Origin: an uncultured Fretibacterium sp.
GTDB taxonomy: Bacteria > Synergistota > Synergistia > Synergistales > Aminobacteriaceae
Assembly: GCA_947168585.1 (NCBI GenBank)
Contig: CAMVMK010000013.1
Span: 1 to 47,384, forward strand
Reading direction: 5' to 3'
DNA length: 47,384 nucleotides
Of this stretch, positions 1 through 47,384 are shown piece by piece. The first letter of the stretch is position 1. Every line of letters begins with the position of its first letter. The position numbers and the translations under genes were made by a program. The notes under the pieces were generated by a model that was given only the letters and a program-made list of their open reading frames with translations, searched no databases and had not been told where the DNA came from.

Positions 1-57
1 GACTCCTTAATTTTTTATAGTTTTTCCCATTTACACAAACTATTTTATAATCCCGGG

Positions 58-80
58 TGAGAATTTTTCTCATTGTTTTT
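58..80 (+). terminator. Small hairpin with T-rich tail
   Basis: TGAGAA at 58-63 pairs with TTCTCA at 67-72, and the tail is TTGTTTTT. It may end a transcript entering from the left of the window. The stem is short, so confidence is low. The rest of 1-149 holds a two-unit heptamer array (81-94) and no gene. Confidence 0.35.
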
Positions 81-94
81 CCTAACCCCTAACT
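81..94. repeat. Heptamer array (CCTAACC type), 2 units
   Basis: Reads cctaacccctaac, two tandem units of the interspersed heptamer seen throughout this window (complement TTAGGGG). Confidence 0.6.
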
Positions 95-149
95 TTCTAT
101 GTTAATGTTAATTATTCAGTGTTTTTACTATATACATTTTTTAAGTTTT

Positions 150-1583
150 TTAGCTATAACCCCTCACTGCCGTTAAAAAAATTTCTTCAACCGCTGCCCG
201 TTTAGAAATTTTAATATTTATAAATCCGTTTTTTTCAGCTTCGTCAGCAGTCTGACGGCCTATACACACGGCTTGAACTTCACGAAAATTTTTTACACTT
301 TCCGCAAAGCCTTTTACAGTTGAAGCCGATGTAAATATTATCATGTCTAAATCTTTGGGAACGTGAGTTAATTTTACAAAATCAGTTTTATAAATAAAAA
401 TCTCTTCAAAATTTTCTTTATTTTTTATAGCAGAACCGTTTAACGCTCTAAAAATTAAAATTTTTTTTGCGCCCATTGCTAAGGGGGAGAGAGCCGCTTG
501 CGGAGAGGGGGTTAAGATTTTCTCAAGTCCTATTGTTAAATTTTCGAGGTCAAAAATTTCCGGAACAAAATCAACTTTTAATCCGTGATTTTTAAGCGCG
601 TCTGCTGTAGCCCCGCCGATTGCTGCGATTTTAGCATTACCTATTTCGCGAATGTCTCTGTTAGAATTTCTTAATAATTCAAAAAACGCTTCGACTCCTG
701 TAACGCTGGTGAAAGCTATAAATTCGTAGCCTGAAATTTTCTTCTTATCGAGAGAATTTTTTATAACGCTCGTTTTTATAGTCGGCATTAAAATAACTTC
801 CGCACCTGCATCTCTGAGCATTGAAGCTAATTTTTCGCCTCGCCCTGCAGGACGGGTGATTAAAATCCGTTTATTGTTCAGCGGTAAATTTTTCCGCCAG
901 TCTAAATTTAATTTTGCAGCGTTTCCGACAACTATAACGGCAGGAGGATTAATTTTTTTTGCAGATTTTGCGAGATTTTTCAATGAAGTTTTAATTAATT
1001 TCTGACGCGCTGTAGTTCCGTTTGAAATTAAAGCGCAGGGAGTTTCGGGAGAAAATTTTTCGAGTAATTTTTTTTCGAGTTCAGCAGCATTGCCCACGCC
1101 CATTAAAAAAATTTGTGTAGAGTTTTCAAAGTCCGGGATTAAATTATTTTTGTCGTGAGCCGTGAAAATTTCTACGCCGCTTGAATAATCTCGGTGAGTT
1201 GCCGGTATCCCTGCATAGGCCGGTACAGCAAGAGCAGAACTCACGCCCGGGACGACTTCAAATCCCAATCCGGCTTTTATGATAGCTTCAGCTTCTTCAC
1301 CGCCTCGCCCGAATAAAAAAGGATCTCCGCCCTTAAGTCTTACTATATTTTTATAAATTTTTGCTTTTTCGATTATTAAATTTTCAATTTCGCGCTGTGA
1401 AATTTTATGAGAGCCTGCAATTTTTCCCGCGTCAATTTTTTCTGCGCTTTCGGGTATCATTGCTAAAACTCCTCCGCCGACAAGATTATCATAAATTACA
1501 ACGTCAGCTTTCATTAAAATTTCGTGCCCTCTAAGCGTTAAAAGTCCTGAATCGCCCGGCCCTGCACCTATTAAATAAATCAT
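150..1583 (-). CDS. cobA-hemD: Uroporphyrinogen-III C-methyltransferase / uroporphyrinogen-III synthase fusion
   Basis: Bifunctional cytoplasmic enzyme. The N-terminal half (about residues 1-235) is the SAM-dependent uroporphyrinogen-III methylase, with the start IYLIGAGPGD, the loop RLKGGDPFLFGRGGEE and VVPGVSS. The C-terminal half (from about KRILITRPAG) is uroporphyrinogen-III synthase, which cyclises hydroxymethylbilane made by HemC. Together they feed siroheme and corrinoid synthesis. I chose the ATG at 1583 because AAGGAG lies 8 bases upstream; a TTG two codons earlier would sit on top of the ribosome site. It lies 147 bases downstream of hemC on the same strand. Odd points: about 15 residues (TPSPQAALSPLAMGA) between EKIL and KKILIFRAL are encoded by a GC-rich palindromic insert (about 474-515), and the last codons VRGYS come from a heptamer repeat. 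Confidence 0.93.
   Translation of the reverse strand: MIYLIGAGPGDSGLLTLRGHEILMKADVVIYDNLVGGGVLAMIPESAEKIDAGKIAGSHKISQREIENLIIEKAKIYKNIVRLKGGDPFLFGRGGEEAEAIIKAGLGFEVVPGVSSALAVPAYAGIPATHRDYSSGVEIFTAHDKNNLIPDFENSTQIFLMGVGNAAELEKKLLEKFSPETPCALISNGTTARQKLIKTSLKNLAKSAKKINPPAVIVVGNAAKLNLDWRKNLPLNNKRILITRPAGRGEKLASMLRDAGAEVILMPTIKTSVIKNSLDKKKISGYEFIAFTSVTGVEAFFELLRNSNRDIREIGNAKIAAIGGATADALKNHGLKVDFVPEIFDLENLTIGLEKILTPSPQAALSPLAMGAKKILIFRALNGSAIKNKENFEEIFIYKTDFVKLTHVPKDLDMIIFTSASTVKGFAESVKNFREVQAVCIGRQTADEAEKNGFINIKISKRAAVEEIFLTAVRGYS
156..167. repeat. Heptamer array forming the 3' end of cobA-hemD
   Basis: Reads ataacccctcac on the plus strand. On the minus strand it supplies GTGAGGGGTTAT just before the TAA stop, so the protein's C-terminal residues derive from the repeat. 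Confidence 0.5.
474..515. repeat. GC-rich palindromic insert inside hemD domain
   Basis: The segment is centred on the perfect palindrome CCGCTTGCGG (494-503) and flanked by purine-rich AAGGGGGAGAGAG and AGAGGGGG. It is translated on the minus strand as TPSPQAALSPLA, in the middle of a reading frame that otherwise looks like an ordinary HemD. That the segment is an insertion is inferred from how HemD proteins usually read at this point. Confidence 0.55.
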
Positions 1584-1613
1584 AAACAATTCTCCTTTTG
1601 TGTTATAATAATC

Positions 1614-1655
1614 AAATAAATTCTCGGGAAAAAATTTCCGGGAAATTTATTTTTT
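1614..1655 (+). terminator. Imperfect long hairpin followed by T run
   Basis: AAATAAATT at 1614-1622 pairs with AATTTATTT at 1644-1652. An inner GGAAA/TTTCC stem follows, and the tail is TTTTTT (1650-1655). It lies between hemC and cobA-hemD. The T run is on the plus strand, against the direction of both genes. An extended -10-like TGTTATAAT lies at 1601-1609, immediately upstream. Confidence 0.35.
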
Positions 1656-1674
1656 CCACTCATTTTTCCACTCA
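1651..1674. repeat. Tandem 12-mer, two perfect copies
   Basis: TTTTTCCACTCA occurs twice in a row (1651-1662 and 1663-1674) in the hemC/cobA-hemD gap. It could be slippage or a regulatory direct repeat. Confidence 0.6.
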
Positions 1675-1730
1675 GAAAATCTTAAAATTTTCTTGACGCG
1701 GTAAAAATTTTTCAGCTTTAATTTTTGAAA

Positions 1731-2606
1731 TTAATTAAAAATTTTTTTCGCAAGCTCTTGGCCGATTGCTTCAGCCTCGTAAATTTTGCCTGATAAAACT
1801 CCGCGGTAAAATTTTTTAGTTTTCTCGTCAATATAAAGCCCTTTAAGAGTCAAAATTCCGTTTGAAATTTCAGCAAAAGCCCCGACCGGAACATTACAGC
1901 CCGCGTTTAATGCTCTTGAAAAAGATCTTTCAGCAAGAGCGCAAAATTTTGAATTTTCATCGTTCACGCAGTCCAAATAAAAATAATTTTCGTCCGCTCG
2001 TCCCTGACACGCTAAAATTGCCTGACCCGGAGCAGGTAAAATTTCGTCAACTTCAAAAATTTTCGAGATTTTTTTTTCAATTCCGAGCCTTTTTAATCCC
2101 GCCGCCGCTAAGACGAGAGCGTCAAATTCTCCCTGTCCGTCTGGCAGGTCAAGTTTTTTTAAGCGCGTATTAATATTGCCTCGAACAGGAATAATTTTTT
2201 TTTCAGGGAAAATTTTTTCAAGCTGTAATCTTCTTCTCAAAGACGACGAGCCGATATTTCTCACCCCTAACCCCTCACCCCTCACTATCAAAGCGTCTCT
2301 CGGGTCATCACGGCGCGAATAAGCTGCGACGGGCAAATTTTTATTAATATTCACGGGCAAATCTTTAAGACTGTGAACGGCAAAATCAATTTCATGATTT
2401 AACAGCGCGTGTTCTAATTCGAGCGTAAACATTCCTTTAATACCCTGAGGGTCAGACGAAAACGGAGCCATATTTTTATCGCCCGATGTTTTAATTTTTA
2501 TTATGGAAATTTCAGCGTCCGGATAAAATCTTAAAATCTCCCGCGCGATTATTTCAGTTTGAGCAAGAGCAAGAGGACTCGCCCGAGTTCCGATTTTAAT
2601 TTTCAA
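1731..2606 (-). CDS. hemC: Hydroxymethylbilane synthase (porphobilinogen deaminase)
   Basis: Polymerises four porphobilinogens into hydroxymethylbilane, the substrate of the HemD half of the neighbouring gene. The sequence shows the N-terminal KIGTRASPLALAQ, HSLKDLP, SSLRRRLQL and the cofactor cysteine in AGCNVPVGAFAE. The start is TTG at 2606, preceded by GGAG; no upstream ATG fits. Two segments look inserted in frame. LPDGQ between KLD and GEFDALVLAAAG is encoded by a short GC-rich palindrome at 2132-2148. GEGLGVR, after DALIVR, is encoded by a four-unit heptamer array at 2261-2285. Both fall in places where the family normally has only short loops, so activity is probably kept. Confidence 0.95.
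   Translation of the reverse strand: MKIKIGTRASPLALAQTEIIAREILRFYPDAEISIIKIKTSGDKNMAPFSSDPQGIKGMFTLELEHALLNHEIDFAVHSLKDLPVNINKNLPVAAYSRRDDPRDALIVRGEGLGVRNIGSSSLRRRLQLEKIFPEKKIIPVRGNINTRLKKLDLPDGQGEFDALVLAAAGLKRLGIEKKISKIFEVDEILPAPGQAILACQGRADENYFYLDCVNDENSKFCALAERSFSRALNAGCNVPVGAFAEISNGILTLKGLYIDEKTKKFYRGVLSGKIYEAEAIGQELAKKIFN
2132..2148. repeat. Palindromic LPDGQ-type insert in hemC
   Basis: The minus-strand sequence is CCTGCCAGACGGACAGG. It shares the core CCTGCC(T/A)GACGGACA with the element at 4795-4815 in jag and gives the same peptide, LPDGQ. Its ends CCTG/CAGG are complementary. Confidence 0.6.
2261..2285. repeat. Heptamer array inside hemC
   Basis: Reads TCACCCCTAACCCCTCACCCC followed by TCAC, three to four heptamers. 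On the minus strand it encodes GEGLGVR within HemC. Confidence 0.7.
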
Positions 2607-2727
2607 TTTTTTACTCCTTCGTTTTTTATAAGTTTGGCTTGAACACTCGCTACTTTAGTCGTGAGATAAAACGCCGTTGTATTTTATTTTATAATTTTAA
2701 CAAAATGAGATGAAAAAATGTATCTGA

Positions 2728-2778
2728 CCGAAATTTTTCGGCGCAAGCCCCTGACTTTAGGCATGGGGAGTATGTCAA
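2728..2778. mobile_element. IS200/IS605-type end motif with two hairpins
   Basis: CCGAAA/TTTCGG (2728-2741) is followed by a CCCC...GGGG hairpin (2748-2768) and AGTATGTCAA. The 24 bases at 2755-2778 match the reverse complement of 47331-47354 with one mismatch. These subterminal hairpins and the TCAA ending are typical of IS200/IS605 ends. I cannot tell whether this is the right end of a lost copy or the hairpin upstream of the tnpB fragment that follows directly. Confidence 0.65.
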
Positions 2779-2965
2779 TATAAAGCAACAGGTAAAGCAG
2801 CTTTCAAAAGAAGATTACCGCAGCATAAAATACTTATCGCATATTGCTAAAAATTTAGCTAATGAGGCAATCTTCAATATAAGGCAATATTACTTCCGCG
2901 AAGGTAAATATTTGAAGCTTAAAATTTTAACAGGTGAAAAACATGAAACAAGAAAAATATTTTAA
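2774..2965 (+). pseudogene. Truncated TnpB (IS605 OrfB) N-terminal fragment
   Basis: The frame reads VNIKQQVKQLSKEDYRSIKY, then LSHIAKNLANEAIFNIRQYY and FREGKYLK. This matches the N-terminus typical of IS605-family TnpB RNA-guided nucleases. After about 45 codons the similarity stops, and an unrelated tail (ILTGEKHETRKIF) runs to a TAA at 2963. There is no ATG, GTG or TTG start in frame just upstream, and the RuvC-like catalytic domain and zinc finger are absent, so it cannot be a working nuclease. It sits directly against an IS200/IS605-type end motif in the roughly 430-base gap between hemC and rpmH, which holds no other gene. Confidence 0.8.
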
Positions 2966-2984
2966 TTCTTAATTATTTCCATTG

Positions 2985-2993
2985 TGTTATAAT
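2985..2993 (+). promoter_or_regulatory. Extended -10 promoter of the rpmH operon
   Basis: TGTTATAAT is a consensus extended -10 element 51 bases before the rpmH start. The -35 match is poor, as is common for extended -10 promoters. The same nonamer precedes the gene at 47300. Confidence 0.6.
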
Positions 2994-3043
2994 TCCACGC
3001 GATATTATTTTTTTTAATTCAGAGAGGAGTATCTTCACTTAAA

Positions 3044-3184
3044 ATGAAAAAGGGAACATTTCAGCCCCATGTATTACCCAGAAAACGCAAGATTGGATTC
3101 TTAGCCCGCAGTGCTTCGGCGTCCGGCCGCAAAGTTCTCAGAAACAGAAGACGCAAGGGACGTAAGTATCTTACCCGTGTCTAA
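3044..3184 (+). CDS. rpmH: 50S ribosomal protein L34
   Basis: A 46-residue basic protein of the large ribosomal subunit, starting [19 protein letters not shown] and ending [12 protein letters not shown]. This is the canonical L34 pattern (lysine/arginine rich, GFLAR, SGR.VL.RRR.KGR). The family's usual length is 44-47. AGGAG lies at 3025-3029, a rather long 14 bases before the ATG. It is the first gene of the conserved rpmH-rnpA-yidD-yidC-jag operon, often found near the replication origin, although no dnaA or DnaA-box cluster is seen here. Its last codons overlap the likely start of rnpA. Confidence 0.95.
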
Positions 3185-3530
3185 TGTAACCGGGCTCAAA
3201 AAAGGCTGGGAATTTGATTTAATATTCCGCACCGGTATTCGTGTCAACGGGGATCTGGTGCGGTTATTATATTTGAAGAAAGAAGACAACACCGAAATAA
3301 AATTCGGCTGTGCTGTCGGGAAAAAATTAGGAAAAGCTCACGTCCGAAATCGAGGCAAAAGAATTTTACGTGCTGCTTTCTCGGCGTTTTCAAAAAAATT
3401 AAATCCCGGTCTTTGCATTGTCCTGATGTTGAAAGAAAAAGGAATTAAAGCTAAAAGTCAGGACATTGCCGCCGAGCTTGAAAAATTATTCAGGCGAAAA
3501 AAATTATTATGCTCTCCCGACTCGCCGTGA
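3177..3530 (+). CDS. rnpA: Ribonuclease P protein component
   Basis: The protein subunit of RNase P, which helps the catalytic RNA trim 5' leaders from precursor tRNAs. The sequence has [40 protein letters not shown] and RAAFS; the basic RNR motif is the RNA-binding signature. The frame is open further upstream inside rpmH, but the GTG at 3177 gives 117 residues, the usual family length, and overlaps the rpmH stop by 8 bases. No clear ribosome site precedes this GTG, so translation may be coupled to rpmH. The 3' end overlaps yidD by 22 bases. Confidence 0.88.
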
Positions 3531-3751
3531 TTTTAATCCGTGCGTATCAGCTTATGATCTCGCCTTATCTTGGCAATAACTGCCGGTTTTGTCCCACTTG
3601 TTCAGAATATGCTATTCAAGTTTATAAAGAATGGGGCTTTTTGCGCGGCTCATGGCTGACACTGAAACGGCTTTCAAAGTGCGGGTGGTGGAATCCCGGA
3701 GGCTATGACCCTCCGCCCGTCTGCCGAGACAGGCAGGCCGAAAAATTTTAA
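3509..3751 (+). CDS. yidD: Membrane protein insertion efficiency factor YidD
   Basis: A small membrane-associated protein (80 residues) that assists YidC-dependent insertion. The signature is clear: IRAYQLMISPYLGNNCRFCP, TCSEYA and GWWNPGGYDP. The start ATG lies inside the end of rnpA. After GGYDP the protein carries PPVCRDRQAEKF. That tail is encoded by a palindromic GC-rich element (3716-3737) and probably replaces the native C-terminus. yidC follows 18 bases after the stop. Confidence 0.92.
   Translation: MLSRLAVILIRAYQLMISPYLGNNCRFCPTCSEYAIQVYKEWGFLRGSWLTLKRLSKCGWWNPGGYDPPPVCRDRQAEKF
3716..3737. repeat. Palindromic insert at yidD 3' end
   Basis: The sequence contains CTGCC-GAGACA-GGCAG and, nested within it, GTCTGCCGAGAC. 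It resembles the GC-rich inserts in hemC and jag, with shared CCTGCC and CAGACGG cores on the opposite strand. It encodes PVCRDRQA at the end of YidD. Confidence 0.55.
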
Positions 3752-3769
3752 GAGGTGAAATTAAAAAAT

Positions 3770-4606
3770 ATGTGGGAACAAGCAAAATCTTTGCTGCGTG
3801 CTCTGCTTGAGCTTATTCATAACTCGATAACGACTATCGGAATAGGCAGCGACTTCGCATGGGGACTTGCGATAATTATCTTGACTCTTTTAGTCCGCGC
3901 GGCCATGCACCCTTTAACTCAAAAACAAATGGTAAGCATGGAAAGAATGCAGAAACTTCAGCCGATGTTAAAAGTTCTGCAGGAAAAATACGCTGACGAT
4001 AAAGACGCTCTTAACCGCGAAACTATGGCTTTATATAAAGAACATAAAGTCAATCCTGCGAGCGGCTGTCTTCCTTTAATAATTCAGCTGCCGATTTTCA
4101 TTCTGCTTTACGGAGTTCTTTATGACTTAACGAAACGCGCTGATTTCACTGACGTTACTTTCTTAGGCGTTAATTTAGGCGGAAGTGTTTTAACGACCGT
4201 TGCTAATGCCTTGAATTTAGTTGACGAAGCAGGCGTTAGAATTCCTGACGAGCAGTTAGGTTTCGTGATGGTATTTTTATCATCGTTTACGAATTTAAGT
4301 CTATTATTCTCGAACATAGGAATGTGGATTTTTAATTTTGTTCTGCTGCTCTTAATAGCGTGGCTCACGTGGTATCAGCAGCATTTGTCTAGCGCAGGGA
4401 ATCCTCAAATGGCTATGATGGCGTGGTTCATGCCTTTATTCCTGACGTTTATCTGCTTCGGACTTCCCGGAGGAGTTTTGCTGTATTGGGGAATTTCATC
4501 GCTTATGGGAATAATTCATCAAATTCGTGTCTCCCGTAGAACGAGCGCGGAAATGAAAGAAAAACCGACTTTATATCAAAATAAGCCCAATTTCAAAAAA
4601 CAATGA
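3770..4606 (+). CDS. yidC: Membrane protein insertase YidC/OxaI
   Basis: Inserts and folds inner-membrane proteins, alone or with the Sec translocon (SecA is encoded at 10.6 kb). It is the short form of 278 residues without a large periplasmic domain. The conserved core starts at GIGSDFAWGLAIIILTLLVR, followed by the cytoplasmic hairpin with KMQKLQP-like MQKLQPMLKVLQEKY and the helices at LPIFILLYGVLYDL, GMWIFNFVLLLLIAWLTW and FMPLFLTFICFGLPGGVLLY. ATG at 3770 was preferred because AGAGGTGA lies 11 bases upstream; a GTG at 3755 is itself part of that ribosome site. jag follows 15 bases later. Confidence 0.94.
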   Translation: MWEQAKSLLRALLELIHNSITTIGIGSDFAWGLAIIILTLLVRAAMHPLTQKQMVSMERMQKLQPMLKVLQEKYADDKDALNRETMALYKEHKVNPASGCLPLIIQLPIFILLYGVLYDLTKRADFTDVTFLGVNLGGSVLTTVANALNLVDEAGVRIPDEQLGFVMVFLSSFTNLSLLFSNIGMWIFNFVLLLLIAWLTWYQQHLSSAGNPQMAMMAWFMPLFLTFICFGLPGGVLLYWGISSLMGIIHQIRVSRRTSAEMKEKPTLYQNKPNFKKQ

Positions 4607-4621
4607 GGTGAAAAATCTAAA

Positions 4622-5479
4622 TTGACTAACGAAAAGAAAATCATAATCGAGGCTTCAAGTGTTGAATCAGCTTTGAATGATGTTTCGGGGCAGTGGCAGA
4701 TCCCTGTCGAGAAACTTCACGCCGAAGTTCTTTCTGAAGAACGAAAAGGTTTTTTAGGGCTCGGCGGAAAAATGCTGAAAGTCGAAATTTCAGCCCTGCC
4801 TGACGGACAAGCAGGAATTCAAGAGAATAAACTTGAAGCTGACGATGACGACGACGAAGAAACTGAAAATCTTGAAGTTAAAAATTCATCAATCCGCGAG
4901 AAATTATTAGCTAAAGGCGCGGAGTTCGTGAATGAAACTTTGAGATTAATGGACTTCGAGGCTAAAGCAGTTGCTTCAGACGCTGCTAAAAATACTCTCG
5001 ATATTCAAGGCCGGGACGCTTCAGATTATGTCGTAGGACGTTACGGCGATGCCCTCAAAGGCATGGAATATTTAGTAAATCTTGCGCTTAGAGACCCTAA
5101 GTCAGAGCCTCGAATTAAAATCGACAGCTGCGGTTACCGCGAACGAAGAACTAAAAGCCTCGAACGTTTAGCAGAAGCTACAGCCCGTCAAGCCGTAAAG
5201 TACGGCCGCCCCGTAAGGCTCGAACCTATGGCAAGCTGGGAACGCTGGGTTATTCACACGACTTTGAAAGACCGCGACGACATTTCGACCGAATCAGTCG
5301 GAGAACCGCCGCTTAGAAAAGTTGTAATTATGCCGAAATTCGACCCTGAAGAACAAGGCACGGCAGGCCCTGCAACTATGAGACTCAGAGCAAGGCGCGA
5401 AAAAATAGGCCAGTCTCCTGAGCGTGAACGCCGTCCAATAGACCGCGACAGACGCAGACGCAGAAGAAGCAGATATTAA
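4622..5479 (+). CDS. jag: Jag/KhpB RNA-binding protein (SpoIIIJ-associated)
   Basis: An RNA-binding protein found next to yidC in many bacteria. Domains in order: Jag_N (about 1-50, IIEASSVESALNDVSGQWQI and KGFLGLGGKMLKV), a charged linker with DDDDDEE, a KH-like region (about 95-165, with NTLDIQGRDASDYVVGRYGD) and an R3H domain (about 170-240, YRERRTKSLERLAEATARQA and MASWERWVIH). The C-terminus is very basic, RDRRRRRRSRY. The TTG start at 4622 has GAGGTGA ten bases upstream. ALPDGQAG, after KVEIS, comes from a palindromic GC-rich element (4795-4815), the same peptide motif as in HemC. Transcription probably ends at the perfect hairpin 5493-5542. Confidence 0.93.
   Translation: MTNEKKIIIEASSVESALNDVSGQWQIPVEKLHAEVLSEERKGFLGLGGKMLKVEISALPDGQAGIQENKLEADDDDDEETENLEVKNSSIREKLLAKGAEFVNETLRLMDFEAKAVASDAAKNTLDIQGRDASDYVVGRYGDALKGMEYLVNLALRDPKSEPRIKIDSCGYRERRTKSLERLAEATARQAVKYGRPVRLEPMASWERWVIHTTLKDRDDISTESVGEPPLRKVVIMPKFDPEEQGTAGPATMRLRARREKIGQSPERERRPIDRDRRRRRRSRY
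4795..4815. repeat. Palindromic LPDGQ-type insert in jag
   Basis: CCTGCCTGACGGACAAGCAGG has complementary ends CCTGC/GCAGG. It shares its core with the hemC element at 2132-2148 and is read in frame as LPDGQAG. Confidence 0.6.
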
Positions 5480-5492
5480 AAAATTAGGAATT

Positions 5493-5542
5493 AGGAGTTA
5501 GAAATGAGGAATTAAAAAAAATTTCTAACTCCTGATTTTTTT
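5493..5542. terminator. Bidirectional terminator built from inverted heptamers
   Basis: AGGAGTTAGAAAT (5493-5505) pairs perfectly over 13 bases with ATTTCTAACTCCT (5521-5533), followed by a run of seven T (5536-5542). It lies between the convergent genes jag and pncC. The arms are heptamer units, and AGGAGTTAG also encodes the last two residues and stop of pncC. Confidence 0.85.
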
Positions 5543-5995
5543 CAGTAATTCGTTGAGAATAAAATTTACGGATTTTTCTCTGACTTCTTGACGGTTACCG
5601 GGAAAAAATTTTGTGAAAGTTTCTGTTGAATTTTTGCCTGCAATCCCGAAGCAGACTGTTCCGACAGGTTTTAATTCTGTTCCTCCGTCCGGCCCCGCTA
5701 TTCCTGTTGTAGATACAGCGAAATCTGAATCAAAAATTCTTAATGAGCCTTCAGCCATTTCTTTAGCGCACTGTTTACTGACTGCACCGAAATTTTTTAG
5801 AGTTTCTTCGCTCACGCCTAAAATTTTTTTCTTGGCCTCGTTGCTGTAAGTTACAGCACTGCCGTTGAAAATTTCAGAACTTCCCGGAATTTCCGTCAAA
5901 GCAGCTCCAACTAAACCGCCCGTGCATGACTCGGCGCAGGAAATTTTAACGCCTTTAATTTTTGCTTCGGATAAAATTTTTTCAGCGAGTTCCAT
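5525..5995 (-). CDS. pncC: Nicotinamide-nucleotide amidase (stand-alone CinA C-terminal domain)
   Basis: Deamidates NMN to nicotinic acid mononucleotide in pyridine nucleotide recycling. The 156 residues correspond to the CinA C-terminal domain alone, without the N-terminal MoCF-like domain. Motifs: KISCAESCTGGLVGAALTEI, GSAVTYSNEAKKKILGV, GAVSKQCAKEMAEG and STTGIAGPDGGTELKPVGTV. The start ATG lies 2 bases after the pgpA stop, so it is translationally linked to pgpA and rimO. The last residues (RS) and stop are supplied by a heptamer repeat that is also one arm of the terminator. Confidence 0.9.
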   Translation of the reverse strand: MELAEKILSEAKIKGVKISCAESCTGGLVGAALTEIPGSSEIFNGSAVTYSNEAKKKILGVSEETLKNFGAVSKQCAKEMAEGSLRIFDSDFAVSTTGIAGPDGGTELKPVGTVCFGIAGKNSTETFTKFFPGNRQEVREKSVNFILNELLKKIRS

Positions 5996-5997
5996 TT

Positions 5998-6522
5998 TTA
6001 TTTTCCCGTCATCAAAATTATTAACTCTTCGACCCAGCCCGCGTGATGAAAATATGCGTTATAAGCCTGAAGCAGAAAATTAGCCATTATTCCGCCCGCT
6101 ACGTCATCGAGCATTATTCCCCAGCCGCCCGGGACTTTTTCATCAAAATATGAAACAGGCCAAGGCTTCAAAATATCTATCAGTCTGAATAAAAAGAATC
6201 CGGGAATTATAAAACTTTTCGGGAGCATGAATAAAGTCAGCCACATTCCCGGAAGTTCGTCAATATTTAAGAAACTCGGGTCTTTCATTGCGAAAAATTT
6301 TTCAGATTTTCCCGTAACGTAAACTCCGAGCAAAGTTATTATTAAAATTGCCCATAAAGGAACATCAACGAAAATACTCACGACGCAGGCCGCCGCAGAA
6401 CTTACTGTGCCGGGCATCCCCGAAGGCAGAAAACCGAGCCCGAAAACAGTCGCGAGCCATACATAATAAGGATATTTTTTTGCTTCGTTCCAATTAAATT
6501 TGAAATCTTTTGCTGCCGGCAT
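5998..6522 (-). CDS. pgpA: Phosphatidylglycerophosphatase A
   Basis: Dephosphorylates phosphatidylglycerophosphate to phosphatidylglycerol at the inner membrane. The 174-residue protein has the family signatures GLGFLPSGMPGTVSSAAA, RLIDILKPWPVSYFDEKVPG and GIMLDDVAGGIMANF, whose aspartates are the expected metal ligands. Hydrophobic segments lie around VSIFVDVPLWAILIITLLGV and the C-terminal region. Start ATG at 6522 is 3 bases past the rimO stop; its ribosome site AAGGTGAT lies in the rimO end. Confidence 0.9.
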   Translation of the reverse strand: MPAAKDFKFNWNEAKKYPYYVWLATVFGLGFLPSGMPGTVSSAAACVVSIFVDVPLWAILIITLLGVYVTGKSEKFFAMKDPSFLNIDELPGMWLTLFMLPKSFIIPGFFLFRLIDILKPWPVSYFDEKVPGGWGIMLDDVAGGIMANFLLQAYNAYFHHAGWVEELIILMTGK

Positions 6523-6525
6523 TTT

Positions 6526-7836
6526 TTAATCAATCACCTTTCCAAATAAATCATTTTCTAAACTGCTCTCAATTTTTACGCGGACAAAATCACCGGATTT
6601 TATTTTTTTTCGGGTCTCGTCAAAGCCTGCTATAACTAAACCATCAACGTCAGGAGCGTCCCGGAAACTTCGTCCTGCAACAACGAGTTCGCCGTCTTGA
6701 CGGTCAATTTTTTCAACTAAAATTTCAATTTCGCGCCCGTCAAATAAACTGCTCCGTTCGCCTGCTATTTCGCTCTGCAAATTCAAAACTTCACTGCATC
6801 TTTGCTCGGCTGTTTTTTTAGAGACACGTTTTTTTAATTTCGCCGCCGGAGTTCCCTCCTCGCGTGAATACGGGAAAACACCTAAATGATCAAATTCTAC
6901 TTCGCTGAGTAAATCTAAAACTTTTTCAAAATTCTCTTGAGTTTCACCCGGAAATCCCGTCATTATAGTTGTCCTTAACGTGAATAAATTATCACAGCAA
7001 CGGATATACTTAAAAATTTTCTCTAAATGTCCGTCCGGGCAGGGTCTGTTCATGGCTTTTAAGATTTCAGGGTCAGCGTGCTGAATAGGAATATCTAAAT
7101 AATGCAAAACTTTTTCATGCGACATCAAAAAATCTATTAATTCTTCATTAACTCGGTTAGGATGAAGATATAAAAGCCTTATCCATGTTCCCTTAGGAAG
7201 CTGCCGGTCAAGTTCGTGAATTAAAGTTTTAAGATTTATATTTTCGTCGTTGAAGTCCGCGCCGTAAACCGTTAAATCTTGGCCTACTAGGCATAATTCT
7301 TTTGCTCCGGCGGCACAAAGCATTAAAGCCTCATCGATTAAAGTTTTTAACGGGACACTTTTAAGACGGCCTCTAATAGACGGGATAGCGCAGTAAGAGC
7401 ATAAAGTATTACAGCCCTCGCTGACTTTTAAGTAACGGCTCCAAAATCTTTTATCGAGAGCAGGAGATATTTCTTTGCAATTTTGATTAAATTCCCCGCC
7501 TAAAAATTTTATAATTTTCTCCCAATCTTCAGAGCGTGCGAATAAATCAACGTTTGAAAATTCTTTTTTCAAATCTTTTTCATAGCGGTTCACCAGACAG
7601 CCAAGAACAATTAACTTTTTAATTTTGCCGGAAATTTTTAATTCTTCGAGATCTAAAATTGCATCGATATTTTCTTTTACGGCGTCAAGAATAAAACCGC
7701 ATGTGTTAATAATCACGGCTTCAGCTTTCATAACATCGTCTTGAATTTCATGACCGGCGGCCAAGAGAAGCGCAGTTAAATGCTCGCTGTCTGCAGTATT
7801 TTTCGCACAGCCCATACTTAAAATAAAAATTTTCAT
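6526..7836 (-). CDS. rimO: Ribosomal protein S12 methylthiotransferase RimO
   Basis: A radical-SAM enzyme that adds a methylthio group to a conserved aspartate of ribosomal protein S12. The N-terminal UPF0004 domain binds one Fe-S cluster through cysteines in SMGCAKN, NTCGF and LGCLVNRY. The radical SAM domain has SEGCNTLCSYCAIPSIRGRL, giving the CxxxCxxC ligands, and a TRAM domain closes the protein. The 436-residue length is normal. Its start is ATG at 7836. The leader carries a four-unit heptamer array (7853-7880) whose AGGAA units are the only Shine-Dalgarno-like bases, though they are far upstream. First gene of rimO-pgpA-pncC. Confidence 0.93.
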   Translation of the reverse strand: MKIFILSMGCAKNTADSEHLTALLLAAGHEIQDDVMKAEAVIINTCGFILDAVKENIDAILDLEELKISGKIKKLIVLGCLVNRYEKDLKKEFSNVDLFARSEDWEKIIKFLGGEFNQNCKEISPALDKRFWSRYLKVSEGCNTLCSYCAIPSIRGRLKSVPLKTLIDEALMLCAAGAKELCLVGQDLTVYGADFNDENINLKTLIHELDRQLPKGTWIRLLYLHPNRVNEELIDFLMSHEKVLHYLDIPIQHADPEILKAMNRPCPDGHLEKIFKYIRCCDNLFTLRTTIMTGFPGETQENFEKVLDLLSEVEFDHLGVFPYSREEGTPAAKLKKRVSKKTAEQRCSEVLNLQSEIAGERSSLFDGREIEILVEKIDRQDGELVVAGRSFRDAPDVDGLVIAGFDETRKKIKSGDFVRVKIESSLENDLFGKVID

Positions 7837-7852
7837 GATTTTTATTTTTTCG

Positions 7853-7880
7853 TTCCTACTTCCTGCTTCCTAATTCCTAC
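7853..7880. repeat. Heptamer array upstream of rimO
   Basis: Four units, TTCCTAC TTCCTGC TTCCTAA TTCCTAC, a clean tandem array in the gap between the Mrr-like gene and rimO. Confidence 0.8.
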
Positions 7881-7887
7881 TCGCTTT

Positions 7888-9246
7888 TCAGCTGTCGTAT
7901 TCGTCAAAAGTTTCTGAATCGATAGTTTTTAAGTAGAAAGTTCTTTCAGTGTTGACGCAGAAATTATATTGAATCATTAGACTTGCTAATTGTATGCCGT
8001 CAACGAGTATAATTCCCTCATCGCGTGCTGCCTCTTGGGCTGACTCTGAGAATTTTCCGGTTGTTACGAACATTCCTTTGCCGCCTCTATCTGCAAGAGC
8101 GTTTACGAAATCTAACATATTAGCTTTGCTGATTGTCTTAGAAGAGCTTGATAGTTTTCGGGCATGAATATAAATTGGATTCATTCCGGGTCTGTTTTCA
8201 ATAATAATTCCTTGAATTAAATCAGTTCCTTCAACGTCATTGGTGTAGCGTGCAGTCTGGAAGACCCGATAGTCCATTTTCGATAATAAATCCATTACGA
8301 GCATGCAGAAATTATTCGGATGGAGGTTTTCAACACGTTCTAAGAGACTTTCTGCTAAATTTTCATTATATTGCGTGAACATCTCATCGAGACTTAAATT
8401 TTCCGAAGAATTTTGCGGTGCTGCTTGTTTAGGGCTTTCTAAATTCGGAGCGGTATCAAATTCCTGCGGATTTTCTTCATTTACGGTGTTGGCTGCTGTG
8501 TCTAATTCAGTTGTATTATTCATTTCGTCTAAATCCTCGTCTTTTGTTTCAGTTTCAAGTTCAGTTTCAAGTTCGGGAGCGATTTCGTTTTCATTTTCAA
8601 ATTCGTTTTCCTCCGCTTCGATTCTTTCAACATTTTCGACTTCATTTTCATTAAAGTCGTCAAAGTCATCAGGGTCTTCAAGGTCAATTCCGTCATCATT
8701 TTCGTCTAGGTCTGGCGGGATTTCTGCAGTATTTTCGGCGGTCTGAGTTTCTACGGCTTCAATTTCATTATTAATAATGGAAACATTTTCAGACTCATCG
8801 GGCTCGGGCTCTTCTACGGGCACGTTAATTTCGCCGTCTTCGTCTGGTGCAGCTTCATTTTCAACAAGCTCTTCTTTTTTAGGGTTTTCGAGGCTTGTAA
8901 CTTCAGGCTCGTCAAACCCTACAGGAATATCGTCTTCTATATCTTCTCCTGAGTTCGGCTCCTGTTCTTGCTCTTCAGGCAGGCTGTCTAAAAATTCTAC
9001 ACCTGTTCTTGTGATCATGTATGTAGCTTTCGCCGGTTGCGTTAAAAGTTCTTTTTTTTTCAAATACTCAATAGCCTCAGTAACATTATTTTTGAAAACC
9101 ATTTTTTCTGTCGAGTTGTCAAGTTCTGCTTTAAGTTTGTCGGCTATAAGCTCAAGCAGATCATTCATGACCAAGTTATGAGGAGTCTCGTCTTTGAAAA
9201 TTTCAAGCAGCGGCCTGAGAATTTCTTGAGTGCTTGGGACTGGCAT
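7888..9246 (-). CDS. Mrr-like restriction endonuclease fold protein, catalytic residues replaced
   Basis: Residues 1-90 form an Mrr-N winged helix (PSTQEILRPLLEIFKDE, KATYMITRTGVEFLDSLP). Residues 91-285 are a long, very acidic low-complexity linker rich in E, D and N. Residues 300-435 match Mrr-type PD-(D/E)xK domains (GKGMFVTTGKFSESAQEAA, GIILVDGIQLASLMIQYN). At the active site, where the family normally has GIDGII and IQAKR, this protein has LIQGII (Q345) and IHARK (H361, R363), so the metal ligands and lysine appear lost. It may bind DNA without cutting. AAGGTGA lies 9 bases before the ATG. No methylase or other restriction gene is nearby. Confidence 0.75.
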   Translation of the reverse strand: MPVPSTQEILRPLLEIFKDETPHNLVMNDLLELIADKLKAELDNSTEKMVFKNNVTEAIEYLKKKELLTQPAKATYMITRTGVEFLDSLPEEQEQEPNSGEDIEDDIPVGFDEPEVTSLENPKKEELVENEAAPDEDGEINVPVEEPEPDESENVSIINNEIEAVETQTAENTAEIPPDLDENDDGIDLEDPDDFDDFNENEVENVERIEAEENEFENENEIAPELETELETETKDEDLDEMNNTTELDTAANTVNEENPQEFDTAPNLESPKQAAPQNSSENLSLDEMFTQYNENLAESLLERVENLHPNNFCMLVMDLLSKMDYRVFQTARYTNDVEGTDLIQGIIIENRPGMNPIYIHARKLSSSSKTISKANMLDFVNALADRGGKGMFVTTGKFSESAQEAARDEGIILVDGIQLASLMIQYNFCVNTERTFYLKTIDSETFDEYDS

Positions 9247-9379
9247 AATTTTCTTTCACCTTTCTTCATAAGTTTATATCTTGAATTTTTCTTGAAAAAT
9301 TATACTTCATGAATCGAAATTTTATTTTCAAATTTATCTTCGTGAACTTTGACGGCAAGAATAAAATTTTGAGATTTTT

Positions 9380-9403
9380 GTAGTTGTAAAAGTAGTTGTA
9401 AAA
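9380..9403. repeat. Tandem 12-mer, two perfect copies
   Basis: GTAGTTGTAAAA is repeated head to tail at 9380-9391 and 9392-9403, in the 239-base gap between the divergent Mrr-like and polysaccharide deacetylase genes. A direct repeat placed here could be an operator for either gene. Confidence 0.6.
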
Positions 9404-9485
9404 TTCATTTTCATTTTATTTTTTTTAGAATTAAAATTTAGAGATTATTATTATACATGAGAAATTAAAAAGGAGAAAAAATTTT

Positions 9486-10481
9486 ATGAAGGCCGTTAAG
9501 ATTTTAGCATTTTCGATTTTAATTTTTGCGTTTACGTCAATCTCCTATGCTGAAAAAAAACAAGACGCTTGGCTTCCCGATAAATTAGACGCAAAACGCG
9601 CGATCCCTAACAAAACGATTCCGCCGGACAAATTAGACCCTGAAAATATTTTGCCGCCTCTTGAAACTGACGAGGGAATTATACGCCGCGTTAAAATTTC
9701 TGACGGTGAAAGAGTTATAGCTTTGACGTTCGATGCCTGCGAACTTGCTACATCAACAACGGGCTGTGATATGGACGTTATAAATTTTTTAAGAATTAAT
9801 AAAATCCCCGCGACTTTTTTCATGGGCGGTAAATGGATGCGGACTCATTCGAGGCGTGTCAAGCAAATTTTGAGCGAACATGAATTATTTGAAATCGGCA
9901 ATCATAACTGGTCGCACGGAAATTGCGCTCTGCTCTCCGAAGCTGAATTAAAAAAGCAAATTTTATGGACTCAAGCTGAATATGAAATTTTACTTGATGA
10001 ATTTCTCCGCGAATTTTACGACTCTAAAGGTTTTGAAGGTCTCGAAGCCGTTGAAGATTTACAAGCAAAAATCCCGCCGGTTCCGTTTTTATTCAGACTT
10101 CCGTACGGACGGAATAATGAGCAGGCTTTGAAAATAATTTCCCGTCTCGGTTTGAGAGTAATTCAATGGGACGTGGCCGCCGAAGCCGGAGATAACTCGA
10201 ATATAAAACGCGCTAAAAGCAATGCAAAAAAAGTTGCCGCTATGACAAAGCCTGGATCTATTTTATTATTTCACGCTAATTCAGTTCCGAAAGGCACAGC
10301 GAATTTATTGCAATTTGTTGTTGAAGACTTAAGAAGTCAAGGCTACAGCTTCGTGAAAGTCAGCGAGCTTTTACAAGCCGGAGAACCTGAAACAGTCCGC
10401 AGCGGATATTTTACTAAGCCGGGCGATAATTTAGCTCTCGATAAAAAATTCGGCATTGACGGCACAGGACGTAAAAAATAA
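9486..10481 (+). CDS. Exported polysaccharide deacetylase (NodB-type)
   Basis: Carbohydrate esterase 4 family, likely removing acetyl groups from peptidoglycan or another cell-envelope glycan. The signal peptide is KILAFSILIFAFTSISYA with cleavage before EKK. The NodB domain runs from about residue 75. It has the ALTFDACE motif with the catalytic/metal aspartate, NHNWSH with the two metal histidines, FRLPYG and a late LLFHAN histidine motif. The segment between residues 165 and 195 is longer than in the simplest members. AAAGGAG precedes the ATG. The 3' side carries a two-unit heptamer array and then the secA promoter. Confidence 0.87.
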   Translation: MKAVKILAFSILIFAFTSISYAEKKQDAWLPDKLDAKRAIPNKTIPPDKLDPENILPPLETDEGIIRRVKISDGERVIALTFDACELATSTTGCDMDVINFLRINKIPATFFMGGKWMRTHSRRVKQILSEHELFEIGNHNWSHGNCALLSEAELKKQILWTQAEYEILLDEFLREFYDSKGFEGLEAVEDLQAKIPPVPFLFRLPYGRNNEQALKIISRLGLRVIQWDVAAEAGDNSNIKRAKSNAKKVAAMTKPGSILLFHANSVPKGTANLLQFVVEDLRSQGYSFVKVSELLQAGEPETVRSGYFTKPGDNLALDKKFGIDGTGRKK

Positions 10482-10496
10482 TTAGGGATTAGGGAT
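10482..10496. repeat. Heptamer array, 2 units
   Basis: Reads TTAGGGATTAGGG followed by a T run. It lies just after the polysaccharide deacetylase stop. Confidence 0.6.
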
Positions 10497-10522
10497 TTTT
10501 TTATTTCGTTCGTTTATTCTTT

Positions 10523-10528
10523 TATAAT
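10523..10528 (+). promoter_or_regulatory. -10 element of secA promoter
   Basis: TATAAT, 36 bases before the secA start, with AGGAG at 10553-10557. Upstream TTTATT-like bases could serve as the -35. Confidence 0.5.
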
Positions 10529-10563
10529 ATATATAATTAAAAATTTTTTTACAGGAGAAATTA

Positions 10564-13164
10564 ATGTTTTTTAATAATATAAAAAAATTCTTGGGCTTAG
10601 ATCCTAACGAGAACGCTCTCAAAAAATACGGGGCTCTCGTTGAAATCGTTAATTCTTATGCTCAAGATATTAAAGCTAAATCTGATGACGAAATTAAAGC
10701 ACGTTTCGCCGAATTAAAATCTCAGGTTTCTGGTGAGCAGGAAAATTCCGCCGAACTTGATGACTTACTGCCGGAAGTTTTTGCGATTGTCCGCGAAGTC
10801 TCTGAAAGAACTATCGGCCTTAGGCATTATGACGTTCAATTAATAGGCGGTATGGCTCTTCATGACGGAAGAATTGCCGAAATGAAAACCGGCGAAGGAA
10901 AAACTCTCGTTGCTCCTCTTGCTGTTGTCTTAAACGCTATGACAGGCAACGGAGTTCATTTAGTTACAGTTAATGATTACTTAGCTAAACGCGATGCCGA
11001 ATGGATGACACCCGTATATAATTTTTTGGGCTTGACTGCAGGTGTTATATATCCTTATATGCCCAATGAAGAACGGCGCGCCGCTTACATGGCTGATGTT
11101 ACTTACGGAACTAACAGCGAATTCGGCTTTGATTATCTCCGCGACAACATGGTCTTAAATCAAAATGAAATGGTTCAGCGCGGTCATAATTTCTGTATCG
11201 TTGACGAAGTTGACTCGATTTTAATAGACGAGGCTCGAACGCCTTTAATTATTTCCGGACCGTCTGACGATGACGCAGGTTTATACGTAAAAGCTGACAG
11301 CGCGGCTCGAAGTCTCAAGAAAAATGTTGATTACGAAGTTGACGAAAAAGAAAAAAGTATCTCAATGACTGACGCGGGTATTCAAAAAGCTGAAGATTTT
11401 TTGAAATTGCCGGGCTTATTTTCAGACGCTGCCCACTCTGATTTAGCTCACAGAGTTGTTCAGGCTCTCAAGGCTCACGAACTTTTCAAACGTGATATTG
11501 ATTACGTTGTAAAAGACGGTGAGGTCGTTATCGTTGACGAATTTACGGGGCGCTTGATGATAGGCCGGAGATATTCTGACGGATTACACCAGGCTATCGA
11601 AGCTAAAGAGCGCGTTAAAATAGGCCGTGAAAGCCAAACTTTAGCGACTATAACTTTGCAAAATTATTTCAGAATGTATCATAAATTAGCCGGCATGACG
11701 GGAACAGCCGCAACCGAAGCCGAAGAATTCAAAGAAATTTACGGTCTTCAAGTCGTTACAATTCCTACTCACAAGCCCATGATTAGAACAGATAATCCTG
11801 ATGTAATTTACGCGACTGAACATGAAAAATTTGCCGCCGTTGCTGACGAAGTCCAAGAACGTCATAAAAACGGACAGCCTGTCTTAGTCGGTACGACTTC
11901 AATCGAAAATTCTGAAAGAGTAAGCAAATTATTAAAAGCACGAAAAATTCCTCATCAAGTTTTGAACGCTAAATATCACGAACAGGAAGCCGCTATAGTT
12001 GCCCAAGCCGGACGCGAGGGAGCCGTTACTGTCGCTACTAACATGGCCGGACGCGGTACTGATATTATGCTCGGAGGAAATCCGCCCGACTCGGCAGAAC
12101 ATGATAGAGTTGTAAACGCCGGAGGGCTTGCGATTATCGGCACTGAAAGACACGAATCGCGGCGTATAGATAATCAGCTTCGGGGACGCAGCGGCCGTCA
12201 GGGAGATCCGGGAACTTCAAGATTTTATTTATCGTTGGAAGATAATTTATTGCGTTTATTCGGCTCTGAAAAAATCCAGCCTTTAATGGGCAGATTGGGC
12301 TTGAAAGACGGTGAGGCTATCGAGTCTTCAATGCTGTCGAAAATTATCGAAAATTCTCAGAAAAAAGTTGAAGAATTACATTTTGATATCCGCCGTCAGT
12401 TATTAGCTTACGACAACGTTATGAACCAGCAGAGAGAAGCAATTTACGCCGAAAGAGCCGATATTATCGCAACTCCTAACGATGAAATGCCCGAATACGG
12501 CTGGGAAGTTGTTCGCGGAGTTGTAAATGATACTCTCGATAAATATTTTCCTGAAGATAATTCTCAAGTTGACGCAGGGCGCGCCGCCTCGAAATTAAAA
12601 TCTTTGTTCGGAGCAGATTTCTCGAAAATTTCAAGTATTGATAATCATTTAGATATGGAAGGCATGAGAGAGGAAATTTTAGACAGTGTTAAAAAACTTT
12701 TTGACGCTAAAGTATCTGAATTAAATTCAAGCAGTGAGGGCAAAGACAGCCCTGCCGGTGTTATCATGCGTTACATTTTGCTGAACACTTTGGACTCGGC
12801 TTGGCGCGAACATTTAACGAGCATGGACGAATTAAGACGCGGTATAGGCTTGCGAGCAATAGGACAAAAAGACCCGTTAATTGAATACCAATTTGAGTCT
12901 TATAATTTGTTCCAAGAGATGATGGAGCGCGTAAAAGATACTTTCACAAATCAAGCATTCAGAGTTAAAATTTTGAGCGAAGAATTAAAACACAAACGCG
13001 AGATGACAATGGAAAAGAAAGAATTTTCGTTAGCTAATTCGCAAAATTCCGGACAAAGAGGCCAAGCGCAATTAATTAACAAATTTCCTAAAGTCGGACG
13101 CAATGACCCATGCCCCTGCGGAAGCGGCAAAAAATATAAATATTGTCATGGACGGGGACTTTAA
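10564..13164 (+). CDS. secA: Protein translocase ATPase SecA
   Basis: The motor that drives preproteins through SecYEG. 866 residues, complete. Visible parts: Walker A in [14 protein letters not shown] near residue 110, the DEAD-type [15 protein letters not shown], the preprotein cross-linking region, NBD2 with [17 protein letters not shown] and [13 protein letters not shown], the helical scaffold, and a C-terminal zinc SEC-C motif with [16 protein letters not shown], which binds SecB or ribosomes. AGGAG lies 6 bases before the ATG, with its own -10 at 10523. The next gene starts 44 bases downstream and takes its ribosome site from a heptamer array. Confidence 0.98.
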
Positions 13165-13169
13165 TTCAA

Positions 13170-13199
13170 GTAGGAAGTAGGAATTAGGAGGTAGGAAGT
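13170..13199. repeat. Heptamer array providing the ribosome site of the next gene
   Basis: Four units (GTAGGAA GTAGGAA TTAGGAG GTAGGAA). The last AGGAAG (13193-13198) lies 9 bases before the ATG at 13208, at the proper Shine-Dalgarno distance. Confidence 0.75.
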
Positions 13200-13207
13200 A
13201 AAAAATT

Positions 13208-15022
13208 ATGAAAAAATTTCTTCTAATTTTTGTGTTAATTTTTATTTTTGCAGGCGTTGCAGGTGCCGGAGATTTAATCGACATGAAAATGCCTGAAATT
13301 AAGGACTTAAATATGTCCGGCCTCATGTCGAATTATAAAGGTACGGGGAATTTCACACAGTCTGAAACGCCGGATTTTAACCTGCCGCGAATGAAAAACG
13401 TTAATCCGGATTTTACAACTTATCCAAATGAAAACGGTATAATTTGGTTCAAATATTCGGATATTGCAAGTTCCGGCAACGGTTTAGAAATTACACGCCT
13501 TTATGTAATTTTAGGCCGTCAGGGACTTGATAAAAAATGGCTTGAATGGAATATTCAAACTCCTAACGATGGCAAAACTGAAATTTTACTCGCTGATGTC
13601 TACGATTTTGATACTCTGAATAAAATTTTGGACGCAAATATTAAGGAAAATCCCGGCACTTCAATTACAAATATAAATTTCATGGGACTGCCCGAAAAAT
13701 TTATTTTAGTTACAGCGTGGCGCGAAACTCTGCCTAAACAGCTTTCTGTTGAGGGGCTATGCTGGTTTCAAGACGATTTAAGAGTTTGGGAAAGTATTGT
13801 AAATGTAGCCTCAACACAAGAATTAAAATACAAAACTTTCCCCGCTGTTTACCCTGTTGAACGCGATTTTGCAGACGATGAATATTCTTACACATGGCGG
13901 CGTATTAATATTGATCCTTACTCGTCAAACGAACTTGCAAGATTTCAAAGGCAGGGTGTCGTTTTCGGCTCACGCAAAGGCTCTTCAGCTCTAACTGGTT
14001 TAGTAAAAGAAGTTGAAAATTCTTCAAATATTAATGCTCCTGCCGAAGCCGGTAATAATCCGCAAAAAATTATTTCGTGGCTCATGAAATACCCGGAAAT
14101 TGAACTTTCTGAGGGCTCTTTTCGTCGAATTCCGAATTTATCTAATTCCATGCCGCTTACCAAACGCGAAAAAATACTGCTTGCAAAATCTTGGCTCAAT
14201 GCAAATAAAATTGAAGCGTCTTTAGCGTGGCAGTTACCTTTTGAAATCGATGATGATACGCCGGTTTGTGCTGATATTTTCTTTGCTCCCGTGCTCGAAT
14301 ATTTTAAGGGTAAAGATTCTAATTTCCATGATTTAGGCTCGCCTGCTTTGTTAAACGGTGCAAAAATTTTCAGCTTTAACTCTGACGCAGGAAAATTAAC
14401 TTCACGGCGTATTCCTGCAGCTAAATCGAGTGAAAATAGAATGTCTGCGATTATGGAATTACAACTTTCTGAAAACGGTTTATTAAATGGTAATGTTAGA
14501 GTTTTACTGCGCGGGGCTTGGGGAGATTTTTACAGTCTTGACAAGGGAAATTTAGATAAATTAGTGCTTGAATTATTCCCGGATTTGAAAAATTTTGATG
14601 ACGTTAAATTAAAAAATTTCAAGGGAGTTCCTGAACTTTCTTTCAAGATTTCTAACAAACCCGGCGTTGCAGGTTCAGGCAAAGGAATTTTAGCGGTACT
14701 GCCGTTTTTCGACCCTAAGTCAATACAAAAATTAGCAGGATATGAAGCCCCTGTTGAAATTTTATTCCCGTTTATAATTGACCAAGATATTAGTATTGCG
14801 TTCCCTGAAAATGCCTCAGAGGCTTTAATTTCCGGCAAGAGCAACAGAAACCGCGACAAAATTAATTACAGTCATGTTTATACTAATAAAAAACACAGGC
14901 TCGAAGCTAATGCAAGACTTGAAATTAATTTGCAGAATATTTCAGGCGGCAACATGAATTTATTAACTCAATGTCTCGGGCAGTGGCGGGCTTTTTCGTC
15001 AAGAAATATTCCGGTGAGGTAA
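13208..15022 (+). CDS. Large exported protein of unknown function
   Basis: I do not recognise a family. The N-terminus is a signal peptide (KKFLLIFVLIFIFAGVAGAG), so the remaining ~585 residues should be periplasmic or outer surface. There is no lipobox, no obvious repeat and no transmembrane segment after the signal. Several stretches look like beta-rich globular domains (NGIIWFKYSDIASSGNGLEI, then FILVTAWRETLPKQLSVEGL), and the central part around LTKREKILLAKSWLNANKIE is helical. That residues 300-480 could be a transglutaminase-like or DUF3857-like fold is only a guess. It follows secA by 44 bases and may share its transcript. It ends 4 bases before a transporter stub. Confidence 0.6.
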   Translation: MKKFLLIFVLIFIFAGVAGAGDLIDMKMPEIKDLNMSGLMSNYKGTGNFTQSETPDFNLPRMKNVNPDFTTYPNENGIIWFKYSDIASSGNGLEITRLYVILGRQGLDKKWLEWNIQTPNDGKTEILLADVYDFDTLNKILDANIKENPGTSITNINFMGLPEKFILVTAWRETLPKQLSVEGLCWFQDDLRVWESIVNVASTQELKYKTFPAVYPVERDFADDEYSYTWRRINIDPYSSNELARFQRQGVVFGSRKGSSALTGLVKEVENSSNINAPAEAGNNPQKIISWLMKYPEIELSEGSFRRIPNLSNSMPLTKREKILLAKSWLNANKIEASLAWQLPFEIDDDTPVCADIFFAPVLEYFKGKDSNFHDLGSPALLNGAKIFSFNSDAGKLTSRRIPAAKSSENRMSAIMELQLSENGLLNGNVRVLLRGAWGDFYSLDKGNLDKLVLELFPDLKNFDDVKLKNFKGVPELSFKISNKPGVAGSGKGILAVLPFFDPKSIQKLAGYEAPVEILFPFIIDQDISIAFPENASEALISGKSNRNRDKINYSHVYTNKKHRLEANARLEINLQNISGGNMNLLTQCLGQWRAFSSRNIPVR

Positions 15023-15026
15023 AATT

Positions 15027-15152
15027 ATGACGCGCAAAGAATCAAATATTATGCTTTTATCGCTAACATTATGCTGGACATCGTCTTATTTAGTAATAAA
15101 GGAAATTTTGGGAATTTCATTTACAACAGCAAAAAAGGAGAGTAAAAATTAA
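15027..15152 (+). pseudogene. Stub of an EamA/DMT-family transporter
   Basis: Reads MTRKESNIMLLSLTLCWTSS, then YLVIKEILGISFTTAKKESK, and stops after 41 codons. The first 30 residues have the pattern of helix 1 of drug/metabolite transporters (a membrane helix with a tryptophan-serine-serine turn and a following IKE). The other nine helices are missing, so I call it a deletion remnant. It lies immediately upstream of argS and now forms its leader; the AAGGAG at its end is the nearest ribosome site for argS. Confidence 0.55.
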
Positions 15153-15155
15153 ATT

Positions 15156-16808
15156 ATGAATGGCGAAAATTTAGCTGTAATCAAATTAAATAACGCTTTA
15201 CAAGACGCTATAAAAGCTCTTGGAATTGAAAACACAAATGAAATTTTTGAGCGTCCTAAATTTCAGGGGCACGGCGACAGAGCATCAAGCGCGGCTTTGA
15301 AACTTGCTAAAATTCTAAAGCAAAAACCGCTCGATATTGCCGCAAAAATAGCTGAAAATCTTAAATGCGAATATATACAAAAAGTTGAAGTTGCTGCTCC
15401 GGGATTTGTAAATATTTTCTTAAATTCAAAATTTTATGCCGATGTTATCAAAAATGCCTTAGAGCAGGCTACTTCATACGGCTCAATAAATCTCGGCAAT
15501 AACAAAAAAGTTCAAGTCGAATTTGTAAGCGCAAACCCTACCGGCCCGCTTCATATAGGTCATGGACGCGGCGCGGCTGTCGGCGACAGTGTTGCAAGAA
15601 TTTTAGAGTTCACAGGCTGGGACGTTCAGCGCGAATATTACGTTAATGACTCGGGCTTGCAAATTCAAACTCTGGGACGTTCTACGCTGGCAAGATATTT
15701 TGAAATTTTTGGACAATCCGACAAATTTCCATTCCCCGAAAACGGCTATAAAGGTGATTATATCTACGATCTTGCAAAAGAGATTATAGATTTACACGGC
15801 GATAAATTCTTAAATATGGCGGAAGATGAAAGCCTCGAATTTTTCAAGAAATTTGCAAGCGAAAAAATTATGTCCGGCATAAAATTTGATTTAGACAAGT
15901 TTCGCGTTAAATTCGATAAATTTTTCCCTGAGGGATTTTTGCATGAAAATAATTTAGTAAATTCCGCTATGCAGGAATTGAAACAAAACGGCTTTGCTTA
16001 CGAGCAGGACGGGGCTTTATGGTTCAAAACCGAAGACACAATCGGAGACGATAAAGACCGCGTTTTAATCCGCGCAAACGGCGTGCCTACCTATTTTGCG
16101 TCTGATATAGCTTATCACCGAAACAAATTTATAACACGCGGTTTTGAAAGAGTTATTGACGTTTGGGGTGCTGATCATCACGGCTATATAGCAAGAGTTA
16201 AGGCGGCTATTAAAGCTATGGGCAAAAATCCTGACGATTTCGATGTATTATTAATACAATTAGTAAATTTAATACGAGACGGGAAAAATGTAAATATGTC
16301 AACAAGAGCCGGAGAATTTATAACACTTTCCGAAGTTTTAGACGAGGCCGGTGTTGATGCCGCAAGGTTCTTTTTACTAATGAGAAAGAGCGACAGCAAA
16401 ATTGATTTTGATATGGACTTAGCTAAAAAACAGGGCAACGAAAACCCAGTCTATTACGTTCAATACGCTCACGCAAGAGTCTGCGGCCTTATGCGCAATG
16501 CTAATTTTAATGATGAAAATACTGCAATTTCTGAAGAAATTTTTGCAGATAACAAAGAAGCACGCGAACTCGCGGATTTTATAGCGTTCTTCCCGGACGA
16601 AATCAAGGCAGCGTCTGAAACTTTGGCTCCGCATTTAATTACAAGTTATGCCGCGAATTTAGCAGGGGCTTTCCATTCTTTTTATAATTCAGGACGGATT
16701 ATTGACGCTCCCGATGCTAATGACCGCGTAAAATTAGCTGTGGCCGCGCGGAATATTATTAAGCAATGTTTAGATTTAATCGGCGTTAATGCTCCTGAAA
16801 GAATGTAA
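15156..16808 (+). CDS. argS: Arginyl-tRNA synthetase
   Basis: Class I synthetase that charges tRNA-Arg. 550 residues. The N-terminal ArgRS-specific domain (1-115) is followed by the catalytic domain with VEFVSANPTGPLHIGHGRG (the HIGH motif) and EYYVNDSGLQIQTLG. The second signature is the relaxed NMSTR in place of KMSKS, as is normal for many ArgRS. The DALR anticodon-binding domain starts near YYVQYAHARV and ends DLIGVNAPERM. GGAG lies a long 15 bases upstream of the ATG. It heads a compact run with the divIC-like gene (9 bases away) and uvrB (3 bases further). Confidence 0.96.
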   Translation: MNGENLAVIKLNNALQDAIKALGIENTNEIFERPKFQGHGDRASSAALKLAKILKQKPLDIAAKIAENLKCEYIQKVEVAAPGFVNIFLNSKFYADVIKNALEQATSYGSINLGNNKKVQVEFVSANPTGPLHIGHGRGAAVGDSVARILEFTGWDVQREYYVNDSGLQIQTLGRSTLARYFEIFGQSDKFPFPENGYKGDYIYDLAKEIIDLHGDKFLNMAEDESLEFFKKFASEKIMSGIKFDLDKFRVKFDKFFPEGFLHENNLVNSAMQELKQNGFAYEQDGALWFKTEDTIGDDKDRVLIRANGVPTYFASDIAYHRNKFITRGFERVIDVWGADHHGYIARVKAAIKAMGKNPDDFDVLLIQLVNLIRDGKNVNMSTRAGEFITLSEVLDEAGVDAARFFLLMRKSDSKIDFDMDLAKKQGNENPVYYVQYAHARVCGLMRNANFNDENTAISEEIFADNKEARELADFIAFFPDEIKAASETLAPHLITSYAANLAGAFHSFYNSGRIIDAPDANDRVKLAVAARNIIKQCLDLIGVNAPERM

Positions 16809-16817
16809 GTTTATTTT

Positions 16818-17117
16818 ATGGCTATACTAAGAAAAATTTTATTTATTGCTGTTCTTGTTTTAGGCGTGGCCTTGATTTTAAGCTATTACAGCTTTGAACT
16901 TGATAGAATTGCTAATATTCAAGAAGCTATATCTAAAAGTGAAGCAGAACTCGCACGGAAGCAGGAATTAGTAAGGATTTACAGAGAAAAAGCCGCGTTC
17001 TACAAAACTCCGGAGGGCGTAGAACATTTAGCGCGCGAACAATATAATTTAATTGGTAATCAAGAACGTGTTTTTTTGCTCGTAAGTCCTGATAATGAGC
17101 CGAATTTTAATAATTAA
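16818..17117 (+). CDS. DivIC/FtsB-like septum formation protein
   Basis: A 99-residue bitopic membrane protein with a short cytoplasmic start, one membrane helix (ILFIAVLVLGVALILSYY) and an extracytoplasmic coiled coil (ISKSEAELARKQELVRIY). It then has the family box TPEGVEHLAREQYNLIGNQE, which corresponds to the DivIC/FtsB motif EYIEKIAREELGMV. Such proteins join FtsL and FtsQ at the divisome. The small tail (LVSPDNEPNFNN) is ordinary. There is no strong ribosome site; expression probably depends on coupling to argS. Confidence 0.85.
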   Translation: MAILRKILFIAVLVLGVALILSYYSFELDRIANIQEAISKSEAELARKQELVRIYREKAAFYKTPEGVEHLAREQYNLIGNQERVFLLVSPDNEPNFNN

Positions 17118-17120
17118 ATC

Positions 17121-19103
17121 ATGAAAAATTTTATTTTACATTCAGACTTTAAGCCGAGCGGAGATCAGCCTGAAGCTATTGAAAATTTAGTAAAAAGTAT
17201 TGAAAATAATAACAAATTTCAAACTTTAATGGGCGTTACAGGCAGCGGCAAAACGTTTACTATTGCTAATGTTATCGAAAAATTAAACAGACCGGTGCTT
17301 GTACTTGCTCACAACAAAACTTTAGCGGCACAGCTTTACAGCGAATTCAAAAAGTTTTTTCCTGAAAATGCTGTGCGTTATTTCGTGAGTTATTATGATT
17401 ACTACCAGCCTGAGGCCTATATACCCTCAAGCGATACTTATATCGAAAAAGATGCAAGTATAAACGAAAATATTGAACGATTAAGGCTCTCCGCTACTAA
17501 AGCATTAATCGAGAGACGCGATGTTATTATTGTTGCTTCGGTATCTTGTATTTACGGTTTGGGATTAAAAGAAAATTATGAAAATGCTATTATTTCTTTC
17601 AAAATAAACCAAAAAATTAACCAACGCGATTTTTTAGAAGAACTTGTAAATAATTATTATGAACGCAGCGAGTTCAATCTTGAGCCCGGCAATTTCAGGG
17701 TTCGAGGCGATACTGTCGATATTTTTCCCGCTTATGAAATTGATATTTGTATACGGGTAATTTTTTTTGATGACGAAATCGAAAACATTTTTTTTATACA
17801 CCCTTTAACCGGTCATATCATCGAAAAAGTTGATAAAGCCTCGATTTTTCCCGCAAAACATTACGTAACTCAAGATGACGCAATTAAAAATTCCGTGCCT
17901 TTAATACAAAATGAATTAAAGCAGGTTATAAATAATTTTACACAAAATAACAAATTAATTGAAGCTCAACGAATTAAATCACGCACAGCCTACGATTTAG
18001 AAATGCTGCAGGAAACAGGTTACTGCTCAGGAATTGAAAATTATTCTGTGTATCTTGACGGACGCAAACACGGCCAGCCTCCGGGAACTTTAATTGACTT
18101 TTTCCCTGAAGATTTTTTGTGTGTTATCGATGAAAGCCACATAACTTTACCGCAAGTCCGTGCAATGTACAACGGCGACAGAGCGCGTAAAATTTCTCTC
18201 GTTGAAAACGGTTTCAGGCTGCCTTCGTGCCTCGATAACAGGCCGCTTGAATGGCGCGAATTTGAAGAAAAAATACACCAAGCGGTTTTTGTATCTGCTA
18301 CACCGGGCGAATATGAATTAGCAAGTTCTAAAATCATAGCCGAGCAAATTATCAGGCCGACCGGCATTCCAGACCCTGAAATTGAAATTTTACCGGCTAA
18401 AAATCAAATTGATGATTTAATTAGTAAACTGCGTGATTGTGTTAAAAACCGTCAACGCGCCTTAGTCTTGACTATGACTAAAAAATCTTCGGAAGACTTA
18501 GCCGATTTCCTGAAAGAATTACAATTTAAGGTTAAATATATTCATTCAGAGTTAAACACCTTTGAACGCGCTGAATTAATCCGTGATTTACGAGCCGGGA
18601 AAATTGATGTTTTAGTTGGTATTAATTTATTGCGCGAAGGAATTGACCTGCCGGAAGTCAGTTTAGTAGCTATTTTAGACGCTGACAGAGAAGGCTATTT
18701 GCGTTCTTACCGTTCTTTAATACAAATTATGGGACGTGCCGCAAGAAATATTGACAGCAAAGTATTGTTATATGCCGATGAAATCACTGACAGCATTAAA
18801 AGCGCAACAAGCGAAACTAAACGGCGGCGCAATATACAAATTAAATTTAATCATGAGCATAATATTACGCCTGTAAGTATTATAAAAGATGTGTCGGACT
18901 TGTTGCCGCAAGAACTTGAAAAAGCATACGAAACTAATAACGAACTAAAATTTACAGCACGCGGAAAAAATAAAAATACCAAAAATAAATCTGCAACAAT
19001 GACAATACCGGATCTTGAACGTGAGATGTGGGAAGCCGTTGAACGCTTAGATTTTGAACGAGCCGCAGTTATCCGCGATGCTATTAAAGAATTGAAAAAA
19101 TAA
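17121..19103 (+). CDS. uvrB: Excinuclease ABC subunit B
   Basis: Damage-verifying helicase-like subunit of nucleotide excision repair. 660 residues. Walker A in GVTGSGKTFTIANV near residue 40, the beta-hairpin region with SYYDYYQPEAYIPSSDTYIE, VASVSCIYGLG, motif II FLCVIDESHITLPQ, motif VI QIMGRAARN, and a C-terminal UVR domain (LEREMWEAVERLDFERAAVI) that contacts UvrC. No uvrA or uvrC lies in the window, although mfd at 42.9 kb belongs to the same pathway. It starts 3 bases after the preceding stop. Confidence 0.97.
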   Translation: MKNFILHSDFKPSGDQPEAIENLVKSIENNNKFQTLMGVTGSGKTFTIANVIEKLNRPVLVLAHNKTLAAQLYSEFKKFFPENAVRYFVSYYDYYQPEAYIPSSDTYIEKDASINENIERLRLSATKALIERRDVIIVASVSCIYGLGLKENYENAIISFKINQKINQRDFLEELVNNYYERSEFNLEPGNFRVRGDTVDIFPAYEIDICIRVIFFDDEIENIFFIHPLTGHIIEKVDKASIFPAKHYVTQDDAIKNSVPLIQNELKQVINNFTQNNKLIEAQRIKSRTAYDLEMLQETGYCSGIENYSVYLDGRKHGQPPGTLIDFFPEDFLCVIDESHITLPQVRAMYNGDRARKISLVENGFRLPSCLDNRPLEWREFEEKIHQAVFVSATPGEYELASSKIIAEQIIRPTGIPDPEIEILPAKNQIDDLISKLRDCVKNRQRALVLTMTKKSSEDLADFLKELQFKVKYIHSELNTFERAELIRDLRAGKIDVLVGINLLREGIDLPEVSLVAILDADREGYLRSYRSLIQIMGRAARNIDSKVLLYADEITDSIKSATSETKRRRNIQIKFNHEHNITPVSIIKDVSDLLPQELEKAYETNNELKFTARGKNKNTKNKSATMTIPDLEREMWEAVERLDFERAAVIRDAIKELKK

Positions 19104-19178
19104 AAATTTAACAAAATAGTGTAAATATCTTCCACTTATAAGGCTGAGATAAAAAATTTTTTATGGAGGGTAAGTTTT

Positions 19179-19247
19179 ATGACAGGAAATGATGATTTAG
19201 TTCTTCCCGATTTTTCAACGACAAATTGGGGGGGGGTAAAAAAATAA
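19179..19247 (+). CDS. 22-codon leader reading frame with G9 tract
   Basis: Reads MTGNDDLVLPDFSTTNWGGV, then KK, with a strong GGAGGG ribosome site (19164-19169) 9 bases upstream. It contains a run of nine G and stops in TAATG, which overlaps the ATG of the HD-GYP gene by one base. Adding one G (or losing two) would fuse it in frame to the regulator as ...TTNWGGGKKIMDWVLIVDDD. Either the real gene starts here and the run is miscounted, or the tract is a slippage switch. The fused form would use the better ribosome site. Confidence 0.6.
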   Translation: MTGNDDLVLPDFSTTNWGGVKK

Positions 19248-20257
19248 TGGATTGGGTGTTAATCGTTGATGATGACATTGTAAATCTAAAAATGGCCGGA
19301 ACTATTTTAAGCAGAAGCGGAATGAGAGTTACTGCATTAAAATCCGGTCATGCTCTGCTTGATTTTTTGGATAAATTTAGTATTAATGAGCCACCGGATT
19401 TATGTCTGCTTGATATAAAAATGCCGCTGCTGAACGGCTTTGATACTTTGAAACAGCTTCGTAAACACGAAAACGGCAAAGATATTCCCGTGATTTTTTT
19501 AACGGCTGACGAATCAGAAAACGCAGAAACTTTGGGACTTTCACTCGGAGCTATGGACTTTATAAAAAAGCCGTTTATACCCGAAGTTTTGACGCTTAGG
19601 GTCAGGCATATTATAGATTTAGTCCGCTTACAAAAAAATCTCGAACATGAAGTTGCAAAAAAAACTGAAGAAAATTACAAACTTTTTATTCATGTTGTAT
19701 TATCTTTGGCCGCCGCTATCGATGCAAAAGATATTTACACAAACGGACATTCAGCCCGTGTTGCAAAATATTCGCGGGAAATTGCAAGACGTTACGGTTA
19801 TAATGAACAGCAGCAAAATGATATTTACATGATGGGACTTCTGCATGATGTTGGTAAAATCGGAATACCTGATAAAATCATAAACAAGCCCGGCAGCTTA
19901 ACTAAAGAAGAATATGAAATTATAAAAAAACACCCGCTTATAGGTGCGCGAATTTTAGAAAGTATTAACGAAATGCCTACGTTAGCTAACGGCGCAAGAT
20001 GGCATCATGAAAAATTTTCCGGCGGCGGCTATCCTGACGGTTTAATTGGAGGCGAAATCCCTGAACAAGCTCGAATAATCGCAGTTGCTGACGCTTATGA
20101 CGCTATGACAAGCAGACGAAGCTACAGAGCCGAACTTCCTCAAGATGTTGTGAGATCAGAAATAGAAAAAGGCAGAGGAACTCAGTTTGATCCTAAATTT
20201 GCTGATATTATGCTCGCAATGATTGACGAAGATAAAGATTATAGTATGAAGGAATAG
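19247..20257 (+). CDS. Response regulator with HD-GYP cyclic-di-GMP phosphodiesterase domain
   Basis: The receiver domain (residues about 1-125) has the acidic cluster DWVLIVDDD, the phospho-acceptor in CLLDIKMPLLNG and KKPF. The HD-GYP domain (about 145-325) has GLLHDVGKIGIPD, KHPLIGARIL, the ARWHHEKFSGGGYPDGL box and ADAYDAMTSRRSYR. All metal ligands and the GYP signature are present, so it should hydrolyse cyclic di-GMP. Reading from ATG at 19247 leaves no spacer before the receiver and only a G-rich tract as ribosome site; see the leader at 19179. The hybrid kinase starts 6 bases after its stop and is the likely partner. No GGDEF cyclase is in the window. Confidence 0.9.
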   Translation: MDWVLIVDDDIVNLKMAGTILSRSGMRVTALKSGHALLDFLDKFSINEPPDLCLLDIKMPLLNGFDTLKQLRKHENGKDIPVIFLTADESENAETLGLSLGAMDFIKKPFIPEVLTLRVRHIIDLVRLQKNLEHEVAKKTEENYKLFIHVVLSLAAAIDAKDIYTNGHSARVAKYSREIARRYGYNEQQQNDIYMMGLLHDVGKIGIPDKIINKPGSLTKEEYEIIKKHPLIGARILESINEMPTLANGARWHHEKFSGGGYPDGLIGGEIPEQARIIAVADAYDAMTSRRSYRAELPQDVVRSEIEKGRGTQFDPKFADIMLAMIDEDKDYSMKE

Positions 20258-20263
20258 CCGGAC

Positions 20264-22507
20264 ATGAAGCGAAACATAATGCGTTTAATAAGAGTTTGGC
20301 ATAGGCTTGGAATTTCAATTTATGAGGGTAAACGTCTCGAACAAAATTTAAGAACATTTGCTGTTATTGCTCTATTAATGGAAATTCCGGCTTTATCGGG
20401 CTTTTTGGTGTATTTTAATACTCAATTCCGTCCTTTGAGCATAGGCTGTTTAATTTATTTCTTTTCAAATATCAGGGTTTATTACTTAGCATCCGTCAAG
20501 AAAAACCGCGAAAAAGCTGCAAATTTTACAGTTTTGATGTCCTTAGTGCTTTGCACAGCTATAATTTTCTTTGCAAAAAACGGCTTCGCTGCCCATTGGA
20601 CTTTCCTTTATCCTATTATAATATGCTATTTATGCGGTGTTCGTATTGGATTAGTAAGCACGGCTTATTTAACGCTGCTGTTTATGCTTTTATACTGGAC
20701 TCCGCTTAAAACCTTAAATCCCGGCGGTTATCCTCCGATATTTTTACTTCGTTTCCCATTGTTGTATATGGTAAATTCATTTGTTATAGCCTGTATAATG
20801 ATTGAATATCACTTGAGCACTTTGAAACAAATCCGTTATGAGCATGAATTAGAGGTCGCAAGTGAAAAAGCAAGAGCCGCGAATAAAGCGAAGAGCGAAT
20901 TTCTTGCGAGTATGTCCCATGAAATTAGAACGCCGTTAAACGCTGTGCTCGGCATGAACACATTAGTAATCCGCGACAGTCAGCAGGCATTGAAAATTCT
21001 GCGGGAAAATCCAAAAATTTATGAGATTTTTGAAAAAATTATCTCGTATTCAGGCAGTATTGAAAGCGCAGGAAATACTTTACTATCACTGATTAACGAC
21101 ATTCTTGACTTCTCAAAAATCGAGGCAGAAAAACTCGAAATTGTAAACGCGAATTACAAATTAAGTTCTATTCTCAACGATATAAGCAACATGATTACTT
21201 TACGTGCAAAGGCTAAGGGACTTGATTTCCAAATTAGTATTGACGAAACTCTCCCTGATGTTTATTTCGGTGATGAAACACGTTTAAGAGAAATGCTGCA
21301 AAATCTTTTAACCAATGCTGTAAAATATACCGATAAAGGCAGCGTGAAATTTTCTGTTGAAAAAACTGAAAATAACGGTGAAATTCTTTCACTAAAATTC
21401 TCAGTTGAAGATACGGGAATAGGCATAAAACCTGAAGATAAAGAAAATTTGTTCAAACGTTTTACCCGCCTCGATTTAGCTCACAACAGCACTATAGAAG
21501 GCACGGGCTTAGGATTGGCAATAACTTACAGATTATGCAAAATGATGGGCGGCGAAATCACTGTAGAGAGCGAATACGGCAAAGGAACAATTTTCGTTTT
21601 AACTGTGCCTCAAAAAGTTATTTCGTATGAAAATATAGGAAATTTCCATGAAAAATTTGAAAAAAGTATTCAAAATGCTGAACATTACCGCGAATTATTC
21701 CAAGCTCCCGACGCTGATATACTAATTGTTGACGATACAAAATTTAATTTGCTCGTAGCTGTCGGACTGCTCAAAAATACCAAAATAAAAATCGAGACAG
21801 CATCAGGCGGCGAAGAAGCAATAGCTAAAGCCCGCGTAAATAATTTTGATGTAATTTTAATGGATAATCGAATGCCTGGCGTTGACGGGACTGAAGCACT
21901 CAATAAAATCCGCGAATTTAATAAAACTGTGCCCGTAATCTGCCTCACTGCGGACGCTGTAACGGGATCGCGCGAAAAATATTTGGCTCTCGGCTTCACT
22001 GATTATTTGACAAAACCTATTGACGGCCTCGAACTTGAAAAAATGCTGCTGAAATATTTACCCGCAGAAAAAATCAAAGAAAGCCGTGAAGAATTGCACG
22101 AAAATAATTTTGACGCTGAAAAAACATCTTATTATTCTCAAAATGACGAAGAATTATCTAAAATTTTGCTGAAAGAATATATTTTGAGTTCCGGCGAAAA
22201 AATAAATTCTCTGCAGAAAGCCTTTGAAAGCGGCGATTATGAAACTTACGGAATAATCGTCCACGCCCTTAAAAGCAGTTCTAAAATGCTCGGTTTGGCG
22301 GAATTTTCAGATTTATGCGCTGAACTTGAACGGGCGGCTGATAATAAAAAATTCGAGATAATCAAGAGTAAAAACACTGATTTTATGAACGATTATAAAA
22401 AAATTATAGAAAATTTAAGAAATAAAAATAGAGATTTCTTAGATTTAAGCTATAATGATAAAAAAGAAAACGGAAACGAAATTTTAGAATTTTGGCCGGA
22501 TGATTAA
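20264..22507 (+). CDS. Hybrid sensor histidine kinase with receiver and HPt domains
   Basis: 747 residues. The N-terminal third has about six membrane helices (for example TFAVIALLMEIPALSGFLVY, AANFTVLMSLVLCTAIIFFA, IGLVSTAYLTLLFMLLYW). A linker coiled coil leads to HisKA with FLASMSHEIRTPLNAVLGMN, then the ATPase domain (NLLTNAVKYT, DTGIGI, GTGLGLAI). A receiver follows with VILMDNRMPGVDG and LTADAVTG. The HPt domain comes last, with the phospho-histidine in HALKSSSKMLGLAEF. This is a complete internal phosphorelay that can pass phosphate to the HD-GYP regulator encoded just upstream. The membrane sensor region resembles no sensor I recognise. Confidence 0.93.
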   Translation: MKRNIMRLIRVWHRLGISIYEGKRLEQNLRTFAVIALLMEIPALSGFLVYFNTQFRPLSIGCLIYFFSNIRVYYLASVKKNREKAANFTVLMSLVLCTAIIFFAKNGFAAHWTFLYPIIICYLCGVRIGLVSTAYLTLLFMLLYWTPLKTLNPGGYPPIFLLRFPLLYMVNSFVIACIMIEYHLSTLKQIRYEHELEVASEKARAANKAKSEFLASMSHEIRTPLNAVLGMNTLVIRDSQQALKILRENPKIYEIFEKIISYSGSIESAGNTLLSLINDILDFSKIEAEKLEIVNANYKLSSILNDISNMITLRAKAKGLDFQISIDETLPDVYFGDETRLREMLQNLLTNAVKYTDKGSVKFSVEKTENNGEILSLKFSVEDTGIGIKPEDKENLFKRFTRLDLAHNSTIEGTGLGLAITYRLCKMMGGEITVESEYGKGTIFVLTVPQKVISYENIGNFHEKFEKSIQNAEHYRELFQAPDADILIVDDTKFNLLVAVGLLKNTKIKIETASGGEEAIAKARVNNFDVILMDNRMPGVDGTEALNKIREFNKTVPVICLTADAVTGSREKYLALGFTDYLTKPIDGLELEKMLLKYLPAEKIKESREELHENNFDAEKTSYYSQNDEELSKILLKEYILSSGEKINSLQKAFESGDYETYGIIVHALKSSSKMLGLAEFSDLCAELERAADNKKFEIIKSKNTDFMNDYKKIIENLRNKNRDFLDLSYNDKKENGNEILEFWPDD

Positions 22508-22525
22508 GGAGTGTAGTAATTAATT

Positions 22526-23464
22526 ATGGACATAAGTTATTTGTTGTGGCTTCAGGACTTCAGAAACGGAATAAATGACGCTCTTACGCCGTTTGTGGAA
22601 TGGATTTCGCTTTTTGCTGTGCATGAAATTTTGTTTTTGCCGGCATTCGTGTATTGGTGCTTGGATAAGAAAAAAGGATTATTTATTTTTTTCGCGCTGA
22701 AAGTCAGTCATACAATAAACGCAATCGTGAAATTAACTGCGTGTGTTTACCGTCCTTGGATTAAAGACCCCCGAATAATCCCTGCCGGAGATGCAATAAG
22801 AACAGCAACGGGCTATTCATTTCCGAGCGGTCATACTATGATGTCTGTACCGGTTTATACAGGAATGGCAATTTATACTAAAAAAATAAAATGCTTGAGC
22901 GCGCTGTTTATATTGTTGATGTTTATAACTATGTTTTCAAGAAATTATCTTGGAGTTCATACGCCTCAAGATGTTTTAGTAGGATTTGTGCTTGGACTTT
23001 TTTCTGTTTATATTGCAAAATTAGTATTTGATTATATAGACAAAAAACCCGAGAAAAAATCTTTAGTGATGTTAATCAGTGCTGCGGCCGGAATTTTGAC
23101 ACTCATTTACGTAATGACAAAGTCTTATCCTATGGATTATGTTGACGGAAAACTGCTCGTAGACCCGAATAGAATGACAGTAGACGCATGGGGCGATGCC
23201 GGCGGTTTTGCTTCGTTTGCTCTTGCCTGGTATATTGAAGACCGTTTTATAAAATTTGAGCCTGCAGGATTTAATCTGAAAGGTGTTGCAATCAGCATAA
23301 TCGGCTTAATTCCGTTGTATTTTATTATAAATAAAACGGGCAGAACTATGTCAGGTTTATTCGGCGCGCATTTAGGAAGATTAGTCAATGAGACGATTTT
23401 ATATTTTTATATAATAGTCGTGTGGCCGTTGGTATTAAAATTATTATTAAGAAAGAAAAAGTGA
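22526..23464 (+). CDS. PAP2-family membrane phosphatase
   Basis: An integral membrane acid phosphatase of the PAP2 superfamily (undecaprenyl-pyrophosphate or other lipid phosphate substrates). The three active-site motifs are intact: KLTACVYRPW, SFPSGHTMMS and SRNYLGVHTPQD. It has an extra C-terminal membrane portion (about residues 175-312) with GGFASFALAWYIEDRFIKFE, a form I associate with bacterial PAP2 proteins annotated as phosphoesterases. AAGGAG lies upstream, in the 18-base gap after the hybrid kinase. It is followed 6 bases later by the TamB-like gene, which fits a role in the envelope. Confidence 0.87.
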   Translation: MDISYLLWLQDFRNGINDALTPFVEWISLFAVHEILFLPAFVYWCLDKKKGLFIFFALKVSHTINAIVKLTACVYRPWIKDPRIIPAGDAIRTATGYSFPSGHTMMSVPVYTGMAIYTKKIKCLSALFILLMFITMFSRNYLGVHTPQDVLVGFVLGLFSVYIAKLVFDYIDKKPEKKSLVMLISAAAGILTLIYVMTKSYPMDYVDGKLLVDPNRMTVDAWGDAGGFASFALAWYIEDRFIKFEPAGFNLKGVAISIIGLIPLYFIINKTGRTMSGLFGAHLGRLVNETILYFYIIVVWPLVLKLLLRKKK

Positions 23465-23470
23465 GTTTAA

Positions 23471-26400
23471 GTGCGTTTTTTTAGCTCGTTAGCGAAATTT
23501 TTAATATATTTAAGTTTAGTATTACTTGCGGTTTTTTCAGCGTTATTCTATTTTGAAACCGGCTCATGGCTTGTATTGCCTTTGGTAAACAAGGCGGGAG
23601 ATTTTTTTCTTGAAAAGCCTTTGAAACTTGAAATTCAAGATATAAAAGGCTCTGTTCATAAAGGTTTTACGATAGAAAAATTAAAATTGCTTTCAGGCGA
23701 TACAAATTTATTTAATCTTGACTACATTGCAGTAAGTCCGGACTGGGATTTAATATTAAAATTAGCTGACGGCGTGCCTTTTGTTAAGAAAATAAAAATT
23801 CACGGTGTTGAAAGCGATTTAGATAAAGTCCTCGCTATTAGTGATTTTTTTGCTGTAAGTGAAGATAAAAAAGATGACGAAGAACCGCTGAATATTAATA
23901 TTAATCCGTTTAATCTTGAAGTAAAAGATGTAAAATTCGGAACTCCTTACGCAAATTTAGAATTAAACGCCTTAAATCTTAGTGATAACGGCAAATTATT
24001 TTTGGATACTAAATTAATTTCAGGCGAAAATATTTTCCCCGTAAAAGCCGACGCTGACGTAAAATTTGAAAATATAATCGAGATTATAAGTTCTGATTTA
24101 ACGCTCGGCTCAGGCAGGGGAAATTTAGCTTTTTCTCTTGAAAACTTGAAATTAAAACTAAATTTGCAGTCTTTAGTATTGCAGGAATTACTAAAATTTG
24201 CGCCTAATGATGTAAATATAGAAAAGGAAAAATTTTCAGGCTTAATCAACGCGGAAATTAATATGATCAGTGAAGACGTAATGAAAATCTCAGGATTTTT
24301 AGCAATGCCCGAAGCTGATATAATGGACGTGCCGTTGAATTTTAATCTTCCGTTTGAATTCAGTGATAATAAACTTTTTTCGCTTAATAATGCAATATTA
24401 AACACGGATATTACTAAATTAAATTTGAGCGCGTTGGCTGATATTTCGGACTTAAACGCCCCTAAAATCTCAGCAAAAGGTCAGGCAAAAAATTTATCGC
24501 TTACTGAAATCGGAAAGATTTTTGCACCGGAATTAAAATTAAAAGGAACCGGCGGCGATGTCGATTTTGATATAGAAACCGTTGCAAATGCAAATATTCT
24601 TGCGAACACTAAGGCCGATATAAAAGCAAATATACCCGTAATTCAAGCAATGGGTGTAAAAGTTTTGGATAATTTAGCTGCAAAGGTTAAATTAGCTAAA
24701 AATCAAGCTCCTAAGCTCGATATAACAGGCAAAATTTTAGGCGGAAAATTATTTGCACGCGGTGAAGTAAGTCAAAAAGATTTCTCGCCCGAAGCTATAA
24801 TTTCGCTCGTAAATATTGACGCGGCAACGATTGTTAAAACTCTTGAGACTTTCGCTCCGGAAGCTGCTAAATCTATACAAAATCCTGCCGGAAAAATCTC
24901 ACTTAGAACTATAATTCACGAAAATTTGAATTTAGATTTAGAATTAAACTCAGCAAAATTAGCGGCGGGCGGCATTACGTTAAATAATATCAATGCTAAT
25001 GCAATTTACAACACAAAACAAAACAGCGCAAAATTAGAAAGTTTTATTGCAAATTTAGGCAGGGCGTTAATCACAGCTTCAGGCTCTGCAAATATAGGAA
25101 CTGGCGAATTTAACGCGGTATTAAGAACAGAAAATTTCGACCCTGCAATAATTCCGGATCTAAAAAAATTGAATTTAGCAGGTATTTACAATTTTCATTC
25201 ACATATCTCAGGAAATTATAACAATGTAGATGCTATCAAGGCCGATACTGTTTTGAACGCTAAAAATATTGTATATGATAAATTTAAGATAGGCGATTTG
25301 GATTTTCCTGTAAAATATGCAAATAACGTATTAAATATCAATGATGCCCGCGCTATATTGCCGGGCGGTGTCTTAAATCTTAAAGGAAATATCAATCTTA
25401 CAAATATAAATAATCCCGCGTTTAATTTAGCTGTGCACAGCAATGCTATAAATTTAGCTAAAACTTTGAAATCACTGAATATAAAAGAAAATATTTCAGG
25501 CAAAATTTCAGGCGCGGCAGATATACAGGGTAATTTGAAAAATCCCGTATTTCACGCGGCTCTGCGTGCAGAAGATGTAAAATATGATAAATTTATCAAT
25601 ATGCCTCAAGCTGTAGTTGTTGCAAGGGGCGACATGAAAAAAATTACGCTCAACAAACTTGAAGCAGACATTAATAATTCAAATATAAATGCCGCAGGCA
25701 GCTTCATTTTTGACAAAAAGAATTTTAATAACAGCACGTTAAGTTTTCATGCTATGTTAAAACATTTTAATCTCAAGAAAAATTTAGCGGCTTTCATGGG
25801 TACATCACCGCTTGACGGGGTTATTGACGCTCAAGCAAATATTTCAGGAACTCTTGCAGCTCCTAAAGGCGATATAAAAATCACACGGCCTATTTTCTAC
25901 GGTAATAATGAAATCCGCGATGTTGCATTAAAATTAAATTCGCCTAAAGCAAATAATTATAAAATCAATGCTAAGGCGCGGTTAGAGAATTTTAAGCCCG
26001 AATTAAATATAGATATTACAGAAAGAGACGGAATTTATTTATATAATATTGATACAAATCCGTTGGATATAAACAGCGCAATAGAAACTCAAATGCCGAG
26101 CATGGCCGGACTTATAAAAGGCAATGCAAAAATTAATATCGCCGGAAGCACGCAGAAAAATTCAAATATTAATATAAAAGCAAGTTCCAACAAAATAAAA
26201 ATCCTCGATAAAATAAGTATTGAAAATATCTTTATGCCGATAATTTTCTCGCTGTCTAAAAATAAAATCGAAATGAAAAACGGTGTTGCGTATTTAAGCG
26301 ACGGCATTATAAAAACAGGTCTTGACGTAGATTTAACGAAAAAAATCTATACAGGAAAATTAAACGTTGCTGATTTAGATTTTGGTAAATTAGCAGGCGA

Positions 26401-27121
26401 ATTTTTAACAGAAGGCGAAGTAATAGGTAAAGTCAGTGCTCAAACTAATATAAAAGGCAATTTCGGTGTCATGCCTACAAATTTTGCAACCGGTAAATTT
26501 TCAACAACACCAGGATATATTCACAAAATGAGCATTATAGACAGAGTTACGCCGACTAAAAAAATAAGTTTTGAGAATATCAGCGGCTCATTTTTCTGGG
26601 ACGGTAAAGACCTTTTCTTAAATCCAGGAACAGGCGCAAAAGCAGCTAATAACGAACCTTTATACCGTTATGTCAATATAAACGGCTCGCTCGGAATACC
26701 AGGCAAAGGCTTAAATTTGTTATGCGATGGAAGATTTGACTTAAAAATTTTAGATCAGTTATTGGGCGCAATGAAAGGCGTTTTCCAATATATGACAGGA
26801 AATTTAGCTCAAAGTGTTTTGCGCGATACAGCGGGCAGAATTTTTGGTGTAAAACGAAAAGATTTTCAAAACGTTTCATTCAGATTAGCTAATTCATGGG
26901 AAGAATTAAGACTCTTAGATCTTAAAATTACAAAGCCCATTGAAGACTTTTTGCCGATAGATATGCTCAACAAAAACGAAGAAAAACAGCGCGATGATAC
27001 TCAATTTAAGCTCAATCTAAAAATTCCGGTCGGAAGAGGCGACTCAAGCATTGAAGACGATAACGCCGGAGACCAGTTTAAGCAGCAGTTAATAGATAAT
27101 TTATTTAAGATTGGATTCTAA
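23471..27121 (+). CDS. TamB/AsmA-like envelope protein
   Basis: 1216 residues with one N-terminal membrane anchor (LAKFLIYLSLVLLAVFSALF) and a long beta-rich periplasmic body. The repeated LNLKGNINLTN- and INAAGSFIFD-like strands are typical of bridge-like lipid-transfer proteins of the AsmA/TamB clan. The opening LEIQDIKGSVHKGFTIEKL matches the TamB N-terminus. The C-terminal 250 residues (ISFENISGSFFWDGKDLFL, PVGRGDSSIEDDNAG) look like an AsmA-C or DUF3971-type end rather than classic TamB. Its presence implies an outer membrane. The GTG start at 23471 follows the PAP2 stop closely. No TamA or BamA homologue is adjacent. Confidence 0.75.
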   Translation: MRFFSSLAKFLIYLSLVLLAVFSALFYFETGSWLVLPLVNKAGDFFLEKPLKLEIQDIKGSVHKGFTIEKLKLLSGDTNLFNLDYIAVSPDWDLILKLADGVPFVKKIKIHGVESDLDKVLAISDFFAVSEDKKDDEEPLNININPFNLEVKDVKFGTPYANLELNALNLSDNGKLFLDTKLISGENIFPVKADADVKFENIIEIISSDLTLGSGRGNLAFSLENLKLKLNLQSLVLQELLKFAPNDVNIEKEKFSGLINAEINMISEDVMKISGFLAMPEADIMDVPLNFNLPFEFSDNKLFSLNNAILNTDITKLNLSALADISDLNAPKISAKGQAKNLSLTEIGKIFAPELKLKGTGGDVDFDIETVANANILANTKADIKANIPVIQAMGVKVLDNLAAKVKLAKNQAPKLDITGKILGGKLFARGEVSQKDFSPEAIISLVNIDAATIVKTLETFAPEAAKSIQNPAGKISLRTIIHENLNLDLELNSAKLAAGGITLNNINANAIYNTKQNSAKLESFIANLGRALITASGSANIGTGEFNAVLRTENFDPAIIPDLKKLNLAGIYNFHSHISGNYNNVDAIKADTVLNAKNIVYDKFKIGDLDFPVKYANNVLNINDARAILPGGVLNLKGNINLTNINNPAFNLAVHSNAINLAKTLKSLNIKENISGKISGAADIQGNLKNPVFHAALRAEDVKYDKFINMPQAVVVARGDMKKITLNKLEADINNSNINAAGSFIFDKKNFNNSTLSFHAMLKHFNLKKNLAAFMGTSPLDGVIDAQANISGTLAAPKGDIKITRPIFYGNNEIRDVALKLNSPKANNYKINAKARLENFKPELNIDITERDGIYLYNIDTNPLDINSAIETQMPSMAGLIKGNAKINIAGSTQKNSNINIKASSNKIKILDKISIENIFMPIIFSLSKNKIEMKNGVAYLSDGIIKTGLDVDLTKKIYTGKLNVADLDFGKLAGEFLTEGEVIGKVSAQTNIKGNFGVMPTNFATGKFSTTPGYIHKMSIIDRVTPTKKISFENISGSFFWDGKDLFLNPGTGAKAANNEPLYRYVNINGSLGIPGKGLNLLCDGRFDLKILDQLLGAMKGVFQYMTGNLAQSVLRDTAGRIFGVKRKDFQNVSFRLANSWEELRLLDLKITKPIEDFLPIDMLNKNEEKQRDDTQFKLNLKIPVGRGDSSIEDDNAGDQFKQQLIDNLFKIGF

Positions 27122-27125
27122 AAAA

Positions 27126-27151
27126 CAGTTAGGAGTTAGGAGTGAGGAGTG
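27126..27151. repeat. Heptamer array, 3-4 units
   Basis: Reads GTTAGGAGTTAGGAGTGAGG followed by AGTGAG, in the gap between convergent genes. Its last unit forms the left arm of the hairpin at 27144-27171. Confidence 0.75.
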
Positions 27152-27171
27152 AGAAAAGTTTACCGCTCCTC
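27144..27171. terminator. Hairpin between convergent genes
   Basis: GAGGAGTG (27144-27151) pairs with CGCTCCTC (27164-27171), with one G-T wobble. It is a plausible shared terminator for the TamB-like gene and the minus-strand oxidoreductase, although the T tail is interrupted. Confidence 0.5.
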
Positions 27172-27175
27172 ATCT

Positions 27176-28258
27176 TTAATCACTAAAAAGTTCGTTAATA
27201 ATGTCGCTGACGTGCTCAATTTTATTGGCCTTAACGACATTGCTTCCGCAGAAAAATAAGCCCGTTTCCCAATTTCCAACCTGAGCATCAACTAAAGCAG
27301 CAGCTATACAAAAAGTTTCACGAGTTTTTCTATATCTGCAATGAGTTAAACAGTTCGCAAAACACGGTTTACTTTCAACATTGCCTTCAAGATATTTTGC
27401 AACAAAAGGATTTTTTATAGCGCGTCCGGGAAGACCTGCAGGACTGTGAATTAAAACTACATCTTCTTCTTTTGCGTCAATATAAGCCTGCTTAAATCTT
27501 TCTGAAGCATCGCCCTCGTAAGTACACGCAAATCTTGTACCCATTTGAACACCTTTTGCGCCGAGTGAAAAGGCTCTTTCAATGTCGTTTTTGTCCCAAA
27601 TTCCGCCCGCCGCAATTACTGGAATATCGCACTTCAATTCGTTTTCTACAAAATTTACAACATCCGGAACAGCTTTTTCAAGCCTCAAAGCCGGGTCATA
27701 AACCTGCTCAATAGTTGTAGCTCCTAAATGTCCGCCCGCTGTAGCAGGTTCTTCAACTACAAAAGCATCGGGAATTTTGTTGTATTTTTTCTCCCAATGA
27801 CGAGAGATTAAACTCGCGGCCTTTGCTGAACTCACAATCGGAACTAATGCAACATCAGGAAAATCTTTTGTATAATCCGGAAGTCTTAAAGGAAGACCAG
27901 CACCGGAAATAATTATGTTTGCTCCGCCTTCAGCAGACGCACGGACTTGTCTGTCGTAGTCAGTCAAAGCTACCATGCAATTTACCGCTATAATTCCGTC
28001 ATCACCGGCGATTTTTTTAGCTTTTGCAACAGCTTCTTTAACTACGATTTCATTAGCGTCAAAATAATTATGTTTTTCTATGGCAAAATACGGCGAATTA
28101 TGAGCGAGGCCAACGCTTGCGATAGTTCCGACCGCTCCGCATTTAGCAACGTTTCCGGCCAAATTAAAGCCCGAAATGTCAACGCCCATTCCGCCCTGAA
28201 TTAAAGGATATTTAGGCTGATATTTACCGATTTTTAATACAGGCAAATTTTTGCTCAA
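27176..28258 (-). CDS. NPD-type flavin oxidoreductase (nitronate monooxygenase family)
   Basis: An FMN-dependent TIM-barrel enzyme of the 2-nitropropane dioxygenase/FabK/YrpB superfamily. Motifs: YPLIQGGMGVDIS, CGAVGTIASVG, VIAAGGIWDKNDIERAFSLG and AKGVQMGTRFACTYE. The C-terminal extension is cysteine rich (KPCFANCLTHCRYRKTRETF, GLFFCGSNV), suggesting a metal or Fe-S site, a feature of a subgroup of annotated nitronate monooxygenases. The start is TTG at 28258, with AAGGAG 14 bases upstream. The substrate cannot be told from sequence; FabK-like enoyl reduction is possible but the gene is not in a fatty-acid cluster. Confidence 0.85.
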   Translation of the reverse strand: MSKNLPVLKIGKYQPKYPLIQGGMGVDISGFNLAGNVAKCGAVGTIASVGLAHNSPYFAIEKHNYFDANEIVVKEAVAKAKKIAGDDGIIAVNCMVALTDYDRQVRASAEGGANIIISGAGLPLRLPDYTKDFPDVALVPIVSSAKAASLISRHWEKKYNKIPDAFVVEEPATAGGHLGATTIEQVYDPALRLEKAVPDVVNFVENELKCDIPVIAAGGIWDKNDIERAFSLGAKGVQMGTRFACTYEGDASERFKQAYIDAKEEDVVLIHSPAGLPGRAIKNPFVAKYLEGNVESKPCFANCLTHCRYRKTRETFCIAAALVDAQVGNWETGLFFCGSNVVKANKIEHVSDIINELFSD

Positions 28259-28339
28259 CTTAAAGATACACGCTCCTTAAAAAAATTAAAAAAATATTTT
28301 AGTGAGTATAGCAGATTTTGAGATTAAAATTAAAAAAAA

Positions 28340-29740
28340 CTACTTACTGCTTTCTAATTGAATTACAAAGCTGCTTCCCTTGCCTTTAACGCTCCCTGCC
28401 GTGATAGTTCCGTTATGGGCTTCAACTGAGGCTTTTACTATTGCAAGCCCTACTCCGCTTCCGCCTGTAACACGTGCACGGCTCTCGTCAGCTCTGTAAA
28501 ATCTTTCAAAAATATTCGGCAGATCTTTTTCTGAAATTCCTATGCCCGTATCGCTGACTTCAATAAAAATTTTGTTGTTATCGCCGTGAAGTTTTACGTT
28601 TACTTTTCCGCCCGAATTAGTATAACGCAAGGCATTAGATAATAAATTATCGATGACGTGCCTGAATTTATTTTTGTCAATTTCGCAAAATAATTTTTCC
28701 TGCAATTCGTAAGCAAAATTAATTCCGGATTTCTCAAAAACAGGTTTGAAAGTTTCAAGAACTGGCTCAAGATAATTTTTCATTTCTGTTTTTTCTGTGT
28801 GAATTTCGAGAGTTTCTCCCTCAAGGCGCGTCAAGGCTTCAACATTTTCGATTAATCCGCCCAATCTTTTTATCTCGTTCAAACATAAATCAAGACGTTC
28901 AGGGCTCGGCTCTAAAATTCCGTCTGCAACAGCTTCAATTTGAGTTCTTACTACAGTCAGGGGCGTTCTAAGTTCGTGAGCTACATCAACCATTAAACGC
29001 CGTCTCAATTTTTCCTGTCCTGCAAGAGAACGCGCTAAATTTTCTACGCCGTTCGTTAAATCATCAAGTTCTGAAATTCCTGCGGACGAAATTTTTTCCG
29101 AAATATCGTAGTCGCCTTTTGCTATTTTTTTAGTTCGTTCAATTACTTTTATAACCGGTCGGCTAAGTCTTTCCGCAACTATACAGCCTACTGTGCAGGC
29201 AAATAAAATCATTATAAATGCTCCGGCTAAAGTGTAGCGCGTCAAATAAGATATAAAAGAATTTTCGTAACGTCCTGTAGGTAAACGCCTTTTAATATCA
29301 AGTTTGCCGATATTTTTATTTTTTTCGCCTGATAAATTAAAAATTATAGTTTCAAATTCCGCGCCGTCTTCAAAAAAATTATTATTTTCATTATCGTTCA
29401 TATGGCCGTGAGCGTGATTAAAAGGCATCGGCCTTAACGTGAAAATTTCGCGGCCTTTATCGTCAAGCAAAGTTATAATCATTCCGCCCCATTGCGGAGC
29501 AGGTCTCAGAATGTCCATAACTCTGCGGCGTTTCCAAACTCCGCCTTCTTCTTCGTAAAGAGCTGCGAGGCTTTCTCCTAAATTTTCAATGTCAGCTTGA
29601 CGGCGTTGAATTTGATAATTTCTAAAAGCATTCACGCTGAAATGTACTCCGAGCGCAGGCACTACAATTCCGCTCAATACCGCAAGCAAAACATAAAGAG
29701 CAAGAAAATGACGGCGCAGAGATTTATTTTTATTTTTCAT
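28340..29740 (-). CDS. Sensor histidine kinase, possible metal or envelope-stress sensor
   Basis: Two membrane helices (about residues 13-35 and 172-190) enclose an extracytoplasmic domain of about 135 residues. This is followed by HAMP (RLSRPVIKVIERTKKIAKGD), HisKA with VDVAHELRTPLTVVRTQ and the ATPase domain (NLLSNALRYT, DTGIGI, GSGVGLAIV). The sensor domain contains the histidine cluster HAHGH at about residues 109-113, followed by MNDNENNN, a plausible metal-binding site. I chose ATG at 29740, which overlaps the regulator by 11 bases; a TTG two codons earlier is possible. Its partner is the regulator at 29730-30416. Three small exported proteins, one His-rich and one Spy/CpxP-like, are encoded divergently. 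Confidence 0.93.
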   Translation of the reverse strand: MKNKNKSLRRHFLALYVLLAVLSGIVVPALGVHFSVNAFRNYQIQRRQADIENLGESLAALYEEEGGVWKRRRVMDILRPAPQWGGMIITLLDDKGREIFTLRPMPFNHAHGHMNDNENNNFFEDGAEFETIIFNLSGEKNKNIGKLDIKRRLPTGRYENSFISYLTRYTLAGAFIMILFACTVGCIVAERLSRPVIKVIERTKKIAKGDYDISEKISSAGISELDDLTNGVENLARSLAGQEKLRRRLMVDVAHELRTPLTVVRTQIEAVADGILEPSPERLDLCLNEIKRLGGLIENVEALTRLEGETLEIHTEKTEMKNYLEPVLETFKPVFEKSGINFAYELQEKLFCEIDKNKFRHVIDNLLSNALRYTNSGGKVNVKLHGDNNKIFIEVSDTGIGISEKDLPNIFERFYRADESRARVTGGSGVGLAIVKASVEAHNGTITAGSVKGKGSSFVIQLESSK

Positions 29741-30416
29741 CGTCAAATCTATAACCGAAACCGTAAACTGTTTTTATCCAGCCGTTTTCATGTCCGGGTT
29801 CAGCTAATTTTTTGCGTAAATTTTTGACGTAAGTATCAATAGTTCTGTCGAAACCGTCATAATCTTCACCAAGTGCAGCCCTGATAATTTCTTCGCGCGA
29901 CCATGTTCTAATCGGCTTTGAGACGAGAGTAGAGAAAATTAAAAATTCGTTCTTAGTAACGGGAATTGGTGTTCCGTCTTTGCGGATTTCTACACGTTCC
30001 GGGTCTATTTCAATTCTTCCGTCAGCGTAAGAGCCTGATGAAATATTATCCCGAATTTCTTTAGGCCGTAACTGAACTCTTACGCGAGCCATTAAAACTC
30101 TCGGGCTGAAAGGTTTAGAAATGTAATCATTTGCGCCCGTGTCAAGACCTTCAACTACATCACTCTCGCTTGACTTTGCTGTAAGCATTATAATAGGAAC
30201 AGACGAAGATTTTTCACGTATTCTTCTGCAGACTTCCTCGCCGTTTAATTTCGGGAGCATTAAATCAAGAATAACTAAATCAATTCCGCCGCGTTCAAAG
30301 ATTTCAAGGGCTTCAAGACCGTCTGACGCTATAACAGTCTCATAACCGTCCCGCTTTGCGTAAGCACTGACGACTTCGGCGATTGAGGCTTCATCTTCAA
30401 CAATTAAAATTTTCAT
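29730..30416 (-). CDS. OmpR-family response regulator
   Basis: 228 residues. The receiver domain has the acidic pair in ILIVEDEAS, the phospho-acceptor in DLVILDLMLPKLNGEEV, MLTAKSSE and SKPFSP. The winged-helix DNA-binding domain has VTKNEFLIFSTLVSKPIRTW and DTYVKNLRKKLAEPG, ending YGFGYRFDD. AAAGGAG lies upstream of the ATG. The gene overlaps the kinase. The 134 bases between its start and the divergent His/Pro-rich gene probably hold promoters for both directions, and the regulator may control that side. Confidence 0.95.
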   Translation of the reverse strand: MKILIVEDEASIAEVVSAYAKRDGYETVIASDGLEALEIFERGGIDLVILDLMLPKLNGEEVCRRIREKSSSVPIIMLTAKSSESDVVEGLDTGANDYISKPFSPRVLMARVRVQLRPKEIRDNISSGSYADGRIEIDPERVEIRKDGTPIPVTKNEFLIFSTLVSKPIRTWSREEIIRAALGEDYDGFDRTIDTYVKNLRKKLAEPGHENGWIKTVYGFGYRFDDEK

Positions 30417-30533
30417 GTTAAAAAATTTCTCCTTTCACAAAACTTACATTTTAATTTCATTTTCAGTTCATAATTTTTTATTATTCTATCAGCATTGAAA
30501 AGCAATGAGGAATTAGAAAATAAGAAATTTAGA

Positions 30534-30580
30534 AGAAAGGAGTTTTATTTATGAAGCGTAAAGTTTTAGCTGTTCTAACA
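30534..30580 (+). repeat. Duplicated 5' segment, copy 1
   Basis: A 47-base segment covering the ribosome site and the first ten codons (MKRKVLAVLT). It matches 30877-30923 with only three mismatches, indicating a recent duplication of the expression and secretion signal. Confidence 0.8.
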
Positions 30581-30871
30581 TTAATTGCCGCAGGAAGCGT
30601 CTTTTACGGAACATCAAAAGCTGAAGCAAGAGGCCCTGAGTTTTCCGGAATACAAATAACTTGGACTTGGGGAAGATGCCGCGAACTTCCACCCTGCCCT
30701 CCTCCGCCACCGCCGCCGCCACCTCCTCCGCCGCCGCATTATCATCATCATCATCACTTTTATGCACCGCCTCCGCCTCATTTTCACGACAGACCGCCGC
30801 ATAGAAGACCGCGTTATGACGATTGCAGAAGGTACGAGCCGCCGAGAAATAACAGGCCGCCGCACCGTTAA
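30551..30871 (+). CDS. Small exported His/Pro-rich protein
   Basis: 106 residues. Signal peptide (KRKVLAVLTLIAAGSVFYGT, likely cut after SKA-EA). The mature part has WTWGRCRELPPC, an unbroken run of thirteen prolines (about residues 50-62), then HYHHHHHFY, then HFHDRPPHRRP and two further PP-H groups. There are three cysteines. The histidine run should bind nickel, zinc, copper or cobalt, and the proline run would act as a stiff spacer. No family is recognised. AAAGGAG lies upstream. It is the first of three small exported genes divergent from a two-component system, and its 5' end is nearly identical to that of the next gene. Confidence 0.75.
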   Translation: MKRKVLAVLTLIAAGSVFYGTSKAEARGPEFSGIQITWTWGRCRELPPCPPPPPPPPPPPPPHYHHHHHFYAPPPPHFHDRPPHRRPRYDDCRRYEPPRNNRPPHR

Positions 30872-30876
30872 TTTTT

Positions 30877-30923
30877 AGAAAGGAATTTTATTTATGAAGC
30901 GTAAAGTTTTAGCAGTTTTAACA
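30877..30923 (+). repeat. Duplicated 5' segment, copy 2
   Basis: Second copy of the 47-base ribosome-site and signal-peptide segment at 30534-30580, differing at three positions. Confidence 0.8.
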
Positions 30924-31178
30924 TTTGCAGGAGTTTTAGGAGTTTCAAGCACAGCACTCGCTGACATTAATATCAACGTTGATATTGACCAGACGAAATT
31001 CAAGCCGATAGCGAAAACTCAAAATCAACTCCCGCCCGAACCGCCCGAAGGTTTTAACGGTAAAAGACCGCCGATGATGAGCGGAGATAAAAGACCGCCC
31101 CGCCCGCGTTCAGACGACAGAAGACCGCCGGAATTTAACAACAATAACGGCCAAAGACCTGAAAGACCGAATTTTTAA
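30894..31178 (+). CDS. Small exported Pro/Arg/Asn-rich protein
   Basis: 94 residues with a signal peptide (KRKVLAVLTFAGVLGVSSTA before LADI). The mature part starts INVDIDQTKFKPIAK and continues as a low-complexity tail with repeated RPP-type units (KRPPMMSGDKRPPRPRSDDR, RPPEFNNNNGQRPERPNF). No domain is recognised. The tail resembles intrinsically disordered periplasmic or cell-wall-associated segments. It shares its start signals with the preceding gene but not its histidines. Spacing of 22 bases suggests one transcript with its neighbours. Confidence 0.7.
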   Translation: MKRKVLAVLTFAGVLGVSSTALADININVDIDQTKFKPIAKTQNQLPPEPPEGFNGKRPPMMSGDKRPPRPRSDDRRPPEFNNNNGQRPERPNF

Positions 31179-31195
31179 GGAGGTAATTTTTAATC

Positions 31196-31708
31196 ATGAA
31201 AAAAGTTTTAGTTTTATTATTAACAGTATGTGTAGTTTTTGGAGCAGCAGCAGCTTTTGCTCAGCCCGAAAATGCTAAGGATTTTGGAAACCGTGAACAT
31301 CGCAACCAGCAACAGCTTCATCACCCGAATATGAATTTTCAGGGTCAGCAGGGAGAATTTTGCAAGCCCGATGGGAATTTTGAAAGACCTTGCCGTAACG
31401 GACATAGAAGAATGAATTTCTCGCCCGATATGCCCAAAGAAATCCGCGAAAAAGCTGTAGAACTCGCTAAGCTCCGCGTAGATTTAGAAGAAGCTATGTC
31501 GAGCGTTCCTGTTAATAAGGGTAAGGCTCTCGATACTTACGCTAAAATGCAGAAACTTGAGCAGGAAATTAAAATGTGGAGATTTACTCAAAGGCTTGAA
31601 AGTATGGAAAAATTCCGCGAAGATTTTAAGAAACAGCGTGAACTCAACAAAAAAATTCCGCCCGCTCCTATGCCTAAAGATGAAGCAAAAGACGCTCCGG
31701 CGAAATAA
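31196..31708 (+). CDS. Exported Spy/CpxP/ZraP-like helical protein
   Basis: 170 residues. Signal peptide KKVLVLLLTVCVVFGAAAAF, cleavage at AFA-QP. The first mature third is rich in H, N and Q (NREHRNQQQLHHPN) and has two cysteines. The rest is helical and charged: MPKEIREKAVELAKLRVDLE, followed by KMQKLEQEIKMWRFTQRLES. That layout recalls periplasmic LTXXQ-type chaperones or metal-binding proteins such as Spy, CpxP and ZraP, which sit beside their own two-component systems, as here. The similarity is by architecture, not by a matched motif. GGAGG lies upstream, and a strong terminator follows at 31729. Confidence 0.65.
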   Translation: MKKVLVLLLTVCVVFGAAAAFAQPENAKDFGNREHRNQQQLHHPNMNFQGQQGEFCKPDGNFERPCRNGHRRMNFSPDMPKEIREKAVELAKLRVDLEEAMSSVPVNKGKALDTYAKMQKLEQEIKMWRFTQRLESMEKFREDFKKQRELNKKIPPAPMPKDEAKDAPAK

Positions 31709-31728
31709 AAATTAAAATTTTCAAATTT

Positions 31729-31773
31729 AATTAAGGAGTTCGAGATTAATTTTCGGACTTCTTAATTTTTTTT
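31729..31773 (+). terminator. Rho-independent terminator after the exported gene trio
   Basis: AATTAAGGAGTTCGA (31729-31743) pairs with TCGGACTTCTTAATT (31753-31767) with two G-T wobbles, followed by an unbroken T run. Confidence 0.85.
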
Positions 31774-31781
31774 GATTTCTA

Positions 31782-31790
31782 TGCTAATAT
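31782..31790 (+). promoter_or_regulatory. Extended -10 promoter of rpsO
   Basis: TGCTAATAT, directly after the preceding terminator and about 100 bases before rpsO. The leader between (31795-31889) contains the small stem AGCC/GGCT and could be the S15 autoregulatory region, but I see no decisive structure. Confidence 0.45.
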
Positions 31791-31889
31791 TATCCGCGCT
31801 TACACTCGAAGCTATGATTACGGCAAACTGGACAGCCGCACTCTTGGCTCTGAAGTGAAAAAAATTTTATTACGGAGGAAAAAATTTCC

Positions 31890-32156
31890 ATGATCCAGAA
31901 AGATAAAAAACAAGCAGTCATCGAAGAGTATAAAACTCACGAAAACGACACAGGCTCGCCTGAAGTCCAAGTCGCTATTCTCACTGAAAGAATTCGCGAA
32001 CTCACTGAACATCTGAAAGTTCACCAAAAAGACTTCCACTCAAGACGCGGCCTCCTTAAAATGGTCGGTTCACGCCGCCGCTTACTTCGCTACTTGATGA
32101 ACAAAGATTTTAATAGATACCGTTCATTAATCGAACGTCTCGGTCTTAGACACTAA
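31890..32156 (+). CDS. rpsO: 30S ribosomal protein S15
   Basis: 88 residues, the family's usual length. It binds the central domain of 16S rRNA early in small-subunit assembly. Signatures: [40 protein letters not shown] and [12 protein letters not shown] strong ACGGAGGA ribosome site precedes the ATG. No pnp follows, unlike in many bacteria. rpmE comes 81 bases later, after a heptamer-built hairpin. Confidence 0.97.
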
Positions 32157-32170
32157 AAAAACAGTTAGGG

Positions 32171-32203
32171 GTTAGGAGTTAAAAGACGCTTCTAATTCTT
32201 AAC
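32171..32203 (+). terminator. Heptamer-built hairpin between rpsO and rpmE
   Basis: GTTAGGAGTTAAAAG (32171-32185) pairs with CTTCTAATTCTTAAC (32189-32203): 14 of 15 positions pair, two as G-T. A heptamer unit begins at 32164. No T run follows, so it may attenuate or process rather than terminate. Confidence 0.55.
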
Positions 32204-32237
32204 GTCAAAATAATTTTCAGAAAGGAAATTTTTTAGA

Positions 32238-32465
32238 ATGAAAAAAGATATTCATCCTGAGTATCAGGAATGCAAAGTTACTTGCGCCTGCGGTAATACT
32301 TTCACAACACGTTCAACAATGAAAGAAATCCGCGTCGGCGTTTGCAGTGCCTGCCATCCGTTTTATTCCGGCAAAAAAGGCAGAGTTTTAACTGAAGCCG
32401 GCCGCCTTGAGAAATTCCAGAAAAAATATCAAGGCATTAACTACGGTCAGAAAACTGAAGTATAA
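32238..32465 (+). CDS. rpmE: 50S ribosomal protein L31
   Basis: 75 residues. Starts [20 protein letters not shown] and keeps the four zinc cysteines (CACG and [13 protein letters not shown]), so it is the zinc-binding form of L31. AAAGGAAA lies upstream. It leads the conserved group toward thyX, DUF1385 and prfA. A purine-nucleoside-permease-like gene starts 3 bases after its stop. Confidence 0.97.
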
Positions 32466-32468
32466 ATT

Positions 32469-33479
32469 ATGAAAAAATTTCTCGCGCTCGTTTTTATTCT
32501 TGCGTCAGTTACGTTTGCAAGTGCCGCTGAAAACTCAGGAAAAATTCCGGTGAAAGTTTTAATTTTGCCGAAATTTGAAGCCGGTGATATTAAAGGCGAT
32601 TTTCCCGGAGAAGCTCAATTTTATTATGAAGCTTTCCTTGACGGCGGCCAAACTTACGAAATTAAAGGCGGTTTTGAGAATAGCAAACTTTATGTTAAAA
32701 ACGGCGTTGCTCTTTACATAACCGGAATGGGAAAAGTAAACGCGGCTTTAAGTACTATGGCCGTTTTGAATGATGAAAGATTTGATTTCTCTGACGCTTA
32801 TATAATTTCAACGGGCTGTGCAGGAGGAGCGCGGGATTTTGCAGTTATGGGCGATGTGTTTTTGATAACGGCGGCTGTTGATTATGATTTAGGCCATCAT
32901 TTTGACATTCGAGACATGAAAGACAAAAATTCTACAACTTGGTTTCACGATAAATCCTATGATAATGCTTCGTTAGTGAAATTAAATACTAAGCTAATCG
33001 ATAAATTATATGATTTAGTAAAAAATGTTAAACTCGAAACTACAGAATTTACACGCGAAACTATGAAAAAAGAATTTAACAACGCTTCTTGGGCTGTCCG
33101 TGAGCCTAAAGTCTTGCAAGGAACTACAGCAACAAGCGATAATTTCTGGAAAGGAATTTATGACCATAATAACGCTCTGTTAATTACAAAAACATATGAA
33201 TGCCGAGACCCTTTCGCAGTGTCCGAAATGGAAGATATTGCTATCGGGCTTGCTTTGAAGCGTATGAACATGTTAGAACGCTATATAATAATCCGTGATG
33301 TCGTAAACATGGACGTTTTTATATTAAATTCAACGCCTGAAAATCTTTTTGAAACAAGCCTTAGTCTTGCTTCTGAAAATAATATGGAAGCTCTCGACAT
33401 ATTCCCTACTGCAATGAAAAATAATTTTGCTGTAGGAAGTATAATAATTAATGCTATAGTCAATAGCGAACTTCTTTAG
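32469..33479 (+). CDS. Exported purine nucleoside permease-like protein (NUP family)
   Basis: 336 residues with a signal peptide (KKFLALVFILASVTFASAAE). The body matches the purine nucleoside permease (NUP) family, related in fold to nucleoside phosphorylases: KVLILPKFEAGDIKGDFPGE, ALYITGMGKVNAALSTMAVL, IISTGCAGGARDFAVMGDVF and VSEMEDIAIGLALKRMN. It is likely periplasmic and acts on or binds nucleosides. Starting 3 bases after rpmE, it interrupts a translation-related cluster. A terminator follows, so it probably shares the rpmE transcript. Confidence 0.8.
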   Translation: MKKFLALVFILASVTFASAAENSGKIPVKVLILPKFEAGDIKGDFPGEAQFYYEAFLDGGQTYEIKGGFENSKLYVKNGVALYITGMGKVNAALSTMAVLNDERFDFSDAYIISTGCAGGARDFAVMGDVFLITAAVDYDLGHHFDIRDMKDKNSTTWFHDKSYDNASLVKLNTKLIDKLYDLVKNVKLETTEFTRETMKKEFNNASWAVREPKVLQGTTATSDNFWKGIYDHNNALLITKTYECRDPFAVSEMEDIAIGLALKRMNMLERYIIIRDVVNMDVFILNSTPENLFETSLSLASENNMEALDIFPTAMKNNFAVGSIIINAIVNSELL

Positions 33480-33490
33480 AAAATTTGTCT

Positions 33491-33533
33491 ACTCTCTTTG
33501 CGTATTTTTTAATGCGCTCAGGGAGTTTTTTTT
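33491..33533 (+). terminator. Rho-independent terminator
   Basis: ACTCTCT (33491-33497) pairs with AGGGAGT, with an inner GCG/CGC pair, followed by eight T. It ends the rpmE-NUP transcript just before thyX. Confidence 0.75.
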
Positions 33534-33546
33534 ATATTTATATATC

Positions 33547-34233
33547 ATGAACGTAATTTTATTAGCATATACGCCTCAGCCTGACGCTTTAGTAGCAGCA
33601 GCAGCACGAATTTGTTATAAAGATGTAACAGCGTCAGATTTACTAAAAGGCGAAGAAGAAAATTTATCGCGCAAATTAATCGCCGATTTATTCAAAAGCG
33701 GCCATATGTCTACGTTTGAACACGTTAATTTTACTTTTGGAATTGACGGTTTAAGCCGCGTTGCTTCTCATCAGTTAGTTCGTCATAGAGTTGCAAGTTT
33801 CAGTCAGCAAAGTCAAAGATACGTCAAAATGACTGCCGACCCTGAAGCCGTTGTAATTCCTGATACTATAAAAAATAATCCTGAAGCATTAAAGATTTTT
33901 AGCAGTGCTGTCGAAATTTCGCAAAAGGCTTATTCTGACTTAGTTAATTTAGGAATTTCAAAAGAAGACGCAAGATTTATCCTGCCTCACGGACATTCTA
34001 CAAGGCTCGTCATGACTATGAACGCAAGAGAACTTCATCATTTCTTTAATTTAAGACTTTGCCGCCGCGCTCAATGGGAAATTCACGAACTTGCAAGAAA
34101 AATGTTAATATTATGCCGCGAAAAAGCTCCCGTCTTATTTGAAAAAGCCGGGCCCGCATGTATATTCGGGGCTTGCTGTGAGGCTCGCTCATGCGGAAAA
34201 ATTTATAAAGATATGGAAGATTTATTAAAATGA
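33547..34233 (+). CDS. thyX: Flavin-dependent thymidylate synthase
   Basis: Makes dTMP from dUMP using methylene-tetrahydrofolate, FAD and NADPH. 228 residues. The ThyX signature RHRxxSxxxxSxR is present as RHRVASFSQQSQRY near residue 80. Also seen are HMSTFEHVNFTFGID and the late box MTMNARELHHFFNLRLCRRA. No clear ribosome site precedes the ATG, which lies only 14 bases after a terminator T run, so a leaderless or short-leader transcript is possible. Its stop overlaps the DUF1385 start as ATGA. Confidence 0.96.
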   Translation: MNVILLAYTPQPDALVAAAARICYKDVTASDLLKGEEENLSRKLIADLFKSGHMSTFEHVNFTFGIDGLSRVASHQLVRHRVASFSQQSQRYVKMTADPEAVVIPDTIKNNPEALKIFSSAVEISQKAYSDLVNLGISKEDARFILPHGHSTRLVMTMNARELHHFFNLRLCRRAQWEIHELARKMLILCREKAPVLFEKAGPACIFGACCEARSCGKIYKDMEDLLK

Positions 34234-35171
34234 ATATTATTAAAAAATTAAATATGATTTTAATTTCGGCTTTGAATTTATTTGCTCTCGAAGCTGAAGA
34301 AAACGATAAAAAAATTCCTGTCGGAGGCCAAGCCGTTATTGAGGGAGTTTTAATGAAAGGCAAAAATTTATGGGGGCTCGCTGTACGCCGTCCTTCGGGT
34401 GAAGTTTTTAAGGACAGCTGGCAAAATTCTTCACGCACTAAACATTTTCCTTATAATTTAATTTTTATTCGCGGCGTTGTTGTTATGTGCGAGATGATGG
34501 CCGTAGGGTTTAAGGCTCTTTCTAAATCCGCTGAAGTAGCTCTCGAAGAAGAAGACGAAAAAATGACTTTCAAAGATATTTTATTAGCTGTAGGTCTTGC
34601 TGTTTTCGCGGTCGGAGGGCTTTTTATCGCGCTTCCTTTATGGCTTGCAGGACATCTTGCTACACAGCAGCTTCATATTAATATCATTGAGGGAGTTTTA
34701 AGAGCTGTAATTTTTATTGCTTATGTCGCGGTTATAGGCCTATGGCCGGATATTAGAGAAGTTTTCCGTTATCACGGCGCAGAACACAAAACTATCAACG
34801 CTTTTGAAGCAGAAATGAAAATGACACCAGAAAATATTATGAAATGTTCACGTATTCACCCACGTTGCGGAACATCTTTTTTATTAATAGCCGTAATCGT
34901 CAGCATTATAATTTTTTCACCCGTAAAAACTTTAGTATCAGGCGAAAGTTTCATCATGCAAGTTATAGCAAGAATAATTTTAATTCCTTTAGTAATCGGA
35001 ATTTCTTACGAGATTATTAAACTTGCGTCAAACAGCGGCAAAATCGGACTTTGTTTTATAAGCCCGTTCTTGACTTTGCAATATTTAACAACAAGAGAAC
35101 CCAATATTAATCAGGCCGAAATAGCTTTAATCTCTCTTGATACAGCTCTTGAAGGAGGTCTTTCAGCATGA
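34230..35171 (+). CDS. DUF1385 family membrane protein (YqhQ-like)
   Basis: 313 residues. Signatures of the family: KIPVGGQAVIEGVLMKGKNL, FIRGVVVMCEMMAVGFKAL, YHGAEHKTINAFE and CSRIHPRCGTSFLLI. It has at least four membrane segments (ILLAVGLAVFAVGGLFIALP, AVIFIAYVAVIGLW, FLLIAVIVSIIIFSPV and IARIILIPLVIGISYEIIKL). The biochemical function is not established. It overlaps thyX by 4 bases and prfA by 4 bases, so the three are translationally coupled. Confidence 0.9.
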   Translation: MNIIKKLNMILISALNLFALEAEENDKKIPVGGQAVIEGVLMKGKNLWGLAVRRPSGEVFKDSWQNSSRTKHFPYNLIFIRGVVVMCEMMAVGFKALSKSAEVALEEEDEKMTFKDILLAVGLAVFAVGGLFIALPLWLAGHLATQQLHINIIEGVLRAVIFIAYVAVIGLWPDIREVFRYHGAEHKTINAFEAEMKMTPENIMKCSRIHPRCGTSFLLIAVIVSIIIFSPVKTLVSGESFIMQVIARIILIPLVIGISYEIIKLASNSGKIGLCFISPFLTLQYLTTREPNINQAEIALISLDTALEGGLSA

Positions 35172-36247
35172 ATATTGAACCGAAATTAAAAGCAATAGAA
35201 CAAGAATATATCGAGACCGGCGAAAAATTAGCTGACCCAGCTGTAGCGTCTAATCCTAAAGAACTGCAAATCTTAGGGAAAAAACGCGCTCAGCTTGAGC
35301 CTGTTGTCATTAAATACCGCGAATATCAAGACGCTTTGAAATCTATCGCAGAAGCTAAAGAGTTAATTAAATCCGGCGACAGCGAACTTGAAGCACTCGC
35401 ACGTGAGGAACTTTCTAATCTTGAACCTAAAATCGAAAATTTTACTCACGATTTAACCCTTTTATTACTGCCTCAAGACCCTAACGATGATAAAAGCGTT
35501 GTCGTTGAAATCCGTGCAGGCACTGGCGGCGATGAAGCTACTTTGTTCGCGGCTGATTTATTCAGAATGTACACAAGATTTTGCGAGCGTCAAAGATGGA
35601 AAATTGAAATCATCGACAGCTCTACTAATACTGCAGGTATCGGAGGCTATAAAGAAATAGTCTTCAGAATTGACAGCAACGGAGCTTACAGCAAAATGAA
35701 ATATGAAAGCGGCGTTCACAGAGTTCAACGAGTTCCGATAACCGAAGCAAGCGGAAGAATTCACACAAGCGCGGCTACTGTCGCAGTTCTGCCCGAAGCT
35801 GATGATGTTGAAGTCGAAATTAGACAGGAAGATTTGAAAATTGATACTTACCGTTCAAGCGGTGCAGGCGGCCAGCACGTCAACATGACTGACTCAGCCG
35901 TCAGAATTACTCACCTGCCTACAGGAATTGTTGTAACTTGTCAGGACGAACGAAGCCAAATTAAAAATAAAGCCCGTGCTATGTCCTATCTTAAAACTAA
36001 ATTATTTGACTTAGAACAGCAAAAACAAAACTCCGAACAGGCAAGCGAACGGCGCGGTATGATAGGCTCAGGCGACAGGTCTGAACGCATTAGAACTTAT
36101 AACTTTCCGCAAAATAGAATTACTGACCATAGAATTAATCTGACGCTTTATAAATTAGAAAATTATCTTGACGGCGATTTATACGAAATGATTGACGCTA
36201 TGTTACTCGCTGAACAAACTCAGAAACTTCAAAACCTTGAGGGATAG
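35168..36247 (+). CDS. prfA: Peptide chain release factor 1
   Basis: Recognises UAA and UAG and triggers release of the finished protein. 359 residues, with ETLFAADLFRMY-like EATLFAADLFRMYTRFCERQ, the SGAGGQHVNMTDSAVRITHL box carrying the GGQ glutamine (modified by PrmC, encoded next) and GDRSERIRTYNFPQNRITDH. AGGAGG lies 9 bases before the ATG inside the DUF1385 gene. A heptamer array and a GC-rich hairpin with a T run follow, separating it from prmC. Confidence 0.97.
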   Translation: MNIEPKLKAIEQEYIETGEKLADPAVASNPKELQILGKKRAQLEPVVIKYREYQDALKSIAEAKELIKSGDSELEALAREELSNLEPKIENFTHDLTLLLLPQDPNDDKSVVVEIRAGTGGDEATLFAADLFRMYTRFCERQRWKIEIIDSSTNTAGIGGYKEIVFRIDSNGAYSKMKYESGVHRVQRVPITEASGRIHTSAATVAVLPEADDVEVEIRQEDLKIDTYRSSGAGGQHVNMTDSAVRITHLPTGIVVTCQDERSQIKNKARAMSYLKTKLFDLEQQKQNSEQASERRGMIGSGDRSERIRTYNFPQNRITDHRINLTLYKLENYLDGDLYEMIDAMLLAEQTQKLQNLEG

Positions 36248-36307
36248 TTAGGAGGTAGGAGTGAGGAGTGAGGCCTCCCCGCCTCGAGCGGGCGTGAGGA
36301 GTTTTTT
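36246..36307 (+). terminator. Heptamer array plus GC-rich hairpin after prfA
   Basis: Four heptamers (GTTAGGA GGTAGGA GTGAGGA GTGAGG) run into CCCGC-CTCGA-GCGGG (36278-36292), then GAGGAG and six T (36302-36307). The GC-rich hairpin looks like another member of the small palindrome family found inside hemC, jag and yidD. Confidence 0.65.
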
Positions 36308-36402
36308 CACGCGCTTAGTTTTCTAAGTAAAAAGAAAGCGCATTTGAGAGCAGAAATTTTAATTGATGTTATTAAAATCGGACCGTGCGGAGATATTTAC
36401 AA

Positions 36403-37215
36403 ATGAGCAACGAAAAGCAAACAAGATTTCTAACCCCTAACCCCTCAGGCCTCACCCAAGAAAATATTTGGCTTGCGTCATATGCTCTTGGGCTTACTAC
36501 AACGCAATTTATGGCAAAAGAAAATTTTTCGCCCGAAGAAAACGCTAAAATTAATTCTTTAATAAAACGCCGCGAAAATCATGAGCCTATGCAATATATT
36601 ATGGGCATTGCAGATTTTTACGGCCGGGATTTTGAAGTCGGCACGGGTGTTTTAATTCCGCGTCATGACAGCGAAACTTTAATTGAAGCTGTGAAAGAAA
36701 TTTTTACGCCCGACTCTGAATTTATTTTCCTTGACTGGGGAACGGGGTCAGGCTGTATCGCTGTAACGTTACTACTCGAATTCAAAAATTCTTTTGCCTT
36801 TATGCTCGATAAAAGCAACGCGGCCTTAATTTACGCCGAAAAAAATTTATCGCGCTTCAACGTTCAAGACCGCGCAAAATTAATCACGGATATAAATGAA
36901 ATCTCCTCACTTGATTTAATAATTTCAAATCCTCCTTATATTCCGTCAGGCGAAATTAAAAATTTAATGCCGGAAGTTAAAGACTATGAGCCTCTTTCAG
37001 CACTTGACGGCGGCGGAGACGGAATGGATTTTTATAGATTAATTTTCTCTCAGGCACGCAATATTTTAAGACCCGATAAATATTTAATCTTTGAGGCCGG
37101 AGACGCTGAGCAGGTACAAAAATTAAAAACTTTAGATAATAATTTCACGTTTATAAATCAAATTTTAGATACAGGGTCTTTTCCGCGCGCTTTAATTTTC
37201 AAAAAAAATATGTAG
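36403..37215 (+). CDS. prmC: Peptide release factor glutamine N5-methyltransferase
   Basis: Methylates the GGQ glutamine of release factors such as the prfA product. The sequence shows PMQYIMGIADFYGRDFEVGT, VLIPRHDSETLIE, the SAM-binding FLDWGTGSGCIAVTL and the catalytic ISNPPYIPSGE. I chose ATG at 36403, with GGAG 10 bases upstream; the longer frame to 36385 lacks a ribosome site. Residues 10-18 (LTPNPSGLT) are encoded by a heptamer array (36430-36457), so the usual N-terminal helical domain begins with repeat-derived sequence. The start codon overlaps the stop of a short upstream reading frame as ATGA. Confidence 0.9.
   Translation: MSNEKQTRFLTPNPSGLTQENIWLASYALGLTTTQFMAKENFSPEENAKINSLIKRRENHEPMQYIMGIADFYGRDFEVGTGVLIPRHDSETLIEAVKEIFTPDSEFIFLDWGTGSGCIAVTLLLEFKNSFAFMLDKSNAALIYAEKNLSRFNVQDRAKLITDINEISSLDLIISNPPYIPSGEIKNLMPEVKDYEPLSALDGGGDGMDFYRLIFSQARNILRPDKYLIFEAGDAEQVQKLKTLDNNFTFINQILDTGSFPRALIFKKNM
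36430..36457. repeat. Heptamer array inside prmC
   Basis: Reads CTAACCCCTAACCCCTCAGG followed by CCTCACCC: three clean units and a diverged one. It is translated as LTPNPSGLT near the PrmC N-terminus. Confidence 0.7.
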
Positions 37216-37320
37216 ACTTTACGGGCTTTTCTTGTAAATAAATAGCACAGTGAACAGTGTTATGTATGGCCGTGCTTGAAACTTTTTTGAAAAAATTTTA
37301 GCAGGAGGGTTTAATCCTTG

Positions 37321-37953
37321 ATGAGCACGAAAAAAAATTTGTGCTATGTTATTGTTACCTTAATTTTCTTCGCGTTTTTTTCTATGGGTTCGGGCTGCGG
37401 CGACACAAAATATTACAACAATGACAGCGGCAGCAGTTCTAAAACATCGACAGGCCATTATGTTCCCGGCAATATTAAAAATTTTCAAATTACCATGAAA
37501 AAAACAGGAGATTATTATGCTGAACAAGGCTATCCTGATTCTATGAACGCTTGGCGTACTGTTCCTAAATTGATGGATTGTTATTCTATGATACTTACAG
37601 GAAATAACATAATAAATAGCGGCGGTGTAAGTTCTTCAGTCGTGCTTGATTTTGAATATGAGAATCATCCTAATTCACTTATAACTACTCTGCCGGTCTC
37701 ATTTCAAGCTCTTTCTTATTATAAATTTGTTGATAACAGCACATATGAATGTACAGAAAAAGATCAAGATGACGCTACCGGAGGACAAATGAACACGGGT
37801 TATTTTGATAATATTGTTACTCTTGTTAATAATTCAACTTTGAAATGGAGCTACTCTTGGAAAAATAATCCCAACGTATACGGCCAAACATACGGGCAAG
37901 TAATAGGCGCAATGGCAACTTATCAGGAAATAACTCTGCGTAGAGTCAAATAA
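37321..37953 (+). CDS. Exported lipoprotein-like protein of unknown function
   Basis: 211 residues. A hydrophobic N-terminal segment (LCYVIVTLIFFAFFSMGS) ends at GSGC-GD, which resembles a lipobox, so it is probably a lipoprotein anchored by that cysteine. The mature part begins with a Ser/Asn-rich linker (YYNNDSGSSSKTSTGHY) and then a globular domain with many Tyr, Asn and Thr. No family recognised. The start is ATG at 37321 or TTG at 37318; GGAGGG lies 11 or 8 bases away. It begins the accessory cluster 37.3-40.8 kb, with the next gene 30 bases downstream. The 100-base gap before it holds no clear terminator. Confidence 0.65.
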   Translation: MSTKKNLCYVIVTLIFFAFFSMGSGCGDTKYYNNDSGSSSKTSTGHYVPGNIKNFQITMKKTGDYYAEQGYPDSMNAWRTVPKLMDCYSMILTGNNIINSGGVSSSVVLDFEYENHPNSLITTLPVSFQALSYYKFVDNSTYECTEKDQDDATGGQMNTGYFDNIVTLVNNSTLKWSYSWKNNPNVYGQTYGQVIGAMATYQEITLRRVK

Positions 37954-37983
37954 AAATTTTTACACGAAAGGAGAAAATTAAAA

Positions 37984-38715
37984 ATGTCTTTCTGGACTTG
38001 GCTTTTCGGTGATGACGATGAAGATGATGAACAAGAACGCAAAATAAATTATCTTCCTCAAGAGTTCGCCGAGTTCAATAACAATGATGACGAGCAAAAT
38101 CTAAAATTTTTAGAAATAGTTAAGGTCGATAGAAAATTTTTACACGTTTGGAACGCCATGAAACAGGGCGGTGCTGTCGATACTATCCCGGGCGCAAAAG
38201 GCGATTTCGGCCATGAAATTACTAACCCTATTCCTGTCAACGGAACGCTGGGCGAATTAACTTATCTTTCACGTCTGCTAACGTCTTCGGGCGAAAAAAT
38301 ATTTTTTCATCGTCTCGGCAGCATAGACACTATAGATATTTTTGAAACTGTTTCTCAAAGCGGCGATGATTGGGACGTTCTTTTTGTAGATTTATATCAC
38401 ACCCGAAAAACAAGACTGGCCCCGAAAAATTATAAATTTCAAAAAGACAGCAGCGGCAGACCTTACACGACTTTAATACGCGGTATTGACGGCTGTATTG
38501 AGGATTTTCCGCGCTCTTTTTATGATGTTTTACGAAATCAGACAATATTCTCAATGAAAATGCTTCCCGACCCTGACGCTAAAAAAATTATAAAACTTAG
38601 GCGGCCTAAATCCCAAACAAAAATTGTTGAAGAATGTGTGTCCCAGCTGAGCGGGCAAAAAACTGTGAAAATCTCCGGCAATAGAGTAATTACTAAAATG
38701 GTAGCAAAGTTCTAA
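37984..38715 (+). CDS. Unknown protein sharing a module with the next gene
   Basis: 243 residues, without a signal peptide. It begins with FWTWLFGDDDEDDEQER, an aromatic then strongly acidic start, then KFLHVWNAMKQGGAVDTIPG. That segment resembles the module core of the downstream protein (SSRLWYALARGGVKKADVTY). The rest (GEKIFFHRLGSIDTIDIFET, DDWDVLFVDLYHTRKTRLAP) has no recognised family. The C-terminus is basic. AAAGGAG lies upstream. It sits in a three-gene accessory set between core genes and is probably co-transcribed with the modular transglutaminase-like gene 14 bases downstream. Confidence 0.6.
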   Translation: MSFWTWLFGDDDEDDEQERKINYLPQEFAEFNNNDDEQNLKFLEIVKVDRKFLHVWNAMKQGGAVDTIPGAKGDFGHEITNPIPVNGTLGELTYLSRLLTSSGEKIFFHRLGSIDTIDIFETVSQSGDDWDVLFVDLYHTRKTRLAPKNYKFQKDSSGRPYTTLIRGIDGCIEDFPRSFYDVLRNQTIFSMKMLPDPDAKKIIKLRRPKSQTKIVEECVSQLSGQKTVKISGNRVITKMVAKF

Positions 38716-38729
38716 ATTAGAGGAAAAAA

Positions 38730-40655
38730 ATGTTAAACTCAAGATTAAATTCAAATTCAAGCGCGCAAAATGTTTTAACTCTGAAAGATCTTCCGGCGGC
38801 AATCTTAAAAAATGTCATGCTTCCCAAAAAGACAAGCTATAATTTTATTTTAAGGCATGATGATTTTTTACGCTGTAAGACTAAATCGTCCCGTCTTTGG
38901 TATGCTCTCGCACGCGGAGGCGTTAAAAAAGCTGACGTAACTTACACATCGTCCGGAGAATTTACGATTAAAAATATAATCTGGTGGGGCTGTCCTATGT
39001 ACCCTGTTAAAAATGAAAGTGAAATAGTCGCCTCCGTACAGAAAGCCAAGAAAAAAAATGCTCCTGAGTTCGGTCTTTTACTCGAAAAAGAATTTTATGA
39101 ACAATGCCAAAAAAATCCGTCTATAAGAGATAGGGCTTTGCGCGAAGGCGGGTTATTGTCTTACGGAAGTTATACGGAAAACAACGCTGCTTATTGTTGT
39201 TATCAATGTAAATATCAAGATTTTGATATTGTTAGAAATGAAAATGACATAATCGCTGCCGTTCAGAGAGCTAAGAGTAAAAATGCGTCCGAGCTCAACA
39301 TTCTTTTAGAAAAAACTTATTATGAACAATGCCGAAAAGACCCGTCTATAAGAGAAAGGGCATTGCTTAAAGGCGGTTTATCTTCATTTGAAAGTTATAC
39401 GGAGAGCAACGGCCTTTATTGTTATCATAAATGCAAGTATAAAGATTTTTATGTTGTAGAGGGTGCTTTGAATGAGGCTTCGGCTGTAAAAGTTCTTAAC
39501 GCCGGTCTGAGCGGGGCGGAGGCTGTAGCTTTCTTTCCTGACGCTGCTTCATGGAATTTAACTCTGCGCAATAAAGAATATCTCGGTGAGTGGGGAGGCA
39601 AGGCGGGATTACTCGGTGCTTATAGTCAAAGAATAGAAATGAAAGCATATATTTTCGGTGCTGACGGAGATGCTTTTTATCCGGCCGTGAGAATTTTAAG
39701 TGCCTGTAAAAAGAAAACTGAAAACAAACTTCCTCCCAAATATAAGAAAACTCTCGATGAGGCGCGGAATTTACTTGAAGATGTCAACGACAGCGATAAT
39801 TTAGAAATGTTTATTAAAATTCATGATTTAATCTGCAAAAAAGTTATTTACGATAAAAAGGCCGTAGACTGCAATTCATGCGTAGGGGCACTGCTAAACA
39901 GCAAAGCTAAATGTGATGGATATTCGGACACGTTTTATCTGCTCTGCGGGCTGAAAAATCTTCCGGCGGCTTATCAATCCGGGAAAAGCAAAATTGAGCG
40001 CAAATACACTGAAGAAGATAATCATATGTGGAATTTATTTTTACTTGACGGAGTTTGGCGCGGCACTGACACTACATGGGACGGCGGCGGCGATGTCAAC
40101 GAAAAAACTGTCTACGATTATTTTAATATCGGCCTCGACAGAATGAAGCCGTCTTATGCGTTTTCTGATTTTATGCTTCCAAAGAACATGCTTGAAAAAA
40201 CGCAGGCATATGAACGTCCGACCCGTGAAGTTCAAGTTAGTTCAGAAGACGAAATGATAAAAGTTTTCAGAGGCATGATAATTTCCGGCTTGGATAAAAT
40301 CACTTTAAGATGTCCGGAAAGATTTTATAATACATTTTTAAGAGATGACGGGCTTTTATGGCGTTGTTTGGCTCGTGTCGGCATTGAAAAATGTGATTGC
40401 AATCACCGCAATAATGTCATAAGAATAAGCAAATTAGTATTATTTTCACACTGGGCATATTGCGAAAAAGCAGAAGACGTAAGCAAAGCCGCTGAAAATA
40501 TTTTAGCAAATAATGTCCAGAAATTTACATTTGTATTTGAGCCGAAACTTTTTCAACAGTCTTTCAGCGCAAAAACTAAATTCACAAAACTCCGTTATTT
40601 ATTAGCTTCCGGCGGCTTAGAATGTCAGCGAAATCTCTACATCATTTGGAATTGA
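38730..40655 (+). CDS. Modular transglutaminase-like protein, 3' end frameshifted
   Basis: 641 residues up to an in-frame TGA. The core (about residues 345-460) has a transglutaminase-like triad: cysteine in SKAKCDGYSDTFYLLC, histidine in EDNHMWNLF and aspartate in WRGTDTTWDGGG. Around it are repeats of about 80 residues. Two are near-identical (LLEKEFYEQCQKNPSIRDRA / LLEKTYYEQCRKDPSIRERA, each followed by GG and a Tyr/Cys-rich CKY-DF end), with diverged copies at both ends (LWYALARGGVKK, LWRCLARVGIEK, LRYLLASGGLEC). There is no signal peptide. Another module copy continues in a different frame after the stop (40621-40845), so the gene is broken or misread there. Function unknown; a protease or cross-linker acting on proteins is possible. 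Confidence 0.75.
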   Translation: MLNSRLNSNSSAQNVLTLKDLPAAILKNVMLPKKTSYNFILRHDDFLRCKTKSSRLWYALARGGVKKADVTYTSSGEFTIKNIIWWGCPMYPVKNESEIVASVQKAKKKNAPEFGLLLEKEFYEQCQKNPSIRDRALREGGLLSYGSYTENNAAYCCYQCKYQDFDIVRNENDIIAAVQRAKSKNASELNILLEKTYYEQCRKDPSIRERALLKGGLSSFESYTESNGLYCYHKCKYKDFYVVEGALNEASAVKVLNAGLSGAEAVAFFPDAASWNLTLRNKEYLGEWGGKAGLLGAYSQRIEMKAYIFGADGDAFYPAVRILSACKKKTENKLPPKYKKTLDEARNLLEDVNDSDNLEMFIKIHDLICKKVIYDKKAVDCNSCVGALLNSKAKCDGYSDTFYLLCGLKNLPAAYQSGKSKIERKYTEEDNHMWNLFLLDGVWRGTDTTWDGGGDVNEKTVYDYFNIGLDRMKPSYAFSDFMLPKNMLEKTQAYERPTREVQVSSEDEMIKVFRGMIISGLDKITLRCPERFYNTFLRDDGLLWRCLARVGIEKCDCNHRNNVIRISKLVLFSHWAYCEKAEDVSKAAENILANNVQKFTFVFEPKLFQQSFSAKTKFTKLRYLLASGGLECQRNLYIIWN

Positions 40656-40845
40656 ATACATTGTCAAAAAAGGCTGTAGAAGCGGCAAATCTGTTTTAGA
40701 TTTATGGTTTACGCCGCTGCTGTTTCAAAAAGTAATGAAAAATCAAGAGTTATTATTCTCTCCTATCCGGAACATGGGAATTAACAAAGAAATTTCTTAC
40801 TCATATAGTCAAGATAATTCACGAATAAAAATTCAATTAAATTAA
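40621..40845 (+). pseudogene. Out-of-frame 3' tail of the modular protein
   Basis: In the +1 frame relative to the preceding gene the sequence stays open from 40621 to TAA at 40843. It reads SFGIEYIVKKGCRSGKSVLD, LWFTPLLFQKVMKNQELLF and SPIRNMGINKEISYSYS. This matches the module pattern of the upstream gene (FVFEPKLFQQ, LWRCLARVGIEK). A net one-base insertion or two-base deletion between about 40621 and 40655 separates the two parts. The rest of the gap up to 40979 holds heptamers and the aspS promoter. Confidence 0.75.
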
Positions 40846-40863
40846 GCACCTGCCTAAAAGGCA

Positions 40864-40920
40864 ATTAGGGATGAGGGATTAGGAATTAGGAATTAAAAAG
40901 ATTTCTCACCCCTAACTTTT
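40864..40920 (+). terminator. Inverted heptamer arrays upstream of aspS
   Basis: ATTAGGGATGAGGGAT (40864-40879) faces ATTTCTCACCCCTAAC (40901-40916), with two mismatches and two G-T pairs, then TTTT. Extra heptamers (TTAGGAA twice) fill the loop. It probably ends the accessory cluster. Confidence 0.6.
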
Positions 40921-40924
40921 CAGT

Positions 40925-40930
40925 TATAAT
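40925..40930 (+). promoter_or_regulatory. -10 element of the aspS promoter
   Basis: TATAAT, 50 bases before the aspS ATG and a few bases after the inverted heptamer arrays. No strong -35 is visible. Confidence 0.5.
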
Positions 40931-40979
40931 ATGCACGTTAAAAAGAGAATTATTTAATGAAAGGAACGAATAAAATTAA

Positions 40980-42803
40980 ATGGCAAAAACTTTTAACGTG
41001 TTTGACAAGACTTGGCAGAGAACTTCATTATGCGGCCTTTTCACAGAAGCTGACGCAGGAAAAGAAGTCCGTGCTAACGGCTGGGTCAGGGCGCGCCGGG
41101 ATTTAGGCGGAATTATTTTTATCGAGATTTGGGACTGGACAGGCCCTATTCAAGTTGTTTTTGACCCTTCACTGCCGGAAACTCCTGAAGAAATTCACGA
41201 ACTCGCGGCAACTTTGAGAAATGAATTTTGCGTGGCAGTCAAAGGCAAAATGAGAATTAGACCAGCAGGCACTGAAAACAGCGAACTTAAAACCGGAAAT
41301 ATTGAAATTATAGCCCGCGATGTTTTAGTTATGTCGAAGTCCAAACCTCTCCCGTTTGAAATCGGCGAAGAAACTGACAACGTTGACGAAAATATAAGGC
41401 TTAAATACCGTTATCTCGACATGAGACGCGAAAAAATGCAGAAAAATATGCGTATCCGTGCCAAAATTAACGAGTTTACCCGAAATTATTTAAGCGAAAA
41501 AAATTTCGTAGAACTTGAAACTCCCATGCTCACAAAAGCAACGCCCGAAGGAGCACGCGATTATTTAGTCCCGAGCAGAGTTAATCAAGGCTGTTTTTAT
41601 GCTCTGCCTCAAAGCCCGCAATTATTTAAGCAAATTTTAATGGTAAGCGGTTTCGACCGTTATTATCAAATTGCACGCTGTTTCAGAGATGAAGATTTAC
41701 GCGCCGACCGTCAGCCGGAATTTACTCAGATTGATATGGAAATGAGTTATATAGTTGAAGACGACATCATGGAATTAATTGAAAATTACATGAAAGGACT
41801 TTTCAAATTAATTAGGGGCGTTGATATTCCTACGCCGTTTATGAGAATGCCTTACTGGCAGGCTATGGACAAATACGGCAGCGACAAACCCGATTTAAGA
41901 GTAAAACTTGAACTCTGCGATTTGGCAGACGCTTTCAGAAATTCAGGTTTTGAGCCGTTCAAAAAAATTCTTGAGGGCGGCGGAGTTGTCAGAGGTTTAA
42001 GACTTCCCGGCGGTGCTTCAATGTCGAGAAAAGAAATTTTAGACCTCGAAAATCACGCAATTAAATTAGGAACGAGCGGCCTTGCAAACTTCTTATATAA
42101 AGACGGCGGATTAAAAGGCCCTCTTGTGAAATTTTTAACGCCCGAAGAAGTTGATAAAGTCCGCGAACTTGCCGGTCTTCAGCCTGATGATGCTTTATTT
42201 ATTGTTGCTCATGCTTCGAGGGGAAAAGCCTGCGAAATTTTAGGAACTTTAAGGCTCGAATTAGGAAAAGCACGCAAAGATTTATTTGATGACAGCCCGG
42301 ACAACTGGAAATTTTTATGGGTTACTGAATTTCCGTTATTTGAGTGGAGCGCGGACGAAAAACGCTGGGTTGCTATGCACCATCCGTTTACTTCACCGGC
42401 TCTTGATAACGAAACACCTTTTGACGAAGACCCCGAACACGCTCTTGCACGAGCTTATGACTGCGTATTAAACGGCAACGAAGTCGGAGGAGGTTCGATA
42501 AGAATTCATGACCCCGAAGTCCAAGCCAGATTATTTAAGGCACTTGGAATTACGCCCGAAGAAGCTAAGAGAAGATTTGGATTTTTCCTTGACGCTCTTT
42601 CTTACGGAACGCCTCCGCACGGCGGTTTAGCACTCGGAGTTGACAGGCTCGTCATGCTTATTTGCGGCGGAAATTCTATCCGTGATGTTATTGCTTTCCC
42701 GAAGACACAAAAAGCTCAGTGTTTGATGTCTAACGCTCCTGACCAGGTCGAACAGTCAAGACTTGATGAACTTGCAATTAAAGTTATAAAAGACGAAGAT
42801 TAA
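40980..42803 (+). CDS. aspS: Aspartyl-tRNA synthetase
   Basis: Class II synthetase, 607 residues, bacterial type. OB-fold anticodon domain (about 1-110, [17 protein letters not shown]), class II motif 1 region ([20 protein letters not shown]), motif 2 ([20 protein letters not shown]), the bacterial GAD insert (about 300-410) and motif 3 ([15 protein letters not shown]). Sequence alone does not tell whether it also charges tRNA-Asn; no gatCAB or asnS is in the window. AAAGGAA lies 13 bases upstream. A strong heptamer-built terminator follows. Confidence 0.97.
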
Positions 42804-42809
42804 AAAGCA

Positions 42810-42865
42810 GTGAGGGGTTAGGGGTTAGGGGTGAGGGATTTTTAATCCCTAACTCTTAACTTTTT
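42810..42865 (+). terminator. Heptamer-built terminator after aspS
   Basis: GTTAGGGGTGAGGGATT (42824-42840) pairs with AATCCCTAACTCTTAAC (42844-42860) across a TTT loop: 16 of 17 positions, two as G-T. Five T follow (42861-42865). Further heptamers extend left to 42810. This is the clearest example of a terminator formed from the repeat. Confidence 0.85.
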
Positions 42866-42899
42866 ATGAAAAATAATTTTATGAAATGAGAATTTCACA

Positions 42900-45800
42900 G
42901 TGAAAAACAGAACTGCAGTAAAAACATTAAACCGAACATTAAGAAACAAAACTATTTTTGAACGTTCAGGGCTTTCTGCAAGGGCTTGGCTAGCAAGAAC
43001 TCAGGCTCATACTCTCGCAATTTTCCCGGACACTTTACAGGCCGCAACTTTTGTGCAGGATTACAAAACTTTATATCCTGAATTAAAAATTTTTATGCTT
43101 AACGAGCTTCCTTTAAGTTCTCGGGGCGATATAAGGGCTTTACTCGTTGAACGCGGCGAAACTATACAGCGTTGGAACAATGAAAAGGGAATTTTGGCGG
43201 CAACTCCGGGTGCTTTGATGTCTTCGTGTATGCTTGGAAAAGCTGAACTTCATATAAGACGCGATGAAAAATTTGACGCTGAAAAAATTAAATCCTGGCT
43301 CGAATTTTCAGGCTATAAACGCTCAAATTTAGTCTGGGCTCCTGGCCAATATGTACAGCGCGGATTTATTTTTGATATTTTTGACCCTGCTTATGCCCTG
43401 CCGGTCAGAATTGAATTTTTTGATGACGAAATAGAAAGAATTGGAGCTTATCACCCCGACACTCAAAAAAGTTCAAGCGAATTAATGTCTAATGACGAAA
43501 TTCTTTTGCACGGCCTAACTGAAACTGTAATGAAAATGCCGGTCGAGTTAGTTCCTAATGACGCTATGATACTCTTGAACGAGCCGGATAAAATCGAAAC
43601 TCAAGCTAATTCTTTCATGTGGCTTTGGAAAGAAATTTACGGCGATACACAAAGTTATTCTGAAGTTAATTTATGGGATAGTGTTTTTCACTATCTTGCA
43701 ACGCTTCCGATTGTGAGAATTTCGAGCGACCCGTCAAGGTCTGAAGCTGAATTTATGACTGACAGCCTGCCTGCTTTCAAAGGAAGTCCGGAGAAAATTT
43801 TAGAAATTTGCAGTAATCTTGAAAAAAATAATTTCAAAATACAAATTTTTACTAACAACCCTGTATTTCAAAAATTGCCGTATGAAATTCATGAAGGAGT
43901 TTTGTCTGCAGGTTTTATAGATAACAACACTAAACGCGCTTTTATTTCAGACCGTGAACTTTCAGGAATTAATGCAAATGTTTCTCTAACTCAATGGCGC
44001 GCGCCCAATGAATGGAACGATGCAGAAAAATTATCGCCCGGACAATTAGTAATTCATGACGATTACGGCACTGGGATATTTCGCGGAATTGAGACTATAG
44101 ACGCTTCCGGCGTGCCTATGGACGTTTTAGTGATTGAATTTGCAGATGACCAAAGATTATTAATTCCTGTACTGCAATCCAACAAAATTACAGGCTTAAA
44201 TGAACACGAAAATGAAGCCGTAAAGTTAGACAGCCTCAAAGGTAAAGCATGGAAGAAAAACGCTCAGAAAGCCCAAGAAAGAGCCCAAGAAGAAGCAAAA
44301 ATTTTAATGGATATTTTTGCACACAGAGAACTTGAACGCCGTGAGCCTTTTAACGAGCCGGATTCTATGTATGAAGATTTTGTAAAATCTTTCCCGTTTA
44401 ATGAGACTGCTGACCAATTAAAGGCCGTCAATGAAATCATGAAAGATTTATCAAGTAAATATCCTATGGATAGGCTTTTAGTCGGTGATGTAGGCTTCGG
44501 AAAAACTGAAGTAGCTTTGAGGGCGGCTTTTAGAGTTGTAATGTCTGGTTTTCAAGTCTGCGTCTTAGTTCCTACAACAATTTTAGCTCAGCAGCATTTT
44601 GCAACTTTCCAATCGAGATTATCAGGCTTCCCTGTAAATGTCGGATTATTATCGAGATTTGTAACTCCTAAGCAAGCTAAAGCAACTATTCAAGCTACGT
44701 CTGAAGGCAAAATTGATATTTTAATCGGTACTCATAAACTTTTACAAAAAGGAATTTCTTTCAAAAATTTAGGCTTGTTAATAATAGATGAAGAACACCG
44801 TTTCGGAGTAATGCACAAAGAAGGCTTGAAACAAATTTACGGCTCTGTCGATATTTTGAGCCTGTCAGCTACTCCGATACCAAGAACTTTGGCAATGTCT
44901 CTGCGAGGTTTAAGGAGCATTTCTGTTTTATCAACTCCGCCCGAAGACCGGCTTCCTGTCGCTACTTTCACGGGAAAATGGAATCCCGGTACAATCCGGC
45001 GCGCTATAACTTACGAATTAAACAGGGGCGGACAGGTTTATTTTTTATCTAATAAAATTTCGCGAATGCCGGAATATGAGACTATGTTAAAAGCATTTTT
45101 CCCTGATTCTAAAATCCAAAAAGCTCACGGACAAATGCCCGAAAAAGAACTTGAAGCTACAATGCTTGAATTTTATTCTGGTAATATAGATATTTTGCTT
45201 GCTACTACAATAATTGAGAGCGGTCTTGATGTAGGGCGTGCAAATACAATTATCATAGATAACGCCGCTGAATTAGGATTGGCACAAATGTATCAGTTAA
45301 GAGGGCGTGTAGGCAGACGAGGCGAAAAAGCATTTGCTTATTTCTTTTATCCTGACCAAAATTCGTTAAATCAAGATACTGCGGACAGGCTTGAAGCTAT
45401 TTCTACAATGACAGACTTAGGCTCAGGCTATGAAATTGCAAAAAGAGATTTAGATATTCGCGGTTCGGGCGAGATTGGCGGAACAAGCCAGCACGGCAAC
45501 ACAAGAAATTCAAGTTTTAATTTATTTTACAAAATGCTCGAACAGGAAATTAACAAATTGCGCGGAACTCCTGAAAAACGCGAGACAGAAATTAACACGG
45601 ATAGAGGCAGCGGCTTTATTCCTGAAAATTATATTCCCCAAGAAGACGTTAGAATTACAACTTATAGAAGATTACTAAATGCTCTCGGGCTTGACGAATT
45701 TGAAAATTTAATTAACGAGATGAGCGACCGTTTCGGCAAAATACCGCCTGAAGTTGAGTATTTAGCAGGACTTATCGCTGTAAGAAAATTCGGCTGTGAT

Positions 45801-45923
45801 TACGGAGTTGAAAATGTTGAAGTCAAAAAAGGTTTGGTAAAAGTTACTCATAGAGGCGTAGAAATTCCTGCTAAATTCAAGAAATATCTTAAATCTTTGG
45901 GAAGAAATTTGAAAATACTATAA
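42900..45923 (+). CDS. mfd: Transcription-repair coupling factor Mfd
   Basis: A DNA translocase that removes RNA polymerase stalled at lesions and recruits UvrA. 1007 residues, shorter than the 1148 of E. coli because the N-terminal UvrB-like region is reduced. Parts seen: UvrB-homology fragment (LPVRIEFFDDEIERIGAYHP), RNA polymerase-interacting domain (LSPGQLVIHDDYGTGIFRGI), helicase with LLVGDVGFGKTEVALRAAF, DEEH box (IIDEEHRFGVMHKEG), TRG-type motif (GSGEIGGTSQHG) and a C-terminal D7 domain. The GTG start at 42900 has only a weak TGAG ribosome site. ybaK starts 8 bases after its stop. Confidence 0.95.
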   Translation: MKNRTAVKTLNRTLRNKTIFERSGLSARAWLARTQAHTLAIFPDTLQAATFVQDYKTLYPELKIFMLNELPLSSRGDIRALLVERGETIQRWNNEKGILAATPGALMSSCMLGKAELHIRRDEKFDAEKIKSWLEFSGYKRSNLVWAPGQYVQRGFIFDIFDPAYALPVRIEFFDDEIERIGAYHPDTQKSSSELMSNDEILLHGLTETVMKMPVELVPNDAMILLNEPDKIETQANSFMWLWKEIYGDTQSYSEVNLWDSVFHYLATLPIVRISSDPSRSEAEFMTDSLPAFKGSPEKILEICSNLEKNNFKIQIFTNNPVFQKLPYEIHEGVLSAGFIDNNTKRAFISDRELSGINANVSLTQWRAPNEWNDAEKLSPGQLVIHDDYGTGIFRGIETIDASGVPMDVLVIEFADDQRLLIPVLQSNKITGLNEHENEAVKLDSLKGKAWKKNAQKAQERAQEEAKILMDIFAHRELERREPFNEPDSMYEDFVKSFPFNETADQLKAVNEIMKDLSSKYPMDRLLVGDVGFGKTEVALRAAFRVVMSGFQVCVLVPTTILAQQHFATFQSRLSGFPVNVGLLSRFVTPKQAKATIQATSEGKIDILIGTHKLLQKGISFKNLGLLIIDEEHRFGVMHKEGLKQIYGSVDILSLSATPIPRTLAMSLRGLRSISVLSTPPEDRLPVATFTGKWNPGTIRRAITYELNRGGQVYFLSNKISRMPEYETMLKAFFPDSKIQKAHGQMPEKELEATMLEFYSGNIDILLATTIIESGLDVGRANTIIIDNAAELGLAQMYQLRGRVGRRGEKAFAYFFYPDQNSLNQDTADRLEAISTMTDLGSGYEIAKRDLDIRGSGEIGGTSQHGNTRNSSFNLFYKMLEQEINKLRGTPEKRETEINTDRGSGFIPENYIPQEDVRITTYRRLLNALGLDEFENLINEMSDRFGKIPPEVEYLAGLIAVRKFGCDYGVENVEVKKGLVKVTHRGVEIPAKFKKYLKSLGRNLKIL

Positions 45924-45931
45924 ATTTAACT

Positions 45932-46408
45932 ATGCAGAAAAAAGATGATAAAACTAATGTAATGAGATTGCTTGACGGGAAAAAAATTCCATATGTTAGC
46001 CACACTTATGAACCTGACTCAAGTTTGAGCGGCGAAGATATAGCCCGGATTTTAGGCGAAGAGCCCGAAAAAGTTTTCAAAACTCTCGTAACTCAAGGCA
46101 AAACCGGAGCTTATTATGTTTTTGCCTTGCCTGTACAGTCAGAACTTGACCTTAAAAAAGCAGCAAAAGCCGCCGGTGAAAAATCTATAAGCATGATTAA
46201 ACAAAAAGAACTGCTCCCGCTTACGGGTTACGTTCACGGGGGCTGTTCACCTATCGGAATGAAAAAACATTTTCCGACTTTTATTCACGAAACTGCTCTG
46301 CTTTATGAAAAAATTTTCGTAAGTGCAGGCCGTGTCGGCTGTCAAATCGAACTAAATCCGAACGATTTAATTAACGAATCTAAATCTAAAACTGCTGATA
46401 TTTGTTAA
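45932..46408 (+). CDS. ybaK: Cys-tRNA(Pro)/Cys-tRNA deacylase YbaK/EbsC
   Basis: A trans-editing hydrolase that clears cysteine mischarged on tRNA-Pro. 158 residues, with KKIPYVSHTYEPDSSLSGED, the YbaK-type FKTLVTQGKTGAYYVFALPV with its catalytic lysine region, LDLKKAAKAAGEKSISMIKQ and GYVHGGCSPIGMKKHFPTFI. It lies 8 bases after mfd, with no clear ribosome site, so translation is probably coupled. The transcript probably ends in the heptamer region 46433-46459. Confidence 0.93.
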   Translation: MQKKDDKTNVMRLLDGKKIPYVSHTYEPDSSLSGEDIARILGEEPEKVFKTLVTQGKTGAYYVFALPVQSELDLKKAAKAAGEKSISMIKQKELLPLTGYVHGGCSPIGMKKHFPTFIHETALLYEKIFVSAGRVGCQIELNPNDLINESKSKTADIC

Positions 46409-46432
46409 AGCAAGGCAGCATTAGAAAGAAAA

Positions 46433-46459
46433 CTCTAACCCCTAACTCCTAACTCCTAC
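46433..46459. repeat. Heptamer array between convergent genes
   Basis: Four units, CTCTAACC CCTAACT CCTAACT CCTACT, abutting the cupin stop codon. A small TTAGA/TCTAA stem (46421-46438) precedes it. It may serve as the terminator for the minus-strand pair. Confidence 0.7.
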
Positions 46460-46834
46460 TTAATTTAAGTAACCGGGTTTGTTATAAATCAGCGCGATAA
46501 TTTCGAGGTCGGAGTCTGAATTATTTTCAATAGCGTGCCATTGTCCGACATCAATAATGCAAATGTCGCCTGCAGTAACGTGAGTTTTTTTGCGCTCGCC
46601 GTTTTCACTGTCGCCCTCGTAGAAATCTGCTTCGCCTTTGAGAATATAGTAAGGCTCTACGTCATTGACGTGCTGATGCCAGCCGATACTCGAACCTGCC
46701 GGAATAATATTGTGAGCGAAAAGTCTTCCGTGCCCGTTGAGTTCTTCTTTCGAGACGATATTCCCGACATAACGAACGCCTTTGCTCTCAGGAAATCCGC
46801 CGCTTGCTTCTGTTCTTACAAGTTTACGAATCAT
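46460..46834 (-). CDS. Single-domain cupin protein
   Basis: 124 residues. A beta-barrel cupin with both conserved motifs: GWHQHVNDVEPYYILKGEAD (G-x5-HxH-x-E type; the metal histidines and glutamate are visible) and GDICIIDVGQWHAIENNS (G-x5-PxG-x2-H type, with VGQWH). It probably binds one divalent metal. The substrate is unknown. Its start overlaps the end of the C_GCAxxG_C_C gene by 4 bases (ATGA), so the two form a coupled pair, with this one second. Confidence 0.85.
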   Translation of the reverse strand: MIRKLVRTEASGGFPESKGVRYVGNIVSKEELNGHGRLFAHNIIPAGSSIGWHQHVNDVEPYYILKGEADFYEGDSENGERKKTHVTAGDICIIDVGQWHAIENNSDSDLEIIALIYNKPGYLN

Positions 46835-47226
46835 TTTTGTGAAACCTCCTCTAAAATTCCTACAGCATTATAAACGCAATCATCGCAAGAGCAAAGAACT
46901 TTCCCCGTGTTAACTCCTTTAATTTCTTTGCAGATTGAAGCTCCGCATTTTTCCGTGAATTTTTTGTAGAGTTCAGCAGCGTCCTGTCTTATAGGTTTGC
47001 CCGAAAATTTTGTTAAGCCTAAAACTAACTGAGCTCCGCATAAAGCCCCGCAAGTTGCTTCCATACAGCCCATACCGAGACCGAAGCCTGCACCTAATTT
47101 TCTTAAAGTATGTTCGTCAAGTCCTGTTTCTTCGGTGAAGACGCAGGCGACTGCCTGGCAACAATTATAATGAGCATCGCCGGTCTGCTGTTTGAGCTTG
47201 ACGGCTCTTTCTTGTTTTTCCGACAT
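46831..47226 (-). CDS. C_GCAxxG_C_C family redox protein
   Basis: 131 residues with the family's cysteine pattern: HYNCCQAVACVF, GLGMGCMEATCGALCGAQLV and a late cluster CGASICKEI, VLCSCDDCVYNAV. Members are common in anaerobes and are thought to be redox or Fe-S linked, but the function is not established. The ATG has GGGGGA 10 bases upstream. It is first in a two-gene unit with the cupin, and divergent from the interrupted nucleotidyltransferase gene. Confidence 0.88.
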   Translation of the reverse strand: MSEKQERAVKLKQQTGDAHYNCCQAVACVFTEETGLDEHTLRKLGAGFGLGMGCMEATCGALCGAQLVLGLTKFSGKPIRQDAAELYKKFTEKCGASICKEIKGVNTGKVLCSCDDCVYNAVGILEEVSQK

Positions 47227-47250
47227 TTTAATTTTTTCCCCCTGTCATTT

Positions 47251-47259
47251 TGTTATAAT
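47251..47259 (+). promoter_or_regulatory. Extended -10 promoter
   Basis: TGTTATAAT, 41 bases before the ATG at 47300. It is identical to the nonamer upstream of rpmH and should drive the interrupted nucleotidyltransferase gene. Confidence 0.55.
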
Positions 47260-47299
47260 AATTTTACACTTAAATAATTACAGAAAGGCTTAAATAGTC

Positions 47300-47329
47300 A
47301 TGAATATAATTTTACTTTCCGGCGGTTCT
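47300..47329 (+). pseudogene. Interrupted 5' end of a mannose-1-phosphate guanylyltransferase-like gene
   Basis: The ten codons MNIILLSGGS are the start of the nucleotide-binding motif of sugar-phosphate nucleotidyltransferases (normally MNIILLSGGSGxRLWPLS in the mannose-1-phosphate guanylyltransferase group). At the next codon the sequence switches to an IS200/IS605-type end, and the frame closes with TAG at 47366. The remainder of the gene should lie beyond the element, outside the window. Identification rests on ten residues only. Confidence 0.55.
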
Positions 47330-47330
47330 G

Positions 47331-47384
47331 TTGACATACTCCCCACGCCTAAAGGCGGGGGATTCTAGTATCAACAACAAATGC
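47331..47384. mobile_element. End of an IS200/IS605-family element, runs off the window
   Basis: TTGACATACTCCCC leads into the hairpin CCCCACGCC-TAAA-GGCGGGG, then GATTCTAG. The first 24 bases match the reverse complement of 2755-2778 with one mismatch. Conserved hairpin ends ending in TCAA (here TTGA on this strand) are typical of this family. The body with tnpA or tnpB is not in the window. Confidence 0.75.

What the first reader, a model, noticed from the sequence alone, without database searches (positions are those of the whole stretch)
2132..4815. Short GC-rich palindromes inserted in frame in housekeeping genes
hemC (2132-2148) and jag (4795-4815) carry the related cores CCTGCCAGACGGACAGG and CCTGCCTGACGGACAAGCAGG, both read as LPDGQ. 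yidD (3716-3737) ends in a similar palindrome read as PVCRDRQA, and the hemD domain (474-515) carries a different one. In each case the surrounding protein matches its family while the extra peptide does not. This resembles Rickettsia palindromic elements, which add in-frame peptides to essential proteins. I know of no such description for this lineage.
Basis: partly seen in the sequence, partly recalled or inferred. Interest (0 to 1): 0.8.

Follow-up and report, generated by a model that had tools for sequence, protein, structure and literature searches.

The report
Tiny mobile DNA hairpins inside genes
Short hairpin-forming DNA pieces of about 20 letters are scattered through this bacterium, many of them sitting in frame inside housekeeping genes, and the same 20 letters recur in many unrelated bacteria, which makes them candidates for one of the smallest mobile DNA elements known.

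Summary
hemC, yidD and jag carry degenerate copies of a dispersed 20-21-nt hairpin, consensus CCTGTCTG-CCGA-CAGGCAGG. The genome has 28 places matching the 20-mer at up to 3 mismatches, against 0 for the reversed control. Loci held contain 48 distinct sites, plus hemC and yidD: 32 in open frames of at least 100 codons, 26 with a family match, 15 of them inside the matched stretch (MraY, MurC, RsmH, MnmE, IspDF, DnaX and others). 14 of 16 non-genic copies adjoin heptad repeats. The hemD item is a different, single-copy sequence.

The 20-mer is not lineage-specific. 35 genomes chosen from these hold 708 copies against 0 controls. In ten records, filled and empty sites differ by exactly 20 bp without target duplication; insertions prefer V^C. 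RPE, tagged-REP and GIY-YIG memberships were not supported. Best reading: a very small non-autonomous mobile hairpin moved by an unknown factor; genic copies survive when in frame. Nearest known: intragenic REPs and Nostoc SDRs (latter recalled).

The parts
2132..2148 (-). palindromic element copy (degenerate, 17 nt) in hemC, read LPDGQ
   Evidence: absent from 29 of 29 aligned relatives; codon alignment
1731..2606 (-). hemC, hydroxymethylbilane synthase, host gene
   Evidence: TIGR00212 5.1e-81 over residues 3-289
3716..3737 (+). palindromic element copy (22 nt) forming the C-terminal tail of YidD, read PVCRDRQA
   Evidence: Pfam YidD domain ends at residue 68 of 80
3509..3751 (+). yidD, host gene
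   Evidence: TIGR00278 2.9e-22
4795..4815 (+). palindromic element copy (21 nt) in jag, read LPDGQAG
   Evidence: absent in 12 of 12 aligned relatives, in a variable linker
4622..5479 (+). jag (RNA-binding cell elongation regulator Jag/EloR), host gene
   Evidence: NF041568 3.1e-43
474..515 (-). different GC-rich insert in the hemD domain, single copy; not a member of the family
   Evidence: 1 hit, itself; relatives carry length-variable or heptad-type sequence here
2260..2286 (-). heptad repeat (GTGAGGG/GTTAGGG type) read in frame in hemC as RGEGLGVRN; the same repeat type adjoins most non-genic palindromes of this genome

Best explanation
hemC, yidD and jag carry diverged copies of a very small dispersed palindromic element. 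Its intact form is a 20-nt hairpin, CCTGTCTG-CCGA-CAGGCAGG. Shown: the family exists in this genome and in many other genomes; copies are present or absent as an exact 20-bp unit at otherwise matching sites in ten records, without target-site duplication; sites are biased to V^C; the unit reads without a stop in all six frames, so an insertion of suitable length lengthens a protein by about seven residues instead of breaking it. Inferred: it moves by copying into new sites with machinery supplied in trans (not identified, probably enzymatic, acting on one folded strand or on its RNA). Insertions in genes would be kept only where the frame and the protein tolerate them. Copies in heptad repeats, tRNA-like sequences, REP-type repeats and older copies of itself are insertions into tolerant sites.
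For: Own genome: 28 hits against 0 and 55 against 3. 48 distinct sites in the loci held, 32 in open frames of at least 100 codons; 26 of these with a family match, 15 inside the matched stretch. Peptide absent from 29 of 29 HemC relatives aligned, 7 of 7 aligned for IspD out of 11 fetched and 12 of 12 for Jag. A 7-residue gap opposite the peptide in RsmH and MnmE against PDB homologues. Exact empty sites: best cases L226 99% over 79 nt, L274 100% over 80, L265 98% over 58, L236 100% over 55. Target bias: +1 is C in 87 of 150 against 20.5% background; -1 is T in 11 of 150 against 29%. Genic copies are 21 nt in 17 of 32, non-genic in 3 of 16. Strand hits vary in the genus (hits/control): G000 55/3, G007 30/3, G020 17/4, G025 0/0.
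Against: No mobiliser found; GIY-YIG and Y1 families do not track copy number in the genus. The window's own copies are degenerate. hemC shows a net gain of 12 nt, not 20-21, and IspD 15-24 nt depending on the relative. RdgB and MraY give no clean gap opposite the peptide. Several genic copies lie outside the matched part of the protein or near a frame end and may not be translated or may not touch the fold (UppS, RpoD, TilS, HrcA, FeoB linker, an unmatched part of the RpoC frame; with 67-69). The closest relative by HemC, G008, has no 20-mer hit. Empty sites were found for 28 of 278 instances, some in repeats where alignment is ambiguous. Direction (gain against loss) is inferred. The non-Bacteroidota titles shown look to be MAG or uncultured records.
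Confidence: 0.72

Rival explanations
1. REP-type element (tagged GTAG/CGTC palindrome) mobilised by a RAYT/Y1 transposase.
For: Similar size, palindromic, intergenic and sometimes intragenic with in-frame peptides in other species (PMC3733652). The window's genome does have one Y1 match, a fragment (E 1.9e-20, profile 43-109 of 121) at the very end of contig 14.
Against: The flanks of 150 independent copies show no conserved tetranucleotide. Y1 family PF01797 is found in 15 of 41 genus genomes but not in G020 (100% complete), G007 (75% complete) or G022; G009 with four Y1 hits has 2 palindrome strand hits. G022 is rich only by the 21-nt pattern (19/5) and has no 20-mer hit.
Confidence: 0.1
2. 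RNA-mediated spread: the transcript folds into the hairpin (8-bp stem on the CCTGTCTG strand) and is reverse-transcribed or spliced into new sites, as I recall was suggested for Nostoc SDR elements.
For: One strand folds better (-11.2 against -9.0 kcal/mol). The T.G wobble pair at positions 5/16 is common and T-A is rare (183 T-G, 95 C-G, 3 T-A of 299; the genome scan pattern itself required T-G, and T-A needs two steps from C-G). Copies sit in loops of tRNA-like sequences.
Against: Genic copies do not favour the better-folding strand as sense: 11 of 32 have it, 21 the other (the label is uncertain for degenerate copies). No reverse transcriptase was sought.
Confidence: 0.25
3. Small GIY-YIG endonucleases carry the hairpin (homing-like).
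For: In several Flavobacteriaceae-type records the hairpin sits in a 5' tRNA half directly upstream of a small GIY-YIG-like ORF. GIY-YIG-like hits were found in 11 of the loci compared, 9 of them within about 300 nt of a palindrome.
Against: In the window's genome PF01541 finds one hit in a 488-codon frame and two weak hits, and counts do not track palindromes in the genus.
Confidence: 0.07
4. Site-by-site origin by template switching or filler capture at breaks, with no mobile unit.
For: The net gain of 12 nt in hemC and the variable loops are compatible with it.
Against: The same 20-mer recurs in unrelated genomes, and the empty sites found show no gap at the junction.
Confidence: 0.06
5. 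Assembly or library artefact.
For: Many records are MAGs.
Against: Present in named isolate genomes (Galbibacter orientalis, Gelidibacter japonicus, Maribacter arenosus, Flavobacterium undicola), and in frame inside conserved genes.
Confidence: 0.02

Closest known systems
Intragenic REPs (GTAG/CGTC families, including RPE-4 and RPE-6 of Rickettsia conorii)
   Same: Short palindromes, dispersed, partly inside ORFs where they add peptides; reported from 8 phyla (PMC3733652: abstract, passages and its section on genome distribution read)
   Different: Different sequence (the strings CCTG, CTGCC and CAGGC do not occur in its main text; figures and supplements not seen), no tag, 20 nt, near-identical across phyla, no RAYT link seen in this genus
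Small dispersed repeats (SDR) of Nostoc, Elhai et al. 2008, Genome Research (recalled; not held; PMC2884548 and PMC3116915 passages only mention SDRs)
   Same: As I recall: 21-27 nt, hairpin, embedded in heptameric repeats, nested in themselves, judged mobile
   Different: As I recall: restricted to a group of cyanobacteria. Sequence not compared, so identity with one SDR family cannot be excluded
Rickettsia palindromic elements (RPE-1 type)
   Same: In-frame peptides in housekeeping proteins
   Different: Longer (about 100-150 bp, recalled; described as longer), genus-level distribution (recalled), other sequence
GC clusters and repetitive hairpin elements of mitochondria (PMC2800124, passages read)
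   Same: Mobile hairpins; GC-rich clusters in yeast; lack of flanking duplications is noted for Allomyces
   Different: Organellar, and unrelated in sequence as far as I know (not compared)

Membership tests
Rickettsia palindromic element | Unit of about 100-150 bp (recalled) encoding tens of residues | tested here: not met
   Unit is 20-21 nt; exact empty sites
Rickettsia palindromic element | In-frame insertion in housekeeping genes | tested here: met
Tagged REP | GTAG or CGTC tag next to the hairpin | tested here: not met
   Flank composition of 150 copies
Tagged REP / REPIN | Associated RAYT (Y1) gene (GTAG REPs) | tested here: not met
   none in G020, G007, G022; one fragment in the window's own genome at a contig end
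Nostoc SDR | 20-30-nt hairpin | tested here: met
Nostoc SDR | Embedded in heptameric repeats (recalled) | tested here: met
   Own genome: 14 of 16 non-genic copies have a heptad motif within 30 nt against 21% of non-genic window positions. Not so elsewhere, 1 of 150 by a different measure
Nostoc SDR | Nested in copies of itself (recalled) | tested here: inconclusive
   7 of 277 against 3 of 554 control junctions
Nostoc SDR | Sequence identity with one of the SDR families | not testable with these tools
   Paper not held

The most novel reading that the evidence does not exclude
A single 20-bp hairpin is an actively spreading, cross-phylum mobile element with its own trans-acting machinery. It is carried at times by phages, inserts exactly and without target duplication at V^C, including into tRNA loops, and is a continuing source of 7-residue in-frame insertions in essential proteins.
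Probability: 0.45. Interest if true: 0.9.

Novelty: new variant of a known kind. Interest (0 to 1): 0.76.

Why it matters
If mobile, this is among the smallest transposing units known and recurs nearly letter for letter in many phyla, so a shared and unknown insertion machinery must exist and can be looked for. It also gives a natural set of in-frame, roughly 7-residue additions in essential-type proteins (DnaX, MraY, MurC, RsmH, MnmE, HemC) to test how proteins accept new sequence. Gene callers, profile builders and structure predictors meet these peptides without knowing their origin.

Tried and rejected
GIY-YIG mobiliser: adjacent in Flavobacteriaceae-type tRNA-like copies, but no relation in the genus. 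RAYT: no relation in the genus, though the own genome has one Y1 fragment; I raised that rival from 0.08 to 0.10 on rechecking. Preference for hairpin loops as targets: not supported overall, since the junction is enclosed by at least 4 pairs in 0.627 of 276 joined targets against 0.629 of 552 control flanks. Heptad association outside this genus: not seen (1 of 150). Carriage by cultured phages or plasmids: no match in phages; in plasmids 6 partial matches, the best 20 nt at 95% (sensitivity for so short a query is uncertain). hemD palindrome: single copy. tRNA reading of the L212/L221/L236-type copies: with the unit taken out, ARAGORN called a tRNA across the junction only for L345, a tRNA-Met with the unit in its variable region; 1 of 277. 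The first BLAST script for empty sites failed on a gap option and was rerun. Order-level relatives have high control counts; I drew nothing from them. The two control palindromes keep base make-up but not dinucleotides.

Literature: searches. No held paper contains the 20-mer or the peptides LSADRQ, CLSADR, PACRQTG, LPVGRQ, PVCRQAG, LPAGRQ. This covers only open-licence PMC papers. PMC4692102 was seen in a search listing only; PMC2694212 in passages.
Full report
What was checked. The window is contig 13 of an unnamed 2.35-Mb assembly, 93.87% complete. The three palindromes in hemC, yidD and jag are present as described. On their own they are imperfect: a scan for perfect GC-rich arms of at least 6 bp in the window did not list them, and the exact hemC/jag core occurs only twice in the genome. 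The case rests on the genome.

A dispersed family. With CCTGCCTGNCNGNCAGRCRGG at up to 3 mismatches the genome gives 55 strand hits against 3 for the reversed pattern. With CCYGYCN{5,13}GRCRGG it gives 40+40 against 9+9. Four exact copies of one 20-mer, CCTGTCTGCCGACAGGCAGG, appear among these. That 20-mer at up to 3 mismatches gives 28 hits against 0. In the loci held, 48 distinct sites pass the 20- or 21-nt definitions; hemC (17 nt) and yidD (22 nt) fall outside those and make 50.

Where the copies sit. 32 of 48 lie in a stop-free frame of at least 100 codons, against 92.9% of window bases in such frames, so genic copies are under-represented. A family matches the frame in 26 of 32 cases, some below the curated cut-off; 5 gave no family and 1 (L049) was not tested. 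Set against the residue positions, 15 of the 26 lie inside the matched stretch: ABC-F, RdgB, GalT, IspDF, the IMP cyclohydrolase domain, CobU, a metal P-type ATPase, DnaX, YedF (two copies in one gene), MraY, MurC, Jag, RsmH and MnmE. Others lie outside it: RpoD (residues 21-28, matched from 126), UppS (10-17, matched from 41), HrcA and TilS at the C-terminal end, FeoB between the FeoA-like and FeoB parts, RpoC at 500-507 between matched parts. Some of these may not be translated. Genic copies are 21 nt in 17 of 32 cases and non-genic ones in 3 of 16, as expected if frame matters. Of the 16 non-genic copies 14 have a heptad-repeat motif within 30 nt on at least one side and 8 on both, against 21% and 3.6% of non-genic window positions.

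Are they insertions? HemC: 29 of 29 aligned relatives lack LPDGQ. IspDF: 7 of 7 relatives aligned, of 11 fetched, lack the peptide, with length differences of 15 to 24 nt. Jag: 12 of 12 lack it, in a variable linker. RsmH and MnmE: 7 residues unmatched in the PDB homologues 1m6y and 1xzp. Against a simple picture, HemC gained 12 nt net, and RdgB and MraY show no clean gap. One copy, in a frame that looks to me like the C-terminus of HisH (not tested), is shared by G007 and G020 at the same place, so copies are also inherited. In the genus, strand hits vary from 0 to the 55 of this genome. The 20-mer itself was counted in five genomes only: G000 28, G007 7, G020 3, G008 0, G022 0.

Beyond the lineage. 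Titles name Bacteroidota, Omnitrophota, Patescibacteria groups, Neomarinimicrobiota, Nitrospirae, Planctomycetota, Verrucomicrobia, Bacillota, Actinomycetota, Proteobacteria and Deltaproteobacteria. By my arithmetic about one chance match is expected in 257 billion bases of even composition. From 35 genomes that I chose among these, all 35 had copies at up to 1 mismatch of CCTGYCTGYCGRCAGRCAGG, 708 in sum (1 to 225 each), against 0 control matches in all 35; they were selected for having at least one. Viral contigs gave 59 stretches for the degenerate form and 0 for each of two rearranged palindromes. Some of these contigs carry phage genes; in L312 the unit lies between a major tail protein and a tail assembly chaperone gene. 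Cultured phages gave no match, and plasmids no full exact match.

How it inserts. Of 278 distinct instances held, 28 matched a sequence in the held loci that lacks the unit. In ten records (L216, L226, L236, L265, L274, L281, L300, L301, L340, L395) the match is at least 90% over at least 35 nt, with the 20-bp unit missing, no gap within 10 nt of the junction and no target duplication. Several of these sites are other repeats or tRNA-like sequences. In 150 independent oriented copies the base after the unit is C in 87 (background 20.5%), and the base before it is rarely T (11 of 150, background 29%). In tRNA-Leu and tRNA-Arg 5' halves the unit sits, by my reading of the tRNA fold, between D-loop and 3' strand of the D-stem. 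One tRNA-Met is still called as a tRNA with the unit in its variable region. Nesting of copies within copies is seen in 7 of 277 (control 3 of 554).

What it is. The unit reads through in all six frames (PVCRQAG, LSADRQ, CLPTGR, PACRQT, LPVGRQ, CLSADR; seen), so it can be tolerated in genes. It is best described as a non-autonomous, REP/SDR-like mobile hairpin, unusually small and unusually widespread. The mobiliser is unknown: Y1 transposases and GIY-YIG nucleases do not track it in the genus, though the own genome holds one Y1 fragment at a contig end, and small GIY-YIG-like ORFs lie next to some copies in other genomes. In-frame REPs are known in other bacteria (PMC3733652), so in-frame decoration is not new in kind. 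What I found in no held paper is this sequence (open-licence PMC only); its size and its recurrence across phyla go with it. The heptad and nesting parallels with Nostoc SDR elements rest on my memory of a paper that is not held.

Noticed in passing
window 2260-2286 (hemC, minus strand): A GTGAGGG/GTTAGGG heptad repeat is read in frame in HemC (RGEGLGVRN). G007 and G020 have other heptad-type inserts at the same place.
   Followed up: partly
window 5482-5514, 7853-7881, 13168-13200, 27127-27153, 40863-40895, 42813-42837, 46431-46458: Dispersed 7-nt tandem repeats (TTAGGAG/GTGAGGG type) across the window, the usual neighbour of non-genic palindromes elsewhere in the genome.
   Followed up: partly
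L212, L221, L236, L241, L260, L282: 5' halves of tRNA-Leu or tRNA-Arg carrying the palindrome, followed by small GIY-YIG-like ORFs; ARAGORN finds a tRNA in the same locus in L212, L221, L236, L241 and L260, none in L282.
   Followed up: partly
G000:C29:14242, C54:10633, C43:9154 (loci L168-L170): A second palindrome type, CCTGTCTCGCGGCATGAGACAGG (C29, C54) and a relative (C43).
   Followed up: no
L033, L035, L042: Three identical copies of CCTGCCAGCCTGACAGGCGGG, each with heptad motifs on both sides; the one in L035 lies in a P-type ATPase frame.
   Followed up: no
L274, L300, L301, L216: Other repeats (for example CGTCATTGCGA and GTCATCCTGAACTTGTTTCAGGATC) serve as insertion sites of the 20-mer.
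   Followed up: no
window 2745-2783 and 47326-47364: Inverted 39-nt match (85%) that looks like ends of an IS200/IS605-type element (label recalled, not tested).
   Followed up: no
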